Made by a program: the position numbers and the translations under genes
The notes under the pieces: generated by a model
What the model was told of the DNA's origin: nothing
What the model saw: the letters and a program-made list of their open reading frames with translations, nothing else
The model's database searches: none
In this document: positions 1-64,000 of the stretch, in pieces
Layout: every line of letters begins with the position of its first letter
How positions within the stretch are numbered: the stretch's first letter is position 1
Assembly (NCBI RefSeq): GCF_902779965.1
Contig: NZ_CACZDK010000003.1
Location: forward strand, 1-64,000
Source: Fibrobacter succinogenes
GTDB lineage: Bacteria > Fibrobacterota > Fibrobacteria > Fibrobacterales > Fibrobacteraceae
Direction of reading: 5' to 3'
Length of the DNA: 64,000 nucleotides

Positions 1-33
1 CTCTTCTATTCGTAATGGCTTAAGCTCTAATCT

Positions 34-78
34 CACCCGCATAGCGGGTGGTTGTTAAAGCCGATGCTACGCATCGGC
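34..78. other. Two short perfect hairpins at the window edge
   Basis: Two perfect inverted repeats lie back to back: a 7-bp stem with loop ATA (34-50) and an 8-bp stem with loop TAC (60-78). Neither is followed by a clear T-run. They may end a transcript entering from outside the window or be part of an intergenic repeat. Confidence 0.4.
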
Positions 79-105
79 TTCTTACCTAAAGGACTTAAAT
101 GAAGA

Positions 106-127
106 AGCCCCGGCAAACGCCGAGGCT
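106..127 (-). terminator. Probable terminator of secDF
   Basis: A hairpin (AGCC-C-CGGC, loop AAAC, GCCG-A-GGCT) lies about 70 bases past the secDF stop codon. On the minus strand it runs into a pyrimidine-rich stretch rather than a clean T-run, so it is a moderate terminator candidate. Confidence 0.45.
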
Positions 128-196
128 CTCTAGTCTTAAATCTGTAGCCGCGTGGTTCGGCAGGCTCACCAACCTAAGCGGCGTTCTATAGTCTAA

Positions 197-2821
197 TTAC
201 ACACCCTTCTTGAACTTTTTGCTCCACCAGAGAACGATCGGAGAGCAGACGCACACAGAAGAGTAAGTACCGATAAGGATACCGAAGCACTGAACGAGAC
301 CGAAGTCGCGAATGGAGGAACCACCCTTAACAGCGAGCACCACGCAAACGAAGAGAGTCGTGAGAGAGGTAATCACCGTACGGCTGAAGCACTGGTTCAA
401 AGAGCTATTGACGGTCTGTTCATACTTAGCAGAACCGAAGAGAGCGGTATTTTCACGGATACGGTCGAAGTTCACGATAGTGTCGTTGACAGAGTAACCA
501 ATCATCGTGAGGAGCGAAGCGATCAAGGCACCGTCGAAAGAAAGGCTAAATGCCGAGATAAAGCCAAGCGTAATGATTGTATCGTGGATAAGGCCGAGCA
601 CTGCAGCAACACCGAAGCCAAGGCCGAGCTTACCGAATCGGAACCACACGTAGAGAGCGATGCCGAGCCATGCGAGAATCACAGACAAGATTGCGTTGAA
701 GCGGAGTTCCTTACCGATAGTCGGACCCACAGTGTCCTTAGCCACGATTTCGCACTTCTGGTTAGCGGCTTCGAAAGCCTTAGCCATAGCAAGTTCAAAG
801 GAAGCGTCATCGCCGCGAACGCTGATCTGGTAAGAGTTAGCAGAAGTACCACCGAGAGAACGAACGCGAGCACCCTGGATGCCAGCCTTGCTCAAAGCCT
901 TGTTCAAGTCGGTTTCGTGCTTGGCGTCATCCTGATACTGGATTGTATAGACCTGACCACCCGTGAAGTCGATGCTAAAGTCAAAACCCTTCACAGCAAC
1001 ACATGCGATACTTGCAATAATGAGAATCCAAGAGAAAACCTTGAACTTGCCGCGGTTCTTCATGAGCGGGAGGTTGGCGTTGTTCAAAGCCTTGAAGCCA
1101 GAACCGATAGAGAGCGTTGTTCTGTCGCGCTTAGCAAGTCTCCAGTCGAGAATTGCACGGGAAATCGTGATAGCGCAGAAGAGAGAAGTGAGGATACCGA
1201 TCGTAAGCGTAAGACCGAAACCCTTAACAGAACCCGTACCGATTTTGTACAAAATAAGACCCGTCAAAACAGTCGTCAAGTTGGAGTCCAAGATGGCGCT
1301 GAATGCACGTTCGTAACCCTTGGCCACAGCAGCACGAGCAGTGAGACCGTTCTTGAGTTCTTCACGGATACGTTCGAAAATAATCACATTCGCGTCGAGA
1401 GACATACCGACAACGAGGATGAAACCAGCAATACCCGGAAGAGTAAGCGTTGCGTTGAACACAGACATCACAGCGGCAGTCACGAGAGCGTTAACAACCA
1501 CGCCGATACTTGCGATGAAACCACCGAGGCGGTAGTAAGCAACCATGAACACCAAGCAGAGCAAGAGGCCGATAGCGCCGGAACCGAAGCCCTGGACAAT
1601 GTTTTCTTCACCGAGGGTAGCACCAACGCTGCGGCTTTCGATAATCTGCATCGGAGCCTTGAGAGCACCAGCCTTCAACACGACAGCGAGGCGGTTAGCT
1701 TCGGCCATGTCTTCGAGACCCGTAATCTGAGCTTCACCATTCGGGATACGGTCACGGATGACCGGAGCAGAAATAACCTGATTGTCGAGCACGATAGCCA
1801 TCTGCTTGCCAACGTTAGCGGCAGTCACAGCAGAGAACTTCTTAGGACCAATGCCACCGAACTTGAGGTTCACGGCAACTTCACCAGCGCTCATACCATC
1901 GCTAACGCGGTACGGACGAGCATCCGTGATATCGTCACCGCCCATTTCTGCACGGCGCTTGAGGAGGTAAAGACGCTTGGCCTTGATGTTGGAATCGCGG
2001 CGGAGCTTTTCGAGACCGCTACCGAAAGCGAAAGCGACATCGCGCGGGATGAGCTTCTGGACACCTTCCGTAGCAAGGAGCTTCTTGACCTTTTCGATAT
2101 TTTCTTCAGCAATGAAACCACCGTTGCCGAAAGAAATGAAGAAAGAAGAAAGGGACTGTCCGACCACGTCTGCCGGAGCGGCTTCTGCAGCAGCGGTGTC
2201 CTTCTTTTCTTCAGCCTTAGCAACGCCACCAGCAAGAAGTTCTTCGTCAGACAAAGCCTTTTCCTTAGCTTCCGGAGCCTTCTTGGCAGAATCAACCTTT
2301 GCGGAATCGCTCACCGTAGAATCAGCAATGATATCGGTCGTCTGACGAGTGAGGTAACCATCGATGAGGCCAACAACCTGCGTAAACTTTTCAGATTCAG
2401 CGAGAATCTTGAATTCAAGCTTTGCCGTAGAACCCACGAGCGATTTAGCCGTAGAGTCATCCACACCAGCCAGTTCAACGACAATACGGTCGTCGCCGGT
2501 CGGAGAAATCTGCGGTTCAGAAAGACCGTACTGGTCAACACGGTTACGGATGATTTCGAGAGACTGAGCCTGAATATCCTTGATATCTTCGCCTTCCTTG
2601 AGGCCAGACTGATCAATCTGGAGAGTGATACTCGTACCACCAGCAAGATCCAAACCGAAGTTGATGGACTTTGCACCCATCTTCGGATTTTCCTTGAGGA
2701 AAGTCTTTTGTTCTTCACCCTTCTTGGTGTGAACCTGAATAGAAGGCCATACAGAAATGGCTGAAATAATAATGACTGCGAGAATGACAATTTCTCGAAG
2801 GCCGAATTTATGTTTATTCAT
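197..2821 (-). CDS. secDF: Protein translocase SecDF (fused SecD-SecF)
   Basis: Fused SecD and SecF, the membrane component that uses the proton gradient to help pull proteins through SecYEG on the periplasmic side. The SecD half begins with a membrane helix and the DLAGGTSITLQ motif, has a periplasmic domain, then the five-helix bundle with GMSLDANVIIFERIREE. The SecF half starts near residue 600 (DFSIDFTGGQVY) and repeats the helix bundle (GYSVNDTIVNFDRIREN). Between the SecD periplasmic subdomains is a charged, Ala/Lys/Glu-rich insert of about 70 residues. The ATG at 2821 is chosen over an upstream TTG because AAGGG lies seven bases before it. SecD and SecF are separate proteins in many bacteria; fusions are also known. 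No yajC is visible. Confidence 0.95.
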   Translation of the reverse strand: MNKHKFGLREIVILAVIIISAISVWPSIQVHTKKGEEQKTFLKENPKMGAKSINFGLDLAGGTSITLQIDQSGLKEGEDIKDIQAQSLEIIRNRVDQYGLSEPQISPTGDDRIVVELAGVDDSTAKSLVGSTAKLEFKILAESEKFTQVVGLIDGYLTRQTTDIIADSTVSDSAKVDSAKKAPEAKEKALSDEELLAGGVAKAEEKKDTAAAEAAPADVVGQSLSSFFISFGNGGFIAEENIEKVKKLLATEGVQKLIPRDVAFAFGSGLEKLRRDSNIKAKRLYLLKRRAEMGGDDITDARPYRVSDGMSAGEVAVNLKFGGIGPKKFSAVTAANVGKQMAIVLDNQVISAPVIRDRIPNGEAQITGLEDMAEANRLAVVLKAGALKAPMQIIESRSVGATLGEENIVQGFGSGAIGLLLCLVFMVAYYRLGGFIASIGVVVNALVTAAVMSVFNATLTLPGIAGFILVVGMSLDANVIIFERIREELKNGLTARAAVAKGYERAFSAILDSNLTTVLTGLILYKIGTGSVKGFGLTLTIGILTSLFCAITISRAILDWRLAKRDRTTLSIGSGFKALNNANLPLMKNRGKFKVFSWILIIASIACVAVKGFDFSIDFTGGQVYTIQYQDDAKHETDLNKALSKAGIQGARVRSLGGTSANSYQISVRGDDASFELAMAKAFEAANQKCEIVAKDTVGPTIGKELRFNAILSVILAWLGIALYVWFRFGKLGLGFGVAAVLGLIHDTIITLGFISAFSLSFDGALIASLLTMIGYSVNDTIVNFDRIRENTALFGSAKYEQTVNSSLNQCFSRTVITSLTTLFVCVVLAVKGGSSIRDFGLVQCFGILIGTYSSVCVCSPIVLWWSKKFKKGV

Positions 2822-2879
2822 TTGTAATCCCTTAAAAGGCATTAAACATACTAGTTGCGGGGTCAAATTTAGAAAAAAA

Positions 2880-3211
<332 letters not shown>

Positions 3212-3253
3212 AGTCGGAAGTAGACGGTAGGAAGTAGGAAGTAGGAAGAAAAA
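3212..3253. repeat. Heptad array, AGTAGGA-type
   Basis: Six units in strict 7-base register: AGTCGGA, AGTAGAC, GGTAGGA, AGTAGGA, AGTAGGA, AGAAAAA. The same unit reappears at 4601 and, inverted, at 11976. Confidence 0.85.
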
Positions 3254-3317
3254 AGCGTTTCTGTCATGCCCGCCACCGAGAAGGCATCTCCCATCCTGCA
3301 GCGAAGCGGTCTCAGTA

Positions 3318-3345
3318 ACTAGAAACTCAGAACTCTTAACTCATT
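3318..3345. repeat. Heptad array overlapping the GH13 stop codon
   Basis: Four units in 7-base register (ACTAGAA, ACTCAGA, ACTCTTA, ACTCATT). The last two include the final codons and the TAA stop (3336-3338) of the GH13 gene, so the array extends into coding sequence. Confidence 0.75.
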
Positions 3346-4595
3346 TCAAACAACGGATCTGGCTTTGCATCCGAAATCGCAAGCGTCATTTTCTTCTTGC
3401 CCAGAGTTCGAACAAGCTCCAACCGTCCGACGTTGTACGAAATTTCAAACACACCGTCACGCAGCACACTTTCCCTGTTACGAAGTGCAATCAAGCCCTT
3501 CAAATACTCAAAGACAGGCGCTTTCTGCATTTCCGCAAATTTATCCCACGGGAACGCCCTACGATTGTCCGGATCCTTACCGCCCAACATGCCGATTTCG
3601 TCACCATAGTAAACACACGGTGCGCCCGGCAAAAAGAACAGAATCGCAAGCGCCAGCTTCACGCGCTGTAAATTAGAACACGGGAGTGACGCCAAGCGAA
3701 TCGTATCGTGGCTCCCGAGCAAGTTCATCGGCACGCCGAAACGCCCCTTCGGGAACGCCTCACGCAAACGCTTTGCAAACTCGGCAAGATCAATCGGCTT
3801 TTCATCAAAGAGATAAGCGAGCACCGCCTTGCGCAAGGGATAATTCATCACGCCGTCAAACTGGTCGCCCTGCAACCAGCGCGAAGGCTCGTCCCAAATT
3901 TCACCGACAATATACGCATCCGGATTAATCGCCTTGATGCGGCGGCGGAATTCCTGCCAGAAGCTATCGTCGTCTATCTCGTTCGGAACATCAAGGCGCC
4001 AGCCGTCAATGCCGCGCCTCATCCAGTATTCGCCCACCGAGAAAAGGTAATCACGAACGTCCGGATTATCCGTATTGAATTTCGGGAGCGCAGGGTATCC
4101 CCACCAGCAATCGTAATTGGGCTTGCCGGAATACGCATGCAGCGGCCAGCCATGCACATGGAACCAATCCACATACGGAGAATTCTTGCCCAGTTCCATC
4201 AAGCTGTTAAACTGAAAAAATCCGCGAGAGCAATGATTGAACACGCCATCCAGAATCACGCGAAGCCCAAGCTTGTGCGCTTTTTTAACGAGCTTATCGA
4301 AATCCTTGAGCGTCCCCAGCACCGGGTCAATTTCAAAATAATCGACCGTATGGTAACGGTGGTTCGAATTGCTCTTGAAAATCGGGCAAAGGTAAATCGC
4401 ATTCACACCCAGCGACGCAATATATTCAAGCTTTTCGCAAATGCCCGCAAGGTTCCCGCCAAACATGTTTTCACGGGTTGGGAGTGTCGTCCAATCCACG
4501 AACTTCCCGACCGCCTTGTACTTCGCACTACGGCAAAAGCGGTCCGGAAAGATTTGGTAGAAAATTGCGTCTTTGATCCAGGTAGGGAATGTCAT
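3336..4595 (-). CDS. GH13 alpha-amylase family glycosidase, cytoplasmic
   Basis: A 419-residue GH13 enzyme acting on alpha-glucans. The four family regions are visible: DGVFNHC (region I), GWRLDVPNE with the nucleophile Asp (region II), VGEIWDE with the acid/base Glu (region III) and LLGSHDT (region IV). There is no signal peptide and no N-terminal CBM34-like module, so it is probably a cytoplasmic neopullulanase- or maltodextrin-glucosidase-like enzyme. MalQ lies upstream on the same strand about 330 bases away, suggesting joint processing of maltodextrin or stored glycogen. There is no clear ribosome site: a heptad array ends six bases before the ATG. Exact substrate cannot be told from sequence. 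Confidence 0.88.
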   Translation of the reverse strand: MTFPTWIKDAIFYQIFPDRFCRSAKYKAVGKFVDWTTLPTRENMFGGNLAGICEKLEYIASLGVNAIYLCPIFKSNSNHRYHTVDYFEIDPVLGTLKDFDKLVKKAHKLGLRVILDGVFNHCSRGFFQFNSLMELGKNSPYVDWFHVHGWPLHAYSGKPNYDCWWGYPALPKFNTDNPDVRDYLFSVGEYWMRRGIDGWRLDVPNEIDDDSFWQEFRRRIKAINPDAYIVGEIWDEPSRWLQGDQFDGVMNYPLRKAVLAYLFDEKPIDLAEFAKRLREAFPKGRFGVPMNLLGSHDTIRLASLPCSNLQRVKLALAILFFLPGAPCVYYGDEIGMLGGKDPDNRRAFPWDKFAEMQKAPVFEYLKGLIALRNRESVLRDGVFEISYNVGRLELVRTLGKKKMTLAISDAKPDPLFEMS

Positions 4596-4600
4596 GATTT

Positions 4601-4656
4601 AGTAGGAAGTAGGAAGTTAGAAGTTTGCAGTAAACAGTGGTTAATGGTTAGGGTTT
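4601..4656. repeat. Heptad array abutting the GH13 start codon
   Basis: Eight units in 7-base register: AGTAGGA, AGTAGGA, AGTTAGA, AGTTTGC, AGTAAAC, AGTGGTT, AATGGTT, AGGGTTT. It begins five bases upstream of the GH13 ATG on the minus strand, so it occupies the leader where a ribosome site would be expected. Confidence 0.85.
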
Positions 4657-4693
4657 TGTCATCCTCGATGCGAAGCATAGGGGATCCAGTGAA

Positions 4694-4743
4694 GGTATGA
4701 GGTATGGGCTCGCACCTACGGTGCTTTGGGGTATGAGGTATGA
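4694..4743. repeat. Two GGTATGA heptad pairs
   Basis: GGTATGA-GGTATGG at 4694-4707 and GGTATGA-GGTATGA at 4730-4743, separated by 22 bases. This is a short, interrupted member of the 7-base-period family in the malQ-GH13 spacer. Confidence 0.6.
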
Positions 4744-4788
4744 GCTATTGTAATAAGAAAGCTCAATAGCGTGCAAAACGAGCGTCGC

Positions 4789-4810
4789 AAAAATATGCTT
4801 GCATATTTTT
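4789..4810. terminator. Perfect A/T-rich hairpin between malQ and the GH13 gene
   Basis: AAAAATATGC and GCATATTTTT form a perfect inverted repeat with a 2-base centre. On the minus strand its 3' arm ends in TTTTT, so it may terminate malQ. The adjoining bases 4770-4785 match, inverted, a box at 7351-7366 (CTCGTTTTGCACGCTA), so the hairpin may instead belong to a dispersed repeat. The rest of 4811-4922 shows no gene. Confidence 0.5.
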
Positions 4811-4922
4811 ATGACCAAGTGCAGCCGCGAACACCGAAAGCGTCAAAAGCCCTGCAAAGCAAGGCGCCCTCAAAGCGAGTTTACAAGTGACCTCATAGCC
4901 CAAAGCGAAGCGAGCCCAACTC

Positions 4923-6896
4923 CTAAATTTTCCAAAGGGCGCGGGCTTTGCGTTCTTCAACAAGCTTGCTGATTTCTGCGATTAGGCCTGAATTCGCAAG
5001 CATGTCCTCGACACTGCACGGAGTGCGATAAGTCCAGTTCTTGCCACCAACCGTTCCCGGAATATTAACACGTTCTTCCTTCGGATCGCAATTCGAAAGC
5101 GAAGCAGATAGCGCAAAGTAATCCTGAATCGGCGGAATGCAGAACAAACTATTTGCAGTAAACACATGCGAGAGAATATCACGAACCACCGGCGGAGTAA
5201 GCTTTTCGGGCGCAACACCCGACAAACCTGCATGAGACCAATAGAAAGCCTTGTCAAAATCTGACTCTTCCCAAAGACCACGCAAAGTCGAGGTATCATG
5301 GCAGCTCGTCGTGCAAACGGAAAGACGCGGGTATTCGTCCATGCTGTAATACGGAGAATACGGCACATTCCAATTGCGCGCCCAGCGTTCAATACGCAAC
5401 GACATGATGTCGAGTTTCTTGAGCACGGTCGGTACGCACGGAGGCACGGCACCAAGGTCTTCGGCGCAAACAAGCATATCCGTTTCGTTCGCAAGCACAG
5501 ACAAAAGTTTCATTGCATTTTGTTCCCAAAGTGCATTCTGTGCCTGCTCGTTTTGGCCAATCAAGTCATGTAGTTTGTCTTGTTCATTCTGCGGGAGCGT
5601 AAAGAGCACCGGCTGGTTGTACCAATACCAATACGGATAATACGTATTTTCATCACCCGTCGGGATAAACACGCGGTTCCAATAAACACGAAGCAAGGAA
5701 TCCTTGACTTCTTGCGGTTCATCCAAAGCAAGAATCGCTTTTTCGGACAACAGATCCGATTTAATAACAAATCGGTCGGTCGTTCCCTGCAAATTTTCAA
5801 AATACAGCGAAAGAAGTCTATCCGTTTCGTCACCGATAAATTCACGCAACTGTTCCACAGAGAAATTCGGACGACGCAGATATTCCAACGATTCGCGGCA
5901 GAACCCCGCATTGCGGAGCACATCCCACGTCAGCGGGATAGACGGCTGGAAACGGCCCAAGATGCCGGTCGATTCCTGTTCGGGGATAGCCCAAATGCGG
6001 AAGAACCCGAGCACATGGTCAATGCGGTATGCATGGTAGAACTTGCTAGCTTGTGCCAAACGACGGCGCCACCAGCCAAAGTCATCGGCTTCGAGAACAT
6101 CCCAACGGTAAGTCGGGAAGCCCCAGTTCTGGCCACCGTAGCTGAACATGTCAGGAGGTGCGCCAGCGCGGTCAGCAAGCGAGAAATACTTGCGGTCAAA
6201 CCAGACATCGGCACTGTCTTCGTTGATGAGGATAGGCACATCGCCCTTGAGACGCAGTCCAAGCTTCGAGACTTCGTTCACGGCGGCAGTAAACTGCCCT
6301 TCGGCGGTGTACTGCATCCAAGCCTGGAACAGCACATCCCTGTAATTTTTCATCCAAAGTTTATCGATATCAGCAGCGGATGGATTCTGGAACTTTTTCC
6401 AATCCTTCCAGCTAGCTTCGTTGTTCTGCGCCTTGAGCGTGCAATAAACGCAATAGGACTTGACCCAAGAGTTCTTGTCAATCCAGGCAAGGAGCTTCTT
6501 TGAGGCCTTCAAGACATCGTACTGATTATCAAAAATCTTGCGAAGGATGGCCCGCTTCCATGTGGTGATGCGGTAGTAATCCACACGTTCAATATCGGCA
6601 AACTGCGCGCGGGCCTTTTCAATTTCAGCTTCGAACGAAGAAGCCCCCTCAACAGATTGCACATTGATAAATACGGGGTTCAACGCAAATGCGCTGCGGG
6701 CACTATAAGGGCTCGGTTCAGAACCTGTATCGTTAACAGGCAAGAGCTGAATAATGTTAAATCCGCAGAACTTGGACCATTGGGCAAAAGGAATCAAATC
6801 CAGAAATTCGCCTATGCCAATGCTGTGCTTGCTGTGAAGACTAAAGAGAGGAACGGCAACGCCGGTTTGAAAAGAAGTTAAATCACCATATCGCAT
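4923..6896 (-). CDS. malQ: 4-alpha-glucanotransferase (amylomaltase), GH77
   Basis: MalQ moves alpha-1,4-glucan segments between maltooligosaccharides in the cytoplasm. Family signatures are present: N-terminal LLPVNDTGSEPSPYSARSAF, a catalytic-nucleophile region YRIDHVLGFFRIW, CAEDLGAVP around the acid/base Glu, and SCHDTSTLRGLWEE near the C-terminus. The 657 residues fit the longer bacterial form. There is no signal peptide. The start codon at 6896 follows a weak, AT-rich leader without a good ribosome site. With the GH13 enzyme downstream it makes a small alpha-glucan metabolism pair, plausible for an organism that stores glycogen. A terminator-like hairpin (6957-6976) separates it from the short peptide gene upstream. 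Confidence 0.93.
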   Translation of the reverse strand: MRYGDLTSFQTGVAVPLFSLHSKHSIGIGEFLDLIPFAQWSKFCGFNIIQLLPVNDTGSEPSPYSARSAFALNPVFINVQSVEGASSFEAEIEKARAQFADIERVDYYRITTWKRAILRKIFDNQYDVLKASKKLLAWIDKNSWVKSYCVYCTLKAQNNEASWKDWKKFQNPSAADIDKLWMKNYRDVLFQAWMQYTAEGQFTAAVNEVSKLGLRLKGDVPILINEDSADVWFDRKYFSLADRAGAPPDMFSYGGQNWGFPTYRWDVLEADDFGWWRRRLAQASKFYHAYRIDHVLGFFRIWAIPEQESTGILGRFQPSIPLTWDVLRNAGFCRESLEYLRRPNFSVEQLREFIGDETDRLLSLYFENLQGTTDRFVIKSDLLSEKAILALDEPQEVKDSLLRVYWNRVFIPTGDENTYYPYWYWYNQPVLFTLPQNEQDKLHDLIGQNEQAQNALWEQNAMKLLSVLANETDMLVCAEDLGAVPPCVPTVLKKLDIMSLRIERWARNWNVPYSPYYSMDEYPRLSVCTTSCHDTSTLRGLWEESDFDKAFYWSHAGLSGVAPEKLTPPVVRDILSHVFTANSLFCIPPIQDYFALSASLSNCDPKEERVNIPGTVGGKNWTYRTPCSVEDMLANSGLIAEISKLVEERKARALWKI

Positions 6897-6950
6897 GGTT
6901 AAAATATAACTCTAATTTTGCAAAAGAAGTTTTTAAAATACAAGCAAATA

Positions 6951-6976
6951 AAAAAAGGCCCGGAAAAACCGAGACC
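6951..6976 (-). terminator. Terminator of the first 20-residue peptide gene
   Basis: On the minus strand GGTCTCGG, loop TTTTT, CCGGGCC (one bulge) is followed by seven T. It lies 32 bases past the stop codon of the peptide gene. The second copy has the same spacing but a different stem sequence, followed by the same TTTGCTTG box. Confidence 0.75.
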
Positions 6977-7008
6977 ATTTCCTACTCCTAATCAATCTTC
7001 AAAAAAAA

Positions 7009-7071
7009 TTATGCACGCTTGGAATATTTCTTAAAGCTTTTAATCAAGAGGGCGGCGAGAATGCAGTACAT
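7009..7071 (-). CDS. 20-residue cationic hydrophobic peptide, copy 1
   Basis: This encodes MYCILAALLIKSFKKYSKRA. Residues 2-10 are hydrophobic; the tail has five Lys/Arg and no acidic residue, giving a membrane-seeking cationic profile. AAGGAG sits eight bases before the ATG, a sigma70-like promoter lies upstream and a hairpin terminator downstream, so it looks like a complete single-gene unit. Copy 2 (7543-7605) differs in seven codons: five changes are silent, one is Lys/Arg and one Tyr/Asn, the pattern expected if the protein is under selection. I do not recognise the family. It could be a type I toxin-like peptide, a membrane-protein partner or an antimicrobial-like peptide. A leader peptide for malQ is less likely because a terminator intervenes. 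Confidence 0.75.
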   Translation of the reverse strand: MYCILAALLIKSFKKYSKRA

Positions 7072-7101
7072 TATTTAGACTCCTTGTTTTTGACGGCGCC
7101 A

Positions 7102-7130
7102 ATATTAACAAAGTTTTACTAACACGTCAA
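7102..7130 (-). promoter_or_regulatory. Sigma70-like promoter of peptide gene copy 1
   Basis: On the minus strand TTGACG (7125-7130) and TAATAT (7102-7107) are separated by exactly 17 bases. A palindromic GGCGCC follows just after the -10 box, then AAGGAG and the ATG. The arrangement is conserved in copy 2. Confidence 0.75.
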
Positions 7131-7248
7131 GGTATTTTTGTATATATTTCGGCAACTTTTTTGACAATTTGTCCACGAAACTTTTACAAGACTCCCTTCA
7201 AAAATGAAACTTGCAAAGTTTCGAACAAAACATGGCATCGCACTGCAC

Positions 7249-7409
7249 GCGGGCGGGGCCCCAGCTCAGAGTGGATGCTTTCAGCATCAGCAATTACGGC
7301 TCAGCTATGTTTGCACAAGTGCAACCGCAGCATTCGCCTTTGATGCTACACTCGTTTTGCACGCTACTGCGAAGGAATTGCCTTGGCCGACGCTCCCATT
7401 TTCACAACG
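7249..7409. repeat. Scaffold repeat, copy A (constant boxes, variable hairpins)
   Basis: Shared boxes with copy B are GCGGGCGGGGCCCCA (7249-7263), TTACGGCTCAGC (7294-7305), GCAGCATTCGCCTTT (7327-7341) and GGCCGACGCT (7385-7394). Between them lie perfect hairpins special to this copy: GATGCT/AGCATC (7274-7288) and TTGCAC/GTGCAA (7311-7324). Small ORFs across it have no ribosome site and are judged spurious. Confidence 0.65.
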
Positions 7410-7490
7410 ACAATCATACAAGCCCTTTAATTAAGCATATCGCCTCGCATTACCACATACAAAGAAAAACTTTTTCCTAAAACAAGCAAA

Positions 7491-7509
7491 GCCACGGGAA
7501 ATCCGTGGC
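7491..7509 (-). terminator. Terminator of the second 20-residue peptide gene
   Basis: GCCACGG, five-base loop, CCGTGGC lies 33 bases past the peptide stop codon, followed on the minus strand by TTTGCTTGTTTT. The stem differs from that of copy 1 although the position and following box are conserved. Confidence 0.7.
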
Positions 7510-7542
7510 ATCGCATTCAGTTAGAGAGAGAAACTTTATCCG

Positions 7543-7605
7543 TTAAGCGCGCTTAGAATTTTTTCTAAAGCTCTTGATCAAGAGGGCGGCGAGAATGCAG
7601 TACAT
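7543..7605 (-). CDS. 20-residue cationic hydrophobic peptide, copy 2
   Basis: This encodes MYCILAALLIKSFRKNSKRA, a paralogue of the peptide at 7009-7071 on the same strand 534 bases away. AAGGAG lies seven bases before the ATG (a second AGGAG lies further upstream). The promoter TTGAAA-17-TATCAT and a hairpin terminator complete the unit. Codon differences from copy 1 are mostly silent (ATC/ATT, AAG/AAA, TCT/TCC, CGC/CGT, GCT/GCA), which argues that it is translated. The hydrophobic start and +5 tail suggest membrane association. Function is unknown. The ORF is too short for ordinary gene finders and could be missed in annotation. Confidence 0.75.
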   Translation of the reverse strand: MYCILAALLIKSFRKNSKRA

Positions 7606-7644
7606 TATTTTACTCCTTTTTACTCCTAGTTTTTAACGGCGCCA

Positions 7645-7673
7645 ATGATAACAAATTTTTACTAACGTTTCAA
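7645..7673 (-). promoter_or_regulatory. Sigma70-like promoter of peptide gene copy 2
   Basis: On the minus strand TTGAAA (7668-7673) and TATCAT (7645-7650) are 17 bases apart. The spacer CGTTAGTAAAAATTTGT is nearly the same as in copy 1, and GGCGCC again follows the -10 box. Confidence 0.7.
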
Positions 7674-7711
7674 GGGGGAAAAATATAAATTTGGCCAAAT
7701 TTTTTGAAACG

Positions 7712-7728
7712 TGCATTTTACAAATGCA
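7712..7728. other. Perfect 7-bp hairpin before scaffold repeat B
   Basis: TGCATTT, loop TAC, AAATGCA, immediately before the second scaffold repeat. It has no T-run and its role is unknown. Confidence 0.4.
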
Positions 7729-7735
7729 AAAGCAT

Positions 7736-7863
7736 GCGGGCGGGGCCCCATACTTAATCCCATCCTGGCGCAAGCGCCAACCTTACGGCTCAGCAATGGG
7801 GCAGCAAGCAGCCCCGCTGCGTTCGCCTTTTAAGGTTGTGGCCAACGCTTTATTCTCTCAACG
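7736..7863. repeat. Scaffold repeat, copy B
   Basis: It has the same boxes as copy A: GCGGGCGGGGCCCCA (7736-7750), TTACGGCTCAGC (7783-7794), GCTGCGTTCGCCTTT (7816-7830) and GGCCAACGCT (7840-7849). Its hairpins occupy matching places but have other sequences: TGGCGC/GCGCCA (7766-7779) and GGGGC/GCCCC (7798-7815). Stems are kept paired while their bases differ. Confidence 0.65.
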
Positions 7864-8014
7864 TTTTTCTGCTTTCTCTTTTTATAACAATATCCCGCTC
7901 TTACCGTTGTCATGATCCGCGTATGGGGACGGCATCGCCATTCACGCGAACAAATCCACGATTTCACCCATTATATTGCAATCTCCGGAGTGGAAATTTG
8001 GTAAATTATGTGGC

Positions 8015-9832
8015 ATGAAACGTATTTTGCTTTTATGTCTCGGTTTAACAGCATTTGCAGGCGCAAGGCCATCGCTCCAATTCGATAAAGACCGCATCGA
8101 AGCCGGTCAAACTTTCAATTTGCAATTTATCGTTCCTTTGCAGGAACTTCCCCAAGACAGAGGCGCTCTCCATCTAGAAACCCACGACAACTTCAAGTTC
8201 CTTGGGCTTGATAGCGCTGATCAAGTCATGCGCCCAGACATGGACGATATTTTCAATTCGTTTTTCGGCGGTGGCGGAAGATCCTATAAAGCGCGAGTCT
8301 ACTCGTTCAAGGTGAAAGCCCCCAGAAAAACAGGCGTCCTCGATCTTGGAAAACTGACATGGAATATTGGCGGCGAACCAAATGTCGTCAGCAGCAAGAT
8401 TTCGGTTGAAGTGCAACGTTCCTACAACGATGACGCGCTTGCTGTAAGCCTTACCCCAAGCAAAAAATCTATTTATGAAGGTGAACAAATCAGCGTCACC
8501 CTTAGCCTCCACACCTTCGAACATTTTCAAGGCGGCCTTCAAGCGACCGACATGAGCACGGGCAACGACTTTATCGTCCACCGCAACGACCTTTCGAACA
8601 TGGAATTCAAGCATGTCGAAGGCACACGCCGTGAAATGAAGGCGACCACGCGGTTCGCATGGCTCAGCCCGACCAAGAGCGGTTCGCTCGAAATTCCATC
8701 TTTCAAGTTCAAGTATACCAAACTTGGCGAACCCAAAGTTATCGAAGAAAAGAAGCAAATGGGCGGCATGTCTTTCTCTAGCCGCAGCGTAAAGCAGGAG
8801 TCCATTGAAACGGAAACTGCAACCGCACCGCTTTCCATCACCGTTCTCCCGCTCCCGACCGAAGGCAAGCCCGCCGATTTCTCGGGAATGGTCGGCAACT
8901 ACAGCTTTAGCGCCAACTTCGACCGCACAAACCTCAAGGTTGGCGAAGCTTTAACACTCGCGATTAGCATCAAGGGCGACGGCACTCCGGGTACAATTAC
9001 CGAACCAAAGCTCCCCGACTTTAACGATTTCCGCTCCGTGCCGCCCGAAAACAGCATTAACAAGAAGGTCAAAGGCAACAAGGTAATCACATCCAAGGAT
9101 ATCAAGGTGTTCCTCTACCCCAAAAAGAAAGGCACCTTTGAAATTCCGGCCATTACATATTCCTGGTTCAACCCCGCCAAAAAGAAATACGAAACCGCAT
9201 CGGCAGGCCCATGGACCATCGAAGTTGAAAAGGGCGATGCTCCGGCAGAACCTGTTTATCAGGCTCCCGTCGCGACAACACCTGGCTCTTCTACCCCAGT
9301 TGTCCAAAAGCAAGAAATTGAATTCCTCGGCAGCGATATCCGCTTTATCCATGCGATCACGGACAAGTCCGAAACAGCCGCACCGCATAGGAGCGCACTG
9401 TTCTGGATTCTTTTCCTCGCAGCCATTCCATTCTACTTGATTGCAAACTTCGCCATCACAAGAAAGCGCAAGCGCAATAGCAACACAGCACTCGTCCGCA
9501 AGGGCAAGGCAAACAAGCTGCTCAAGGAAAAGTTCGCAAACGCACGCACAGCCCTCAAGAACGGCGACGGTAAGGCATTCTTTGCCGCACTCGAAAATGG
9601 CCTTATCGACTACCTCAGCAACTTGACGAACGTCGAATTCAAGGGCATGACCCGCCCGCAAATGAAACAGGAACTCACCAAACGCGGTGTGAATAACGAA
9701 ACGATTGAAGCCATCAACAGCTGGCTTGAAAAATGCTCGTTCGTGCGTTTTGCTCCGGTCACTGCCACGACCGAAGAACAGTCCCAAATGCTCGCGGATG
9801 TCGAAAAACTTTGCGAGGCACTGAAGCTGTAA
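8015..9832 (+). CDS. batD: BatD-type exported protein (aerotolerance Bat family)
   Basis: BatD proteins belong to Bat (Bacteroides aerotolerance) loci and act at the cytoplasmic membrane with von Willebrand-domain partners; the precise role is unsettled. The ATG at 8015 is preferred to an in-frame ATG at 7976 because it begins a clean signal peptide (MKRILLLCLGLTAFAGARP). The exported part, to about residue 475, is a series of beta-rich domains with Ser/Pro-rich stretches. A single membrane helix (ALFWILFLAAIPFYLIANFA) is followed by a basic stop-transfer sequence and about 120 cytoplasmic residues. batE follows after 63 bases. batA, batB and batC are not in the window, so this is a partial Bat cluster. 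Confidence 0.83.
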   Translation: MKRILLLCLGLTAFAGARPSLQFDKDRIEAGQTFNLQFIVPLQELPQDRGALHLETHDNFKFLGLDSADQVMRPDMDDIFNSFFGGGGRSYKARVYSFKVKAPRKTGVLDLGKLTWNIGGEPNVVSSKISVEVQRSYNDDALAVSLTPSKKSIYEGEQISVTLSLHTFEHFQGGLQATDMSTGNDFIVHRNDLSNMEFKHVEGTRREMKATTRFAWLSPTKSGSLEIPSFKFKYTKLGEPKVIEEKKQMGGMSFSSRSVKQESIETETATAPLSITVLPLPTEGKPADFSGMVGNYSFSANFDRTNLKVGEALTLAISIKGDGTPGTITEPKLPDFNDFRSVPPENSINKKVKGNKVITSKDIKVFLYPKKKGTFEIPAITYSWFNPAKKKYETASAGPWTIEVEKGDAPAEPVYQAPVATTPGSSTPVVQKQEIEFLGSDIRFIHAITDKSETAAPHRSALFWILFLAAIPFYLIANFAITRKRKRNSNTALVRKGKANKLLKEKFANARTALKNGDGKAFFAALENGLIDYLSNLTNVEFKGMTRPQMKQELTKRGVNNETIEAINSWLEKCSFVRFAPVTATTEEQSQMLADVEKLCEALKL

Positions 9833-9895
9833 AGAATGCGCGACCCTTCGGCAAGCTCAGGGACCTGAGGGGCATGACACTTTAAGGAAGATTTT

Positions 9896-10666
9896 ATGAA
9901 ACTGAATAGAATTTTTTTGACAATCGCAGCAGCACTTTTGCTTATGACAACAGCTAGTGTTGCTGCCGAAAAATGCAACGGCATCGAAGCCGGCACTAAG
10001 GCATATAACGAGAACGATTTTGAACGCGCTATTGACGAATGGCGCACATGCGTTGACGAAGGCATCGTCAATGCAGATCTCTATTACAATTTGGGCAACG
10101 CCTATTACCGCAGTGGCAAACTCGGCTTTGCGATTTTCTACTACAAGTCAGCCCTCCGTTTGCACCCGAGCGACGATGACATCCAGCACAACTTAAACTT
10201 TGCACAGACAAAGACAAAGGACAAGGAAGGCGATGAAGAAGAGAACCCGATTTTGCAGGGCCTCATGAATTTGCACCACGCCCTTTCGCTCAAGAGCCAG
10301 ATGAATATTTCGCTCGTTCTCTTTTGGGCAATCGCACTTGTGATTCTCGCCCGCCGATTCGTGAACGGCAGCCGCGGTAAGAACATCTGCACAGGTGTCG
10401 TATTTGCAATGAGCGTTATTCTTTGCACCATTGGCGCAAGCGCCATCTACAAGATGATTGTTCTTGAAACAGACATCACAGGCGTCGTGACCGCATCAAG
10501 CGCCGACGTGACAAGCGCCCCAAGCGACAGATCGCAAACGCTCAACACGCTCAGCGAAGGCACAAGTTTCGAAGTCATTGGCGAACAAGGTAACTTTGCG
10601 GAAATCCGCCTCGGTGAAAAAATCCGCGGATTCGTAAAACTCAGCGAAGTCGGGATCGTGAAGTAA
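9896..10666 (+). CDS. batE: BatE-type TPR and SH3-like protein
   Basis: This 256-residue protein starts with a signal peptide (ending near AAEKCNG). TPR-like helices follow (residues 30-105; NADLYYNLGNAYYRSGKLGFA is typical). There are two membrane helices around 125-190 and a C-terminal SH3-like segment (GTSFEVIGEQGNFAEIRLGE). This is the architecture usual for BatE next to BatD. AAGGA lies before the ATG. The 63-base gap after batD holds CTTCGGCAAGCTCAGG, a short dispersed repeat with a relative near base 152. Co-transcription with batD is likely. Its neighbour mnmA is convergent. Confidence 0.82.
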   Translation: MKLNRIFLTIAAALLLMTTASVAAEKCNGIEAGTKAYNENDFERAIDEWRTCVDEGIVNADLYYNLGNAYYRSGKLGFAIFYYKSALRLHPSDDDIQHNLNFAQTKTKDKEGDEEENPILQGLMNLHHALSLKSQMNISLVLFWAIALVILARRFVNGSRGKNICTGVVFAMSVILCTIGASAIYKMIVLETDITGVVTASSADVTSAPSDRSQTLNTLSEGTSFEVIGEQGNFAEIRLGEKIRGFVKLSEVGIVK

Positions 10667-10723
10667 CGATGAGCGATGTGTCATCCAGAAGACTTAAAGG
10701 TCGAAGGATTCAGTCAATTTGAT

Positions 10724-11791
10724 TTACACAATCTGGCCGCCGCCGAGGACCATGTCACCATCGTAAAACACGGCACATTGGCCCGGAGTCACGGCAAAGA
10801 GCGGTTCGTCAAAAACGGCGACCGCCTTATTTATATCGACAATGGTAATTTCGCAACCTACGGCCCGCTGGCGGTAACGCACCATGCCTTCGGCGCGGAA
10901 CGTCGTCCCGATCTCCCGCGCACCGCCGTGCCATTCGCAGTTCACCATTTCCACACGATCAAAGCTGACCAACGACTTGTCGCCAGTCACCAGAATGTCA
11001 CCCGTTTCCGGGTCCACACGCTTCACAAACGCAGGCACGCCAATCGCCACGCCCAGGCCTTTGCGCTGCCCGACCGTGTATTTATGGAACCCATCGTGCG
11101 TGTTCCACACCTTGCCCTTTTCATCCACGAAGCGGCCCGGCCGAGTCATCTCGCCAAAGCGATCCTTCAAAAATTCAGTGTATTGCGAGCCGTAAATATC
11201 GAAGCAAATGTCCTGGCTGTCGCCCGTCTTGGCGTTCACAAAGCCGTTCTGTTCGGCGATTTCGCGCACTTCGCTTTTCACGTACGTTCCAAGCGGAGTA
11301 AGCACGTGGTTGCGACGTTCATCGGGAACCCAGAACAAAAAGTAGCTCTGATCCTTCCCAGGGTCTCGACCGCGCAAAAGCCTACGCACGCCATTCACTT
11401 CTTCGATGCGCACGTAATGCCCTGTCGCCAAGAATTCGGCGCCGAGCGATTTGGCGTAATCCATCATCCAGCCGAACTTGATAAAGCGATTGCAATAGCA
11501 GCAAGGGTTTGGCGTACGAGCATGCGAAAAATCCGCATGGCAGCGCTTTAAAACTTCACCCGTAAAAGCATCGGAACAGTTCGCCACATGATGTTCGATG
11601 CCAAGCTTTTCGGCAATCATCTTTGCACGCACCACGCTCGGGTCGTTCTCGGCATCAAAGGCGCCATCGACATCTGGCAATACGCGGAGCGTCACGCCAA
11701 CGACTTCATAGCCCTGCTGTTGCAAAAGAAGAGCGGCAACGGACGAATCCACGCCACCGCTCATGCCTACTGCAACTCTCTGCTTACTCAT
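10724..11791 (-). CDS. mnmA: tRNA-specific 2-thiouridylase MnmA
   Basis: MnmA thiolates U34 of tRNA-Lys, -Glu and -Gln in the cytoplasm. The PP-loop motif GMSGGVDSSVAALLL is at residues 8-22. The first catalytic Cys lies in RTPNPCCYCNRFIKFG and the second in GDSQDICFD. The C-terminal beta-barrel region is present (AVTPGQCAVFYDGDMVLGGG). At 355 residues it is full length. AAGAGG lies seven bases before the ATG. It stands alone and converges with batE. Identification is secure. Confidence 0.96.
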   Translation of the reverse strand: MSKQRVAVGMSGGVDSSVAALLLQQQGYEVVGVTLRVLPDVDGAFDAENDPSVVRAKMIAEKLGIEHHVANCSDAFTGEVLKRCHADFSHARTPNPCCYCNRFIKFGWMMDYAKSLGAEFLATGHYVRIEEVNGVRRLLRGRDPGKDQSYFLFWVPDERRNHVLTPLGTYVKSEVREIAEQNGFVNAKTGDSQDICFDIYGSQYTEFLKDRFGEMTRPGRFVDEKGKVWNTHDGFHKYTVGQRKGLGVAIGVPAFVKRVDPETGDILVTGDKSLVSFDRVEMVNCEWHGGAREIGTTFRAEGMVRYRQRAVGCEITIVDINKAVAVFDEPLFAVTPGQCAVFYDGDMVLGGGQIV

Positions 11792-11833
11792 TTTTCAACC
11801 TCTTGGATAGAGCAATAACCTCTCCCCTTTGCA

Positions 11834-11916
11834 GTCATCCTCCCACAGGGAGGATCCATACAGTATTCTATTAATGTATAGGTTCTCCTTCGGAGAATGA
11901 CGAGCTGCGATGCTCG
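11834..11916. repeat. GTCATCC-GAATGAC intergenic hairpin element
   Basis: The element has a perfect hairpin ATCCTCCC/GGGAGGAT (11837-11855), a second TTCTCC/GGAGAA (11883-11897), outer GTCA and TGAC ends, and a third CGAGC/GCTCG stem. Similar hairpins with different arm sequences occur at 22331-22352 and 52518-52536. Confidence 0.5.
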
Positions 11917-11975
11917 ACATTCGGGTAGTCTTCGACTTAGCACAAAGCGCTCCACTCAGGAAGACACATTGATTT

Positions 11976-12010
11976 ACTTCCTACTGTCTACCGCCTACTT
12001 CCTACTAATC
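11976..12010. repeat. Heptad array overlapping the sprA stop codon
   Basis: Five units in 7-base register: ACTTCCT, ACTGTCT, ACCGCCT, ACTTCCT, ACTAATC. The last unit contains the sprA TAG (12005-12007) and its last sense codon. It is the reverse complement of the AGTAGGA-type arrays at 3212 and 4601. Confidence 0.8.
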
Positions 12011-15000
12011 AAATCTCAGCATCAAAGCAAGTTCAAACTGGAGAATCTGACGGACATGAGCGGTTTCGTCATCCAGCTTTTCGTGAATCTGTCTGTACTC
12101 GATGTAAGAGCTCAGCGAAGCCATCTTGTTAAACGTATAAGATGCACTCGGGCGAATGAACCATTCATGCGTTCTCGACGGTACCGTACGATAACTCAAT
12201 TCAAGCTTCGGCTTGTAGGCCACAAACGGTTCCACGCCAGAATCATAATTCCAACGTACAAAGACTCCATCCGTACCGGATTCCTTGTTTTTCATGTCAT
12301 AGCCATCAACAGGCTTGTATTCCTTACGGATCGTCTTCTTGTAATCGTAACCGGCGGTCAACTTCAAGTCGATATTGTTCTTGAATTTAAAGTACCATTT
12401 CCAAAGCTGGAATCCCTTGTCGAGCTTGAGCGGATACGAAATCGAGAAATCATCACCAATGTTGATTGCAAAGTCATTGTAGAGCCACGTCGGAATCCAC
12501 GGAGTTTCAAGGAAATAGCGCGTAGTATCGGTGCAATTTTCCTCTTCCTTCGGCCAGCACGGATTCGAAATCACTTCTTCCTTCGGGCGGCGATCCGTCG
12601 TTTCAATCTTCATGCGTAAGTTATTTTCGATGCGCATGTTGTTCTGCGTAAGGAACGTAACTCGAATAAGCGGGTTAAAGTTCCAAACGCGAGCCCAAGA
12701 ATCTTCGGCGCTCTGGAACGGGCGGCTAGTCACCGTGCGGTTATAATCAAAGCGGCTGTTCAAGCTAACGCTACGGAAGCTGTTCAAGAACGAAACTTTC
12801 TGGGCGATGTTCGGGATTGCAATGCCGATGCCAAACTTCGGGAATGTCGTAGTCGTGTCGATGTACAGCGGATATTCACGAGACTGTGAGAAGTCTTCCT
12901 TCCACTGGAAATCGGTCGTCAAGGAAATATCCCAGAACGGCAATGTAAGGCCCGTAGAAATCTGCAAAGAACGAGACACAGAATTGCGGAAGCTACCCTG
13001 ATACACAAGCGTATCCACATTCTTGTTTCTGTACTGTGCAAAACCGGTAAAGTCATCACGACTCGTAAGGCCCATGTCACCCGTCATGATATTCCAAAGC
13101 CCACGACCGCCATGGCCATCGCCTAGGCCCAAGCCGTAAAGGTAATATTGGAACGGAGTCACGCCCTGTTCTTCGTACAACTGAGCAAGCGTAAAGTTTT
13201 CACCGATGGTGTTTGTACTTGCATTCCAATTGAACTTGACTTCGCGCCACTTGAGTTTGTTAAAGAATCCCGAAACGGCATTGTCCTTTCCAAACAAGTT
13301 GGCAAGATCAATAATTTTCAGAGACGGCGTAAATTCAAATCGGTTCGTCTGCGAAATCGTCCAGTAGTTCTTTTCGATGTTCGACGGATCCGTAAAGCTG
13401 AAATCATCCGGGATGCTCTTCTGCTGGTTAAAGTCAGAAGAGAACTGCATATTGAACGGGATAAACGGAATCAGCTTGGGATTGAAATTAATCCTGAACT
13501 GCTGATTTCTAGAACGTTCGTTGCGGAGAATACCGTAAGCACGGCCATATTCACGATGCCCAACGCTATCGACCTTGTAGAACGCCGTCGTATCGTACCT
13601 GATTTCGTAGGAATCCGGGTTCTGCATATCAATCGTGAGTTGCTTGCCGTTTGCATCGGTCTTTGCAATTGTATCCACCGGAATAATCACGAGACTATCG
13701 CGGGACACATAAACCTTTCTATCGGAATGATCGTGGTCAAAGATGTAACCGCTAGCAAAGAGGCCGCCTTCGGCTGTGGTAAAGAAGTTTTCCTTAACAA
13801 AGCCTTCGCGATCGCCACCGCCAAACATATCACGACGGATATTGATAGAATAGCTGGTCGTAAGGAACGAAAGGATGTTCCAACGCAAATTCAACTTGTG
13901 ATTGAGTTCTGCCGTGTAGGTCACGACCTTGTCCACTTGCGGTTCCACAAAATCAGGGTCGCGAGTCTGGTTCACATAGCGAACATAGTTAAAATCGAAG
14001 AGTGTCAAATCGAAGGTTTGCGGCCAAGGTTCAAATTCAGTCTTCGAGAAATCCTTAAGCCAAGAATATTTGCCCAAGCCTTCGAACGGCTTAAACTTGA
14101 ACATGCTAAACGTACCCAACTTGTACTCGAACAATGTATGGTAAGAGTAAGTGGAATCTGCAGAAGTTGTCGAACGGCCTTCGGACTGGTGGTAAGAATA
14201 GCTGAGTGCCGGGCGTTCCAAGAATGCCTGCGACAAGAATTCACCGAGCTTTGTTTCGCTAGCCTTGTAATCCTTGTGGTAGCTCACGCTAAAGCCCAAG
14301 TCTTGCACATATGATTCATAGCCCTTCGATTCAGCGTCATCTCTCAACCTGTTTTCTTCATTTTCCGATTCAACAGCAAGGTCACCTTGGAACATGTCTC
14401 CCGTAAGGTCCACAAAGCTACTCTTCTTAAGAATCATGTCGTCCGTAGGCTTCATGTACGGGCGTTTTGTTGAGCTATGGTAACTGAACGACATCGGGAT
14501 GTGGAATCCGAGAGAATCGTTCAAGAATTTGTTGAGCGCAATAGAAATGTCAGCCGATACATCGAGCTGAGAGGCAGCCGATGCCAAGTCCGGTTTCGGA
14601 GAACGTCCCGAATTCGAAAGCGTTGCAAAGTCGCCATCCTGATAGCGTACCGCCCCCGAAAGCGAAATAAAGTCAGCAAAATTCACCTGGCCATTCACGC
14701 GTGCGGCATAACCCCATTCCGTATCCATATCGGAAAGGCGCAAATCATTTATCCAGAATTTACCTTTAAGGTCTGCCGGCGAAGCAGATGAATCCGCAAT
14801 AATCACAAAGCGAATCCAGTCAACCTTGGTGATAGACGGATTACCGACCAAACGGAGCTGTTCTTCACGATCACCCGACAGCTTTTTCACAACCGGTTCG
14901 ACATACGGCGGATGGCGTCCACGCTTAAGGTCCGAGAAATCGGACAGATTCATCGCGAAAGCGTTGTCAAGCCAGTTCTGTTCATGGCAATCCTGCACTC

Positions 15001-18000
15001 GGTCCGGAGCGCAAATTGACAAATCCAAGTCCTTCGGACGGAAACTCCATTCGTAATAATCCTTGGAACCGTCGATCGAGCCTTCACCGAATTGCAAAGC
15101 AAAGCGTATCGGAACAGCATCCGCATTCGATTCAGCACCATTCTCATAATGGATTTCCATCTTCAAAGACTTGTACGCCGAGAAATTCTTTGTATCCGTT
15201 TCGAAAAGTCGCGTTACGCCCACTTCCTGACCAGGGCTCATGTTATGATATTCCAATACAAGCGCTGTTTCCTTGAGCGGGGCATTCGAATCGGCATCGC
15301 GTTCCGTCACCGTATTCGGAGACTTGAAATACGTCTTTGCATTTTCGCGGTTGTTGATGGTAGAAACCTTGATGTACGTGGTATCGTGCGTTGCAAGCGA
15401 TTCCGTTACACGACTTTCAACACCGTTCACTTCGACAATCTGAGAATTTTCTTTAGTCGATGTGCGGTAAAGGTCGGCAACAGTCGTTTCTTCCCATGCG
15501 TTACCCAAAACGCCAAGGCTTACCACTTGAACCTTCGCTTCGGAAACACCCGGACCAAGGCGACCCAACCACATACGAGTGTACTGGGATTCCGCCAAAA
15601 TTTCCTTATAACCGCTACCCGTCGGAGACACAATCGTATCGTACTGGTTCAGCGGAATACGCCACCTACGCCAGCCGTTTTTCAAAACTTCAAACTCAGC
15701 CGCATTCGTGCTAGAAAGGTCAATGCGATATCGAACAAAGCTAATGTCGGTATCAAAAGAACCATTCCTGTTAATATCTTCGGTATCGTAAGCACGTTCA
15801 CCCAAGTTGCCTTCAGTTCCGTTAATACTCTTAGGCGGATCACTTTCATCATCCAAATCCTTGAAGTTATCACCGGCAATATCTCTTGTCGAAGCGTCAA
15901 CCAAAGGAGATCCCATTTTCAACGTATCAGCCCTACAAGGTTCAATGCGGCAATCCCAAACAACTCTAACTTCATTTTCACCCGTAACATCATCAAGACC
16001 ACGGTCATGTTTTGCCGTTGTCATGCCAAGATCATTTTCACCATTATACATGCCATTCTGCTTCATGCCATTGATCGAAATATCTTCACTGATAAGACCC
16101 AAGTCAATGAAAATGGAACCGGAATTACCGCGAGCGACAACTTCAAGGTACTTCATTTCGCTCAAGTCTTGATAGTAAGAGCTGTTCGCGCGCATGATAC
16201 CACCCCAAGAATTACCCATAAGGTTATCATTCGGGCGCAACGTCATCTTGAGCACGGTCAAATGCTGGTTGTCAACATCGGAGTTGCCTACGTTATCGTA
16301 AATGTACTTGTAGAGTTCCGTCGTGTTGCTGTGCCAAATAAATTCACCTTGATGGCGGTAGTCCTGACTTTCAATATACGTTGATATAAACGGAAGCGAA
16401 TCAACGCCACCCGGAGGAGAAGCCTGCGTCCAAGACTGCCTAGACAGCGGATACACAAGGCCCGTCGATGTCGATTCAAAGTCTTCGACAAGAGCAGTCT
16501 GTGTCTTGCTCGTGTTTGCGTTATGGTGGCTACCGGCAAATTCCGCTTCGACACGCCAGTTCGAAGTTGCCGTAGTCTGGATACCCGGAATGGCATTCAC
16601 CAAGTCTGTAAGCGCCTTCACGGAATCCTGCAAACGGATGTTGAAGCCCCAAAGGAAACTCGAATACGGTTCGTTGCCCAAGGTCGGGACTTCAGCCGTT
16701 GTGCTCTGGCTCTTGTAAAGGGCTGTGATACCAAAAACAGAACCAGCACCAAAGCCGTACAAGTCCAAAGGCAATTCGGCGCGTGCACCCAAAAGAAGTT
16801 TGTTATCAACTTCGAACATCGGTTCGCATTCGAACTTGACCTTGATTTCTTGGTTCGGGTCAAGAGCACGGTCGCTCAAAAGTTCAATCTGGCCCAGTTC
16901 ATAGTTGACTTCGTAGTCCGTACCACGAATAAGCGTTGTAGAACCGGCCGTAACCTTTTCAGAACCCGGAGAAATATCCATGCAGCTTCCACTGTTCACA
17001 GAATAGCTGGAGTTCGGATCGCGCACGCTGAGCATGGAATTACGGCGCTTGCCCACAGATTCAAAATAGAACTGACTCGTGTAACGGTTCAAATTATAAA
17101 CAGGTAACGTATAAAGTTGAGCAACCGCCGATGTCGTATCCAAGTTACGCAACGGTTCCAAGCAGTTTTGCGAAGCAACTTCTTGAGCCTTCGAACCATA
17201 ATTTTTATAAATGGAATCCGTCCACATGCGGCAGGGCAACCACATTTCACCTGTGTAACTGCCCGAAGCATCCTTCGTAAAAATTTTCGATTCGCTCACC
17301 AATGGCGTTCCAGATTTTTCATCAGCAAGACCGAGCGTTTTCAAATAGTTCCCAGAAATACCCGACTTGTTCTTCATGCGCAAGACAAAGCTGTTGGCGC
17401 TGGCATCAGAAATACCGATAGAATAAACGTTGCGCAACATCAACTTGTCGATGTCCTTAAGTTCACTCAGCGCAGCATCCCACTGGATAAGGACGGCAGT
17501 GTCGTTATGGTGCAATGTCGAACCCCACTTGGCTGCAATGAGCGTATTGCGGTTCACACCATTAACCTTTATGACACCCATTTTGGAATCATAAGTAAAG
17601 TCCTTGATTTCCTCCATACGGTTGACAATCTTTGTAATAGATTCACCCTGCTGAGTTTTATAAACAACCCTAATATCCTTAAAGACGTCACTCGTTTCGT
17701 TCAACGAACTTCTTTTATACAGCTTCAAGTCCGGCAGCGGCTTGTTGATGGTGTTTCCCTTAATCGCAGCCTTGATATATTCTGTCCTCGTATCCTGGTC
17801 CAAGAAGTAATAGCGGTATGCGATAAACTGCTTATCCGTCACTTGGAATTCAGTCGTCGATTCATTAGCCTTGATAGAATATTCTTCTTGCTGACCTCCG
17901 TCCTGCGAGGCAATTGTCGTGAGTTTCCAGTCACCCAACTTCCATTCAGCCTTGATACCGAAGAGACCCTGGTGGTTTTCGGAATAACCGGTAAATTCCG

Positions 18001-19255
18001 TACCGGCAAGCGACAAGTTCGTAGTACCCGCTTCGACACGCTGCAAGATGTAATCTTCGAATTCGCCCTTGAACGATTCTTCGTACACAATGCGGACTTC
18101 GTTCTGCGAGCCAAGACCTTCATCAACGTTCTTGATTTCAACGGTAATGTACGGACCAATTTTACCTTCGACCATGAAGCTAGGGTTGTAGTCCAACGAC
18201 GGTGACGGCCAAAGACTATTCTTGGTGCTACCTTCGGCATCGTCCTTTTCGCCATAGCCCTTGAAGCGAACATCCATGGAACCCTTGAGCATGAGCTTCG
18301 GCTTGTTGAAACCAAAGTCCTTCATCCAGGCAGGCATGTTCACCGGAATCGTAATATCAAATACGGAACCTGTTTCAGGCGCCTCGTAGCCATCGTTCTG
18401 CCCGACGAGCCCATTAAGCCAAAGACGCTTGCGCCCGATATCGTACATGTCCGAAACGTAATCTGCAAGTTCCGGATAATGCGATGTCCAAAGGACCGTC
18501 GTATCCGAGCGAGAAAGCGTGTTCACGCGTTTTTCCGACACATCAATTTCACGAGTGGCCACATCAATATCGTGCGAGAAAATTTGGCCCTTCGAAGTAT
18601 TCATGAGTCCCGGGCGTGCACCCACACCACCAAACGGCAGCAGGCCGTCGAGCGGAGACGTAGACTTTGGCACCGGCAAATATTTTATGGCTGGCGTCCA
18701 AACTTCTTCCGCGCTAACTTCGGAAGCGTTGTCCGTTGGCGGTTCGACCTGAGCGACAACAGGAGAATTTGCAGCACTCGCCGAAGACGATGCGGGAGCA
18801 GTCGAAGATGAGGATTGCGCTTCACTAGATGCCGGTTCTGCAGAGCTCGAAACAGGCGTCGCCGATGATATAGGCGCAGCAGATGATTGAGCCACAATCT
18901 GCGCAGAAGATGAAGCCGGCACCGCGGATGAAGCCGGAACTACAGCAGAGGACGCAGGAAGCGCAGCAGATGAAACCGGAGCAGCCGACGACTTCGGTGA
19001 AGCCGCAGACGAAACCGCCACAGACGGTTGAGACGAAGATCTAGGTTGAACGACGCTAGAAGCAGGCAACGCAGCACTTGAAGACGCTACAGAAGCCGAA
19101 GACTTCGGTGCAGGCACATCCTGGAAAAGTTCATCGTCAAATAAAGATTCATACGAGCTAAGCGTCCCGTCTTGAGACCAGACGGAACCCACAGCCACAA
19201 AGCTGCACGCAGCAAAGCCACAAAGGGCGGATTTAAAAAACTTTCTAAAACGCAA
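12005..19255 (-). CDS. sprA: SprA-family outer-membrane translocon (type IX secretion)
   Basis: A 2416-residue SprA-like protein; in Bacteroidota SprA forms the giant 36-strand outer-membrane pore of the type IX secretion system. Family features are a signal peptide ending near SVWSQD, a repeated segment like VTAGSTTLIRGTDYEVNYEL followed by GQIELLS (the SprA domain with a following barrel strand), and the full expected length with alternating beta-strand patterning to the end. Unusual is a Ser/Ala-rich, repetitive segment at about residues 48-165, not a feature I associate with SprA elsewhere. The start is a TTG at 19253-19255: a TGA lies two codons upstream and no ATG precedes the signal peptide. 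A heptad array overlaps the stop. Confidence 0.85.
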   Translation of the reverse strand: MRFRKFFKSALCGFAACSFVAVGSVWSQDGTLSSYESLFDDELFQDVPAPKSSASVASSSAALPASSVVQPRSSSQPSVAVSSAASPKSSAAPVSSAALPASSAVVPASSAVPASSSAQIVAQSSAAPISSATPVSSSAEPASSEAQSSSSTAPASSSASAANSPVVAQVEPPTDNASEVSAEEVWTPAIKYLPVPKSTSPLDGLLPFGGVGARPGLMNTSKGQIFSHDIDVATREIDVSEKRVNTLSRSDTTVLWTSHYPELADYVSDMYDIGRKRLWLNGLVGQNDGYEAPETGSVFDITIPVNMPAWMKDFGFNKPKLMLKGSMDVRFKGYGEKDDAEGSTKNSLWPSPSLDYNPSFMVEGKIGPYITVEIKNVDEGLGSQNEVRIVYEESFKGEFEDYILQRVEAGTTNLSLAGTEFTGYSENHQGLFGIKAEWKLGDWKLTTIASQDGGQQEEYSIKANESTTEFQVTDKQFIAYRYYFLDQDTRTEYIKAAIKGNTINKPLPDLKLYKRSSLNETSDVFKDIRVVYKTQQGESITKIVNRMEEIKDFTYDSKMGVIKVNGVNRNTLIAAKWGSTLHHNDTAVLIQWDAALSELKDIDKLMLRNVYSIGISDASANSFVLRMKNKSGISGNYLKTLGLADEKSGTPLVSESKIFTKDASGSYTGEMWLPCRMWTDSIYKNYGSKAQEVASQNCLEPLRNLDTTSAVAQLYTLPVYNLNRYTSQFYFESVGKRRNSMLSVRDPNSSYSVNSGSCMDISPGSEKVTAGSTTLIRGTDYEVNYELGQIELLSDRALDPNQEIKVKFECEPMFEVDNKLLLGARAELPLDLYGFGAGSVFGITALYKSQSTTAEVPTLGNEPYSSFLWGFNIRLQDSVKALTDLVNAIPGIQTTATSNWRVEAEFAGSHHNANTSKTQTALVEDFESTSTGLVYPLSRQSWTQASPPGGVDSLPFISTYIESQDYRHQGEFIWHSNTTELYKYIYDNVGNSDVDNQHLTVLKMTLRPNDNLMGNSWGGIMRANSSYYQDLSEMKYLEVVARGNSGSIFIDLGLISEDISINGMKQNGMYNGENDLGMTTAKHDRGLDDVTGENEVRVVWDCRIEPCRADTLKMGSPLVDASTRDIAGDNFKDLDDESDPPKSINGTEGNLGERAYDTEDINRNGSFDTDISFVRYRIDLSSTNAAEFEVLKNGWRRWRIPLNQYDTIVSPTGSGYKEILAESQYTRMWLGRLGPGVSEAKVQVVSLGVLGNAWEETTVADLYRTSTKENSQIVEVNGVESRVTESLATHDTTYIKVSTINNRENAKTYFKSPNTVTERDADSNAPLKETALVLEYHNMSPGQEVGVTRLFETDTKNFSAYKSLKMEIHYENGAESNADAVPIRFALQFGEGSIDGSKDYYEWSFRPKDLDLSICAPDRVQDCHEQNWLDNAFAMNLSDFSDLKRGRHPPYVEPVVKKLSGDREEQLRLVGNPSITKVDWIRFVIIADSSASPADLKGKFWINDLRLSDMDTEWGYAARVNGQVNFADFISLSGAVRYQDGDFATLSNSGRSPKPDLASAASQLDVSADISIALNKFLNDSLGFHIPMSFSYHSSTKRPYMKPTDDMILKKSSFVDLTGDMFQGDLAVESENEENRLRDDAESKGYESYVQDLGFSVSYHKDYKASETKLGEFLSQAFLERPALSYSYHQSEGRSTTSADSTYSYHTLFEYKLGTFSMFKFKPFEGLGKYSWLKDFSKTEFEPWPQTFDLTLFDFNYVRYVNQTRDPDFVEPQVDKVVTYTAELNHKLNLRWNILSFLTTSYSINIRRDMFGGGDREGFVKENFFTTAEGGLFASGYIFDHDHSDRKVYVSRDSLVIIPVDTIAKTDANGKQLTIDMQNPDSYEIRYDTTAFYKVDSVGHREYGRAYGILRNERSRNQQFRINFNPKLIPFIPFNMQFSSDFNQQKSIPDDFSFTDPSNIEKNYWTISQTNRFEFTPSLKIIDLANLFGKDNAVSGFFNKLKWREVKFNWNASTNTIGENFTLAQLYEEQGVTPFQYYLYGLGLGDGHGGRGLWNIMTGDMGLTSRDDFTGFAQYRNKNVDTLVYQGSFRNSVSRSLQISTGLTLPFWDISLTTDFQWKEDFSQSREYPLYIDTTTTFPKFGIGIAIPNIAQKVSFLNSFRSVSLNSRFDYNRTVTSRPFQSAEDSWARVWNFNPLIRVTFLTQNNMRIENNLRMKIETTDRRPKEEVISNPCWPKEEENCTDTTRYFLETPWIPTWLYNDFAINIGDDFSISYPLKLDKGFQLWKWYFKFKNNIDLKLTAGYDYKKTIRKEYKPVDGYDMKNKESGTDGVFVRWNYDSGVEPFVAYKPKLELSYRTVPSRTHEWFIRPSASYTFNKMASLSSYIEYRQIHEKLDDETAHVRQILQFELALMLRFD

Positions 19256-19376
19256 CGGTCACAAAATACAAAAACGGGACACAAAAAATTAGCACCGATA
19301 ACATAGAAAAAAAGAAACGTCCCCATTTTATGAGGACGCTTCAAAATCGGATTCTAGACCCTATTTACAGGATAAA

Positions 19377-21269
19377 CTAGAGGAATACTTCGATGCCACC
19401 GCGGCACTTTTCCCAAGCCGGATTCTTCTTGCACAAGAGTTCAATCATCTTGTCGTAAGTAGCCGTGTTGGAGAAACCCTTCCACAAGCGACGTTCTACA
19501 GATTCACCGGAATCCTTGTCGATCGTAGTGATGGTGTCGTAGTAGTTCGTGTTATCCTTGAATTCAGAAATCAAGATGTTCTTCAAGTCATCCGTGTAGA
19601 TGCGAGATGCATACTTGAGGATGGAATCGTTAAAGTTGAGTTCGTTTTCGACGAGCCATTCGAAGTCCTGGATCGGGTTGCCGTAGATGAGCCAGTGACG
19701 GAGTGCGAGAGCGACCACGAGGTCCTTCACGGCACTGCGGAAGATGAATTTATCTTCAAGACGACCGTTCCACGTGATGCGGGTCAGCGGGTTATCGTCG
19801 TTGGCTTCGATAGACACGCCCTTGCCCGGAGTGACCTTGCGGATCTTGATCGGGAGACGGCTAAGGAGCTGCCACGCCTTCGTGAAGGCAATCGTCTTGC
19901 GGACGAAGTCCTTTTCCTTTTCAGGGGCAACGCGCACAAACGCACCGAAGCAGCGCTGGTAGAGCGTTTCCTTGTCGAAGATGCAGTCGCTGGAGCGGCA
20001 TTCGCTGAGCTTACCATCCATCATGAACAATGTCTTAGCAAGTTCCGGGCGCATGCGGACTTCGAGCTTACGGGTACGGGCCTTGAGGCGGACACCGTCC
20101 TTATAAACGTAGGTAAAGCCTTCTTCCTGGTAACGCTGCCAAATGAAGAACTGCAAATCGTCGGCAGCACGCAGATGGTAGCTGAACACCGGGTTCTGGC
20201 GGTTGTTAGCCATGGTCACCTGGTTCAAGAAGTTGTCGGCGCCCTGGTACGGCACCACAACCTTAACGAGCACCTGCGGATTCACCGGATGCTTGCTCTT
20301 CTTGGCGTACTGTTCGTACGTGAAGAGGGACTGTGCACCGTTGATGATCTTCGGACGTTCAATGAAAAGCACCTTCTTGCCATCGCGTTCCTTGAGGCGC
20401 AGGTCGTCGCCCGTGAGGGTCATACCGTTGTGGAGGAACGGGAAGTCATCGACGTTCACGTTCTTGTCGTCATTCCTTTCCATCGTCTGGAAGGCATCGA
20501 TAAGAGCGGCATTCGTATGAGTGAGGTTACCAAGATAAGTACGAATGTTAGAGCTTACGATAGCCATGTTGTGCTTGGTCTTGAGGCGCTTACCAAGGGC
20601 AACGTGGTAGTCAAAAATCGTGCGGATCGGGCAGAAACCGAGGAAGAGTTCGCCGTGATCGGAAGTGAGGTGGAGCGGTTCGGAGTCCATCTCGATTTCA
20701 AGTTTGTCATCTGCGCTGCGGAAATCACGAGTAAGGTCGTCGTGTTCGGCAATGATTTCGAGCTTTGCCTTGACGTCGGCTTTCCAGAGAGTGAGCTTGC
20801 GGCGCATGTCCTTGAGGGTACGTTCAAGTTCGGAGTCCGTGATATCGCGGCTTGCGCGAGTGCGGAGCACCGTGATTTCGAGCGTTTCCATGTACGGACG
20901 GCTGGCAGGAGCATTTTCATCCTCTTCAGTCTCTTCGTCCGTAATCTTGTTGACGGCCCACGGGTCTGCTTCTTCGCGAAGCGAGAGGAAGAACGGATTG
21001 GTCGGGTCGCTGGTACGGAACACGGCAATCTGAAGCTGTTTCAGATCGGCATTCAAGTGTGCGACAACCTTTTCGAGCGGAGTATCTTCATCCAAGAAGA
21101 TAAAGAATTCCATGAAGCCCTGTGAATATTGGAAGCCGTGGAAGCATCCATTTTCATCCAGGTTTAGATGCCGGAGTGCCTTAATTCGATCGTTAGGGTC
21201 GTTAGGGTTCAAGCTCAAGAGGCTAGCGACAAATGCTAAGCGGCGTTCCTGCGATTTTGTTAGTTCCAT
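19377..21269 (-). CDS. AIPR family protein
   Basis: This 630-residue protein matches the AIPR (abortive infection phage resistance) family pattern: SSNIRTYLG, then FLHNGMTLTGDDL (NNGIT-like), then IERPKIINGAQSLFTYEQ (IVNGxQT-like). In known cases such proteins act in phage defence, but many members have no assigned function, so defence is only a possibility. GAGGAA lies just before the ATG. The N-terminal 180 residues look like a separate domain rich in Glu and Asp. It is divergent from the LRR gene across a very AT-rich 258-base spacer. Base composition resembles its neighbours, so there is no strong sign of recent transfer. Confidence 0.72.
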   Translation of the reverse strand: MELTKSQERRLAFVASLLSLNPNDPNDRIKALRHLNLDENGCFHGFQYSQGFMEFFIFLDEDTPLEKVVAHLNADLKQLQIAVFRTSDPTNPFFLSLREEADPWAVNKITDEETEEDENAPASRPYMETLEITVLRTRASRDITDSELERTLKDMRRKLTLWKADVKAKLEIIAEHDDLTRDFRSADDKLEIEMDSEPLHLTSDHGELFLGFCPIRTIFDYHVALGKRLKTKHNMAIVSSNIRTYLGNLTHTNAALIDAFQTMERNDDKNVNVDDFPFLHNGMTLTGDDLRLKERDGKKVLFIERPKIINGAQSLFTYEQYAKKSKHPVNPQVLVKVVVPYQGADNFLNQVTMANNRQNPVFSYHLRAADDLQFFIWQRYQEEGFTYVYKDGVRLKARTRKLEVRMRPELAKTLFMMDGKLSECRSSDCIFDKETLYQRCFGAFVRVAPEKEKDFVRKTIAFTKAWQLLSRLPIKIRKVTPGKGVSIEANDDNPLTRITWNGRLEDKFIFRSAVKDLVVALALRHWLIYGNPIQDFEWLVENELNFNDSILKYASRIYTDDLKNILISEFKDNTNYYDTITTIDKDSGESVERRLWKGFSNTATYDKMIELLCKKNPAWEKCRGGIEVFL

Positions 21270-21526
21270 TTTTTCCTCAATAATTACACTGCAAGACCAA
21301 TATACAATAATATTATATATTGGAGTATTCTCGTAATTCGCACCCTAAAAATAGCTTCAAATTATGACATTTGCGTGCAAAAAAAGATAAAACATTCATT
21401 TTTTTGGTGTAAACGCCCATTTTTTAGTGAACAAATGGATAAAATCATCATTTTTTATGTTTTTTTCGTACCGGTTCACGTTTTTTTTTACAAAAAAGCT
21501 ATGATTTAAATATTAGGAGTCTTTTT

Positions 21527-22279
21527 ATGAATTTACTAGATGTTATAGCGAAAGCAAAACAAGAAAAAGCAAAGAAGTTGGACTTGTCTCAGAAGGGCCT
21601 GCGCCTTTTGCCACCTGAACTTTTTGAAATTGAGTCCCTTGAAGAATTGAACCTCGACCGCAACATGCTCGTCGAAATTCCCGACGATATTGGTCTTTTG
21701 AAGAACTTGAAGAGCCTTTCCGTGAGCGAAAACGACCTCATGGAATTGCCGGAATCTATTGGTGAACTGACAAACCTCGAAAATCTCTACTTGGGCTATA
21801 ACAGCCTTTCGGACCTGCCGGAATCTGTAGGCAAGCTCGTGAACCTCCAGACCGTGAACATCGCTAAAAACCAGCTTCTGGACTTGCCGCTTGAAATCGG
21901 CAACTGGCAGAAGGTGTTCAAGCTCTCGCTCCACGACAACATGCTCTCTGAAATTCCGCCGACCATCGGCAAGATGAAAAGCCTCGTAAAGCTCTACCTC
22001 GACAACAACGAACTTACGACTATTCCGGCAACGCTCTCGCACCTCGAAAACCTCGAAATTCTCATGGTTTCCGGCAACCGCTTGGGCTCCATTCCGTCTG
22101 AATTCGGCAACTTGAAGAACCTCCGCGAACTTGTGCTTGACGCAAACCAGCTTGCGACCCTCCCGGATAGCCTTGCCGAATGCGACAATCTCCAGACAAT
22201 ATCCGTTATCGAAAACCCGATGGAAGAAGGCGTTCCACGCGTCCTCCTCGACAAGAAGGGACTAAGCATCGATCAGTAG
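21527..22279 (+). CDS. Leucine-rich repeat protein
   Basis: A 250-residue protein made almost wholly of about nine 23-residue leucine-rich repeats from residue 18 to 235 (pattern LxxLxLxxNxLxxLPxxIGxLxN). It has no signal peptide or membrane segment, so it is probably cytoplasmic. AGGAG lies six bases before the ATG. Repeats of this plant/ROCO-like type mediate protein binding; the partner is unknown. It is divergent from the AIPR gene, and a shared regulatory spacer is possible but unproved. Confidence 0.85.
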   Translation: MNLLDVIAKAKQEKAKKLDLSQKGLRLLPPELFEIESLEELNLDRNMLVEIPDDIGLLKNLKSLSVSENDLMELPESIGELTNLENLYLGYNSLSDLPESVGKLVNLQTVNIAKNQLLDLPLEIGNWQKVFKLSLHDNMLSEIPPTIGKMKSLVKLYLDNNELTTIPATLSHLENLEILMVSGNRLGSIPSEFGNLKNLRELVLDANQLATLPDSLAECDNLQTISVIENPMEEGVPRVLLDKKGLSIDQ

Positions 22280-22290
22280 CGTCTTAGCCG

Positions 22291-22325
22291 CAGTTACTAG
22301 TCTCTAGTTATTAGTTACTAGAAAA
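22291..22325. repeat. Heptad array, TAGTTAC-type
   Basis: CAGTTAC, TAGTCTC, TAGTTAT, TAGTTAC, TAGAAAA in 7-base register, 12 bases after the LRR stop codon. The unit recurs at 39901-39935. Confidence 0.8.
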
Positions 22326-22330
22326 TTGTC

Positions 22331-22352
22331 ATTCCCGGCATAGTCCGGGAAT
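22331..22352 (+). repeat. ATTCCCGG/CCGGGAAT intergenic hairpin
   Basis: A perfect 8-bp stem with a 6-base loop, preceded by GTC and followed by CTCCTTTT. It could end the LRR transcript. Its frame matches the GTCAT hairpin family at 11834 and 52518. Confidence 0.5.
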
Positions 22353-22399
22353 CTCCTTTTTAGAGCAACACAAAAGTCAAACGTTTAAAGGATAAAGTC

Positions 22400-23725
22400 A
22401 TGAAAACCCGAATAATGTTCGCAATCTTGCTCCTGAGCTTGTTGGGATGTTCCGACTTTATTTCTCCGGTCAAGAGCACGCCAGGGCCGGAATCCGAGTA
22501 CGCGTTCAACTACTGGCTCTTGAATAACATCTATCTATACGAAGATGAGCTCCCAAACCTGCAAGAAGATGGTGACTCCATCCAGTTGCTCTACAATACA
22601 CTAAAAGACCCTTATACCACTTACACACCTCCATCGCAAAGCGAAGATAAAATCACCCATCTTAACACAAGCATGATTGCAGGCGATGTCGGGATACGCT
22701 ACTTCAATTATCCCAACTTAGAACATCCTATCATCATCGATCGAGTTTATCCTCAAAGCCCCGCTGGAAAAGCGGGCGTGCCCAGATTCGGAAGCATCAT
22801 CAGCGTAAACGATATAGAACTTACAGGCGACAAAGCCAAAGTCACTTACGATTCTATTTTAAACTACAGCAAAACTATTAGGCTCCTCGTTGCCTACAAA
22901 GGTGAAACCAAGCTTTACGAACTCCAAAAGGAAACCATCTTTGCTCCAACCATTTTTGTCGATACTCTTTTCGAAGATTCTTCTAAAGGCTATCCGGGAA
23001 TTATTTTCATCACAATCGAAGGATTCAAGCCCAAAACGGTCGACCAAGATAGCGGATCTTACGGCGAACTCAAGACCTACCTGAAATCTACAATTTCAGA
23101 CAAGCGCGTCCGCGTTTTGGACTTGCGAGGCAATCTCGGCGGGCATGTAAAACAAAGTACACTCATGGCCGATCTTTTTGTCAGCACAGGTATTCTTTCT
23201 ACAACACTATCGCGTTCACTGAATCCCGACGGAGAATCCATTCACACGTCTTCCACCACAAAAGCCAAAGCAGGAGATCCTGGAGAAACCGGAAATTTCA
23301 TAATCCTTGCAAACCAGGCAACAGCAAGCGCCGCCGAGATCTTCATTGCAGCCGTCACTGAACTAACTGATATCCCGCTAATCGGCTCTCGAACTTTTGG
23401 CAAAGGCATCGGACAAACGACCTTTTTCACATATGCCGGCGGAGTTGCTACGATAACCAACTATCAATTTTTGACGCCCAAAGGCAATTCCTACCACAAA
23501 GTTGGAATCCCCCCCAAATATGAATGCGATAATACTATTGGAGAAGTTTGCGCAGCCAAGATTGCTAATAAACTTTATGGTGTGAAAAGTTCATACCAAG
23601 ATGACAGTGTTCTTGCAAAACAATACCGCAAAAATACAGATGAAACCAAAAATTTTGAAGGAGGAGCTATAGAATGGACCAACATAGACACCTATTTAAA
23701 GGTATTCAACGACTTACATCGATAA
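22400..23725 (+). CDS. S41 family peptidase lipoprotein, first of a tandem pair
   Basis: A C-terminal-processing-type (S41) serine protease, probably outer-membrane or periplasmic. Lipobox LLLSLLGC is at residues 12-19, a PDZ-like region follows around 90-170 (PQSPAGKAGVPRFGSIISVN), and the catalytic core has LRGNLGG, then NQATASAAEIF with the nucleophile Ser, and GKGIGQ with the base Lys. AAAGGA precedes the ATG. The next gene starts inside its last 52 bases and encodes a paralogue, so the pair arose by duplication and is translationally coupled. The substrate is unknown; S41 lipoproteins can trim or clear exported proteins. Confidence 0.86.
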   Translation: MKTRIMFAILLLSLLGCSDFISPVKSTPGPESEYAFNYWLLNNIYLYEDELPNLQEDGDSIQLLYNTLKDPYTTYTPPSQSEDKITHLNTSMIAGDVGIRYFNYPNLEHPIIIDRVYPQSPAGKAGVPRFGSIISVNDIELTGDKAKVTYDSILNYSKTIRLLVAYKGETKLYELQKETIFAPTIFVDTLFEDSSKGYPGIIFITIEGFKPKTVDQDSGSYGELKTYLKSTISDKRVRVLDLRGNLGGHVKQSTLMADLFVSTGILSTTLSRSLNPDGESIHTSSTTKAKAGDPGETGNFIILANQATASAAEIFIAAVTELTDIPLIGSRTFGKGIGQTTFFTYAGGVATITNYQFLTPKGNSYHKVGIPPKYECDNTIGEVCAAKIANKLYGVKSSYQDDSVLAKQYRKNTDETKNFEGGAIEWTNIDTYLKVFNDLHR

Positions 23726-25101
23726 CAAAAACAATCGCATCGTTTGTTTTTTGCGGATTCTTTTTTGGCACGACGGCATGTTCCACAGATAGCGACAGCG
23801 GGATTACGCCATACAGCGACAACATACAGGAACTCATTGAGACAAGTGCAAATACAGCCACGCCCGAATTTATCTATAACTATTATCTACTCCGTTACCA
23901 CTACATAGACCAAAACAAATATCTCGGTGCTCCAGAGAATTATATCGGCAAAGTAGATGTTCAAGCCATGCTGGATAACCACATTCCGTGGGACTATTTC
24001 AATATTTATTACATGTACGAGCAAATGAAAGATCCGTACACGTACTATCTGGATCCATCGCGTTCCTTAACATGGCTGAATCAATTAATGAATGCTACCG
24101 AGTCGATCGATAACGGTTTTACCCTTGATTCATCTTACCTTCCGGCAGGGAAATACGTTATCGAAAGCGTTGCCAAAAATTCTCCCGCCGAAAAAGCTGG
24201 ATTAAAAAGCGGTGACGAAATCATCGCCATCGAAGGCGTTTCTCCAACAAACGACATCGCATTTAACAGGCTAACGACAGCAAACGAAGGTGATATAATC
24301 AACTTCACTATTAAGAGAGACTCTATTTCCCGAAACATTTCTTACGCCATCAGCGCATACAATGCATCAACAGTAAATTTAACGTTCAAAGATTCCATTC
24401 CCATCATTACCATCCACGAATTCCAAAGCCAAACATCAAGCGATTCCGGCACATTCGGAGAATTCATCGGGTTTCTCCGCGAAACAGAAAAATACAAGTC
24501 CACCATCATCGACTTACGCGATAACGGAGGTGGCGATATCGATCAATGTATAGCCATGTCCAAAGCATTACTCGCCAAGGGTGACACCGTCATAAGAATG
24601 GACACGACCAAGGCCGATTCAATTCACAAAAAACAAATCATAGAAACGACATACCCCATAAGCACAGTGAACGGAATTGGCAAAGACCGGTATTTCGTAT
24701 TTCTAGCAAACGGCAATACAGCAAGCTGTTCCGAAACCATGATTGCATCAATTACTTCGAACAAAAAATCCCCAGTCGTTGGCTCCACCACCTATGGGAA
24801 AGGCATCGGTCAACACCTTCAGCTAACCCCATCCCTTGCCCTAAATTCAATTACAAGCTACAAGTTTTACGATAAAAATGGTGACGTTTACCACAGGTAC
24901 GGGATTGAACCAGACTTTCCTATTAACGACAGGTCTTTAGCTCTCGAAAAAGCTGTAGAACTTGCAAAAGCAAAGAACTTCACAAGAATCGCTAGTTACG
25001 GTACCCAAAACACAGGGCACTTTGCAAAAATCGGATCCAGCCTGCCCGATACGATGCCGAGCAGCTATCTTTTGCCAGAAGAATACAGAAAGAAATTCTA
25101 A
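23674..25101 (+). CDS. S41 family peptidase lipoprotein, second of a tandem pair
   Basis: A 475-residue paralogue of the preceding protease. The N-terminus has a long basic lead, a hydrophobic stretch and the lipobox GTTAC near residue 36. A PDZ segment (AKNSPAEKAGLKSGDEIIAI) is followed by the S41 core: LRDNGGG, NGNTASCSETM (nucleophile Ser after Ala/Thr) and TTYGKGIGQH with the Lys. The start is fixed by AAGGAGG about nine bases before the ATG at 23674, although this overlaps the upstream gene by 52 bases. Both genes look AT-richer than glmS or secDF. It is convergent with the M23 gene, with only eight bases between the stops. Confidence 0.86.
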   Translation: MDQHRHLFKGIQRLTSITKTIASFVFCGFFFGTTACSTDSDSGITPYSDNIQELIETSANTATPEFIYNYYLLRYHYIDQNKYLGAPENYIGKVDVQAMLDNHIPWDYFNIYYMYEQMKDPYTYYLDPSRSLTWLNQLMNATESIDNGFTLDSSYLPAGKYVIESVAKNSPAEKAGLKSGDEIIAIEGVSPTNDIAFNRLTTANEGDIINFTIKRDSISRNISYAISAYNASTVNLTFKDSIPIITIHEFQSQTSSDSGTFGEFIGFLRETEKYKSTIIDLRDNGGGDIDQCIAMSKALLAKGDTVIRMDTTKADSIHKKQIIETTYPISTVNGIGKDRYFVFLANGNTASCSETMIASITSNKKSPVVGSTTYGKGIGQHLQLTPSLALNSITSYKFYDKNGDVYHRYGIEPDFPINDRSLALEKAVELAKAKNFTRIASYGTQNTGHFAKIGSSLPDTMPSSYLLPEEYRKKF

Positions 25102-25109
25102 AAGTTTAA

Positions 25110-26420
25110 TTATTTCAACACGCGCATACGGACCATAACGTCCGTAGAGTCGTTTGCCTTGACGGCAGGTGCTGCAAGTGTGAGCTCAATTTCCTTGCGG
25201 ATATTGGCGACCTGCTTTTTCAGGCGAGCAAGACGGTTGCCTTCGAGCTTCGGTGTTGCAATCATCGTCTTCTTGGCGGGGTTCATCCAGTTGCCGCGAG
25301 CATCCTTGAAGCCCAAGTGCAAATGCGGGCCCGTGCTGCGACCTGTAGAACCAACACGACCAATAACCTGACGCGGAGCGACCTTAGCGCCCACTTTTAC
25401 GCCACGAACAGACAAGTGCATGTACCAGCTTTCGGAGTTGTCCCTATGGCGCACAGCAATCTTGTTACCGCTCAAGTCATCGTAGCCAGAAACCGTCACG
25501 ACACCAGCAGCAACGGCATAAACCGGAGAACCCGTGGGGCTACCATAGTCGATACCGTGATGTACCGTGCGGCGGCCCGTAATCGGGTGGATGCGAGCAC
25601 CATACTGACTTGTGATGTGCAAACGATCTAGCGGGTAACGAAGTCCTTCAAACACAAGCGCTTCGCCTTTTTCGGTATAGTGAGCGTTAAAGGAGCTCTT
25701 CGGATCCGGGTCTTCGTAACGGAAAGCTTCATGATGGCCAACCGTGTGACCATTAAATTCAGCATAAAGAACCTTGCCGCTAATCCAGATAGAATCTTGA
25801 TAGAACTTTTCTTCGAGCAAAATGCGGAATTTGTCGCCCGGACGAGCCAGTTGGAACGAAACCTTGCACTGCAAAATTCCGCTCACGGTGCCCACCATGC
25901 GACCGGGAATACCGACCTTGTAGAGAATGCCATTCAAGGTGCTACCCGTTTCAAGAGCCCCTTCGAAAACAGACTGGCGGATAGTGACCGGCTTGTCGAT
26001 ACGGCTATAAGAAAATCCTGAACTGGTCTTGCTCAACATGTGGACCGTAGCCGGGTTCGGCGCAAAACGGAAACGCTGGACATTTCCTGAAGAATCAAGC
26101 GCGGCATAGAACACCTGACCTACGCGAAGTGCAGAAAGTTCAACAGAGTCCTGCAAAGCAATCACGATTTTACCACGTTCGTTTTCGTTAATATTCATGC
26201 GGTAAAGCACCTGGAAAAGCCCATCACCAGCACGGACCGTATCGTTTTTCACAAGCCATTTCGAAGAAGACTCTTGGGCCTTTGCAATCAAGGACTTTAA
26301 AGAATCGGCCGTAGCTTCAAGCTTTGCTTTTTCTTGAGTCAACGCATCGATTTTTTTCTGTTCATTACATCCGGTAAACGCAATAATTGCAACACACAAT
26401 AAAAAGAAAATTCTAGACAT
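25110..26420 (-). CDS. M23 family metallopeptidase lipoprotein
   Basis: A LytM/M23 zinc peptidase that probably cuts peptidoglycan cross-bridges, or regulates amidases, in the periplasm. The lipobox is AFTGC near residue 18, a coiled coil follows (20-50), then an opioid growth factor receptor-like/LysM-like middle region seen in MepM-type proteins. The C-terminal M23 domain has HHGIDYGSPTGSPV with the first His/Asp pair and TGPHLHLG with the HxH motif, so the metal site appears intact. The ATG at 26420 is preferred to an upstream TTG. It has the layout of MepM (YebA) endopeptidases but is lipid-anchored rather than transmembrane. Confidence 0.86.
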   Translation of the reverse strand: MSRIFFLLCVAIIAFTGCNEQKKIDALTQEKAKLEATADSLKSLIAKAQESSSKWLVKNDTVRAGDGLFQVLYRMNINENERGKIVIALQDSVELSALRVGQVFYAALDSSGNVQRFRFAPNPATVHMLSKTSSGFSYSRIDKPVTIRQSVFEGALETGSTLNGILYKVGIPGRMVGTVSGILQCKVSFQLARPGDKFRILLEEKFYQDSIWISGKVLYAEFNGHTVGHHEAFRYEDPDPKSSFNAHYTEKGEALVFEGLRYPLDRLHITSQYGARIHPITGRRTVHHGIDYGSPTGSPVYAVAAGVVTVSGYDDLSGNKIAVRHRDNSESWYMHLSVRGVKVGAKVAPRQVIGRVGSTGRSTGPHLHLGFKDARGNWMNPAKKTMIATPKLEGNRLARLKKQVANIRKEIELTLAAPAVKANDSTDVMVRMRVLK

Positions 26421-26656
26421 AAACAACCCGCTCTAAAGATTTCAAACGCAAAGATAAAATTTTTACGTCATCAACGAGAAGGCAATCCCCACCAAACGCA
26501 TCTAATGAAAAGTATGGATGTAGCAAGTGCAATTAGAACGGTATGAATCCCCTACGCAATGGTTATACGAGAAATAATGAATTCCCTCCCTTCGGTCGAG
26601 AATGACAGCATCAACGACTGCATGGAGGAACCGCGACGCACCGAAAATGACAGTGC

Positions 26657-26689
26657 AAAAAAAATACCCCGCGCGGGTAGGCGCGAGGC
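26657..26689 (-). terminator. Terminator of the FKBP gene
   Basis: A GC-rich hairpin (CCTCGCG with CGCGCGG around CCTACC on the minus strand) is followed by TATTTTTTTT, 28 bases past the FKBP stop codon. The rest of the 291-base spacer up to 26420 holds GTCAT-type repeat fragments and no gene. Confidence 0.75.
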
Positions 26690-26716
26690 ATTCAATTTCA
26701 AGCGAACGGCTTAAGA

Positions 26717-27514
26717 TTACTGCTTAGCAGGTTTCTTAGTCGGCTTCTTCTGATCCGGCTTCTTCGGTTCATCAGCCGTCTTTTCAGGAGCAATCACGTC
26801 CAAGAGTTCCATTTCGAACTTGAGGACGGAGTTACCCGGAATAGCACGATTGCCGTGCGGACCGTAAGCGAGGTCGCTCGGGATCCATGCGATAACCTTT
26901 TCGCCGACCTTCATGAGCTTGAGCATTTCCGTCCAACCCGGAATCACAGCGGTAACCGGGAATTCGAGCGGCTGGCCACGATCGACAGAGCTATCGAACT
27001 TTTCGCCATTGAGGAGCATACCAGTGTAATGAACCTTGACCTTGTCTTCGTCGGTCGGAGTTGCACCTTGACCTTCAGTAACAATCTTGTACTGGAGACC
27101 AGATTGCGTAGTCACAACGCCTTCAGCAGTCTTGTTCTGAGCGAGGAAAGCTTCACCTTCAGCCTTGTTCTTGGCGGCTGCGATGCTATCCTTTCTAGCC
27201 TTTTCGGCCTGGCGGTCAGCAGAAAGCTTGTTGAGCGTTTCCATAATAATAGAATCGTTCATCAAGAACTTAGCGGAATCGCTATTGTAGCGTTCCTTGA
27301 AAGCCTGGATGAAAAGATCGAGATCGAGATCGATGGAATCACGAGTAACGAGCTGGAAACGAGCCTGATTACCGAAATGAGCACCGAGAGCATAGCTGTA
27401 CTTGTCCTTTTCAGTCACAAGCGAAGTCTTTTCGGTAGATGCGGTTTTGCACGGTTCACAACCAGTCATAAGCATGGCAAGAGCGCCAGCTGCAACAATA
27501 AGTTTAGTCTTCAT
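26717..27514 (-). CDS. FKBP-type peptidyl-prolyl isomerase lipoprotein
   Basis: A 265-residue FkpA/Mip-like proline isomerase that assists folding of exported proteins. The lipobox is MLMTGC at residue 19. An N-terminal dimerisation region (35-135) has the family phrase YSYALGAHFGNQ. The FKBP domain (about 140-240) has VKVHYTGMLLNGEKFDSS, WIPSDLAYGPHG and SVLKFEMELLDV. A Lys/Pro-rich tail of about 20 residues follows. GAGGAT precedes the ATG. As an anchored envelope chaperone it fits an organism with heavy protein export. Confidence 0.92.
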   Translation of the reverse strand: MKTKLIVAAGALAMLMTGCEPCKTASTEKTSLVTEKDKYSYALGAHFGNQARFQLVTRDSIDLDLDLFIQAFKERYNSDSAKFLMNDSIIMETLNKLSADRQAEKARKDSIAAAKNKAEGEAFLAQNKTAEGVVTTQSGLQYKIVTEGQGATPTDEDKVKVHYTGMLLNGEKFDSSVDRGQPLEFPVTAVIPGWTEMLKLMKVGEKVIAWIPSDLAYGPHGNRAIPGNSVLKFEMELLDVIAPEKTADEPKKPDQKKPTKKPAKQ

Positions 27515-27644
27515 TTTTATCCTCTATGAAAAAATAGACACCTCTTAAAATAGTAAAACATTTCTATTAAAGCTTACAATAATTTTCTTTTTACCTTTAC
27601 TTTTAGTATATTTTTCGCTAACAACTAGTAATATTAGGTTTATT

Positions 27645-29474
27645 ATGTGCGGAATCATTGGATACAACGGAAAAAACGAAGCGCTCCCGATCCTTGTTGA
27701 GGGACTCAAGAAAATGGAATACCGTGGCTACGATAGTTCAGGAGTCGCGGTTATTGACAATAAACAGATAAACGTTGTTCGTGCATCTGGAAAAATTAAA
27801 GCTCTCGAAGACAAACTAAAGGACAATCCGCTCAAAGGATCTGTCGGTATAGCCCATACCCGCTGGGCCACCCATGGCGCCCCTACCGAAACAAACGCTC
27901 ATCCGCACACCAGTTTCGACGGAAAAATTTCAATTGTCCACAATGGCATTATCGAAAACTATGCAAGCCTCAAGGCCAAACTCATTAGTGAAGGCATAGA
28001 ATTCAAGTCCGAAACAGATACCGAAGTTGTAGCCCACCTCATCGCCCGCTATTACAATGGCGATTTAAAGAGTGCCGTTCTCAAAGCTCTCAAGCAAATT
28101 GAAGGTACGTTCGGCCTTGGCGTTATCTGCAGCGAAGAACCGAATGTTTTAATTGGCGCCCGCCGTGGAAGCCCGCTTATTCTCGGTATCGGTAACGAAG
28201 GTGATTTTTACCTTGCTAGTGACGTTTCCGCAATCATCAACCACACACAAAAAGTCGTTTATCTGGACGACAATGACGTTGTTCAAATTAAGGATAACGG
28301 ATATTCCATCGTCAACATGAGCAGCCACGAAGTGCAACGCGAGGTCCAGGACGTCGAATTCGATGCAGATGCAGTGGCCAAAGGCGGATTCCCGCACTTT
28401 ATGCTCAAGGAAATTTTCGAGCAACCCGAAGTACTCCGCAACACCATGCGCGGTCGTTTGCTCATCGCCGAAGGCAACGCAAAACTCGCCGGCCTCGATA
28501 CCAACATCAAGGAACTCCGCAACATCAACCGCATCATCATCACCGCTTGCGGCACCAGCTACTATGCAGGCATGGTCGGTGAATACATGATTGAAGAATT
28601 GGCCGGAGTTCCAGTCGAAGTCGAATACGCTTCGGAATTCCGCTACAGGAACCCGATTATCAAGCCGGGAACACTCGTGCTTGCCATTTCGCAATCTGGC
28701 GAAACCGCAGACACGCTCGCCGCACTCAAGGAAGCTCAGCAAAAGGGTGCTACGGCTCTTGCAATTTGTAACGGCGTAGGTTCGACAATAGCTCGAACAA
28801 GCGATGGAGGAGTTTACCTGCATGCAGGCCCTGAAATCGGTGTTGCGAGCACCAAGGCATTCACAAGCCAAGTTACCGTACTTGCCATGATTGCGCTTTT
28901 GCTCGGTCGCCAACGCAGACTCAGCTTTGAAGCCGGTTCTGAAATCGTCAAGGATCTTTTGGAACTTCCAAATCTTGTTTCAGAAACACTCAAGCTCTCC
29001 GACAGCATTGCAGAAATTGCAAAGACGCTTTGCAAGGCAAACAACTTCTTATACCTCGGTCGCCACTTCTGCTACCCGGTCGCCATGGAAGGCGCCTTGA
29101 AACTCAAGGAAATCAGTTACATCCACGCTGAAGGCTACCCCGCGGCCGAAATGAAGCACGGCCCGATTGCCCTTATCGACGAGAACATGCCGGTCGTAGT
29201 TATCGCCCCGAAGGATGCGCTGTTCGACAAAATTATCAGCAACATCCGCGAAATCAAGGCTCGCGGCGGAAAAGTTATCGCCGTCACGACAGAAGACTGC
29301 CACCCGCTCGACGAAATCGCAGACCACATCATCACGGTCCCGAAGACCCGCCCGATGCTCATGCCAATTCTCACCTGCATCCCGCTCCAGTTGCTCGCCT
29401 ACCACATCGCCGTGTTGCGCGGAAACGACGTGGACCAGCCGAGAAACCTCGCCAAAAGCGTGACGGTGGAATAA
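27645..29474 (+). CDS. glmS: Glutamine--fructose-6-phosphate aminotransferase
   Basis: GlmS makes glucosamine-6-phosphate from fructose-6-phosphate and glutamine, the first step toward UDP-GlcNAc for peptidoglycan and LPS. The N-terminal glutaminase begins MCGIIGYNG with Cys2 as nucleophile and has HTRWATHG. Two SIS sugar-isomerase domains follow (ISQSGETADT in the first). The C-terminus LAKSVTVE is typical. The length of 609 residues is normal. The 130-base leader is AT-rich and far too short for the glmS ribozyme of Gram-positives; none was found. The ribosome site is weak (TAGG). Confidence 0.97.
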   Translation: MCGIIGYNGKNEALPILVEGLKKMEYRGYDSSGVAVIDNKQINVVRASGKIKALEDKLKDNPLKGSVGIAHTRWATHGAPTETNAHPHTSFDGKISIVHNGIIENYASLKAKLISEGIEFKSETDTEVVAHLIARYYNGDLKSAVLKALKQIEGTFGLGVICSEEPNVLIGARRGSPLILGIGNEGDFYLASDVSAIINHTQKVVYLDDNDVVQIKDNGYSIVNMSSHEVQREVQDVEFDADAVAKGGFPHFMLKEIFEQPEVLRNTMRGRLLIAEGNAKLAGLDTNIKELRNINRIIITACGTSYYAGMVGEYMIEELAGVPVEVEYASEFRYRNPIIKPGTLVLAISQSGETADTLAALKEAQQKGATALAICNGVGSTIARTSDGGVYLHAGPEIGVASTKAFTSQVTVLAMIALLLGRQRRLSFEAGSEIVKDLLELPNLVSETLKLSDSIAEIAKTLCKANNFLYLGRHFCYPVAMEGALKLKEISYIHAEGYPAAEMKHGPIALIDENMPVVVIAPKDALFDKIISNIREIKARGGKVIAVTTEDCHPLDEIADHIITVPKTRPMLMPILTCIPLQLLAYHIAVLRGNDVDQPRNLAKSVTVE

Positions 29475-29478
29475 GGCT

Positions 29479-29513
29479 AATTCAGAATTAGGAATTCGGA
29501 ATTAAGAATTACC
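29479..29513. repeat. Heptad array, AATT-type
   Basis: AATTCAG, AATTAGG, AATTCGG, AATTAAG, AATTACC: five units in register, each beginning AATT, starting four bases after the glmS stop. The fixed first four bases with free last three show the 7-base period clearly. Confidence 0.85.
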
Positions 29514-29520
29514 AAAGCGC

Positions 29521-29546
29521 AAACCCCTCCCGATGTGGAGGGGTTT
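29521..29546 (+). terminator. Terminator of glmS
   Basis: AAACCCCTCC, loop CGATGT, GGAGGGGTTT: a perfect 10-bp stem followed by CGTTATTT, just after the heptad array. Confidence 0.8.
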
Positions 29547-29590
29547 CGTTATTTACACACAAACTCATGAAATTTAATTCATAAAAAGGT

Positions 29591-29755
29591 CTATCCTTTA
29601 GGCGTTTGAGCCTGGATACACCTACGATAAAAAGCAGTCATTCTGCCCGTCTTTGTAACGATACCCGCTTTTTGCAACCGGCGAAGAGCCGCTTCCCTTG
29701 AGTGATCCATCGTTTCGATGGCGTGTAAAGTGTCTTTAATCAAATTCTCAGTCAT
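29591..29755 (-). CDS. Small 54-residue protein, function unknown
   Basis: An ORF of 54 residues (begins MTENLIKDTLHAIETMDHSR, ends AQTPKG). It looks helical and basic toward the C-terminus. The middle reads EAALRRLQKAGIVTKTGRMT, a pattern like short helix-turn-helix or antitoxin-like proteins (leucine-spaced helix, then GI-x-T-K-x-G-x-M/L). AAAAGG lies upstream of the ATG. The only ORF in the 430 bases between glmS and the helicase fusion, it is transcribed toward glmS. It may be a small regulator associated with the adjoining island; this is inference only. Confidence 0.6.
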   Translation of the reverse strand: MTENLIKDTLHAIETMDHSREAALRRLQKAGIVTKTGRMTAFYRRCIQAQTPKG

Positions 29756-29906
29756 AACATACCTTTTATGCCATAAAATACAATAAGGACGAATTTGTAG
29801 TCAAGAGGGCGTATTTTCGGGAAAAAAGTGCACTTTTAGAGAATTATAAAGAGGTTTTTACAAAAAGAAATTCCTTTATCTTTAAATTCTTTTATATTTC
29901 AAAAAA

Positions 29907-32900
29907 ATGGCTGATTTTAGCAAATTCTTGTTTTTTGATTTGGAATATAATCCCGAAACGCAAAAGGTTCGGGAATACGGCTATATTCTAGGCGAAGAAG
30001 AAGTACGTGAAAAAAATACTGCAAAACTAGAACAAGCCGCATCAAAAGCAAAGTTCATCGTAGGACACAATGTACTTCGTCACGATGCCCCAATACTCCG
30101 GCAATATTTTTCTATTGACTTTCCAAACGTCCATGCACTAGACACTTTGATGTTATCATCGTTATTGTTTCCTCGCAAGCCATATCATAAACTACGCAAG
30201 GAATATCTGCACAATGAAGATGATCCATCAAACCCATTAGAAGACGCTAAGCTCTGCAAAAAACTATTAGGAGACTGTATTGAAAAATGGGAAAATTATC
30301 CATGGCAACTTCAATATCTACTATTTCAATTTCTAAAAAATGAGCCTGGCTTTGCACCCTTTTTTGAACTAGTCGAAACACCAAACCCAATAAAATTACG
30401 TTTAAAATCATCTGAAATTCAAAGATGGTTTACTGAAAATTACGAGAAAATAATCTGTTTGCATCAGAATTTTCAAAACGAATGGGTCACTCACCGAGCA
30501 GAGTGGTGTTTTCTTTTAACTCTTTTCCATGAAGAAGGCCCCAGTGATTACGTTCCTCATTGGGTGCGATATCAATATCCGCATCTTGAAAACATATTGC
30601 ATCGCAGGCGCCTTGTTCCCTGTGGTAATCCACAATGTCCTTATTGTTCCGAACAACTAAGTTCCACAAAACAGTTAAAGAAATGGTTTGGTTTTGACAA
30701 TTTCCGTTCTTTTAACGGAGAACAAATTCCCCTACAGCAACAAGTCGTAGAATCGGCAATGCGAGGAGAATCTTTGTTGGCGGTCTTCCCGACAGGTGGC
30801 GGAAAGTCTATGACATTCCAGTTACCCGCATTAATAGCAGGAACACAAATAGGAGCGCTAACAGTTGTAATATCTCCAATCGTTGCACTAATGAAAGACC
30901 AAGTTGACGTACTCGAAAAACGAAGACAGATTGGAGACGCGGCCTACATAAACTCAATGCTATCACCAGCCGAAAGAAAAGATGTCATTGAGAAAGTCAA
31001 CAATGGCGAAAAGAATATTCTTTACATTTCACCAGAATCACTGCGTTCCAACACGACATTCAATTTATTGAAGCATAGACGCGTAGAACGAATAGTTGTT
31101 GACGAGGCTCACTGCTTTAGCGGTTGGGGACACGATTTTAGAGTAGACTATCTCTACTTAGCAGATTTTCTAAAAGATTTACAAAAAGAAAAGAATCTTG
31201 AAACTCCAATTCCTGTAAGTTGTTTTACGGCAACTGCAAAGCAGTCTGTGGTAGATGACATTTGCAACTATTTCAAGGAACGTCTAAATCTTGATTTGAT
31301 CAAGTTCATTAGCCCTGCCAAACGTACAAACCTGACATACAAAGTTATCGAATCTTCGGAATCGCCTAACGAACGTCGAAAACAGTTGGTAAACGTTCTT
31401 CGTGATTATGACGGACCTAAAATCATTTACGCTTCCAAAGTCAAGACAACAGAATCTCTAGCCGAAGAATTGCACAATCGCGGTTTTGCAAGCGCCTGTT
31501 ATAATGGCAAAATGGAATCCGAAAAGAAGATGACCATTCAAGACCAATTCCAAAATGGCGAAGTCGATACAATGGTTGCAACAACCGCATTTGGAATGGG
31601 CGTTGACAAAGATAATGTAGAGTTGGTCGCTCATTACGAAATTTCAAGTACGCTAGAAAATTACGTTCAAGAAGCAGGTCGTGCAGGTCGCGATCCTAAA
31701 TTACAAGCAAGCTGTATTGCACTATTCAATCCCAAAGATCTCGACACAAATTTTCAAATTCTTCAGCAATCAAAACTTTCTGCTCAAGAAATTTCTGCAG
31801 TTTGGCGAGTTCTTAAAAAAGCCGCAGGCAATCAGAATCGCTTGATTATGTCAGCACTTGAAATTGCTGATCAATGCGGATGGACAGAAAAAGAAACAGA
31901 TGTTAGCGTCAATACCACAAAAGTCAAGCTTGCCATTCTCGTTTTGGAAGAACAAGGATTCTTGAAGCGTAAACGTAATAGAACTCAAATGTACGGATCT
32001 TCTATTACAGTAGAGTCCGCAGAGCAGGCTCGAGAAGCCATTGGGTCTGAAAAAATAGAAGTTCCAAATTCTTCGGAAAACATCGCATACCGAATCATTC
32101 ACCACATCATCAGCAAACGTTGGACACGATCTCCTGAATGCGCTCTTGACGAGCTCACTGTCAATCTAGGCTTAACAAGAGAGCAAGCCAACGACGGCTT
32201 ACGTTTGCTGCGTTCATTACACCTTCTTAATGAAGACGATGACTGGAGCGCAAGATTACAAAGAAAAGGGAACGACACACCTCGTTCACTCTTAAAAGCG
32301 GCATACGAACTACAAGAGGAACTATTAAAAGCTTGTGAAGGCAAGGGAATTAACGATCGGTTTGTGTTAGACATGACCAAACTCAATTCCCTGTTGAACC
32401 AAAGAGGCGATGCAGTTGGTGCATCAACATCACGTCGCAATCTTTTTATATTCCGTGGTATTTTACGCTATTGGGCACATGAAAGTGTCGCCGAAATTCA
32501 TCTTGTTGAAGCAGGCCATCAAGTTTATCAAATCGAATTTCTTGTTCCGCCAGAATCCGTCAAAGAAAATCTTAGAAGACAATGGAAATTATTTGACAAA
32601 GTCATTGACACCTTGATAGAAATGCAAAAGGAACAGACTCGCCAAAATGGAAATATTGTCTGGTTCTCTTTGAATGGCTTAATGAAAAGAATGTACAAGG
32701 AAAAAGGTGAAATAGCTATCGCTCGCATTGAGAAGCAAAAGCAGCTTGAATATGCACTTCTTTTCTTACATCTTGTTGGTTCTATCACGCTAGATCATGG
32801 TCTTGTTGTTTTCTATACCGGACTTGTCATGGAATTAAATCCAGAGGCAAAGCAACGGAATTTCACAGCAAAAGATTTTGAAATGCTCAACACCCATTAT

Positions 32901-34871
32901 AAGCACAAAGCTGAAGCTATTCACATTGTTGGCGAATACGCTAAGATGATGCTTATTGATGAAAAAGCGGCACAACAATTGCTAGACGATTACTTCGTCA
33001 TGGATATTGTCGATTTCCGTCTAAAATATATGCAAGGCATAGAACAGATGGAATCCGTATCCGATGAATTAAAACGGAAAATAGAAAGCGTCAATGACGA
33101 ACAGCGCAAGATTATCAAAAGCCGTAAAAAGCACATTCTCGTAGGTGCAGGTCCAGGCTCGGGAAAAACGCACTTACTCGTCCATAAAGTAGCCTCTCTT
33201 TTATGGATTGAAGAAGCAAAGCCAGATTCAATTTTGTGCCTAACATATACTCGCGCAGCATGTCGTGAACTGAAAAAGCGCTTATTCGATTTAGCAGGTC
33301 CATTAGCCGCAAAAGTAAATATCACCACATTCCATTCACTAGCATTTTCAATTCTAGGAGTGCAAGGAAACAAGAAAGCTCTTGAAAATGCAGATGACGT
33401 TGTATCCAAAGCAGCAGAGCTTTTAGAATCAGGAGAAGAAGCCGGTGTAGGAGCACCCACAGTTATCTTGGTCGACGAATTTCAAGACCTGTCCGCAGGA
33501 GAATATCGCTTATTACGAGCCCTATACGATTTAGGAGAAAAAGATCCTCGCGTTATCGTAGTCGGCGATGACGATCAAAGTATTTTCGCATTCCGAGGAA
33601 GTTCATCTGAATACTTCCAAAAATTTGCCGACGAATTTCCTAACACAGAAAAATTCTATCTAACAACTAATTACCGTTCCGTTGCGGGTCTCGTCCGAGC
33701 AAATGCAAAATTACTCGAATTGATGACAGAACGCGTAAAAGAAGGTTCTCAACAACTCGCTTTAAAGCAAAGCCAAGCTGAACTTGCATTTTACGAAGAA
33801 GGCGACAAGGCAACTGCAGCATTCGGCGCAGCTGAAATTCTTGCACAAAAATTCAAATCAAATCCAACTGACTCTTACTGCATTTTAACCCGAGAAAATG
33901 CAGAAGCGTTCTTGGCAGCCGCAAAGCTTGAAGAAAAACAAGTTCCATACCGAAAGCTAAAAGGCCGAGATAAAGACAAATGTCCCATTGAGAAAACTCG
34001 AGAAATTTTAGGATTCTACGCAATTCTTCAAGAAGATCCGAGAGTAGGGAATTTTCCATGGAGCTCAAAAGAATTTAAGCACATAGCCGAGGACTATAAA
34101 GCAAGTCACCATGCAGAAAGTTCTTTTGAGTTTTTAGATGCGTTAGTAGATGATTTCATCGAAACAGAAACTGCTTGTGGCGAAGACTCCATTACTCTAG
34201 GCGATTTCAATCAGTATTTAAGCGAAGTTTCTTACAGCGACTTTACATCAAAAAATATGGGAACAGTTTCTATTGGAACAATGCATAGTGCAAAAGGACT
34301 TGAATGGGACAATGTTATTCTCGCGTTAGGCTCTTGGGTACTGAAAGATGCCGATGAAAAGAAAGCTCAGGAGAATTATCGTCTGCTATATGTTGCAGCC
34401 ACCCGTGCAAAGAAAAGCCTAACTATTATCGGCGATGATAAAATGCTACCACGTGAATGGATTAGCCACTTTGCAAAACAAGGTAAAGTCAATAGTGTAA
34501 AAATTCCGAATGTTTTGCATATTGAAACAGGACTCAGTGATGTAAATCTTGGGCATCTTCTTGAAAATGAAAAAAACAGAAATCGAGTTCGATATATTCA
34601 AAGTAAACTTGAAACATCCCCCCTGCAAAGCGATGTCAGCGTGAATTTTAGTCAAGAATTTCACAGTTACAACACAAATCTGAACGGAAGACTGATTGCC
34701 GCATTTTCTAATGACTTTTCAAAAAAATGTATCGCATACCTACAAAGATACGGATACAAGCCTACTACAGCAACTCTTTCTCAAGTTGTCCGTTGGGTAT
34801 CCGATGAAGGGCAAGAAACTTGGGTGCCACTATTTAGGGTTGAATTTTCTAAAAATTCTATCATTAAATAG
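29907..34871 (+). CDS. DEDD exonuclease - RecQ helicase - UvrD helicase fusion
   Basis: A 1654-residue protein joins three DNA-processing modules. Residues 7-125 form a DnaQ-like 3'-5' exonuclease (DLE at 11-13, GHNVLRHDAP, and Asp113 in NPLEDAKLC). A cysteine cluster CGNPQCPYC (239-247) may bind zinc. RecQ helicase follows: FPTGGGKS (294-301), DEAH (398-401), and TAFGMGVDKDNVE with QEAGRAGRD. A winged-helix region follows, then a UvrD/Rep helicase from about 1055: GAGPGSGKT, VDEFQD, GDDDQSIFAFRG, GTMHSAKGLEWD and YVAATRAKK. All ATPase motifs look intact. Helicase and nuclease fusions occur in repair and phage defence; which applies here is unknown. The gene is AT-rich, lacks a clear ribosome site, and stands alone with its own terminator. 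Confidence 0.9.
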   Translation: MADFSKFLFFDLEYNPETQKVREYGYILGEEEVREKNTAKLEQAASKAKFIVGHNVLRHDAPILRQYFSIDFPNVHALDTLMLSSLLFPRKPYHKLRKEYLHNEDDPSNPLEDAKLCKKLLGDCIEKWENYPWQLQYLLFQFLKNEPGFAPFFELVETPNPIKLRLKSSEIQRWFTENYEKIICLHQNFQNEWVTHRAEWCFLLTLFHEEGPSDYVPHWVRYQYPHLENILHRRRLVPCGNPQCPYCSEQLSSTKQLKKWFGFDNFRSFNGEQIPLQQQVVESAMRGESLLAVFPTGGGKSMTFQLPALIAGTQIGALTVVISPIVALMKDQVDVLEKRRQIGDAAYINSMLSPAERKDVIEKVNNGEKNILYISPESLRSNTTFNLLKHRRVERIVVDEAHCFSGWGHDFRVDYLYLADFLKDLQKEKNLETPIPVSCFTATAKQSVVDDICNYFKERLNLDLIKFISPAKRTNLTYKVIESSESPNERRKQLVNVLRDYDGPKIIYASKVKTTESLAEELHNRGFASACYNGKMESEKKMTIQDQFQNGEVDTMVATTAFGMGVDKDNVELVAHYEISSTLENYVQEAGRAGRDPKLQASCIALFNPKDLDTNFQILQQSKLSAQEISAVWRVLKKAAGNQNRLIMSALEIADQCGWTEKETDVSVNTTKVKLAILVLEEQGFLKRKRNRTQMYGSSITVESAEQAREAIGSEKIEVPNSSENIAYRIIHHIISKRWTRSPECALDELTVNLGLTREQANDGLRLLRSLHLLNEDDDWSARLQRKGNDTPRSLLKAAYELQEELLKACEGKGINDRFVLDMTKLNSLLNQRGDAVGASTSRRNLFIFRGILRYWAHESVAEIHLVEAGHQVYQIEFLVPPESVKENLRRQWKLFDKVIDTLIEMQKEQTRQNGNIVWFSLNGLMKRMYKEKGEIAIARIEKQKQLEYALLFLHLVGSITLDHGLVVFYTGLVMELNPEAKQRNFTAKDFEMLNTHYKHKAEAIHIVGEYAKMMLIDEKAAQQLLDDYFVMDIVDFRLKYMQGIEQMESVSDELKRKIESVNDEQRKIIKSRKKHILVGAGPGSGKTHLLVHKVASLLWIEEAKPDSILCLTYTRAACRELKKRLFDLAGPLAAKVNITTFHSLAFSILGVQGNKKALENADDVVSKAAELLESGEEAGVGAPTVILVDEFQDLSAGEYRLLRALYDLGEKDPRVIVVGDDDQSIFAFRGSSSEYFQKFADEFPNTEKFYLTTNYRSVAGLVRANAKLLELMTERVKEGSQQLALKQSQAELAFYEEGDKATAAFGAAEILAQKFKSNPTDSYCILTRENAEAFLAAAKLEEKQVPYRKLKGRDKDKCPIEKTREILGFYAILQEDPRVGNFPWSSKEFKHIAEDYKASHHAESSFEFLDALVDDFIETETACGEDSITLGDFNQYLSEVSYSDFTSKNMGTVSIGTMHSAKGLEWDNVILALGSWVLKDADEKKAQENYRLLYVAATRAKKSLTIIGDDKMLPREWISHFAKQGKVNSVKIPNVLHIETGLSDVNLGHLLENEKNRNRVRYIQSKLETSPLQSDVSVNFSQEFHSYNTNLNGRLIAAFSNDFSKKCIAYLQRYGYKPTTATLSQVVRWVSDEGQETWVPLFRVEFSKNSIIK

Positions 34872-34954
34872 CTAAATCACCCCACTTGTTTTTCCATATC
34901 GCATTTTATATATTCTCCAATAGTCAAGCTATAGTGGCAGGATAAGCCTGCGAC

Positions 34955-34994
34955 AAGCCGTATTTCTTATATCTAAGGAATACGGCTTTTTTTT
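34955..34994 (+). terminator. Terminator of the helicase fusion gene
   Basis: AAGCCGTATT and AATACGGCTT form a 10-bp stem with a 14-base loop, followed by a run of T, 84 bases past the stop codon and just before the ORF6N gene. Confidence 0.85.
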
Positions 34995-35009
34995 GTTATA
35001 AGGAAAAAA

Positions 35010-35999
35010 ATGAACAAAAAGACCGAAAATACAGATGTCATCGTACAAAAACCACTCGTCAATTCATCCGTCGAAAAGATGATTCTAGTCATTCGCGACA
35101 AGCAAGTTTTGCTAGACCGCGATTTAGCGATGCTTTACGGAGTAGAAACGAAAGCGCTAAACCAAGCGGTTAAGCGAAATCAAGAACGTTTTCCTGAAAG
35201 AAACTGCTTTATGTTAAAAAAAGAAGAAGTTCCCGAATCTTTAAAGTCACAATTTGTGACTTTAAACGAGAGCGGCAACAAACGAGGCTTACACATCAAG
35301 AAAATGCCCTACGCCTTTACAGAACAGGGAGTTGCAATGCTTGCATCTGTTTTGCGTAGCGATACTGCCATTCGTGTATCCCTCCAAATTATGGACGCAT
35401 TTGTCGAAATGCGACACACTCTGATGCAAAATGGAGGTTTGGTCCACCGCCTTTCCAATCTCGAGACTACGGTTTTAAGCCAAGGCACCAAAATTGGCGA
35501 CCACGACCGTAAATTAGACGAACTTTTCGAAGCAATGGACCGAGGAGAACACCAAACAAAAGGGTTATATTACAACAATCAAATGTTCGACGCCTATGTA
35601 TTCATTTGCGGATTGATCCGACAAGCAAAAAAGCGAATTGTCCTTGTAGACCGCTATGTAGACGAAAAAGTGCTCGCTATGATGCTCAAGCGAAACAAAG
35701 GAGTGTCGGTAACAATATACACCTACAACAAAAGCAAGGTATTCGAAGTTGATTTGGCAACATATAATGCTCAGTACATCGATTGTCCTATAAAAATACT
35801 ACCGAGTTACGGCATGCACGACCGATTCTTATTTATTGACGACTCCGCTTACCATTTTGGCGCATCCCTGAAAGACTTAGGCACAAACACATTTTTCTTT
35901 AGCAAAGAAGATTTCACACTAGACGAAGTGCTGAAAAAATCAGAAGAAAAACGACAACTACTAGAGTACTTAGCAACCGAACAGTCAAAGAATACTTGA
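35010..35999 (+). CDS. ORF6N domain protein
   Basis: A 329-residue protein with an N-terminal ORF6N domain, a DNA-binding module common in phages and mobile elements (IRDKQVLLDRDLAMLYGVET at 28-47, then ERFPERNCFML and FTEQGVAMLASVL). After a short coiled coil (150-180) comes a C-terminal domain with HDRFLFIDD and HFGASLKDLG, a pairing often seen in ORF6N proteins and reminiscent of a phospholipase-D-like fold. AAGGA precedes the ATG. With the helicase fusion it forms an AT-rich stretch typical of accessory DNA. Its function is unknown; regulator or defence accessory are options. Confidence 0.85.
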   Translation: MNKKTENTDVIVQKPLVNSSVEKMILVIRDKQVLLDRDLAMLYGVETKALNQAVKRNQERFPERNCFMLKKEEVPESLKSQFVTLNESGNKRGLHIKKMPYAFTEQGVAMLASVLRSDTAIRVSLQIMDAFVEMRHTLMQNGGLVHRLSNLETTVLSQGTKIGDHDRKLDELFEAMDRGEHQTKGLYYNNQMFDAYVFICGLIRQAKKRIVLVDRYVDEKVLAMMLKRNKGVSVTIYTYNKSKVFEVDLATYNAQYIDCPIKILPSYGMHDRFLFIDDSAYHFGASLKDLGTNTFFFSKEDFTLDEVLKKSEEKRQLLEYLATEQSKNT

Positions 36000-36022
36000 C
36001 AGTTCAGATATTATACAAGAAC

Positions 36023-36047
36023 GTAATATGCAATTTTTGCATATTAC
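36023..36047 (+). terminator. Perfect 11-bp hairpin after the ORF6N gene
   Basis: GTAATATGCAA, loop TTT, TTGCATATTAC, followed by CTTTTC. It lies 23 bases past the stop codon and may terminate transcription. Confidence 0.6.
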
Positions 36048-36066
36048 CTTTTCAAATTACAACCGG

Positions 36067-36112
36067 ATATTTCCCCAAAAGTGATTTTTTTTACAGGATT
36101 TTGGGAAAATAT
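36067..36112. repeat. Inverted repeat, TTCCCCAAA arms, first copy
   Basis: ATATTTCCCCAAAA (36067-36080) pairs with TTTTGGGAAAATAT (36099-36112), with one mismatch in 14. It shares its arm with the next element. Confidence 0.65.
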
Positions 36113-36130
36113 ATGCTAAAAACTAGGGAT

Positions 36131-36171
36131 AATTCCCCAAATCTCATATTTTTAACAAGATTTGGGGAATT
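36131..36171. repeat. Inverted repeat, TTCCCCAAA arms, second copy
   Basis: AATTCCCCAAATCT (36131-36144) pairs perfectly with AGATTTGGGGAATT (36158-36171) across 13 bases. A lone further half (ATTCCCCCAAACT) lies near 36265. The small ORF overlapping this stretch is discounted. The rest of the 310-base spacer before scpA is AT-rich and featureless. Confidence 0.7.
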
Positions 36172-36309
36172 ATGTATTTTTTAGGAATTGAAATTTTATT
36201 GGACATTTCTGTGAACATTCCTATGAACTTTCTATTTGTGGTTCATTTCCGTAATAGCAGGCAACAATTCCCCCAAACTCCCCCCGTCTAATTTCTATAT
36301 TATCGCCCA

Positions 36310-38460
36310 ATGGTTGATTCCGAAGTTCTTGAGCAAGAAGACTACGAGGTTAAAATCGGTTCGTTTAATGGGCCGATGGATTTGCTTGTCTATCTCGTTC
36401 AGAAAAAGGAAATGACGCTAGACCAGATTCCCATTGCAGAAATCGCAGATGACTTTCTCAAGTGGGTGAACGAGTATTCCGAAACAGACCTTTCCAAGGC
36501 GGGCGACTTCTTGTTTATGGCAAGCCGCTTGATGGCGCTCAAGGTGCAGGAGTTGCTCCCAGCCGAAGAACGCGATCCGGAGATGGAAGAGGAATACAAC
36601 GAAGACCGCGAAAAGCTCATGAAGGAAATGTTGGAATACCAGCGTTTCAAGCAGGTCGCAAGCGGTCTCCAGGAAATGGAAGCGAAGAACTTCGGAACGT
36701 ATTCCCGTGGGCGCCTCGAAAAGACGCAGAGCGATGATGACACGCTCGCCGATGCAAACATTTGGCAGCTTTTCCGCGCTTACCAAAAGAGCTTAAAGAC
36801 AAAGATTTCCGAGACGATCCACCATATTGAATTGGACTATGTGACGATTCAGGACCGTCAGCAGGCGATCAACAACTTCTTGAACGTGCATGGACGTGCG
36901 CTTTTTGAAGACTTGCTCGACAACGATTCACACCCGATTGTCGCGGCGGTGACGTTCATGGCTATGCTCGAAATGATCAAGACGGACGATATCGTTTTCC
37001 GTCAGAGCGAACTTTTCGGACCGATTTGGATTTACCGCAAGAAGAACAATCCCGAGTATGCCGACGAAATGGCGCACGAGACTGTGTTCTTCAGCAAGGA
37101 TCCCGAAGTCAAGTCGGGCCTTGTCGATACCATCCGCAGCCAGGCAATTGCACGTTCCAAGGAAAAGAGCGTGGGCGACCTTGCCGCGACGATGCGCGAG
37201 GCCGTCCTTTGGACGGAGCGTGGCAGGAACGTTACGGACGAAGACCTCAATGCAATGTTGGAAGGTCGCGAAGATATTTCCGAAGTGCAGGACAATCCGT
37301 TTGCCGACATGATTGCGGAAGCGGATGCCGCCGAAGGTGCAATGCAGGCAGCAAGCGCCCTCGCTGGAGACACAAGTGTTCCTGGCCAAGATGCCGCGCA
37401 GTCAACGAATCAAGTTCCCGCGCAACTCGCGACCGCAGAAAGCACAGAAACTGCACCGAGTCAAGATGCAAGCGACACAAGTCCGGTTCAAGATTTCGCG
37501 CAGTCCGCAGAGGCATCCGCTAGCGAAAACGCAGCAATTCCGGTTCAAGACTTCGCGCAATCAGCAACGAACACCGCAAGCGAAGAAGAATCAATTCCAG
37601 CTTTCGAATCGTCAAGCATCGAAGATGAAGCTCCCGTGCTTACGCAGGGTTCGATTCCAGAATTCGGGACAAACAAAGAAACTGATTTTGAGGAACGCGC
37701 CCACACGTTCGAACCGGTGGACGAACCCGAAGAAGTCGCGGATTTCGAAAGCGCAGACGATTCTATCAGCGAACCCACAATCGTAGCAGGCAACATAAAC
37801 GATTTACAAGGCTTGAACGAAGATGCTGTCAAGCAGATGAGCGACGAAGAGTTTGCCGCCTTTATGCAAAAGGCCCAAGCTTTCTACGACAACTCTAGTT
37901 CTGCAACCGCCGCAACTACCGCGCAGTCTAGCGATGCACAGTGCACAACTTCCGCGCAATCAGCAACTCACTCTGCACAGCACTCATCAACTCCGGAATC
38001 GACATCCGCGCATTTTTCAAGCGATAACGATTCTCACACGCCGACGATTACAAAGTCTACAAGTTACGACTTTGCCGACGAAAAGCCGCACAATTCCTAT
38101 AGCTCATATACAAAGTCCGCGGCAGTTCAATCCGTACAAAAAGATGAGCCCGAAGAAGACAAGTATTCTTCTTACAGTTTCGGCAACGAAATGACAGACG
38201 AGGAATACATCGCCTACTTGAATCGCAGTGCCCGCGCAAGCCGCAAAGAAGAACCAAAGTCCGCGACATCCACATCAAGCGCAGCACTCGAGAAGCCGGC
38301 CGAAAGCAAGCCCGCGAAAAAGTCCGAACGCAAATCATTTATGCCCGAAGATGACGAAGGCGGCATGACCGACGAAGAATACCAAGCCTACCTCGCCGAA
38401 CACGGTGACGATGATGAAGACGAAGAAGGCCCCGTTGTTTACGGAGCCGGAAAAGAATAA
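36310..38460 (+). CDS. scpA: Segregation and condensation protein ScpA with long C-terminal tail
   Basis: ScpA is the kleisin subunit of the SMC-ScpAB condensin complex that organises the chromosome. Residues 10-260 are a recognisable ScpA (IGSFNGPMDLLVYLVQKKEM; AGDFLFMASRLMALKVQELL) and include the winged-helix end near 235. The protein then runs on for some 450 acidic, Ser/Ala/Gln-rich residues where ScpA is normally about 250-280 in all. The tail repeats the phrase QDFAQSA and, separately, three copies of a (T/S)DEE(Y/F)xA(Y/F) motif (near residues 513, 633 and 690). It looks disordered, perhaps with short binding motifs. No good ribosome site is seen before the ATG. scpB is not nearby. 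Confidence 0.88.
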   Translation: MVDSEVLEQEDYEVKIGSFNGPMDLLVYLVQKKEMTLDQIPIAEIADDFLKWVNEYSETDLSKAGDFLFMASRLMALKVQELLPAEERDPEMEEEYNEDREKLMKEMLEYQRFKQVASGLQEMEAKNFGTYSRGRLEKTQSDDDTLADANIWQLFRAYQKSLKTKISETIHHIELDYVTIQDRQQAINNFLNVHGRALFEDLLDNDSHPIVAAVTFMAMLEMIKTDDIVFRQSELFGPIWIYRKKNNPEYADEMAHETVFFSKDPEVKSGLVDTIRSQAIARSKEKSVGDLAATMREAVLWTERGRNVTDEDLNAMLEGREDISEVQDNPFADMIAEADAAEGAMQAASALAGDTSVPGQDAAQSTNQVPAQLATAESTETAPSQDASDTSPVQDFAQSAEASASENAAIPVQDFAQSATNTASEEESIPAFESSSIEDEAPVLTQGSIPEFGTNKETDFEERAHTFEPVDEPEEVADFESADDSISEPTIVAGNINDLQGLNEDAVKQMSDEEFAAFMQKAQAFYDNSSSATAATTAQSSDAQCTTSAQSATHSAQHSSTPESTSAHFSSDNDSHTPTITKSTSYDFADEKPHNSYSSYTKSAAVQSVQKDEPEEDKYSSYSFGNEMTDEEYIAYLNRSARASRKEEPKSATSTSSAALEKPAESKPAKKSERKSFMPEDDEGGMTDEEYQAYLAEHGDDDEDEEGPVVYGAGKE

Positions 38461-38476
38461 TCTTTTTTTAAAAGCG

Positions 38477-39109
38477 TTAGAGCAATTTTTTCACGCTCCA
38501 ACTTCTCATTTTATTTCCATCAGGGAGTAAAATGTCTCGTTCATCAAATACTTCGAGACCGTTCTTCCTATAAAATGCAAGGTTTTTCTCGGAGTTTGTA
38601 AACAAAGTCAATTCTTTGCCGCCATGTTCGCGAATATAGTCTTCCCAGAAAGCTATAAACTTTGAACCAACTCCCATCCTCTGGTACTCCGGATCCACCG
38701 TGACAGAGCTCGTGTACCAAATGTCCGAACCGGCGTGCTGGTAATCGTGACAAGGCTTATTTGCCAATGTATCCATAGCAAGCCAAGCATTCACACGCTT
38801 AATTTTCACGCCCCAATACACCAGTAGCCAACCGTGGAGCAAAAACTGTAGGACAGACGGTCTCTTGTAATTCGGATCGTCGATTTGAGCAAAAGCCACC
38901 ATCTTTCCATCGACTTTTGCAGTCAAAAAATGAGTCTTTCCAAAATTCGTCAGCCCCGCCCTATACTGCATGGACAAAAGCGCTTTGCGACGCTCTTCCG
39001 GATCAGGAAAAAAATTCGTAAAGTACTCATAAGTCATATAAGCTCTTGTCGCGAGCTCTACTGATTCCATCAGTTCTTCACGTTTCAATATACCAAACTC
39101 GATTTCCAT
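38477..39109 (-). CDS. GNAT family N-acetyltransferase
   Basis: A 210-residue GNAT acyltransferase. The acetyl-CoA-binding motif A is VDPEYQRMGVGSKFIAFWED, followed by ELTLFTNSEKNLAFYRKNGL, both typical. The substrate is unknown. The start at 39109 is chosen over an ATG six codons earlier because ACGGAG stands seven bases before it. It is convergent with scpA and 40 bases downstream of the zinc peptidase on the same strand, possibly in one transcript. Confidence 0.85.
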   Translation of the reverse strand: MEIEFGILKREELMESVELATRAYMTYEYFTNFFPDPEERRKALLSMQYRAGLTNFGKTHFLTAKVDGKMVAFAQIDDPNYKRPSVLQFLLHGWLLVYWGVKIKRVNAWLAMDTLANKPCHDYQHAGSDIWYTSSVTVDPEYQRMGVGSKFIAFWEDYIREHGGKELTLFTNSEKNLAFYRKNGLEVFDERDILLPDGNKMRSWSVKKLL

Positions 39110-39149
39110 AACATCGCTCCGTTCCATTCACACAAAATAGAGACTTTAT

Positions 39150-39866
39150 TTAATCGTCTCGTCGGCCGCCAATAAGCCCCGCACGATATGCCCAGTAAAG
39201 CAACTGCAAGATAGAAGAAATTGCAGCGGCGACGTACGTAAGACCAGCAGCAAAGAGGACGCCCGAAACGGTATTGTATTCGCGCCCCGGAGCAACGACT
39301 TCCATGCGAGCAAGAGCTTTTTTAGCGCGAGCAGATGCATCAAATTCAACAGGCACCGTCACCAGCGAGAAAAGCGTTGCAAGCCCAAAAAGCACAACGC
39401 CCACGATAGCAAGAGATTGACCAAGCGCCTTACCCATGCCCATGAGCATAATGCCAATAATCACAAGCCACGGCCCAAGATTCGAACCGATATTTGCAGC
39501 CGGAACAATCGCCGAGCGGAGCCACAGCGGGAAGTATCCCTGAGCATGTTGAATCGCATGTCCGACTTCGTGTGCGGCAACACCTGCGGCACTTGCGTTG
39601 CGACCAGAATAAACTTCGGGTGACAAGTTGAGAGTCTTGTTCAACGGATTGTAATGGTCCGAAAGGAACCCCTGGTGCTTGAGCACTTTTACATCGGTAA
39701 TGCCCGCTTCCATAAGGATTGCCTTGGCGACATCTGCACCCGAAAGTCCGCTAGAAATATTGACTTTTTGGCCTGCAGCAAAGCGTGTCTTGACAAGCAA
39801 AGATACGGCGCCCGAAAGAACGAGCGTTACCACAAGAATCAACATGTATAAAGGATCGAACATCAT
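39150..39866 (-). CDS. Zinc-dependent membrane peptidase (YugP-like)
   Basis: A 238-residue neutral zinc metallopeptidase of the Zn_peptidase_2 (YugP-like) family. The metal motif HEVGHAIQHA is near residue 98. Membrane helices are at 8-27 and in the C-terminal half (about 120-175 and 205-235). A small protein of this kind sits in the cytoplasmic membrane; its target is unknown. The ATG-ATG start is directly abutted by a ten-unit heptad array, with no Shine-Dalgarno sequence. Confidence 0.88.
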   Translation of the reverse strand: MMFDPLYMLILVVTLVLSGAVSLLVKTRFAAGQKVNISSGLSGADVAKAILMEAGITDVKVLKHQGFLSDHYNPLNKTLNLSPEVYSGRNASAAGVAAHEVGHAIQHAQGYFPLWLRSAIVPAANIGSNLGPWLVIIGIMLMGMGKALGQSLAIVGVVLFGLATLFSLVTVPVEFDASARAKKALARMEVVAPGREYNTVSGVLFAAGLTYVAAAISSILQLLYWAYRAGLIGGRRDD

Positions 39867-39935
39867 AGTTAGGTAATAGGTTTTAGGTTATAGGTTTTAG
39901 TTACTAGTTTCTAGTTACTAGTTAATAGTTACTCC
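39866..39935. repeat. Ten-unit heptad array abutting a start codon
   Basis: Ten 7-base units in register: TAGTTAG, GTAATAG, GTTTTAG, GTTATAG, GTTTTAG, TTACTAG, TTTCTAG, TTACTAG, TTAATAG, TTACTCC. Nine of the ten units carry TAG at one fixed place. The first base is part of the peptidase start codon. A hairpin GCCC/GGGC (39936-39946) and an inverted TAGTAACTA follow. This is the longest array in the window. Confidence 0.88.
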
Positions 39936-40051
39936 GCCCTTCGGGCTAGTAACTAGCTTTTCATCATTACGTTTACACAAATGTAATTTACAAAAAGAAT
40001 GGCAAAAGCGTCTGTGACTACGTCACTCTTTTTTGCTTACAGTATCCGTTT

Positions 40052-41233
40052 TTACATATCACCGGTGGTAAAATGGCTTTTATCGCGCAAATGTGTGAGG
40101 AACATTCCCAAAATCAAGTAGATAACTGACTGAATAGCAAGCAAATACAATTTTGGCGCCACATCGTAAATGTCTCCGCCCATTTGCTCAATCGAAAGCC
40201 AGGCGGGCACTGCAAAGGTACTCGGCAAGATGTACGAGATTGCCACCATCCAGTTCGGCATCAAATAAGCAGGCCAACTGAAATTCGCGAGGAACAGTAT
40301 CGGAATGGATAAGTTCAAGAAAAGCTGCATGCTCGATTCACGGTGCAAAAAGACCTGTGAAAGACACATCCCGAAGTTAATGACCGACGAAAGGAACACA
40401 ATTGCAAATACCATCATCGGCAAGAGTTCACCGCGACGCGGAAAATCAAAGAGGTTGTAGATAAAGCAATGGTAGAAGAGGATGAACCCGCAATAATGCA
40501 AGAAATACGCCAGCGAACGCCCCAAGTAACGATAAGGCAAACTTTCGTTCTCGACTTCGGAATAACGCTGGTTCCTGCGGAAACGACGATGACCGCGAGC
40601 GCCGCCCATAACGCAGATGCCGATAATCAACGATTGTTGCAATATCACCACGAGTACGCTAGGAACAACATAATTCGAGTAGCTACCTGTATTGTTGAAC
40701 ATTGTTTGTATTGATAGCGGCATCGGGTCGCGCATCGCCATCGCTTTTGCCGAGGGCACTTTTTTGCCAAGCGCAATGGCCTTGACTTTACTGACCGCAC
40801 CGACCGTCAACGCACACGTCGAGAACGCGGTACCGATTGTACCATGGAGCATCACGTAGGCGCCATGCGTAAAGATGTTTATCTTTGTCGGCTTCTTGTT
40901 CAGCAAGTCCTTTTCCATGTTCTCTGGAATGACCATGAAACCAAAAATGTCTTCGCTCGCCATAGCGGTTTCCGCTTCGAGCATGTCATTGTAAACAGCC
41001 TTGACTTCGACCTGTTGCGTTGCAGATGCCATTCGCGTAAGTTCCCTAGACTTTGCGGAATGGTCCAAATCTACGACCGCCACCGGCACACGAGTCACAG
41101 TCTGATTCATATACGCCGTCGGATAATAGAACGCATAGAGGACCCCAGCGACAACAAGCAAAAGCACTGCCGCAGGATCAGTGAAGAACAACTTCCATTC
41201 CGTCAATGTCACTTTCAAAAGACGACTAATCAT
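40052..41233 (-). CDS. ABC-2 type transporter permease
   Basis: A 393-residue permease of the ABC-2/YhhJ-YbhR kind: one N-terminal helix, a large extracytoplasmic domain (about 40-200), then five helices toward the C-terminus. Such permeases pair as two half-transporters for drugs, lipids or polymers. Its start overlaps the end of the other permease by eight bases, indicating coupled translation. No ATP-binding subunit is encoded in this operon, so the ATPase must be supplied from elsewhere. It is the last gene of the four-gene operon. Confidence 0.85.
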   Translation of the reverse strand: MISRLLKVTLTEWKLFFTDPAAVLLLVVAGVLYAFYYPTAYMNQTVTRVPVAVVDLDHSAKSRELTRMASATQQVEVKAVYNDMLEAETAMASEDIFGFMVIPENMEKDLLNKKPTKINIFTHGAYVMLHGTIGTAFSTCALTVGAVSKVKAIALGKKVPSAKAMAMRDPMPLSIQTMFNNTGSYSNYVVPSVLVVILQQSLIIGICVMGGARGHRRFRRNQRYSEVENESLPYRYLGRSLAYFLHYCGFILFYHCFIYNLFDFPRRGELLPMMVFAIVFLSSVINFGMCLSQVFLHRESSMQLFLNLSIPILFLANFSWPAYLMPNWMVAISYILPSTFAVPAWLSIEQMGGDIYDVAPKLYLLAIQSVIYLILGMFLTHLRDKSHFTTGDM

Positions 41234-42443
41234 TTTTTCGCCTCCTGATTTTCTCTAGCACACTTTTAAACAGCGCATCTACGGTAATCTCGCCATTTTC
41301 TTCGACAACGACCGGCATTTGCGAATCGTGTTTCAAGCGGTACTGCCAGCGGAGCACCATCGTAAGACAGCCAAATAGAGTCCAGAAGAGCGCCATGCCA
41401 GCCATCAACTTGATGACCTCCCAAGATGCAGCCATACCGACATCGCCAAGGAGCATCATGGACTGCACACGCAGCACATGCGTTAGCGGGAGCACAAACG
41501 CAAAGCAACGCACTGCAAATGGCATTGCCATCACGGGGAACGTCTGACCGGCAAATGCAAACGCAGGGCCGCCAATCACGCCCGAAACGCCTGTAGCAAT
41601 ACGCATCACGCCAGTCACACCTACAAATACCATTCCCGCCCCCACACAGCAAATCACCATCAAGAGTTGCGCCACGGAGACCATCACAAATTCTTCAAAG
41701 CCCATCGGCATGAGCATGCGGTGCGTGTACGCATAACAGCCCATGTATTCAAGCCAAAGAATGATAACGGCAGGAACAAATGAAGCAACGCCAAGCGTCA
41801 CCCAAGAACGTTCTGCATACTGGTAAAATTCACGAACGCGCTTGTCACGCAACGGGAACGAAGCGATATATACCGCTACAAGCATGGCCGCCAAGTGGAA
41901 CATGGCAGACACAAGCCCAAGCGCCAAGAATCCCTGATAATTGCCTTCGATATTACCGACTGAATGGATTTCTGTTTTTATAGGATCTTCAAACGAAGCG
42001 GTGAAAAGTTCCGAACCCACATCGGTAAGAACTGCACGAATTTCCTTTGTTGCAAACATGTTCGTGAGGTAATTTTGACCGCTGGAATAAACGGGAATCA
42101 CAGGCGCTTCAAGGCGGAGTGCACGGCGTTCCAATTCATTCGGGAACACGATAAACGTTTGCAAATCACCGCGAATGACCGCATGTTCGCATTCGCTCAT
42201 GTCATGGCACAACAATTTCACATCGAGCACCGGGCTAGACTGGAGAGCCATTTCCAGCCTATCAGCGAGCTGGCTATTATCTTGCTTGACAATACCAATC
42301 GGGATGTGCTGTACAATTTGAGAAGAGAACATCTCCAGCATGAACACGGAGACGCCCACGGGAAGTACAGCAAGAATCATCCACAAAACAAGTTTGTGGC
42401 CGAAATAAATCTTCCCAATTGTCTTTAAAAGGCCTTTCAGCAC
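41226..42443 (-). CDS. ABC-2 type transporter permease
   Basis: The second, paralogous permease (405 residues) with the same plan: N-terminal helix 18-38, an extracytoplasmic domain with QIVQHIPIGIVKQDNSQLAD, then a C-terminal helix bundle. Two such permeases with an HlyD adaptor and a TolC-type channel match the YhbFSR/YhiI-YhhJ style of tripartite ABC export. It starts 19 bases after the adaptor gene. A nucleotide-binding protein is absent. Confidence 0.86.
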   Translation of the reverse strand: MLKGLLKTIGKIYFGHKLVLWMILAVLPVGVSVFMLEMFSSQIVQHIPIGIVKQDNSQLADRLEMALQSSPVLDVKLLCHDMSECEHAVIRGDLQTFIVFPNELERRALRLEAPVIPVYSSGQNYLTNMFATKEIRAVLTDVGSELFTASFEDPIKTEIHSVGNIEGNYQGFLALGLVSAMFHLAAMLVAVYIASFPLRDKRVREFYQYAERSWVTLGVASFVPAVIILWLEYMGCYAYTHRMLMPMGFEEFVMVSVAQLLMVICCVGAGMVFVGVTGVMRIATGVSGVIGGPAFAFAGQTFPVMAMPFAVRCFAFVLPLTHVLRVQSMMLLGDVGMAASWEVIKLMAGMALFWTLFGCLTMVLRWQYRLKHDSQMPVVVEENGEITVDALFKSVLEKIRRRKND

Positions 42444-42462
42444 AATAACCTTCTATCCAAGC

Positions 42463-43461
42463 TTACTGAATGTCGTCAACAGGGAACAGAACGCTCATGC
42501 CCGGGCGGAGGTTCGGGACCTTGTGGGTCGGACGCATACGGACTTCGAACGTCTTGAGGTCAAAGCCCGAGCTTTCCTTGGAGCTACGCCATGTGGCATA
42601 ATCGCCGACAGAAGCAATGTAGCTTACGACCATTTCAACCGTCTTGTCGAGAGCCGGAACCTGGAGATAGAACTTTTTGCCCTTGAACACATTCTTGAGG
42701 TAATCTTCGCGGAGGTGGAAAACCGCCCAAGAATCGTTCAAATCTGTAACCGCAATAATCGGCATGCCGGAGCCAACGACTTCGCCTTCTTCGGCAAGTT
42801 TCAGCGAGACTTCACCAGAAATCGGTGTGCGGATCCTGGTTTCTTCGAGGTAGGCATCAACTTCGGCATTGGCACCTTTTGCCTGCAACACAAGAGCGTT
42901 TGCGGCAGCCTTGTCTTCGCTACGGGCACCGGCAAGAGCCTGATTGTATTGGGCACGGGCGGCATCGGCAGCAGACTGAGAAGCCTTCATCTGCGTTTCA
43001 GCTTCGTCACGTTTCTGGAGCGGGAGCACACCTTCGTTGTAGAGTTTTTGAACACGGTTGTAAGTGTTCTTTGCAAGTGTTGCAGCTTCTTGAGCGCGGT
43101 CCGCCATTGCCTTGAGTGCAGTAATATCTTCGCTACGGGCACCATTGCGAGCCTTGCTAGCCTGAGCCTTGGCGGCACCGAGAGCACCCTGAGCCTGAAT
43201 CTTTTTCGCTTCGATTTCCGGGCTGCTAATCACAGCGACCAAAGAATCCTTGCGAACCATGTCGCCTTCGTGAACTAGCAATTTTTCAATGCGGCCCGGA
43301 ACCTTGCCAGCCACAAGCACGCGGCGGGCTTCCATCTGGCCTTGCAAGAACTGTTCGCGCGGTTGCGTTGCAAACTGTTGGAGCTGGGAAATTCCCATAA
43401 TAACCAACACAATCAAAGCAAGTACAACTATAACTTTTCCAATCATCTTTAACGCGTTCAT
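42463..43461 (-). CDS. HlyD-type periplasmic adaptor (membrane fusion protein)
   Basis: A 332-residue adaptor linking the inner-membrane permeases to the outer-membrane channel. It has an N-terminal anchor helix (8-27), a lipoyl-like first half (AGKVPGRIEKLLVHEGDMV), a long alpha-helical hairpin (about 85-205), then RIRTPISGEVSLKLAEEGE closing the lipoyl domain and beta-barrel domains to the end. Its ATG overlaps the stop of the TolC-type gene as TAATG, with GGAG upstream, so translation is coupled. The cargo cannot be told. Confidence 0.9.
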   Translation of the reverse strand: MNALKMIGKVIVVLALIVLVIMGISQLQQFATQPREQFLQGQMEARRVLVAGKVPGRIEKLLVHEGDMVRKDSLVAVISSPEIEAKKIQAQGALGAAKAQASKARNGARSEDITALKAMADRAQEAATLAKNTYNRVQKLYNEGVLPLQKRDEAETQMKASQSAADAARAQYNQALAGARSEDKAAANALVLQAKGANAEVDAYLEETRIRTPISGEVSLKLAEEGEVVGSGMPIIAVTDLNDSWAVFHLREDYLKNVFKGKKFYLQVPALDKTVEMVVSYIASVGDYATWRSSKESSGFDLKTFEVRMRPTHKVPNLRPGMSVLFPVDDIQ

Positions 43462-45077
43462 TATTTATTCTCCGTTTCTAAATTTTCGGTTGCAGCGTTC
43501 GTCGAAGCATCAACCGGTTTTTCTACAACAAGCTGCTTGGAAACAAGAACCGTCCCTGCCGTCGAGACCTCGCCCGCTGCTTCGAGAAGCCCAAGCCAAG
43601 CAATAACGGCATCGTAATGAGCCTTGAGGTCGGCCACCTGCAAGCGGGAAAGCGCAAGTTCCGCATCCACCACATCAAGGCCTGTTGCAAGCCCAGCTTC
43701 GTAGGCCTTGTTCTGGCTGCGCAATGCTTCGTCGGCAAGCTCGCGCGTCTTGGCGAGGCTTGCAAGCCTACCCTTTGCATGTTCTAGTTCGCGCCAACGC
43801 TTTTCGACCAGGAGTTTCAAATTGTCAATCGTTTCTTCTTCGAGGCTACCCAAGGAACGGTCCATGGCCTTTGCAGAACTGACCTTGGCGCGGGTATCGC
43901 CACCCTTGAAAATGTCCCACTGCAACTTAGCGCCAAGCGCCCATTCCGGTTCCAAAAGCGTCAAATCCTTCGTGTAAAGTTCCTTGTAGCCAAACAACGC
44001 AACAGTCGGGAAATAGTCGGCACGAGCAGCTCTAATCGCATTCTGATTGCGTTTGCGTTCTATGCGCAACTGACGGAGCCCCGGATGTTTGTCAATGGCA
44101 AGCGCCTTGAATTCATCCATCGTGCGGATACCTTCCGGAGATTCCACCGGCGTCGTTGCGGTAAGGCTTGTGTCCGTGTGCAAGAGGCTTGCAAGCGCCA
44201 TACGGGCCAAGGACTGGTCACGGAGTGCATCTTCGTATGCGTTTTCAGCTTCGGCCAAGGCTACTTCGGCACGGAGGCGTTCGGTCTTGCTAATCTGGCC
44301 GCCTTCTTCAAGTTTCTTGGAGCGTTCCAGATGTTCGGCAAGGTCCTTCTTGGTCGTTTCGCGCATTCCTACGAGCTCTTCGCACAGGCGAAGCGTAAAA
44401 TACTTTGTCGCCACATCCATGAGGACCGTGTTCTGCGCCATTTCGAATTCAGCCTTGCGGGCGTTCACATTTTCCTTGGCGGCATCGTAAGCGGAATAAA
44501 TCTTGAGGCCTGTAAAAATCGGCCACACAACGGTAAGGCGAGCGTTAAAGAACCAATCGTCTTGCACCTTCATGTTGAAATCGGCATCGTTGATATTCTT
44601 TGTCGCTGCAGCACCATACTGTTCTGCAGTCTGCTGGGCAAACGCTTCCGGAGAACTTGTGCCGATTTTTTCTTTAAGCGTTTTTTCTGCAAAAGCCTTT
44701 GCCTGGGCTTCAGGCAATTTTTGAGCAAGAGCACCCTCGTAAGCCTGCTTGTAGCCATCCGAAGCCTTGTTATAGGCATCGATATAAGCCTTGGAATAAG
44801 CGGCAGCGCCAGCAATATCGCCAAGCGGTTGCTGGATGCGGCCAAGATCTATCGAAATCGGGTCATTGATTTTAGTAATGCCCGCCGAGAGGCTTACCGT
44901 CGGGAGGAAACGGGCAAAAGCTTCATCCTTGCCACTTTCGGCAATGTCCACTTTCGCCTTTTCAGCCTTGATTTTGGAATTGTTGGCCATGGCCATATCC
45001 AGCGCATCTTGCAAAGAAAGCGCTGCAGCATTACAGGCCACGCAACTACTGAGAATAAAAGCAAAGTACCGTTTCAT
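43461..45077 (-). CDS. TolC-family outer-membrane efflux protein
   Basis: A 538-residue outer-membrane factor, first gene of the export operon. The signal peptide MKRYFAFILSSCVACNAAA is followed by the paired outer-membrane-efflux repeats (ALSLQDALDMAMANNSKIKA; ALAIDKHPGLRQLRIERKRN) and long helices. An Ala/Tyr/Lys-rich insertion sits at about 85-160 in the first half. The start at 45077 gives a proper signal peptide, unlike the longer reading 20 codons earlier. The tail after residue 500 is Thr/Glu-rich. Confidence 0.9.
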   Translation of the reverse strand: MKRYFAFILSSCVACNAAALSLQDALDMAMANNSKIKAEKAKVDIAESGKDEAFARFLPTVSLSAGITKINDPISIDLGRIQQPLGDIAGAAAYSKAYIDAYNKASDGYKQAYEGALAQKLPEAQAKAFAEKTLKEKIGTSSPEAFAQQTAEQYGAAATKNINDADFNMKVQDDWFFNARLTVVWPIFTGLKIYSAYDAAKENVNARKAEFEMAQNTVLMDVATKYFTLRLCEELVGMRETTKKDLAEHLERSKKLEEGGQISKTERLRAEVALAEAENAYEDALRDQSLARMALASLLHTDTSLTATTPVESPEGIRTMDEFKALAIDKHPGLRQLRIERKRNQNAIRAARADYFPTVALFGYKELYTKDLTLLEPEWALGAKLQWDIFKGGDTRAKVSSAKAMDRSLGSLEEETIDNLKLLVEKRWRELEHAKGRLASLAKTRELADEALRSQNKAYEAGLATGLDVVDAELALSRLQVADLKAHYDAVIAWLGLLEAAGEVSTAGTVLVSKQLVVEKPVDASTNAATENLETENK

Positions 45078-45149
45078 AGCTACATTAATAATACAAAAAG
45101 ATGTCAACAGTAGCAATTCCAAAAAGGCGCAATCCACTCATGTAATAAA

Positions 45150-45178
45150 AAAAGTTCCGACAAAATGTCGGAACTTTT
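45150..45178 (-). terminator. Terminator of the VTC operon
   Basis: AAAAGTTCCGAC, loop AAAAT, GTCGGAACTTTT: a 12-bp stem with a T-run on the minus strand, 92 bases past the lamin-tail gene stop and before the TolC-type gene. Confidence 0.85.
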
Positions 45179-45269
45179 GGCGTAAAACTCAAAAAGAATA
45201 ATTGTAGCTGTGAAATGACAGGATCCCCTCCCGCGTTTCACTTGGTCGAGGATGACTGTACGAGTAACT

Positions 45270-46967
45270 TTACTTGCCCGGAGTCGGATCCGCTAGAGTC
45301 CAATTGGCATAGCCATAACCCATCGTGGTAAAGTCCTTACGATTGAGGCTTTTGCCCTTGCCATCGGAATCGGTCATGCCCGGCCAGCGGTCACTATAGA
45401 GCGTCGCGTCAGAAATTTCATAATACCACTGCTTATCACCACCATTTTCCACAAACGAATACGGCTTCTTGACGGCAACAGTTTCACCACGGTTCGAGAG
45501 CTTACCTGCATAGAAACGCACAGGAATAGCATCAGGGATCGAGAAGCGAGTACGAATCAGAGATTCCTTGGGCTTAAGGGAGTCGTTAAACAGCACCATT
45601 TTTCCACCTGCAGGAATCACATCGCCAGCAGCAAATTCCATATTCACGCCTTCAATTTTCCAGCCATGCGGTGTATTGTTCACACTTTCGACCAAATTAA
45701 CAGCTTCCGTTCCCTTATTCACAAGTTCAAGAAATTCCACGTCATTCAAATCATTTTCATTTTCATGATAATGGATTTCACTGATGAAAATCGGGCCTGC
45801 CTTGAGAGCAGAGTTTGCGGCGCCCGGAGTTTCTGTAGCCATGGCGCCCTGGGCAACCGTTCCACCAGCCACTTCGACAATGCCGCTCGACTGCTTACCG
45901 GCAAAAATCATCAAGCTCGATTCCTTACCAGTGCGAGCACCAGCAACGACTTCGTACAGATAAATTTCATCACCATTGTCGCTTAAGAAAAGGCCTTCGC
46001 CAAACACATCGGCAGTCGCTTCAAGCAGCAAGTATCCCTTGGCAGGAACAACCGTATTAGTTCCGCCCACAGTCCACTTTTTGCCCTTACGCTTAGATTC
46101 GAGTTCCCAACCTTTAACATCAACCGGGGCATCGCCATAGTTGTAAAGTTCGACCCATCCTTCAGTCCCGTTAAGCACAAACGGTTTGATTTCGTTCACG
46201 CGGACAGTCGATGCATCGAGAACTTTGTCGCCACCTGCACACGGGCTGCCATTTTCGACAGCGCTTGGTCCCCATGAAGACGGGTCGGCTTCGTTACCAG
46301 AGCCTCTATACACAAGCGTACGGCCCTTGCCATTGGCAAGGCTCGGCCATGGCGGCAGATTGCTAAATGCTGCACTCACGTCGCCCTCGCCCTTGAGCTT
46401 GACTTCGACAACATCGCCTTCATTGACAAGCTTTGCAACAGCGTTCGTCTTGGGATCATTATCCCACGGACCAAAGACGCGGCACCCAGCAGGCAAGTTG
46501 CTATATGTCTTCTTGAACAAATCCACATCGTTCGTTACAATAACGTACTCATTGTTCTTCAAAGAACCCGGAGGGAACGAGAATGAAACAGCGCCATCCA
46601 AGCGAAGGTTATTCGCCAGCATATCTTTAATATCAGGGCCTTTCTTGATATAGACTTCGACCCATTCCAGCGCAGAACCACCCGGAGCGTTGTACATAAT
46701 TTCGGAAACGCCCATGTTCGTAATCGTGGAATCCGTATCATCTTCAAAATTTGAGCTCGACGACAGCATCGGCCCATCAACAGAAGACGATGAAACCTCT
46801 ATTGCAGATGAAGTCGGACCGACATCTCCGCTACTATTCGGCACAATTGTTGAGCTGCTCGAAGCAGGATCCACCACCGGAGAAGAGGGGCTGTCATCAG
46901 AGCATGCAGAGAACATGCCGATTACAGAGACACAGGTGCCAAGGGCAAGCAATTTTTTTGTATTCAT
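45270..46967 (-). CDS. Lamin-tail domain lipoprotein
   Basis: A 565-residue lipoprotein, last gene of the VTC operon. The lipobox SACSDD follows MNTKKLLALGTCVSVIGMF; a Ser-rich spacer of Fibrobacter type runs from 25 to 75. Three lamin-tail (LTD) modules follow (starting near VSEIMYNAPGGSALEWVEVY, VNEIKPFVLNGTEGWVELYN and ISEIHYHENENDLNDVEFLE). LTDs are beta-sandwich modules found on surface proteins and nucleases. AAGGAAGG lies five bases before the ATG at 46967, and this start is preferred to a longer reading. It lies 34 bases after the VTC gene. It is probably displayed on the outer membrane beside the TolC-type channel. Confidence 0.88.
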   Translation of the reverse strand: MNTKKLLALGTCVSVIGMFSACSDDSPSSPVVDPASSSSTIVPNSSGDVGPTSSAIEVSSSSVDGPMLSSSSNFEDDTDSTITNMGVSEIMYNAPGGSALEWVEVYIKKGPDIKDMLANNLRLDGAVSFSFPPGSLKNNEYVIVTNDVDLFKKTYSNLPAGCRVFGPWDNDPKTNAVAKLVNEGDVVEVKLKGEGDVSAAFSNLPPWPSLANGKGRTLVYRGSGNEADPSSWGPSAVENGSPCAGGDKVLDASTVRVNEIKPFVLNGTEGWVELYNYGDAPVDVKGWELESKRKGKKWTVGGTNTVVPAKGYLLLEATADVFGEGLFLSDNGDEIYLYEVVAGARTGKESSLMIFAGKQSSGIVEVAGGTVAQGAMATETPGAANSALKAGPIFISEIHYHENENDLNDVEFLELVNKGTEAVNLVESVNNTPHGWKIEGVNMEFAAGDVIPAGGKMVLFNDSLKPKESLIRTRFSIPDAIPVRFYAGKLSNRGETVAVKKPYSFVENGGDKQWYYEISDATLYSDRWPGMTDSDGKGKSLNRKDFTTMGYGYANWTLADPTPGK

Positions 46968-47001
46968 GAGCGCCTTCCTTGTTTTATAGATTAAATCCAT
47001 T

Positions 47002-47820
47002 TTAGAAATTTCCCGCGAGTCGAGTCCAGTACGGGCTCTTGAAACGTCGCGGATTTTCGTAAACACGTTTCCATTCCGCAGCCGCATTTCCGAACTTGGA
47101 GAATGCACCGTGTTTTAAATTCAATGCACGAATCAGGTCGAACATCCAGTACGGCATCTGGGCCGCCGGGCACTTGAGTTCAAGAACGGCATCGGCCCCC
47201 GGCTGGAAGAATCGCGGGAGCCCCGTGGAGTGCATGTAGTGCGGGTCCACAGTGTAGTCAAAGCCGTTTTCTTCGCGGAAGCGCATGCCGGTGTCAATGG
47301 TCACACGTGAATACTCTTCGCGGAGCCCGAACCATGCACGACGCTTATACTGCGTCAAAAGACGCGGGTGTGCGCCATGGAGTTCAGTCTTGTACAAGAA
47401 ATCCTTGAGATACATGCGGTCTTTATCGCTCTTGCACGGCCATTCCTCGGGCTTCATGTGCCAGACTTCACCGGGGTTGATACCCTTGATCGTTGCACGG
47501 CTCTTGTAGCAGATGTTGCGAATCTTACGCTTGACTTCGAAATGGAACGTACCATCCTGAGCGGGGTGTTCACCGTACGTGCGGATACGCATGTTGAAAC
47601 GGTCCAGGAGCTGTTTCTTTTTCCAGCCGAGGAACGTCCACGTCGGTGTGTCCAGGTAGAGGTTCGTAATCCAGTAGAATCCACCCGGAGTAATCTTGGA
47701 ATAGTAGTCTTCTTCGCAATACGGCGCCAAGAACGCACCAATCCGGTCCGCCCATTCGACGGGGATATGGTACTTCAGTTCGAAGCGTTCGAGAAGACTA
47801 AATCCGCGGGCTTCTGCCAT
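47002..47820 (-). CDS. VTC-domain (polyphosphate polymerase-like) protein
   Basis: A 272-residue VTC-domain protein. Yeast Vtc4 uses this tunnel fold to make polyphosphate from ATP, with basic residues lining the tunnel. Here the characteristic strands are visible: LERFELKYHIPVEWADRIGA, WITNLYLDTPTWT, NMRIRTYGEH, FHFEVKRKIRN and YKRRAWFGLREEYSRVTIDT, keeping the basic residues and the acidic ones near the end. The reaction in bacteria is rarely tested. It starts three bases after the TolC-type gene. It has no signal peptide and so should face the cytoplasm, near the DUF4956 membrane protein. Yeast VTC couples synthesis to membrane translocation, which makes the operon context suggestive. Confidence 0.88.
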   Translation of the reverse strand: MAEARGFSLLERFELKYHIPVEWADRIGAFLAPYCEEDYYSKITPGGFYWITNLYLDTPTWTFLGWKKKQLLDRFNMRIRTYGEHPAQDGTFHFEVKRKIRNICYKSRATIKGINPGEVWHMKPEEWPCKSDKDRMYLKDFLYKTELHGAHPRLLTQYKRRAWFGLREEYSRVTIDTGMRFREENGFDYTVDPHYMHSTGLPRFFQPGADAVLELKCPAAQMPYWMFDLIRALNLKHGAFSKFGNAAAEWKRVYENPRRFKSPYWTRLAGNF

Positions 47821-47823
47821 AAA

Positions 47824-49242
47824 CTACCTGATTCCTTCACGAAGATGGTTTGCAACATCCTGACGAGCAAGGCCACCAGCGTAATCAAGCAGAGCCAAGT
47901 AACGTGCAAAAATATCGTATTCAAGCTTTGCAGCCTTCAAATCGCTTTCGAGAGCGCTTTCACGAGCGCGGAGGAGCAAGAGCGGATCGGAACCGGCCTT
48001 GTGAGCAAACTGTTCCATGAAGCCGCTGGCGTTCACCTGTTCGGCATAATCCTTCAAGACCTTCCACTGATCGATAAGCGCGAGAACTTCTTCAGTGAGG
48101 CGAGCGACCTTCTGGTTCACTTCGCGAACTTCGTCCAAGTACTTGCTTTCGGCATCGAGCTTTTCGATCTGTTCACGGAGAGAAGCATCCTTGTTGCTGT
48201 CGAAGAACGGCAAGCGGAATGCGAGGTTCAAGAAGAACTTGTCCGAAGTCTTGCGGTCATCCGTTTCAGGGACAATAGCTCTCAAGGTATATCCCAAGGC
48301 CTTGTCGTTATCCCATTTGCCGTTGCAATCACCATCAATTATTTCGCCAGGACAAGCTCCAGATTTTGTCATAAACTCATTCCAATACTTGCCATATTTA
48401 TCTTTACTCACATCACTATAGTCCAAGTCCTTGTACTTTTCCATCAAGGATTCAACCTGGAGCGAGTAACCGATACCGACATGAGAAATGTAGTTGCGGT
48501 CCTTGCTGGCGTCCTGCATTGCCTTGGAAATATCGGAATCGCGCTTGCCCTTGGCAAGAGCCACAAGCGGGAAGCTTTCGTCAACAGTCACACCATTCTT
48601 CAGAAACTCGGCAAGTTCTTCCATCGTCGGGAGGAAGGCCGAATCCAATTTAACATTGTCATATTCAGGAGCCCAAGCCAGCATTTTAAGTTCGGCATCG
48701 CGGAGCGCCGTGCTGTCCGAAAGCAAGTTTGCCTTGAGCGAAGCGTTCTTCTCGAGCGATGCCATCAAATCTTCGGCATTGAACGAAGCGGACCCCGACT
48801 TAAGGTGGAGCACCTCGATACGGTCCTGAATAACCTGCAAGAGTTGCTTGTTGATTTCGTTAATTTTCTGGCGCAACACATAGCGCACGCCGCGTTCGTA
48901 ACGGTCGTAAAGGAGGATCGAGCGTTCAACGGCAAAAGAGGCCTGCTGGTAATTCTTAACCGCCTCATAGTGAGCCTTGTCAGCAGCGCGTTCGCCAAAA
49001 GCCTGCGGAGTCACGCGGAGTTCAAAGTCGTGCTTGGCAAAGCTAAAACCATCCATCTGGTAGCGGAGCTCAACCTTGTCCCAAAGCTTGAGATTCCGAG
49101 CGGCAGAGGTTGCCTCGGCGCGTTTTTCCGCGGCCTGGTATCTCGGGTCCGTTTTTGCGGATTCGATAAGCATCTCCCAATTGAGGGGGCGTGCAAAAAC
49201 AGCTGCGGAAAGAGCCAGTGTTATTAACGTTACTTTTTTCAT
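47824..49242 (-). CDS. TolC-like outer-membrane protein of the VTC operon
   Basis: A 472-residue exported protein with signal peptide MKKVTLITLALSAAVFA and a long alpha-helical, TolC-like layout (residues 25-460, with basic and acidic heptads typical of the channel helices). It is shorter and more diverged than the TolC-type protein of the neighbouring operon. Its ATG overlaps the HlyD-type gene stop as TAATG and its stop lies three bases before the VTC ATG, so it is translationally locked into the operon. An outer-membrane channel is the best reading. Confidence 0.8.
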   Translation of the reverse strand: MKKVTLITLALSAAVFARPLNWEMLIESAKTDPRYQAAEKRAEATSAARNLKLWDKVELRYQMDGFSFAKHDFELRVTPQAFGERAADKAHYEAVKNYQQASFAVERSILLYDRYERGVRYVLRQKINEINKQLLQVIQDRIEVLHLKSGSASFNAEDLMASLEKNASLKANLLSDSTALRDAELKMLAWAPEYDNVKLDSAFLPTMEELAEFLKNGVTVDESFPLVALAKGKRDSDISKAMQDASKDRNYISHVGIGYSLQVESLMEKYKDLDYSDVSKDKYGKYWNEFMTKSGACPGEIIDGDCNGKWDNDKALGYTLRAIVPETDDRKTSDKFFLNLAFRLPFFDSNKDASLREQIEKLDAESKYLDEVREVNQKVARLTEEVLALIDQWKVLKDYAEQVNASGFMEQFAHKAGSDPLLLLRARESALESDLKAAKLEYDIFARYLALLDYAGGLARQDVANHLREGIR

Positions 49243-50351
49243 TACTTCTTAGCCTTCTGTTGCTGTTTTTCCAGGTTGCGCTTGCTCGTTTCGGTGATGG
49301 TCACCATTTCGCCAAGCAAGAACTGATTTTCTTCCGGGATCTTGATGGTCACTTCACGACCATAGACTGGAATTTCGGGCATTTTCCACATGCGGGTCGG
49401 GAACGGCACGATGCGGCTCGAAAGGCCAACCACTTCGCCAATCACAGCCTTGCCCTTACCAGTAAGGGAAGTCACCTTCACGGCTTCGCCGAGGTTCGTG
49501 TTTTCGTAAATCTGTTCGTTGATATAGCCGCGGATAAGCGTCGGGGACTTGTGAGCAAGCGTCACAATAGGAGCAAAGCTAGAGACCTTTTCGCCATCGC
49601 GCACGTTCACATCACCGACAACCCAGTTTTCCTTGGCAATCTGGGTGAGTTCCTTCTGTTGCTTGCGAAGTTCGGCCAGTTCCTTGCGGATGTTTGCCGC
49701 TTCGGTCTTGCCGCTAGACTTCTGGAGCTTGTTGCTGCCACGGAGGAGAGCAATCTGTTCATTAGCGCTCTTGGTTGCAAGAGCAAGTTCGTTCTTGAGA
49801 CTCTTGATGCGCATTGCCATGGCGTCGTTGCCATCGGCCTTGGACTTCGAACCCTTGAGACTTGCAAGCTTGGCAGAAATAGCCTTGTTGCTTTCGTATT
49901 CCGATTCGAGCGTGCGAATTTCGGCAGAGAGCGCGAGACGGCGGGTTTCGAGGTTCGCCTTGACTTCGGCCACCTTCTGGTCGATTTCGGCAGAACTCAA
50001 GTTGCTGCGGCCTTCGAGAGCATCAAGTTCACGGGTGAGTTCAGCAACGCGGAGCGTGAGGTCCGGACGGTTGATGACAACAATCGTATCGCCGGGCTTG
50101 ACCTCTTGACCTGGAACCACGTAAATCTTGACGATTTCGGTGGGAGACGGGAGGCTGATAATCGTTTCGCTAGATTCAGCAATGCCACGGAACATAGCCG
50201 CCTTGCCCTGGTAGATAAAGCCAAGCATCACGGCAAAGAGCACACAGAGAATCCAAGCAATAGAAAGCTTGTGGGTATAGACGTAAGCGACACCCGCATT
50301 GTTCTTGTGAGTATTCCAGAAATTGTCGAGAAGATCTTCAAGTTTATTCAT
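49242..50351 (-). CDS. HlyD-type periplasmic adaptor of the VTC operon
   Basis: A 369-residue adaptor. N-terminal cytoplasmic 25 residues, one membrane helix (LSIAWILCVLFAVMLGF), then a barrel-sandwich strand EIVKIYVVPGQEVKPGDTIV, a long coiled-coil hairpin (about 110-230, with a Lys/Ala/Ser-rich stretch) and a closing beta-domain ending near ETSKRNLEKQQQKAKK. The gene follows DUF4956 by 13 bases and overlaps the TolC-like gene. No ABC permease or ATPase belongs to the operon, so the adaptor presumably joins DUF4956 or another inner-membrane partner. Confidence 0.85.
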   Translation of the reverse strand: MNKLEDLLDNFWNTHKNNAGVAYVYTHKLSIAWILCVLFAVMLGFIYQGKAAMFRGIAESSETIISLPSPTEIVKIYVVPGQEVKPGDTIVVINRPDLTLRVAELTRELDALEGRSNLSSAEIDQKVAEVKANLETRRLALSAEIRTLESEYESNKAISAKLASLKGSKSKADGNDAMAMRIKSLKNELALATKSANEQIALLRGSNKLQKSSGKTEAANIRKELAELRKQQKELTQIAKENWVVGDVNVRDGEKVSSFAPIVTLAHKSPTLIRGYINEQIYENTNLGEAVKVTSLTGKGKAVIGEVVGLSSRIVPFPTRMWKMPEIPVYGREVTIKIPEENQFLLGEMVTITETSKRNLEKQQQKAKK

Positions 50352-50364
50352 TTTTCAAACCTCC

Positions 50365-51048
50365 TTACATTTCCGTCGTTGCGTCTTGCATCATGAACTG
50401 GACATCCGAAATACCTTCGACCTTCGAGAGAAGCGTGAGGATTTCGGCAGCAGGCTTTGTTGCACGGAGGCGGATCTGGTAAGCGACGTCCAAGCGGGCT
50501 CCGCCATCGACTTCACGCATCGTAATCAAAATAAAAGTCTTTAAATTACCCTTCATGATATCTTCAACCTGGCCACGGACCTTCGGTTCGTTCGGGAGAG
50601 CAAAGCGGAGCATACCGTCAAAGAAGTGCTTGGTACCAAGACCCGTGCGAGAAAGGAGGAACGCCACACAGCTAAAGGCAATCGTACCGCCGACCGCGGC
50701 ACCCCAGGCGTAAACACCGCAACCGATACCGGCGCCAAGTGCGGCAAAGATGAACATGATATCACGAGGATCCTTGAAGCTCGTACGGAAGCGGACCACC
50801 GAGAGGGCACCCATCATGCCAAGACCACGACCAACGTTATCGCCGATGGCCTGCATCACCATTGCGGCAACCACTGCACTGAGCACAATGCCCTGCACAA
50901 AATTTCGCGAGTAAGAAAGACCAAGGAAAGTCTTCTCGTACGTCCATGCAATCGTAGAAGACAGGATGAAAGCAAGGATCAAGGTGTAAGCAAGCGTAAT
51001 GATCGTTGCATTTGTTGTGCTGGACTGGACAGCAAGAAGGTCAAGCAT
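50365..51048 (-). CDS. DUF4956 membrane protein
   Basis: A 227-residue protein of the DUF4956 family, first in the VTC operon. Three or four membrane helices cover residues 15-140 (ANFVQGIVLS-like and GIGCGVYAWGAAVGGTIAF), with a conserved phrase LGMMGALSVVRFRTSFKDPR between them; a soluble C-terminal ACT-like domain follows (150-227). In many bacteria DUF4956 genes sit next to VTC-domain genes, often with CotH-type kinases; here that pairing is kept but CotH is absent. ACGGAG lies five bases before the ATG. It may be the membrane partner of the VTC enzyme. Confidence 0.9.
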   Translation of the reverse strand: MLDLLAVQSSTTNATIITLAYTLILAFILSSTIAWTYEKTFLGLSYSRNFVQGIVLSAVVAAMVMQAIGDNVGRGLGMMGALSVVRFRTSFKDPRDIMFIFAALGAGIGCGVYAWGAAVGGTIAFSCVAFLLSRTGLGTKHFFDGMLRFALPNEPKVRGQVEDIMKGNLKTFILITMREVDGGARLDVAYQIRLRATKPAAEILTLLSKVEGISDVQFMMQDATTEM

Positions 51049-51584
51049 AGTAACTCCGTTAATTAATTCTTTTTTTTAGCCTGTTCCCCCAAAATCTACT
51101 TAAAAACAAGCAATTCACACTCGCAATTTTGTAAATAATGGACTAACAAAAAAATTACAATCCGCTTTTTTATTCCGGATTTGGGCGAATCTCACCCAAT
51201 TTTTTTATTCCAGGCTGTAGAACCCACGCTAAAAATAATAAAAGTACATTTTTCGTTCTTGAAAAAAATAATTACACGTTGGTTACTCTAACAACGCATT
51301 GAGGAAACCGCAACAACTGTTTATTTTTGGAAACAAACCAACGATTTGCAGACGATTGATACCAGCAGTTTACAAAGTCTGGTTAATAGAAAGTTACAAA
51401 GAAGTCTCCGCGGAGTAACGGCGAACCGAATGGAGCAATTGGGGGATTCGGAGTTTAAAATTCGAAGTTTAGAGTTCGGATGTCGAAGAGCCTTCCGAAA
51501 TTTTCCAAAACAAATACGTTCACATTCAAACATACACTCAAACCTTTAATTTCATATATTTATTTGTAATAGTTGGAGAAGTTT
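51049..51584. other. Gene-free spacer upstream of the VTC operon
   Basis: This is 536 bases without a supported gene. It is AT-rich next to the DUF4956 start (leader and promoter expected there, exact boxes not clear). A weak hairpin TTGGG/CCCAA with seven T (51181-51207) could stop a plus-strand transcript. The heptad array at 51444-51485 lies in the second half. Confidence 0.5.
51444..51485. repeat. Heptad array, six units
   Basis: GGATTCG, GAGTTTA, AAATTCG, AAGTTTA, GAGTTCG, GATGTCG in 7-base register, alternating two unit types so that a 14-base superperiod appears. Confidence 0.75.
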
Positions 51585-52488
51585 ATGCGGAATACGTTAT
51601 TTTGTCTACTTTGTGGAATTTTATTTTTTTGGCTGTAGCGAGGAGAATCCTTTTACTATTTTCGCAAATTCATCAAACGATGAATCATCTAGTTCAATCT
51701 TTGTAGAATCGTCATCTTCAGAAGAATTTAGATTATCATCGTCTTCATTCGACATGTTCTCCAGCAGTTCCGAAATAAGTTCTTCAAGTTGGCCCCAATA
51801 CTCTTACGGAGAATTAATTGACAAGCGAGATGGTCAAGTTTACAGGACCATCAAAATTGGCGATCAGACGTGGATGGCAGAAAATTTGAATTATGCCTAT
51901 CCACATAAAATTCGCGATTTGGATTCGGCAAGCTGGTGCTACAACAACGAGCCCGACAATTGTGCAAAATACGGCAGGCTATACATGTGGGAAGCAACAA
52001 TGGACTGCAACGCATTTGAATACACGGATAATTACTATGATTACGATTCTTTTTGCACCGAACAGGTTTACAAAACAGAAGAATCTTTTAATTTCTATCG
52101 CGGAACCTGTCCTGAAAATTGGCATATTCCATCGCATGACGAATAGCCTTTGCTGAAAAGTACAGCAAACAACTTTGCAACGGATTTAAAATCGACTGTT
52201 GATTGGCGCGATGACGGAAACGGTAGTGACATCCTGGGATTCAGCGTCCTCCCTGCAGGTGAATGCAAAGCTTATTCTGGAGGAGAATGTACTAGAATAA
52301 GAGAAAAAACATGCTTTTGGACAACCAGACAAATAGACCGCACCATACATGATATTACCCCAGAAACTTGGAACGATTATTTCTGGGCAAGCATTTTCTG
52401 TCTTACAGCAAACAGCAAGGATATTTCTAACGAAGTAATCGATAAATTTGATTATGCTCTTTCCGTCCGCTGCGTGAAGGATAATTAA
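51585..52488 (+). pseudogene. FISUMP-type lipoprotein, disrupted
   Basis: This is a broken member of the Fibrobacter succinogenes major paralogous (FISUMP) family. The reading begins at ATG 51585 (GGAGAA upstream) with a signal sequence, but in a run of seven T (51623-51630 region) it hits TAG. Removing one T restores ILFFGCSEENP, a lipobox. The family core is clear (DGQVYRTIKIGDQTWMAENL, then NWHIPSHDE), but an in-frame TAG at 52144-52146 replaces what should be the Trp of an EW motif. The same frame then continues to 52488 with the expected C-terminal domain (SVRCVKDN). Two independent lesions suggest a pseudogene; read errors or slippage at the T-run could explain only the first. Confidence 0.85.
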
Positions 52489-52517
52489 GCACCGTACTTG
52501 CGACATGGAATGTATGG

Positions 52518-52536
52518 ATCCTCGATTCGCGAGGAT
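52518..52536. repeat. ATCCTCG/CGAGGAT intergenic hairpin
   Basis: A perfect 7-bp stem with a 5-base loop followed by GAC, matching the GTCAT hairpin family in layout but with its own arm sequence. Confidence 0.45.
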
Positions 52537-52567
52537 GACGGGACACGCGTGGATGACTTAGCAAAAG

Positions 52568-52591
52568 AAGTCCTCACAATTGTGAGGACTT
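52568..52591. terminator. Bidirectional terminator
   Basis: AAGTCCTCACAA-TTGTGAGGACTT is a perfect 24-base palindrome with TTTT on the plus side and A-rich DNA on the other. It sits between the FISUMP relic (plus) and the GH127 gene (minus) and may serve both. Confidence 0.8.
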
Positions 52592-52616
52592 TTTGGGGTG
52601 TTGAGGAGTGTTTAAT

Positions 52617-55310
52617 TTACAAGCCGTTTTTATTGAATAGCGTGTAGCCACGCACGAGACCGTCTTGGAAAAAACGAACAATGTAGTTACCGTTCTTGAG
52701 GCCCGCAATATCAACCGTGAAGTTGTTTGCGCCGGCGGTAAGCATCTGCGAGAGTTTTAGGCGCCCGTCCATCGAATAGATTTTCACGCTTGTCGTTTTT
52801 GCAAGCGGAAGGTCCGATGCAATTTGGAGAGTCTGCGAAGTGGCTCGCACGCGGAATCCCAGGTTCACTTTGGCGACCGGCGCAATGTCCGTCGGCGGGT
52901 CAACAACGACCGGCTTTGGCTTGTTGCGAAGGAGGCGCACGCCAAAGATACCGCCCACCATTCCAGAGCTTGCCGAGAACGAGATGCGCACGATTTTTTT
53001 ATTCTTCACCATTTTGTCCGGAATCGGGTACGTCACGTTCACAAATTCATCCTTTTTCCACTTGCCCGAAATATTCTCGGTCACGAGCTTTTCTCCGTCA
53101 ATGGAGATGTCGAATTCACGAGTGCAGCCTTCGTTGCCCCAGTAGCGCACCATGAGGCTTAAGGAATCTTCGCTGTTCGTCTCGAATTCGTAGCTGATGA
53201 GGCCGCCATCGCCGCCCGAGCACTTGCCAGCGTCGCGGTAGAATTCGCCTTGGTGCGTGCCCGAAGTGGAATTTTCGATTTTCATCTTGTGATCAACTTC
53301 TGGCTGTTGCTCGCCGGGAGCGACTTTGTCAACGGTCTTTTCATCAAGCGCCAAGGCCTCTTTTTGTTCTTTTTCCAAGCGGTCAAGAATCGAGGGATCT
53401 GTCAGCACCATCCAGTACATCATGTAACGAGCATCGTGAACTTCGTAGAAGGGCTGCAAAAGCAGGTTTGCGTCTTTTTGCTTTGCGAAGAGGTAAGGCG
53501 CCTTGAAGTGCATCGGCTCGCCCTTCACGGGTTCCACCTTCGACGGGATATCTTCTTTTTTGCTTGCAAGCATCGGCGCCTGATCCAACGATTCCAACGC
53601 TCCGGATGCGATATGGCTCCAGCGGCCATCATCAGCAACAAGACCGTTCAAGTTCGCAGTACCCGTCTTTGCAGAAAGCACAATCGGGCCATGCAAAAGC
53701 GCTACGTAATCGGTCACGCCCGGCAAATCCTCGACATGCGTGTACATCGGGTAAAGCACTTCGACGACATCACCAGACTTCCAGGCCTTCCCTGCTGAAA
53801 CATAGCTCGACGGCGTAGATTTTTTCACAACGGTATCGCCATTGACAATGACCTTGAATTCACCTTCCTTGACCCAGTACGGATGGCGAATTTGCATGTC
53901 AAATTCACCGCTACCCGTAATCGTAAACTTGGAAGATTCACCCTTCGGGAAGGCGGTCTCTTGCTTGATTTTTACGCTTTTGTCTTTCCAGTTCAAGACG
54001 GAAGCCGCAAAGAGGTTTACGTAGAGAGCATCCTTGTCTTTCGTATAAATAAACTGGTTGTACTTTGCCGGGTTTTCCATGCCGGAACCCACGCAGCACC
54101 ACATGCCCGCATTGACCTTGGAATACACGCGGTAATGGCGCGGACGAGCCGGGGTGAAGTAAACGTAGCCGCCATGCGTCGGGTGGATTGTCGAAAGGAT
54201 ATGGTTGAAAAGCGCACGTTCATAGAAATCAGTGTAATGCGCATCATGCTTGATGTTGAAAAGGCGCTCCGTCAGCTTGAGCATGTTGTACGTATTGCAG
54301 GATTCAGGACCTTCACGTTCTTCCACGAACTTTTTATGGTTGTTGAGCGCCGGGAAATGTTCCGAAATGCTGTTGCCGCCAATGGCGATACTGCGTTTAT
54401 TCACAACTGTCTGCCAGAAGAAATCGGAGCCCTTCTTGAAATTCTGATCGCCGGAAAGTTCAGCGATGCGTGCGAAACCAACAACTTTAGGCACCTGCGT
54501 ATTGGCATGCACGTTCGTCAAGTTGTCGTTCCCTTGCGACATCGGGTCCAAAAGCCACTTGTGCGACCACTTCTTTGCCGCGTTCAGGTACTTCTCGTTT
54601 TTCGTGAGGTAGTAAGCGTCCGCATAGACTTCAGGCATACCGCCATGTTCCGTGCCGAGCATCTGCTGCATTTTGGAATCGTTGAGACCGTCCGTAATCG
54701 TAATGCCCCAGTCGCAAAGCGCCAAGAACATCGTCTTTGCTTGCTCGTAGCCCGCATAAACGTAAGCATCGCGGAGGCCCGCATAGAGCTTGTGGATATT
54801 GTACCACGGCACCCAATAGCCGTTCTGGGCGCCCGCATTGCCGCTCTTCATGCTGAGCCACATCTTTTTGCCGTTGGGAACGCCACTGATATAGCCCTTG
54901 AAATTGTTGTCCTTGGAATTCTGGTCCTGGATTGTCTTGAGTTCTTTCAAGATGTATTCGAGGCGTTCCTTGACTTGGACGTCATCGTTATCGGCATAAT
55001 GCATGGCCAAAGCACTCAAGTAATGCCCAAGCACGTGGCCGTCAAGCCCTGCCCAGTTCGGGAACTTAGAAGCCTTGGGCCTCATTCCCGCTTCTTCGTA
55101 GAACGGAGCAAGCAAACGGTCCACATCGTAGCTAAGGAGCGTTTCGACGTTCAAATCCTGACGTTCCTTCAAGACGCCATCCAAAAGTTGCACATCCGAC
55201 AATGCGAACATGTCAGGGTAGAGCACATCCTGCGAAAATCCGAGACTGCAAGCGACTCCCATCAGCGCTAGTGTCGTGCGTAAACGTTTACCAAACCATC
55301 CGAAATTCAT
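52617..55310 (-). CDS. GH127 beta-L-arabinofuranosidase-like enzyme with C-terminal sorting-type tail
   Basis: An 897-residue exported enzyme of the GH127 (DUF1680) kind, which frees L-arabinofuranose from plant arabinan and extensin chains. The signal peptide covers MNFGWFGKRLRTTLALMGVA and cleavage is near LGFSQD. The catalytic module fills about 25-590 with EHGGMPEVYADAYYLTKN, ESCNTYNMLKLTERLF and CCVGSGMENPAKY, the last giving the conserved Cys/Glu environment. A beta-rich module (690-800) follows, then a tail from about 830 with VKIYSMDGRLKLSQ and GLKNGNYIVRF that looks like a type IX sorting domain. ATG at 55310 follows GGTGG; a GTG three codons earlier is the alternative. Confidence 0.87.
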   Translation of the reverse strand: MNFGWFGKRLRTTLALMGVACSLGFSQDVLYPDMFALSDVQLLDGVLKERQDLNVETLLSYDVDRLLAPFYEEAGMRPKASKFPNWAGLDGHVLGHYLSALAMHYADNDDVQVKERLEYILKELKTIQDQNSKDNNFKGYISGVPNGKKMWLSMKSGNAGAQNGYWVPWYNIHKLYAGLRDAYVYAGYEQAKTMFLALCDWGITITDGLNDSKMQQMLGTEHGGMPEVYADAYYLTKNEKYLNAAKKWSHKWLLDPMSQGNDNLTNVHANTQVPKVVGFARIAELSGDQNFKKGSDFFWQTVVNKRSIAIGGNSISEHFPALNNHKKFVEEREGPESCNTYNMLKLTERLFNIKHDAHYTDFYERALFNHILSTIHPTHGGYVYFTPARPRHYRVYSKVNAGMWCCVGSGMENPAKYNQFIYTKDKDALYVNLFAASVLNWKDKSVKIKQETAFPKGESSKFTITGSGEFDMQIRHPYWVKEGEFKVIVNGDTVVKKSTPSSYVSAGKAWKSGDVVEVLYPMYTHVEDLPGVTDYVALLHGPIVLSAKTGTANLNGLVADDGRWSHIASGALESLDQAPMLASKKEDIPSKVEPVKGEPMHFKAPYLFAKQKDANLLLQPFYEVHDARYMMYWMVLTDPSILDRLEKEQKEALALDEKTVDKVAPGEQQPEVDHKMKIENSTSGTHQGEFYRDAGKCSGGDGGLISYEFETNSEDSLSLMVRYWGNEGCTREFDISIDGEKLVTENISGKWKKDEFVNVTYPIPDKMVKNKKIVRISFSASSGMVGGIFGVRLLRNKPKPVVVDPPTDIAPVAKVNLGFRVRATSQTLQIASDLPLAKTTSVKIYSMDGRLKLSQMLTAGANNFTVDIAGLKNGNYIVRFFQDGLVRGYTLFNKNGL

Positions 55311-55363
55311 TGTTTCCACCTTTTTTGATTATTAACCCTTACCCAGAAAATAAACAGAAAAAA

Positions 55364-55383
55364 AGGCGCCCCTTAAGGCGCCT
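55364..55383 (-). terminator. Terminator of the phase-tract lipoprotein gene
   Basis: AGGCGCC, six-base loop, GGCGCCT, followed on the minus strand by TTTTTTTT; 34 bases past the stop codon of the lipoprotein. Confidence 0.85.
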
Positions 55384-55417
55384 CTTTAAATAGTTTTGAC
55401 AATTCTACAAAAGGGTT

Positions 55418-56074
55418 TTACAAACCAAAGGAATTTATAGAAACACTCTCACTGCAATCAGATTTCGATTCCAAGGTAAATTCGTCTAAGACAGAATCAA
55501 AAGCGGCGTTTCCTTCCGTGTATGCGCAATAAGCATCTAGATTTCCTTTATCATCGCATGATCCAACAAACAGGTCCTCTGCGGTTTTAATCAAACACAA
55601 ACTTTTGAAATTTTCAAAGACAGTTTCACATTCAGCACCGAAATTATTCAACACAATACTCCGTTCTACACGATTGCCCGGTCCAAGCTTGAACTTTGTA
55701 GAATACGTTTTTGCATCGCTTGCACAAGAAGCAGCCGCTCCTTTTTCGTTACCATAAACATAAATTCGACCATCTGATTTAGAAGCTGCGCCACTCTTAA
55801 TTTCAATAGCTACAACTTCAGTAACCTTCGTATCGAATGCTATTTTAACAGATTTTGACAATCCTTCCTCGCCAGCCGACGAACTGCTTTCCGGATCTAC
55901 ACTAATCTCTGGCGGACCAACCCAAATATCACCTGAAGAACTGCTGCTTTCCAAAGAACTACTATCCCCCCCCCCTGCAAACGGATTTGCGTTTGGGTCA
56001 ACAGTTCCACTAGAGCATGCAACCAATGCAAGCCACGATACGAATCCAATTAAATAAAAACTCTTTTTAAGCAT
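55418..56074 (-). CDS. Lipoprotein with ten-G tract, partner of the TIGR02147 gene
   Basis: A 218-residue lipoprotein of unknown function. Signal sequence MLKKSFYLIGFVSWLALVAC, lipobox Cys20, then a spacer containing ten consecutive G on the coding strand (55966-55975) coding GGGD, a serine-rich linker, and a globular domain from about 70 with six Cys that could form disulphides. Homopolymer G tracts of this length invite slipped-strand frameshifts, so expression may switch on and off. The start overlaps the TIGR02147 gene by eight bases, a pairing common in Fibrobacter. An earlier TTG four codons upstream is rejected. Confidence 0.8.
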   Translation of the reverse strand: MLKKSFYLIGFVSWLALVACSSGTVDPNANPFAGGGDSSSLESSSSSGDIWVGPPEISVDPESSSSAGEEGLSKSVKIAFDTKVTEVVAIEIKSGAASKSDGRIYVYGNEKGAAASCASDAKTYSTKFKLGPGNRVERSIVLNNFGAECETVFENFKSLCLIKTAEDLFVGSCDDKGNLDAYCAYTEGNAAFDSVLDEFTLESKSDCSESVSINSFGL

Positions 56075-56900
56075 GTTTCTTCCCAACTATTTTATTGGTG
56101 ACGGGAAAAAATTGAAAATTAATTCTACACACTTGATCAAAATTACCACAATCGTTCGCAATTGCAACTACTTTTTTGCAACAAGCCTTAATTTCTTCGA
56201 CAATTCTCTTATAAGCGTCCTGATTTACGCCAAGCGTAATGCCGTTAAAGAAGCGCTCGCTTACAGAATAGCGGTCCACGGCTCGGGCAGCCATAATCGC
56301 CATCTCTTTGTGCATAGCCCGGATCGCAATAGGGAGTGCTTCCTTGGAACCGATAACAGTTTGCGCGGTCTGCGAGTAGACTTTTTCGTCTTCTTTTTTC
56401 AAGAAGCCAGCCTTCACGAGAAAACTGAGCACATCGCGCACTTCTTCTGCAGAAACGTATTCCTTGCATTCTTCGGCAATGTCGCGAGGGGAAGCCCCCG
56501 GCATGAGCGGAGCAAGTTCTCGAATAACCGGATATTTCCAAGATTCGTAATACTGGAACGCCTCTTTATCGACAACGCGAACTTCGTGCTCCAATGCAAT
56601 ACGCTGCATTTCAAGAAGCGCCGCACGCTGAGATTCATTATTCTCGGCATTCCCATAAGCGACGAGCTGATAGAAGTACTGTTCTTCGTAATCAACGAGT
56701 CCCATGGATTTAGCCACTTGGCAAGCCTTAATTTTGCTGAGCTTGCTCTGCCCCATGCAAACGAGCTTCAAGAAATTCGGCGAAGAAAATCCGGCATTTC
56801 GGCAAAACTCGCGCCACGAGAACGACCCAAGACGTTTGCGTTCGTCGTAGTATTCCTGCAAATAGAGGTGGTAATCGCGGTACTCAAAAATTGACTTCAT
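56067..56900 (-). CDS. TIGR02147/DUF4423 family regulator
   Basis: A 277-residue protein of the TIGR02147 family, a large paralogous set in Fibrobacter. It begins with a helix-turn-helix-like region (YHLYLQEYYDERKRLGSFSW; CRNAGFSSPNFLKLVCMGQ, where the GFSSPNFLKLV turn is typical), then an all-alpha domain (about 90-270) with winged-helix character. It has no signal peptide. Such genes stand just before, and overlap, a lipoprotein gene, which suggests control of that neighbour; this is inference. The upstream minus-strand DNA has a good TATAAT (56941-56946). Confidence 0.87.
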   Translation of the reverse strand: MKSIFEYRDYHLYLQEYYDERKRLGSFSWREFCRNAGFSSPNFLKLVCMGQSKLSKIKACQVAKSMGLVDYEEQYFYQLVAYGNAENNESQRAALLEMQRIALEHEVRVVDKEAFQYYESWKYPVIRELAPLMPGASPRDIAEECKEYVSAEEVRDVLSFLVKAGFLKKEDEKVYSQTAQTVIGSKEALPIAIRAMHKEMAIMAARAVDRYSVSERFFNGITLGVNQDAYKRIVEEIKACCKKVVAIANDCGNFDQVCRINFQFFPVTNKIVGKKHA

Positions 56901-57041
56901 AATACATAAAATAAATTTTTACAAATGGAAATGCAACATCTGTATTATACGCGTAAGTATATTTTTAAGCTATAAAAGGGGGATTTTTATAAAAATTCGA
57001 GCGTTTTTAGAGCTATATAATACACCTTGTATAATAGAGAA

Positions 57042-57072
57042 ACAGCCCCGCCAGCAGAGTGACGGAGACTGT
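57042..57072 (+). terminator. Hairpin with T-run facing the plus strand
   Basis: ACAGCCCCGCCA pairs with TGACGGAGACTGT (one bulge, some G-T pairs) and is followed by TTTTTT on the plus strand. No plus-strand gene precedes it, but a TATAAT stands at 57030-57035. Read on the other strand it would be a poor terminator for GH5. Confidence 0.45.
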
Positions 57073-57153
57073 TTTTTAAAACGAAACTGAGAGATTCCCA
57101 ATCAAACAGAGAATGACGAATCCATTGCAAACGCAAGACGAGACTGCCGCAAA

Positions 57154-58707
57154 CTAGCGGATTTGCACTTGCAGCACCTTGCCCTGGCACTTTGCGATGT
57201 AGTTGCCTTGGCGAAGACCGTTCAAATGCATTTCGGTCTTGGACGAAGTTGCCATTCCGACACTGCGAACAAGATTTCCGTTCATATCGAACAGCATAAT
57301 GTTGCCGGAGCCGTAAAGCATATTGCCTGCACGACGGAGATTCACCTGAGTTGCAGCAAGGACGATCGGCAAAGCAATTGTAGCCGAACTGCTAGACTGC
57401 GCAATTTCGCTAGAACTGGAGGCGGGAGCGTCGTTGCCGCCATTGATAAAGTCTTCGACGTGGGTCACGCCGTTGTTCACGTAATTGCCGAGACCATACA
57501 CACCGCGCATAGCGTTGATAACGTCAGTTTCAAGAACCTTGCCCACCGGCGAAGATTGACGACGGATGTAAGCCATGTTGTCATAGCCGGAATTGCTTTC
57601 GTTGCCCATATCCCAAAGAATCGGGGTGAGGCCATACTGCTTGGCGGCAGAAACAACATCCTTGTGCCATTGTACACGGCCCTGCTTGTGGAGATTCAGG
57701 TCGGAACCGCTCAATTCCGGAGTACGGACGTTTGCACCGAATTCGCCAACAATGACCGGATAGCCCTTATCCACATAATTCGTCTTCATCTTGGCAAACT
57801 GTTCCTGCGGATGCACAATGCTCCCGAGCTTGGAATCGACCGCACCACCCCAAGCGTTGTAACCGGCGTTATGCTTAGGTTCGCTAGCCTTGGTGTAGTC
57901 GCCATAGTAGTACTGCGGCTGAATAGGTTCGCTCGCGCCCCAGTCCTGTTGGCTCGTCATAAGCGTGTACTGGTACGGATCGTAGTAGTGAACTTCGAAC
58001 ATCAAGCGGCCTTCGACCTTGTCTTTCGGGAAGGTGCTTACCGGAGCGCTTTTGACCGACTTGTCGATGTCGGTATTGAGCCCCTGGATAATCAAGGTGC
58101 GAGTAGCATTGTTGCCACCCGTAGCGCGAACCGCATCAACGAACGTCTGGTAGTAGTGCATAAGCGTAGACACATGCTGCGAGGTCCACGTGTTCACATT
58201 CGGGCCAGGTTCGTTTGCGCCGGCAAAAAGCAAACGTTCGTTGTAGTTCTTAAACTTGTTCGCAATTTGCGTCCAGTAAGTCTTCATCTTGTTGTCGATG
58301 GTGTTATCGACGCTCGTGCCGATGTTGCTCTGGAACCAGCCACCTTCACCTTCGTGGTGGATGTTCAAAATCGTGTAGAGGCCTGCGCGCATCGCGTAAT
58401 CGACAACCGTCTTCACGGAATCGAGCCAGGTTTCGGTGACCTTACCACCGCTCGTGTGGCTATCCCAAGCGCAAGGAATACGCACCGTATTGAAGCCAGC
58501 CGCCTTCACAGAATCCAACAGAGCCTGAGTCGGGAAAGGGTTGCCCCACAAAGTCGGGTTGTTCGGCACTTCCATCGAGTTACCGATATTGAAGCCCATG
58601 CCCATCTTGGCTTGAACTTCTTTTGCCGTTGGAAGAGTGGCTGCAGAAACAGAGCCTGCTAAAAAAGCTACACCACAGGTGATTCCGAAAATTTTTGACC
58701 AAACCAT
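57154..58707 (-). CDS. GH5 endoglucanase (cellulase) with C-terminal sorting-type tail
   Basis: A 517-residue secreted GH5 enzyme hydrolysing beta-1,4-glucan chains. The signal peptide ends near VSAATL (residue 23). The catalytic TIM barrel covers about 25-410: MGMGFNIGNSMEV, RIPCAWDSH, NIHHEGE, acid/base Glu166 in ANEPGPN and nucleophile Glu322 in VIVGEFGANV, all intact. A Ser-rich linker (435-450) leads to a tail (about 455-517) with IMLFDMNGNLVRS and GLRQGNYIAKC, similar to the GH127 tail and like a type IX sorting domain. AAGGAG stands five bases before the ATG. It is preceded by hairpins (58819-58927) that end the nfn transcript. Confidence 0.93.
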   Translation of the reverse strand: MVWSKIFGITCGVAFLAGSVSAATLPTAKEVQAKMGMGFNIGNSMEVPNNPTLWGNPFPTQALLDSVKAAGFNTVRIPCAWDSHTSGGKVTETWLDSVKTVVDYAMRAGLYTILNIHHEGEGGWFQSNIGTSVDNTIDNKMKTYWTQIANKFKNYNERLLFAGANEPGPNVNTWTSQHVSTLMHYYQTFVDAVRATGGNNATRTLIIQGLNTDIDKSVKSAPVSTFPKDKVEGRLMFEVHYYDPYQYTLMTSQQDWGASEPIQPQYYYGDYTKASEPKHNAGYNAWGGAVDSKLGSIVHPQEQFAKMKTNYVDKGYPVIVGEFGANVRTPELSGSDLNLHKQGRVQWHKDVVSAAKQYGLTPILWDMGNESNSGYDNMAYIRRQSSPVGKVLETDVINAMRGVYGLGNYVNNGVTHVEDFINGGNDAPASSSSEIAQSSSSATIALPIVLAATQVNLRRAGNMLYGSGNIMLFDMNGNLVRSVGMATSSKTEMHLNGLRQGNYIAKCQGKVLQVQIR

Positions 58708-58818
58708 AACATCTCCTTAAATAACCTTTATTTTGAATATAATCAAAAGATTTTCAAAAAAGGCGATGTCACAAAAAAGGAAGAATTGACAAAAAGGAAC
58801 GGGTTAGAATACTACGCA

Positions 58819-58846
58819 AAAAAGGATGGCCGGAGCCATCCTTTTT
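58819..58846 (-). terminator. Terminator-like hairpin 1 of the nfn/GH5 spacer
   Basis: AAAAAGGATGGC, loop CGGA, GCCATCCTTTTT: a perfect 12-bp stem with T and A runs on both sides, so it may work in either direction. Only minus-strand genes flank it. Confidence 0.75.
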
Positions 58847-58897
58847 AAAAATTCCGTGCTTGGAAAAAGAAGCGAGCAGGACCAGAAGTCGAAAAAC

Positions 58898-58927
58898 AAA
58901 AAAGATGGTCGGAAGACCATCTTTTTT
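58898..58927 (-). terminator. Terminator-like hairpin 2 of the nfn/GH5 spacer
   Basis: AAAAAAGATGGTC, loop GGAA, GACCATCTTTTTT: a 13-bp stem, very similar in plan to hairpin 1 (paralogous with changed arms). A third small inverted repeat TCAAATC/GATTTGA follows at 58928-58944 and a GC-rich one near 59005-59037 around two GTAC palindromes. The 352-base spacer holds no gene. Confidence 0.7.
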
Positions 58928-59058
58928 TCAAATCCAAGATTTGAAGAAGAAACATTTTTCTTCAGGGCTTGGAAAAGGAACCTAGCGAGAGCAGGAGCCG
59001 AGCCCCCGTAGCGTACTAAAGCGTACGTGAGGGGGCGAGCGACAAACTATCGCGACGG

Positions 59059-60558
59059 TTACTTTTTCAAGAACTCGTTGATGCCTGCTGCTGCGCGGCG
59101 TCCCTCACCCATAGCGAGGATCACGGTTGCAGCGCCGAGCACGATGTCACCACCGGCGTAGACCTTTTCCATAAAGGTCTTGTTGGCAGTTGCATCTTCG
59201 AGAAGGATGTGACCCTTCTTATCGACGGAGAGTTCCGGAGTGGTGTTGCTGATAAGCGGGTTAGAACCGTTACCAATAGCAACGAGCACGGTGTCGCATT
59301 CGATTTCGAAGCTTGCGCCTTCGACCTTGACCGGACGCGGACGGCCCTTTTCGTCGGGTTCGCCGAGTTCGTACTTGTCGACGAGCATACCGCGGACGTG
59401 ACCAGCTTCGTCGCCGAGGATCTTGGCCGGGTTCTGGAGAACGCAGAATTCGACACCTTCTTCCTGAGCGTGGAGAACTTCTTCCTTACGGGCCGGAAGT
59501 TCGTTCATGCTACGACGGTAAATGATACGGACCTTTTCTGCACCGAGGCGGAGAGCCATACGGGCAGCGTCCATAGCGACGTTACCACCACCGAGGACGA
59601 CAACGTTCTTGCCCGGCCACATCGGCGTATCGGCATTTTCCTTGTCGTAAGCGCGCATGAGGTTTGCACGGGTGAGGTATTCATTAGCAGCGAACACACC
59701 GACGAGGTTTTCACCTTCGATGTTCATGAACAACGGAAGACCAGCACCGGTACCGACGAACACAGCGTCAAAGCCATCCTTTTCGATGAGGTCCTTGAGC
59801 TTGCGGGTACGGCCAATCACAAAGTTCGTTTCGAACTTCACGCCCATAGCGGCGAGAGATTCGATTTCCTTGTCCACAATCTTCTTCGGAAGACGGAATT
59901 CAGGAATACCATAGCGGACCACGCCACCGAGCTTGTGGAAAGCTTCGAAGATGGTCACGTCGTGGCCTTCGCGGCGGACGTCAGCAGCGACGACCAAGCC
60001 GGCAGGACCGGAACCGATCACAGCCACCTTCTTGCCCGTTGCAGGCTTCACAGCCGGAACGGAAGCGCCACCGTTGTTGCGTTCATAGTCAGCAGCAAAG
60101 CGTTCGAGACGGCCGATAGCGACAGCCTGGTTCACGTCCTTGTGCATCTTGCCCATCGTGCAGTTCATCTGGCACTGGCGTTCCTGCGGGCAAACGCGGC
60201 CGCAGATAGCCGGGAGCAAACTCGTTTCCTTGATCTTTGCGATAGCGGCCTTGAAGTCGCCTTCGGCGATCTTGGCAATGAAGGCCGGAATGTCGATGTG
60301 AACCGGGCAGCTTTCAACGCAGAACGGCTTCTTGCAGTTAAGGCAGCGGTTAGCTTCGACGATAGCCTGAGCTTCGGTATAACCCTGAGCCACTTCTTCC
60401 ATCACGCGTGCGCGGTAGGACGGTTCGAGCTGCGGCATCGGCTGAGCCGGGATAGCAGTCTTGTCCTTCGGCTTCAAGGGCTGCGGAAGAGCCTTAATCT
60501 TTTCAAGTTCCACCTTGGCGGCGGCGTCCAACTGTTCGCGAGTCATATGTTCAGACAT
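59059..60558 (-). CDS. nfnB: NfnB: large subunit of NADH-dependent ferredoxin:NADP oxidoreductase
   Basis: A 499-residue GltD-like flavoprotein. The N-terminal Fe-S segment reads RCLNCKKPFCVESCPVHIDI, then CGRVCPQERQCQMNC; an FAD motif VIGSGPAGLVVAADV and an NADP motif VVLGGGNVAMDAARM follow. Standing alone it could be a glutamate synthase small subunit, but the upstream partner is the NfnA-type FAD/2Fe-2S protein, so NfnAB is much likelier: this bifurcating enzyme links NADH, NADPH and ferredoxin in anaerobes. Stop and start overlap (TAATG), so translation is coupled. No glutamate synthase large subunit is near. Confidence 0.88.
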   Translation of the reverse strand: MSEHMTREQLDAAAKVELEKIKALPQPLKPKDKTAIPAQPMPQLEPSYRARVMEEVAQGYTEAQAIVEANRCLNCKKPFCVESCPVHIDIPAFIAKIAEGDFKAAIAKIKETSLLPAICGRVCPQERQCQMNCTMGKMHKDVNQAVAIGRLERFAADYERNNGGASVPAVKPATGKKVAVIGSGPAGLVVAADVRREGHDVTIFEAFHKLGGVVRYGIPEFRLPKKIVDKEIESLAAMGVKFETNFVIGRTRKLKDLIEKDGFDAVFVGTGAGLPLFMNIEGENLVGVFAANEYLTRANLMRAYDKENADTPMWPGKNVVVLGGGNVAMDAARMALRLGAEKVRIIYRRSMNELPARKEEVLHAQEEGVEFCVLQNPAKILGDEAGHVRGMLVDKYELGEPDEKGRPRPVKVEGASFEIECDTVLVAIGNGSNPLISNTTPELSVDKKGHILLEDATANKTFMEKVYAGGDIVLGAATVILAMGEGRRAAAGINEFLKK

Positions 60559-61445
60559 TATTTGCTCTCCTTAGCCTTGGCATCTGCCATCTTGTCGATA
60601 TTGCACTTGTGGCCGTCATTTGCACCGAAGCGATGCAAAGCTTCCTGTTCCTGGGGCTTGAAAGCGCCCATACGCTGGAGCATGTTGTTCCAGTCGACTT
60701 CGTGGCCGTCGAATTCCGGACCATCGACGCAGACGAACTTCGTCTTGCCACCGATAGTGACGCGGCAACCACCGCACATGCCCGTACCATCGACCATGAT
60801 GCTGTTGAGGCTAACGACAGTCTTCACTGCATACGGCTTGGTGGTGAGAGCGCAGAACTTCATCATGATCGGAGGACCGATAGCGATGACCATGTCCGGC
60901 TTACCCTTGGTGTCTTCGCAGAGTTCCTTAAGCGGTTCAGTCACGAGACCCTTGCGGCCATAAGAACCGTCGTCGGTCATGAAAATGATGTTGTCAGCGA
61001 GAGCAGTCATTTCTTCCTTCATGAGGAAGAGGCTTTCGTTACGGGCACCCATGATAATCGTTACCTTGTTGCCTGCAGCCTTGAGAGCCTGAACAATCGG
61101 GTGCATCGGGGCAATACCGACACCACCGCAAACGCAGACTACGTGACCAAAGTTGTCGATATGGGTCGGAGAACCGAGCGGGCCAACCAAGACCGGGATA
61201 TCGTCACCGACTTCGAACTTGGAAAGTTCAGTCGTCGTCTTACCAACCGTCTGGAAAATGAGGGTGATAGAACCTTCATTCGTATCGGCGTCAGCAATAG
61301 TGAGCGGAACACGTTCACCGTTGTCCTTGTTCGTCTGGAGGATGATAAATTGTCCTGCCTTACGTTCTTGCGCGATCAGCGGGGCGTGGACGCGGAATTG
61401 GAATACCGCGGGAGATAACTGCTTTTTAAAGAGAATTTTTGCCAT
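60558..61445 (-). CDS. nfnA: NfnA: FAD/2Fe-2S small subunit of NADH-dependent ferredoxin:NADP oxidoreductase
   Basis: A 295-residue ferredoxin-NADP-reductase-like protein. RERVPLTIADADTNEG-like flavin-site residues (GERVPLTIADA) are in the first 100; NAD-site GGVGIAPMHPIVQALK near 110; C-terminal Cys cluster GMCGGCRVTIGGKTKFVCVD for a 2Fe-2S centre. With the NfnB gene overlapping it, the assignment is consistent. The start at 61445 replaces a TTG four codons earlier. It is divergent from the Rrf2 regulator across 168 bases, so that regulator could control the pair; there is no direct evidence. Confidence 0.87.
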   Translation of the reverse strand: MAKILFKKQLSPAVFQFRVHAPLIAQERKAGQFIILQTNKDNGERVPLTIADADTNEGSITLIFQTVGKTTTELSKFEVGDDIPVLVGPLGSPTHIDNFGHVVCVCGGVGIAPMHPIVQALKAAGNKVTIIMGARNESLFLMKEEMTALADNIIFMTDDGSYGRKGLVTEPLKELCEDTKGKPDMVIAIGPPIMMKFCALTTKPYAVKTVVSLNSIMVDGTGMCGGCRVTIGGKTKFVCVDGPEFDGHEVDWNNMLQRMGAFKPQEQEALHRFGANDGHKCNIDKMADAKAKESK

Positions 61446-61612
61446 AATGCGAGGCAATATAGAAAAATTTTAGAACGCGTTTTAGTAAAAATTTATAAGG
61501 GACGGGTTAGAGCGCAGACTCAAGCAAATAACGCATCGAGCTATAAAAAATCCCCTAATTATGTAGGTTTTTAATAGAAAAAATATATATTTGGGACTCA
61601 AAGGAGTAAAAC

Positions 61613-62053
61613 ATGAGAGTATCCACAAAAGGCCGTTACGCCATCCGAGTCCTTATCGACATGGCAGAAAACGGAGAAACCGAATTCCACCCACTGCACA
61701 ATCTGGCGGAACGTCAGGGACTTTCTGAAAAATACCTCGAAGCGATTCTCGGAACTCTCGTCAAGAACCAGGTGCTCGAAGGGGCACGCGGCAAGGGCGG
61801 CGGCTACAAGCTCGCAAAGCCAGCCAAGGAACTGACCGTTTGGGACGTGCTGAGCGTCATCGAGACTTCGATGAGCCCGGTGGAATGTGTCGACAACGAC
61901 AAGAACGGCTGCGACCGTGCAGACATTTGCCCGACACTCCCAATGTGGAAGGACTTGGCGAAAATCATCAAGGATTACTTCACGGGAATCACGATTGCGC
62001 AACTTGCACACAAAGTCCCCAAAATCACAAGCCCAATCAGCAAAGAGAAATAA
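61613..62053 (+). CDS. Rrf2 family transcriptional regulator
   Basis: A 146-residue Rrf2-type winged-helix DNA-binding protein (STKGRYAIRVLIDMAENGE; GLSEKYLEAILGTLVKNQVL; ARGKGGGYKLAKP). Near residues 84-99 it has three Cys (ECVDNDKNGC..ADICPT), the arrangement that in IscR-like proteins binds a 2Fe-2S cluster. It probably senses redox or iron-sulphur status. AAAGGAG lies six bases before the ATG. It stands divergent from nfnA, which it may regulate. Iron-sulphur assembly genes are not next to it. Confidence 0.92.
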   Translation: MRVSTKGRYAIRVLIDMAENGETEFHPLHNLAERQGLSEKYLEAILGTLVKNQVLEGARGKGGGYKLAKPAKELTVWDVLSVIETSMSPVECVDNDKNGCDRADICPTLPMWKDLAKIIKDYFTGITIAQLAHKVPKITSPISKEK

Positions 62054-62068
62054 AAGAGCGAAATCTAG

Positions 62069-62989
62069 TCACTTTCCGGACTGAACATCAGCGCTGCGCT
62101 TTTTGATTTCGTCCAGAGGAATACCGGAAATAATAGCGATTTTTTCAATAGGAATATCGTTAGCAAGCATCGCATCGACCATTTCAAATCGAGTCTCAAT
62201 CTTGGCACCAGCCAAACGACATTCTATTTCTTCTTTTGCAATCATTTCTCGCTCCAGTTCGTTCAGAGTGGTTTTGTCCAAGTTTTCGATTTTGATGCGG
62301 TTCAAGGCGTCGTTGACGATTCCATTCCCAAAATCAGGAAGCGGTTCGCCCTCATGCGCGTGTTTGAGCACATAGAGCCAGGCGTCAACAGGATCTTTTA
62401 CCTCGTCTGCGGTTTTATTAAACTTCGGCAGACTTACAATAATATACTTATTTTTGGGGAATAACGTCTCGACGATTCCTCCATCCAACACTTCCTTGCT
62501 ATAAATAGCCCATTCATCAATGTATTTTTCCATGCAGTACGGCAATTCAAAATCACAAATCCAAATGGAAATTGTTTCGGGAATTTCATAACGCCGGTAT
62601 TCCTTTTCTTCTTTTGTGAGCGTTTTAAATTCTTCTGATTTATCCATTTCATGCTTGCCTTTTATAATCAAAAACGCTTTGTACAATATGGTTCGGTCGA
62701 TAAAGAAACTATGGTCAGCCTTCTGCATTTCAATATTGAGGAAACGCTTAGAACCCGTAGTTGCGAAAGCATCCAAAATGACTTTCCGCTCTTCGGGAAT
62801 CATAAATCTTAAGGTATGTTCAAACGAGTAATTCAGATTCTTGATTTGGTCGTCGCCTTTCAGGTGCAAGATTCCATCAACGAAGTCCTTGATGGCATCC
62901 TTGCTGGCGAACAGGCTCTTAAATCCGGTATCGGTTCTCGGGTCGATGTAGGTTTTGCCTTTTAGCTTTTCAGGAATAGATTGATTCAT
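62069..62989 (-). CDS. Rpn family PD-(D/E)XK nuclease / putative transposase
   Basis: A 306-residue protein of the Rpn/PDDEXK_2 family, DNases linked to recombination and once called transposases. Family signs are an N-terminal DPRTDTGFKSLFASKD, an aspartate-rich loop and then FLNIEMQKADH with the E-x-Q of the core, followed by AYFIIKGKHEM-like (AFLIIKGKHEM). A C-terminal region repeats the ..AKEEIECRLAGAKIETR.. helix seen in the family. GGAGGTG stands five bases before the ATG. It converges on the Rrf2 gene with 15 bases between. No IS-like inverted ends were seen. Confidence 0.9.
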   Translation of the reverse strand: MNQSIPEKLKGKTYIDPRTDTGFKSLFASKDAIKDFVDGILHLKGDDQIKNLNYSFEHTLRFMIPEERKVILDAFATTGSKRFLNIEMQKADHSFFIDRTILYKAFLIIKGKHEMDKSEEFKTLTKEEKEYRRYEIPETISIWICDFELPYCMEKYIDEWAIYSKEVLDGGIVETLFPKNKYIIVSLPKFNKTADEVKDPVDAWLYVLKHAHEGEPLPDFGNGIVNDALNRIKIENLDKTTLNELEREMIAKEEIECRLAGAKIETRFEMVDAMLANDIPIEKIAIISGIPLDEIKKRSADVQSGK

Positions 62990-63155
62990 AATTACACCTC
63001 CATTAAGTTTGGAGGTTCTAATCTACAACAGCGAATTTTCAAAAAGTGAAACTTTGCAAATTTTGCAATCAATCGTTAACAAAATCGTTTATTTTGTCAA
63101 CTATTGAATTACTGAACTGACTGAGCCGCATAAAATAAGGTATATTCAAAAGTAG

Positions 63156-63193
63156 GTCTTATAGGGGCTCTTTTTGAGCGAAGTTAAAACGAA
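63156..63193. repeat. Direct repeat, left copy
   Basis: A 37-38-base sequence beginning GTCTTATAGGGGCTCTTTTT and ending with an AAAACGAA run. It recurs at 63744-63780 with about four differences. The pair brackets the small membrane protein gene. A hairpin GGCTC/GAGC lies inside each copy. Confidence 0.75.
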
Positions 63194-63278
63194 ATATGGG
63201 AATGGAGGCTGTTCAGCTATTGCGAAATAAACTAAACATGAATAAGCCACAATTACAAAAAAGGACTAGGAAATAGGA

Positions 63279-63716
63279 ATGAAAAAAACAATAAATGTTA
63301 TGAATCTTGTCGTTGCAACAATGATTTTTATGTGGATGGAAAGTCAAGATTTTTTTGTTCATTTTCTTGATGTCCCTTATATGTATGGACAAGTTGAATT
63401 GTTGTATCTTATTATTCTTAATTTGGTATTGTTAAATGTTTTTGAATTATCGCCTAAAATTTCGCTTGTATGCTCTGTTTTGATTATGTTGCTATTTCCG
63501 TTTACTGGAGGTCGATTCCGAGTTGACGGATGTAGTTACTATCTAGTTGTTGAAAAAATAATATGGAATATTATCGGCGTTCGTTTTGTGCTTCCAAGTG
63601 ATTTGACTTATTTTATTGCCTATAGTTTGGTTCCTACTATTATCTATAGCATGTATTTACTTCTGTTCATTTTTGGTGCTGTTGCTGTATTTAGGAAAAT
63701 GAAGACTAAAGCTTAA
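63279..63716 (+). CDS. Small polytopic membrane protein, unknown
   Basis: A 145-residue hydrophobic protein with three or four membrane helices (about 5-22, 42-62, 65-80 and 115-140) and a basic C-terminus (FRKMKTKA). The family is not recognised. Its composition is clearly AT-richer than the neighbours. GGACTAGGAAATAGGA precedes the ATG, a ribosome site but one of ambiguous placement. The gene lies between two 37-base direct repeats 588 bases apart, so it may be acquired. Confidence 0.7.
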   Translation: MKKTINVMNLVVATMIFMWMESQDFFVHFLDVPYMYGQVELLYLIILNLVLLNVFELSPKISLVCSVLIMLLFPFTGGRFRVDGCSYYLVVEKIIWNIIGVRFVLPSDLTYFIAYSLVPTIIYSMYLLLFIFGAVAVFRKMKTKA

Positions 63717-63743
63717 TCCTCATCTGGGTTTAATACGATTCGT

Positions 63744-63780
63744 GTCTTATAGGGGCTCTTTTTGAGCGGAGTGAAAACAA
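63744..63780. repeat. Direct repeat, right copy
   Basis: Right-hand partner of 63156-63193, starting 28 bases after the membrane protein stop codon. Confidence 0.75.
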
Positions 63781-63827
63781 AGGAAGCCGGACTCTACGCC
63801 TTTACTTTGTCGCCCCCAAAATGTATT

Positions 63828-64000
63828 TCAGTTTCCAGACTGCATTTCGAGCAAGTCTGCAATGAGGGAAGCATCGTCAGGGAAATATTTTAAAGCGACA
63901 TTCAAGAGGCGCACGGATTCCTCGTCGCGTTTTTGCGCGTGGGCATCGTAGACGAAAGGAAAAACGCAAACATTTTCAGAAAAATCTTGACAAACATCCC
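63828..64000 (-). CDS. C-terminal end of a gene running off the window
   Basis: A minus-strand reading frame open to the window edge gives at least 57 residues ending DDASLIADLLEMQSGN and then TGA (63828-63830). It includes VRLLNVALKYFPDD, a helix-rich, tetratricopeptide-like look, but the fragment is too short to name. Nothing else is visible between 63781 and 63827. Confidence 0.55.
   Translation of the reverse strand, partial: DVCQDFSENVCVFPFVYDAHAQKRDEESVRLLNVALKYFPDDASLIADLLEMQSGN

Follow-up and report, generated by a model that had tools for sequence, protein, structure and literature searches.

A selected 20-residue peptide gene with its own near-invariant promoter in Fibrobacter, and its possible role as a membrane-associated factor

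Two paralogous units on the minus strand of a 64,000-nucleotide stretch of Fibrobacter succinogenes DNA (contig NZ_CACZDK010000003.1; hereafter the window) carry open reading frames of only 20 codons. They raise the question of whether such short frames are genes at all and, if so, whether their hydrophobic, cationic products are type I toxins, as an earlier note on this DNA had hinted. ORF 1, encoding the 20-aa peptide MYCILAALLIKSFKKYSKRA, spans 7009..7071 including the stop codon and was supported by tblastn and its coding signature. ORF 2, encoding the 20-aa peptide MYCILAALLIKSFRKNSKRA, spans 7543..7605 including the stop and was supported by a profile search and its coding signature.

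Nearly all of the architecture described in the earlier note was recovered. Both transcription units are present, and both promoters have sigma-70-like hexamers separated by 17 nt. The unit 1 promoter (7099..7130, minus strand) pairs a -35 TTGACG (7125-7130) with a -10 TAATAT (7102-7107); its core motif, GTAAANNNTTGTTANNATTGG, occupies 7099-7119, a GC-rich discriminator follows directly, and transcription probably starts at ~7095-7096. In unit 2 (promoter 7642..7673, minus strand), TTGAAA (7668-7673) is paired with TATCAT (7645-7650), the core motif lies at 7642-7662, and the probable start is at ~7638-7639. Sequence reading placed ribosome binding sites, AAGGAG or GGAG, 7-8 nt 5' of the ATG: AAGGAG at 7080..7085 in unit 1, at a distance of 8 nt, and AAAGGAG at 7613..7619 in unit 2, which has a second GGAG at 7623-7626 (all minus strand). 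Each unit also ends in an intrinsic terminator stem-loop on the same strand (6959..6973 for unit 1, 7491..7509 for unit 2), the hairpins starting 34-36 nt after the stop codon. The seven codon differences between the ORFs likewise held, five being silent and one K14R; the seventh, absent from that account, is Y16N. A dispersed GC-rich intergenic repeat (GCGGGCGGGGCCCC...TTACGGCTCAGC...) is present twice here, between the units at 7240-7420 and beside them at 7732-7830, and a 261-base query matched 38 times in the genome of the window. This repeat does not belong to the units but explains some of the distance that separates them.

Searching with the 20-mer by tblastn recovered an intact peptide from 65 of the 111 genomes of the family, every one in the window's genus and with one or two copies each. 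Across 168 phylum genomes, a profile search returned no convincing peptide match beyond the genus Fibrobacter; matches outside it had E values of 0.03 or worse, and the two inspected (L102, L103) lacked the MYC start. The profile search also uncovered a further clade (L095-L099) in which the same promoter precedes MYCLLAYLIVKQLKSGKALI. Five more genomes thus have a divergent form of the peptide, MYCLLAYL(V/I)(V/I)KQ(L/I)K(S/A)GKALI, written in other codons. All 37 loci from the named genome collection belong to Fibrobacter or Fibrobacterales. Two copies occur mainly in the window's clade, with a single copy in most genomes. Because some congeners have no copy, the gene is not essential to the genus.

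The variants are 18, 20, 21, or 22 aa long, differ in length by whole codons, and always follow one plan: MYC, then a run of roughly seven hydrophobic residues, then a tail rich in Lys/Arg. In all 29 variants tested, the first ten residues are hydrophobic, the net charge is +3 to +6, and there is no acidic residue. Among 57 distinct 20-codon ORFs, pS was 0.465 and pN 0.063, and a wider comparison gave similar frame 0 values (pS 0.446, pN 0.063; pN/pS 0.14). Sense frames 1 and 2 had pN above pS (ratio above 1), so the coding signature is confined to sense frame 0. Of the 20 codons, 18 vary at the third position, compared with 6 at the first or second. These values bear out the earlier suspicion that the peptide itself is selected. 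Relatives were also examined for loss of the frame or internal stops in homologues, and none was found; the sole flagged stop (in G045) is where an 18-aa version naturally ends, in frame. On this comparative evidence, both ORFs are real genes whose frame is under selection as protein-coding, in a pattern that far exceeds chance. Within the 57 ORFs, codons 3, 5, and 7 show almost no synonymous variation, a hint that the RNA itself is constrained close to the start.

Free drift of the flanking DNA, proposed at the outset, applies to the leader and 3'UTR but not to the promoter core, which is conserved like the peptide and, outside the ORF, more strongly than any other DNA. This core (spacer and -10) is essentially invariant across 78 aligned units, with GTAAA, TTA, and TTGG unchanged in 78/78, and the same units share a CCTTG -35 region and GC-rich discriminator as its flanks and an A+T-rich tract upstream. 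Apart from the two units, the window's genome has no copy of the core at up to one mismatch, nor of a longer 33-base promoter motif at up to three mismatches. In 30 additional genomes from the genus and family, presence of the motif essentially follows that of the peptide; the one exception is a promoter-like match in another genus (G001), which had no peptide behind it and was discarded. A near-invariant promoter used by this gene alone implies a dedicated control circuit.

The genomic setting is similarly stable on one side. In nearly all genomes the unit is divergent from batD (PF13584), encoded in the window at 8015..9832 on the plus strand; we treat BatD as a conserved locus landmark and make no claim of partnership with the peptide. 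On the other side the neighbor varies, being a convergent mqnC-like radical SAM gene in 33 loci (best NCBIfam match TIGR03699, just below the cut-off) and a co-directional 4-alpha-glucanotransferase gene in the window's clade. Four peptide-free congeners (G028, G048, G055, G058) have mqnC and batD adjacent with a gap under ~100 nt, and the same arrangement occurs in a member of another genus (L124). The most economical interpretation places the gain of the unit in the mqnC-batD gap inside the genus, with duplication following in the window's clade. Three relatives (L013, L018, L032) have one copy that has the promoter type of one window unit and the terminator of the other, as would be expected from recombination joining tandem copies. 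In G044 and G046 a divergent version, MYCLIAALVIMNQKKRFRKSRA, lies at an unrelated place, so a position next to batD is not obligatory. Judged by sequence comparison, then, selection has kept the peptide, the promoter core, the terminator position, and the locus in one genus.

Some loci (L107/L130 in G079, L003, L005, L016) have a second batD-like gene, only ~45% identical, beside the peptide or beside the normal batD; we take this to mean that batD was duplicated or replaced in one clade. The only IMG/VR match, contig 3300028887_003856 (L094), carries both units and the same 4-alpha-glucanotransferase start; it is listed as viral, and its flanks identify this end as Fibrobacter chromosome.

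As the earlier note had supposed, the peptide belongs to no known family: Pfam, NCBIfam, PHROGs, PADLOC, and PDB gave no match above threshold. Rfam, applied to the whole window at gathering score, returned nothing, the best weak matches near the units being sub-threshold and from unrelated families. One variant resembles the SE2200 family small protein (NF040843), at 13.6 bits over residues 3-19 of 20, but this likeness (E 0.054) is far under the 30-bit cut-off, and 18 of 19 scanned members had no match. The literature searched for Fibrobacter small RNAs and small proteins held nothing relevant and no description of the gene. The kind of gene, encoding a small membrane-type protein, is a known one; its family and private control element appear to be new.

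We favor, with confidence and doubt about evenly balanced, the explanation that each unit is strongly transcribed and encodes a small peptide, specific to the genus and associated with the membrane, whose role is probably that of a regulator or accessory factor and not of a toxin; the transcript may be a dual-function RNA. Each would be an autonomous small-protein gene, with a dedicated promoter giving a transcript of ~140-190 nt and an open ribosome site directing synthesis of an 18-22 residue peptide. The N-terminal decapeptide would dip into the cytoplasmic membrane at its inner leaflet, and the basic tail would rest against the head groups of acidic phospholipids or against a membrane protein. 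The invariant Cys3 may provide a disulfide, metal, or redox contact, and duplication in the window's clade may increase dosage, or divide control between two promoters and two 3'UTRs that differ slightly. Conservation, reading frame, promoter, and transcript ends can be read from the sequence, whereas we infer the expression level, translation, membrane location, and function of the peptide. Since ~9-10 hydrophobic residues are short for a transmembrane helix, membrane association is argued from composition only.

YohP, MgtS, and AcrZ are small single-segment bacterial membrane regulators. The Fibrobacter peptide is like regulators of this type in being leaderless and shorter than 50 aa, in joining a hydrophobic segment to a charged end, and in having its own promoter and conservation in one lineage. 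It differs in that its hydrophobic stretch is only ~9-10 residues and there is no sequence match. YohP is a described example of a small membrane protein (PMC12719787).

The main rival is that the transcript is a dual-function RNA, encoding the peptide and also base-pairing through a CU-rich 3' element, for example with purine-rich ribosome sites of other mRNAs; we regard this as possible, if on the unlikely side. A selected small ORF is compatible with such an RNA, and the near-fixed synonymous sites of codons 3, 5, and 7, together with the conserved CU-rich element, indicate that the RNA may bear part of the selection. A YTCTCTC run follows the stop in 46 of 78 3'UTRs (0.9 expected from shuffles), and across 638 kb of strand-bases the YTCTCTCTC 9-mer is confined to these units. 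In unit 2 the element (TTCTCTCTC) lies in the 3'UTR at 7524..7532 on the minus strand. It is kept in divergent copies: CTCTC was invariant in 17 of them, chosen among those carrying the element, with flanks that are unalignable. Both ends of the transcript are predicted to be structured. A 5'-terminal stem-loop of the inferred transcript was present in 32 of 38 distinct leaders of at least 40 nt, compared with 4.1 expected from shuffling, the long leaders being related and their counts therefore not independent events. RNAalifold recovered the same 5' stem, with changes on both sides that preserve the pairs (covariation). The window units themselves have short leaders without this stem. One gene in the genome, with a signal-peptide-like start (L189; G000 contig C48, near 19792), has AGAGAGAGAA directly 5' of its ATG. 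This is a perfect complement of the CU element and possibly a target, or else a coincidence.

Other observations weigh against a base-pairing role. The CU element is absent from unit 1 and from several clades, and the strongest constraint falls on the amino acids. At least one other gene, ending ...GVYILRRKK (L185; G000 contig C25, near 12654), has the same TTCTCTCTCT run between its stop codon and terminator. Because the stretch also occurs at another gene's 3' end, it may be a rare general 3' element, perhaps for Rho loading or stability. Hfq is common, though not obligatory, among base-pairing RNAs, and Hfq (PF17209) was not detected in the window's genome (G000, 97% complete) by a search that finds it in 5 control genomes. 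SgrS/SgrT and RNAIII are dual-function small RNAs that contain a small ORF. The units share with them a short structured transcript that combines an ORF with a conserved non-coding segment, but here no Hfq was found, and what is conserved is a plain CU run with a putative role. We consider it unlikely that peptide and RNA work jointly, as a regulatory cassette gained once in Fibrobacter and made up of the private promoter, a structured mRNA, the membrane peptide, and the CU element, in a bacterium that apparently lacks Hfq.

The hint of a type I toxin was not supported, and we judge it quite unlikely that the peptide depolarises the membrane unless an antisense RNA blocks its translation. Its size, hydrophobicity, and cationic C-terminus do match membrane type I toxins, which are small hydrophobic peptides of less than 60 aa with cationic residues mostly C-terminal (PMC8309996). 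IbsC tolerates truncation to 15 residues, 10 of them hydrophobic (PMC8309996). Like Ibs, ShoB, TisB, Fst/Ldr, AapA1, and TimP, the units appear to combine a tiny hydrophobic cationic peptide with a short monocistronic transcript, and they are tandem in one clade. Unlike those systems, they have no conserved antisense promoter: antisense scores were near the shuffled level, at 8.2 compared with 7.9 (9.1 for the sense promoter), with no fixed position across the 78 units, in agreement with the earlier failure to find a convincing one. Type I toxin mRNAs are typically translationally inactive as transcribed (PMC11228461), whereas the ribosome site here is not sequestered, its predicted unpaired probability being 0.56 compared with 0.54 in shuffled context. 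The unit further differs in occupying a single stable chromosomal site, near-core in the genus and mostly single-copy, and in its very slow sequence change. No carrier of the unit was found in plasmid and phage records, and no described toxin family in Pfam, NCBIfam, PADLOC, or PHROGs matched above threshold. An antitoxin RNA encoded in trans, distant from the unit and lacking a consensus promoter, is possible.

Export without a signal peptide, as a leaderless modulin-, bacteriocin-, or pheromone-like peptide, seems decidedly improbable. A short, cationic, partly amphipathic product with no signal peptide cleavage context, made from a strong-promoter architecture, would suit this role. No exporter, immunity, or receptor gene accompanies the unit, however; its only companion is batD, which is retained where the unit is missing. 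The nearly invariant sequence is also unlike that of peptides involved in rivalry. A leader peptide or attenuator governing the next downstream gene, suggested by the order of small ORF, terminator, and co-directional 4-alpha-glucanotransferase gene in the window, has almost no probability, being contradicted by a downstream neighbor that changes by clade and is often convergent (the mqnC-like gene in 33 loci).

The preferred reading, a small membrane-associated regulator or accessory factor, concerns one of the shortest gene products for which selection can be demonstrated from sequence alone. The gene is below usual annotation length limits and is unnamed in the family libraries and literature searched, and its host is the rumen's main fibre-degrading genus. 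Its private promoter implies a dedicated control circuit, which should be open to identification. Should the peptide prove abundant, it would be a new membrane factor in a lineage where little is known of regulation by small proteins and RNAs.
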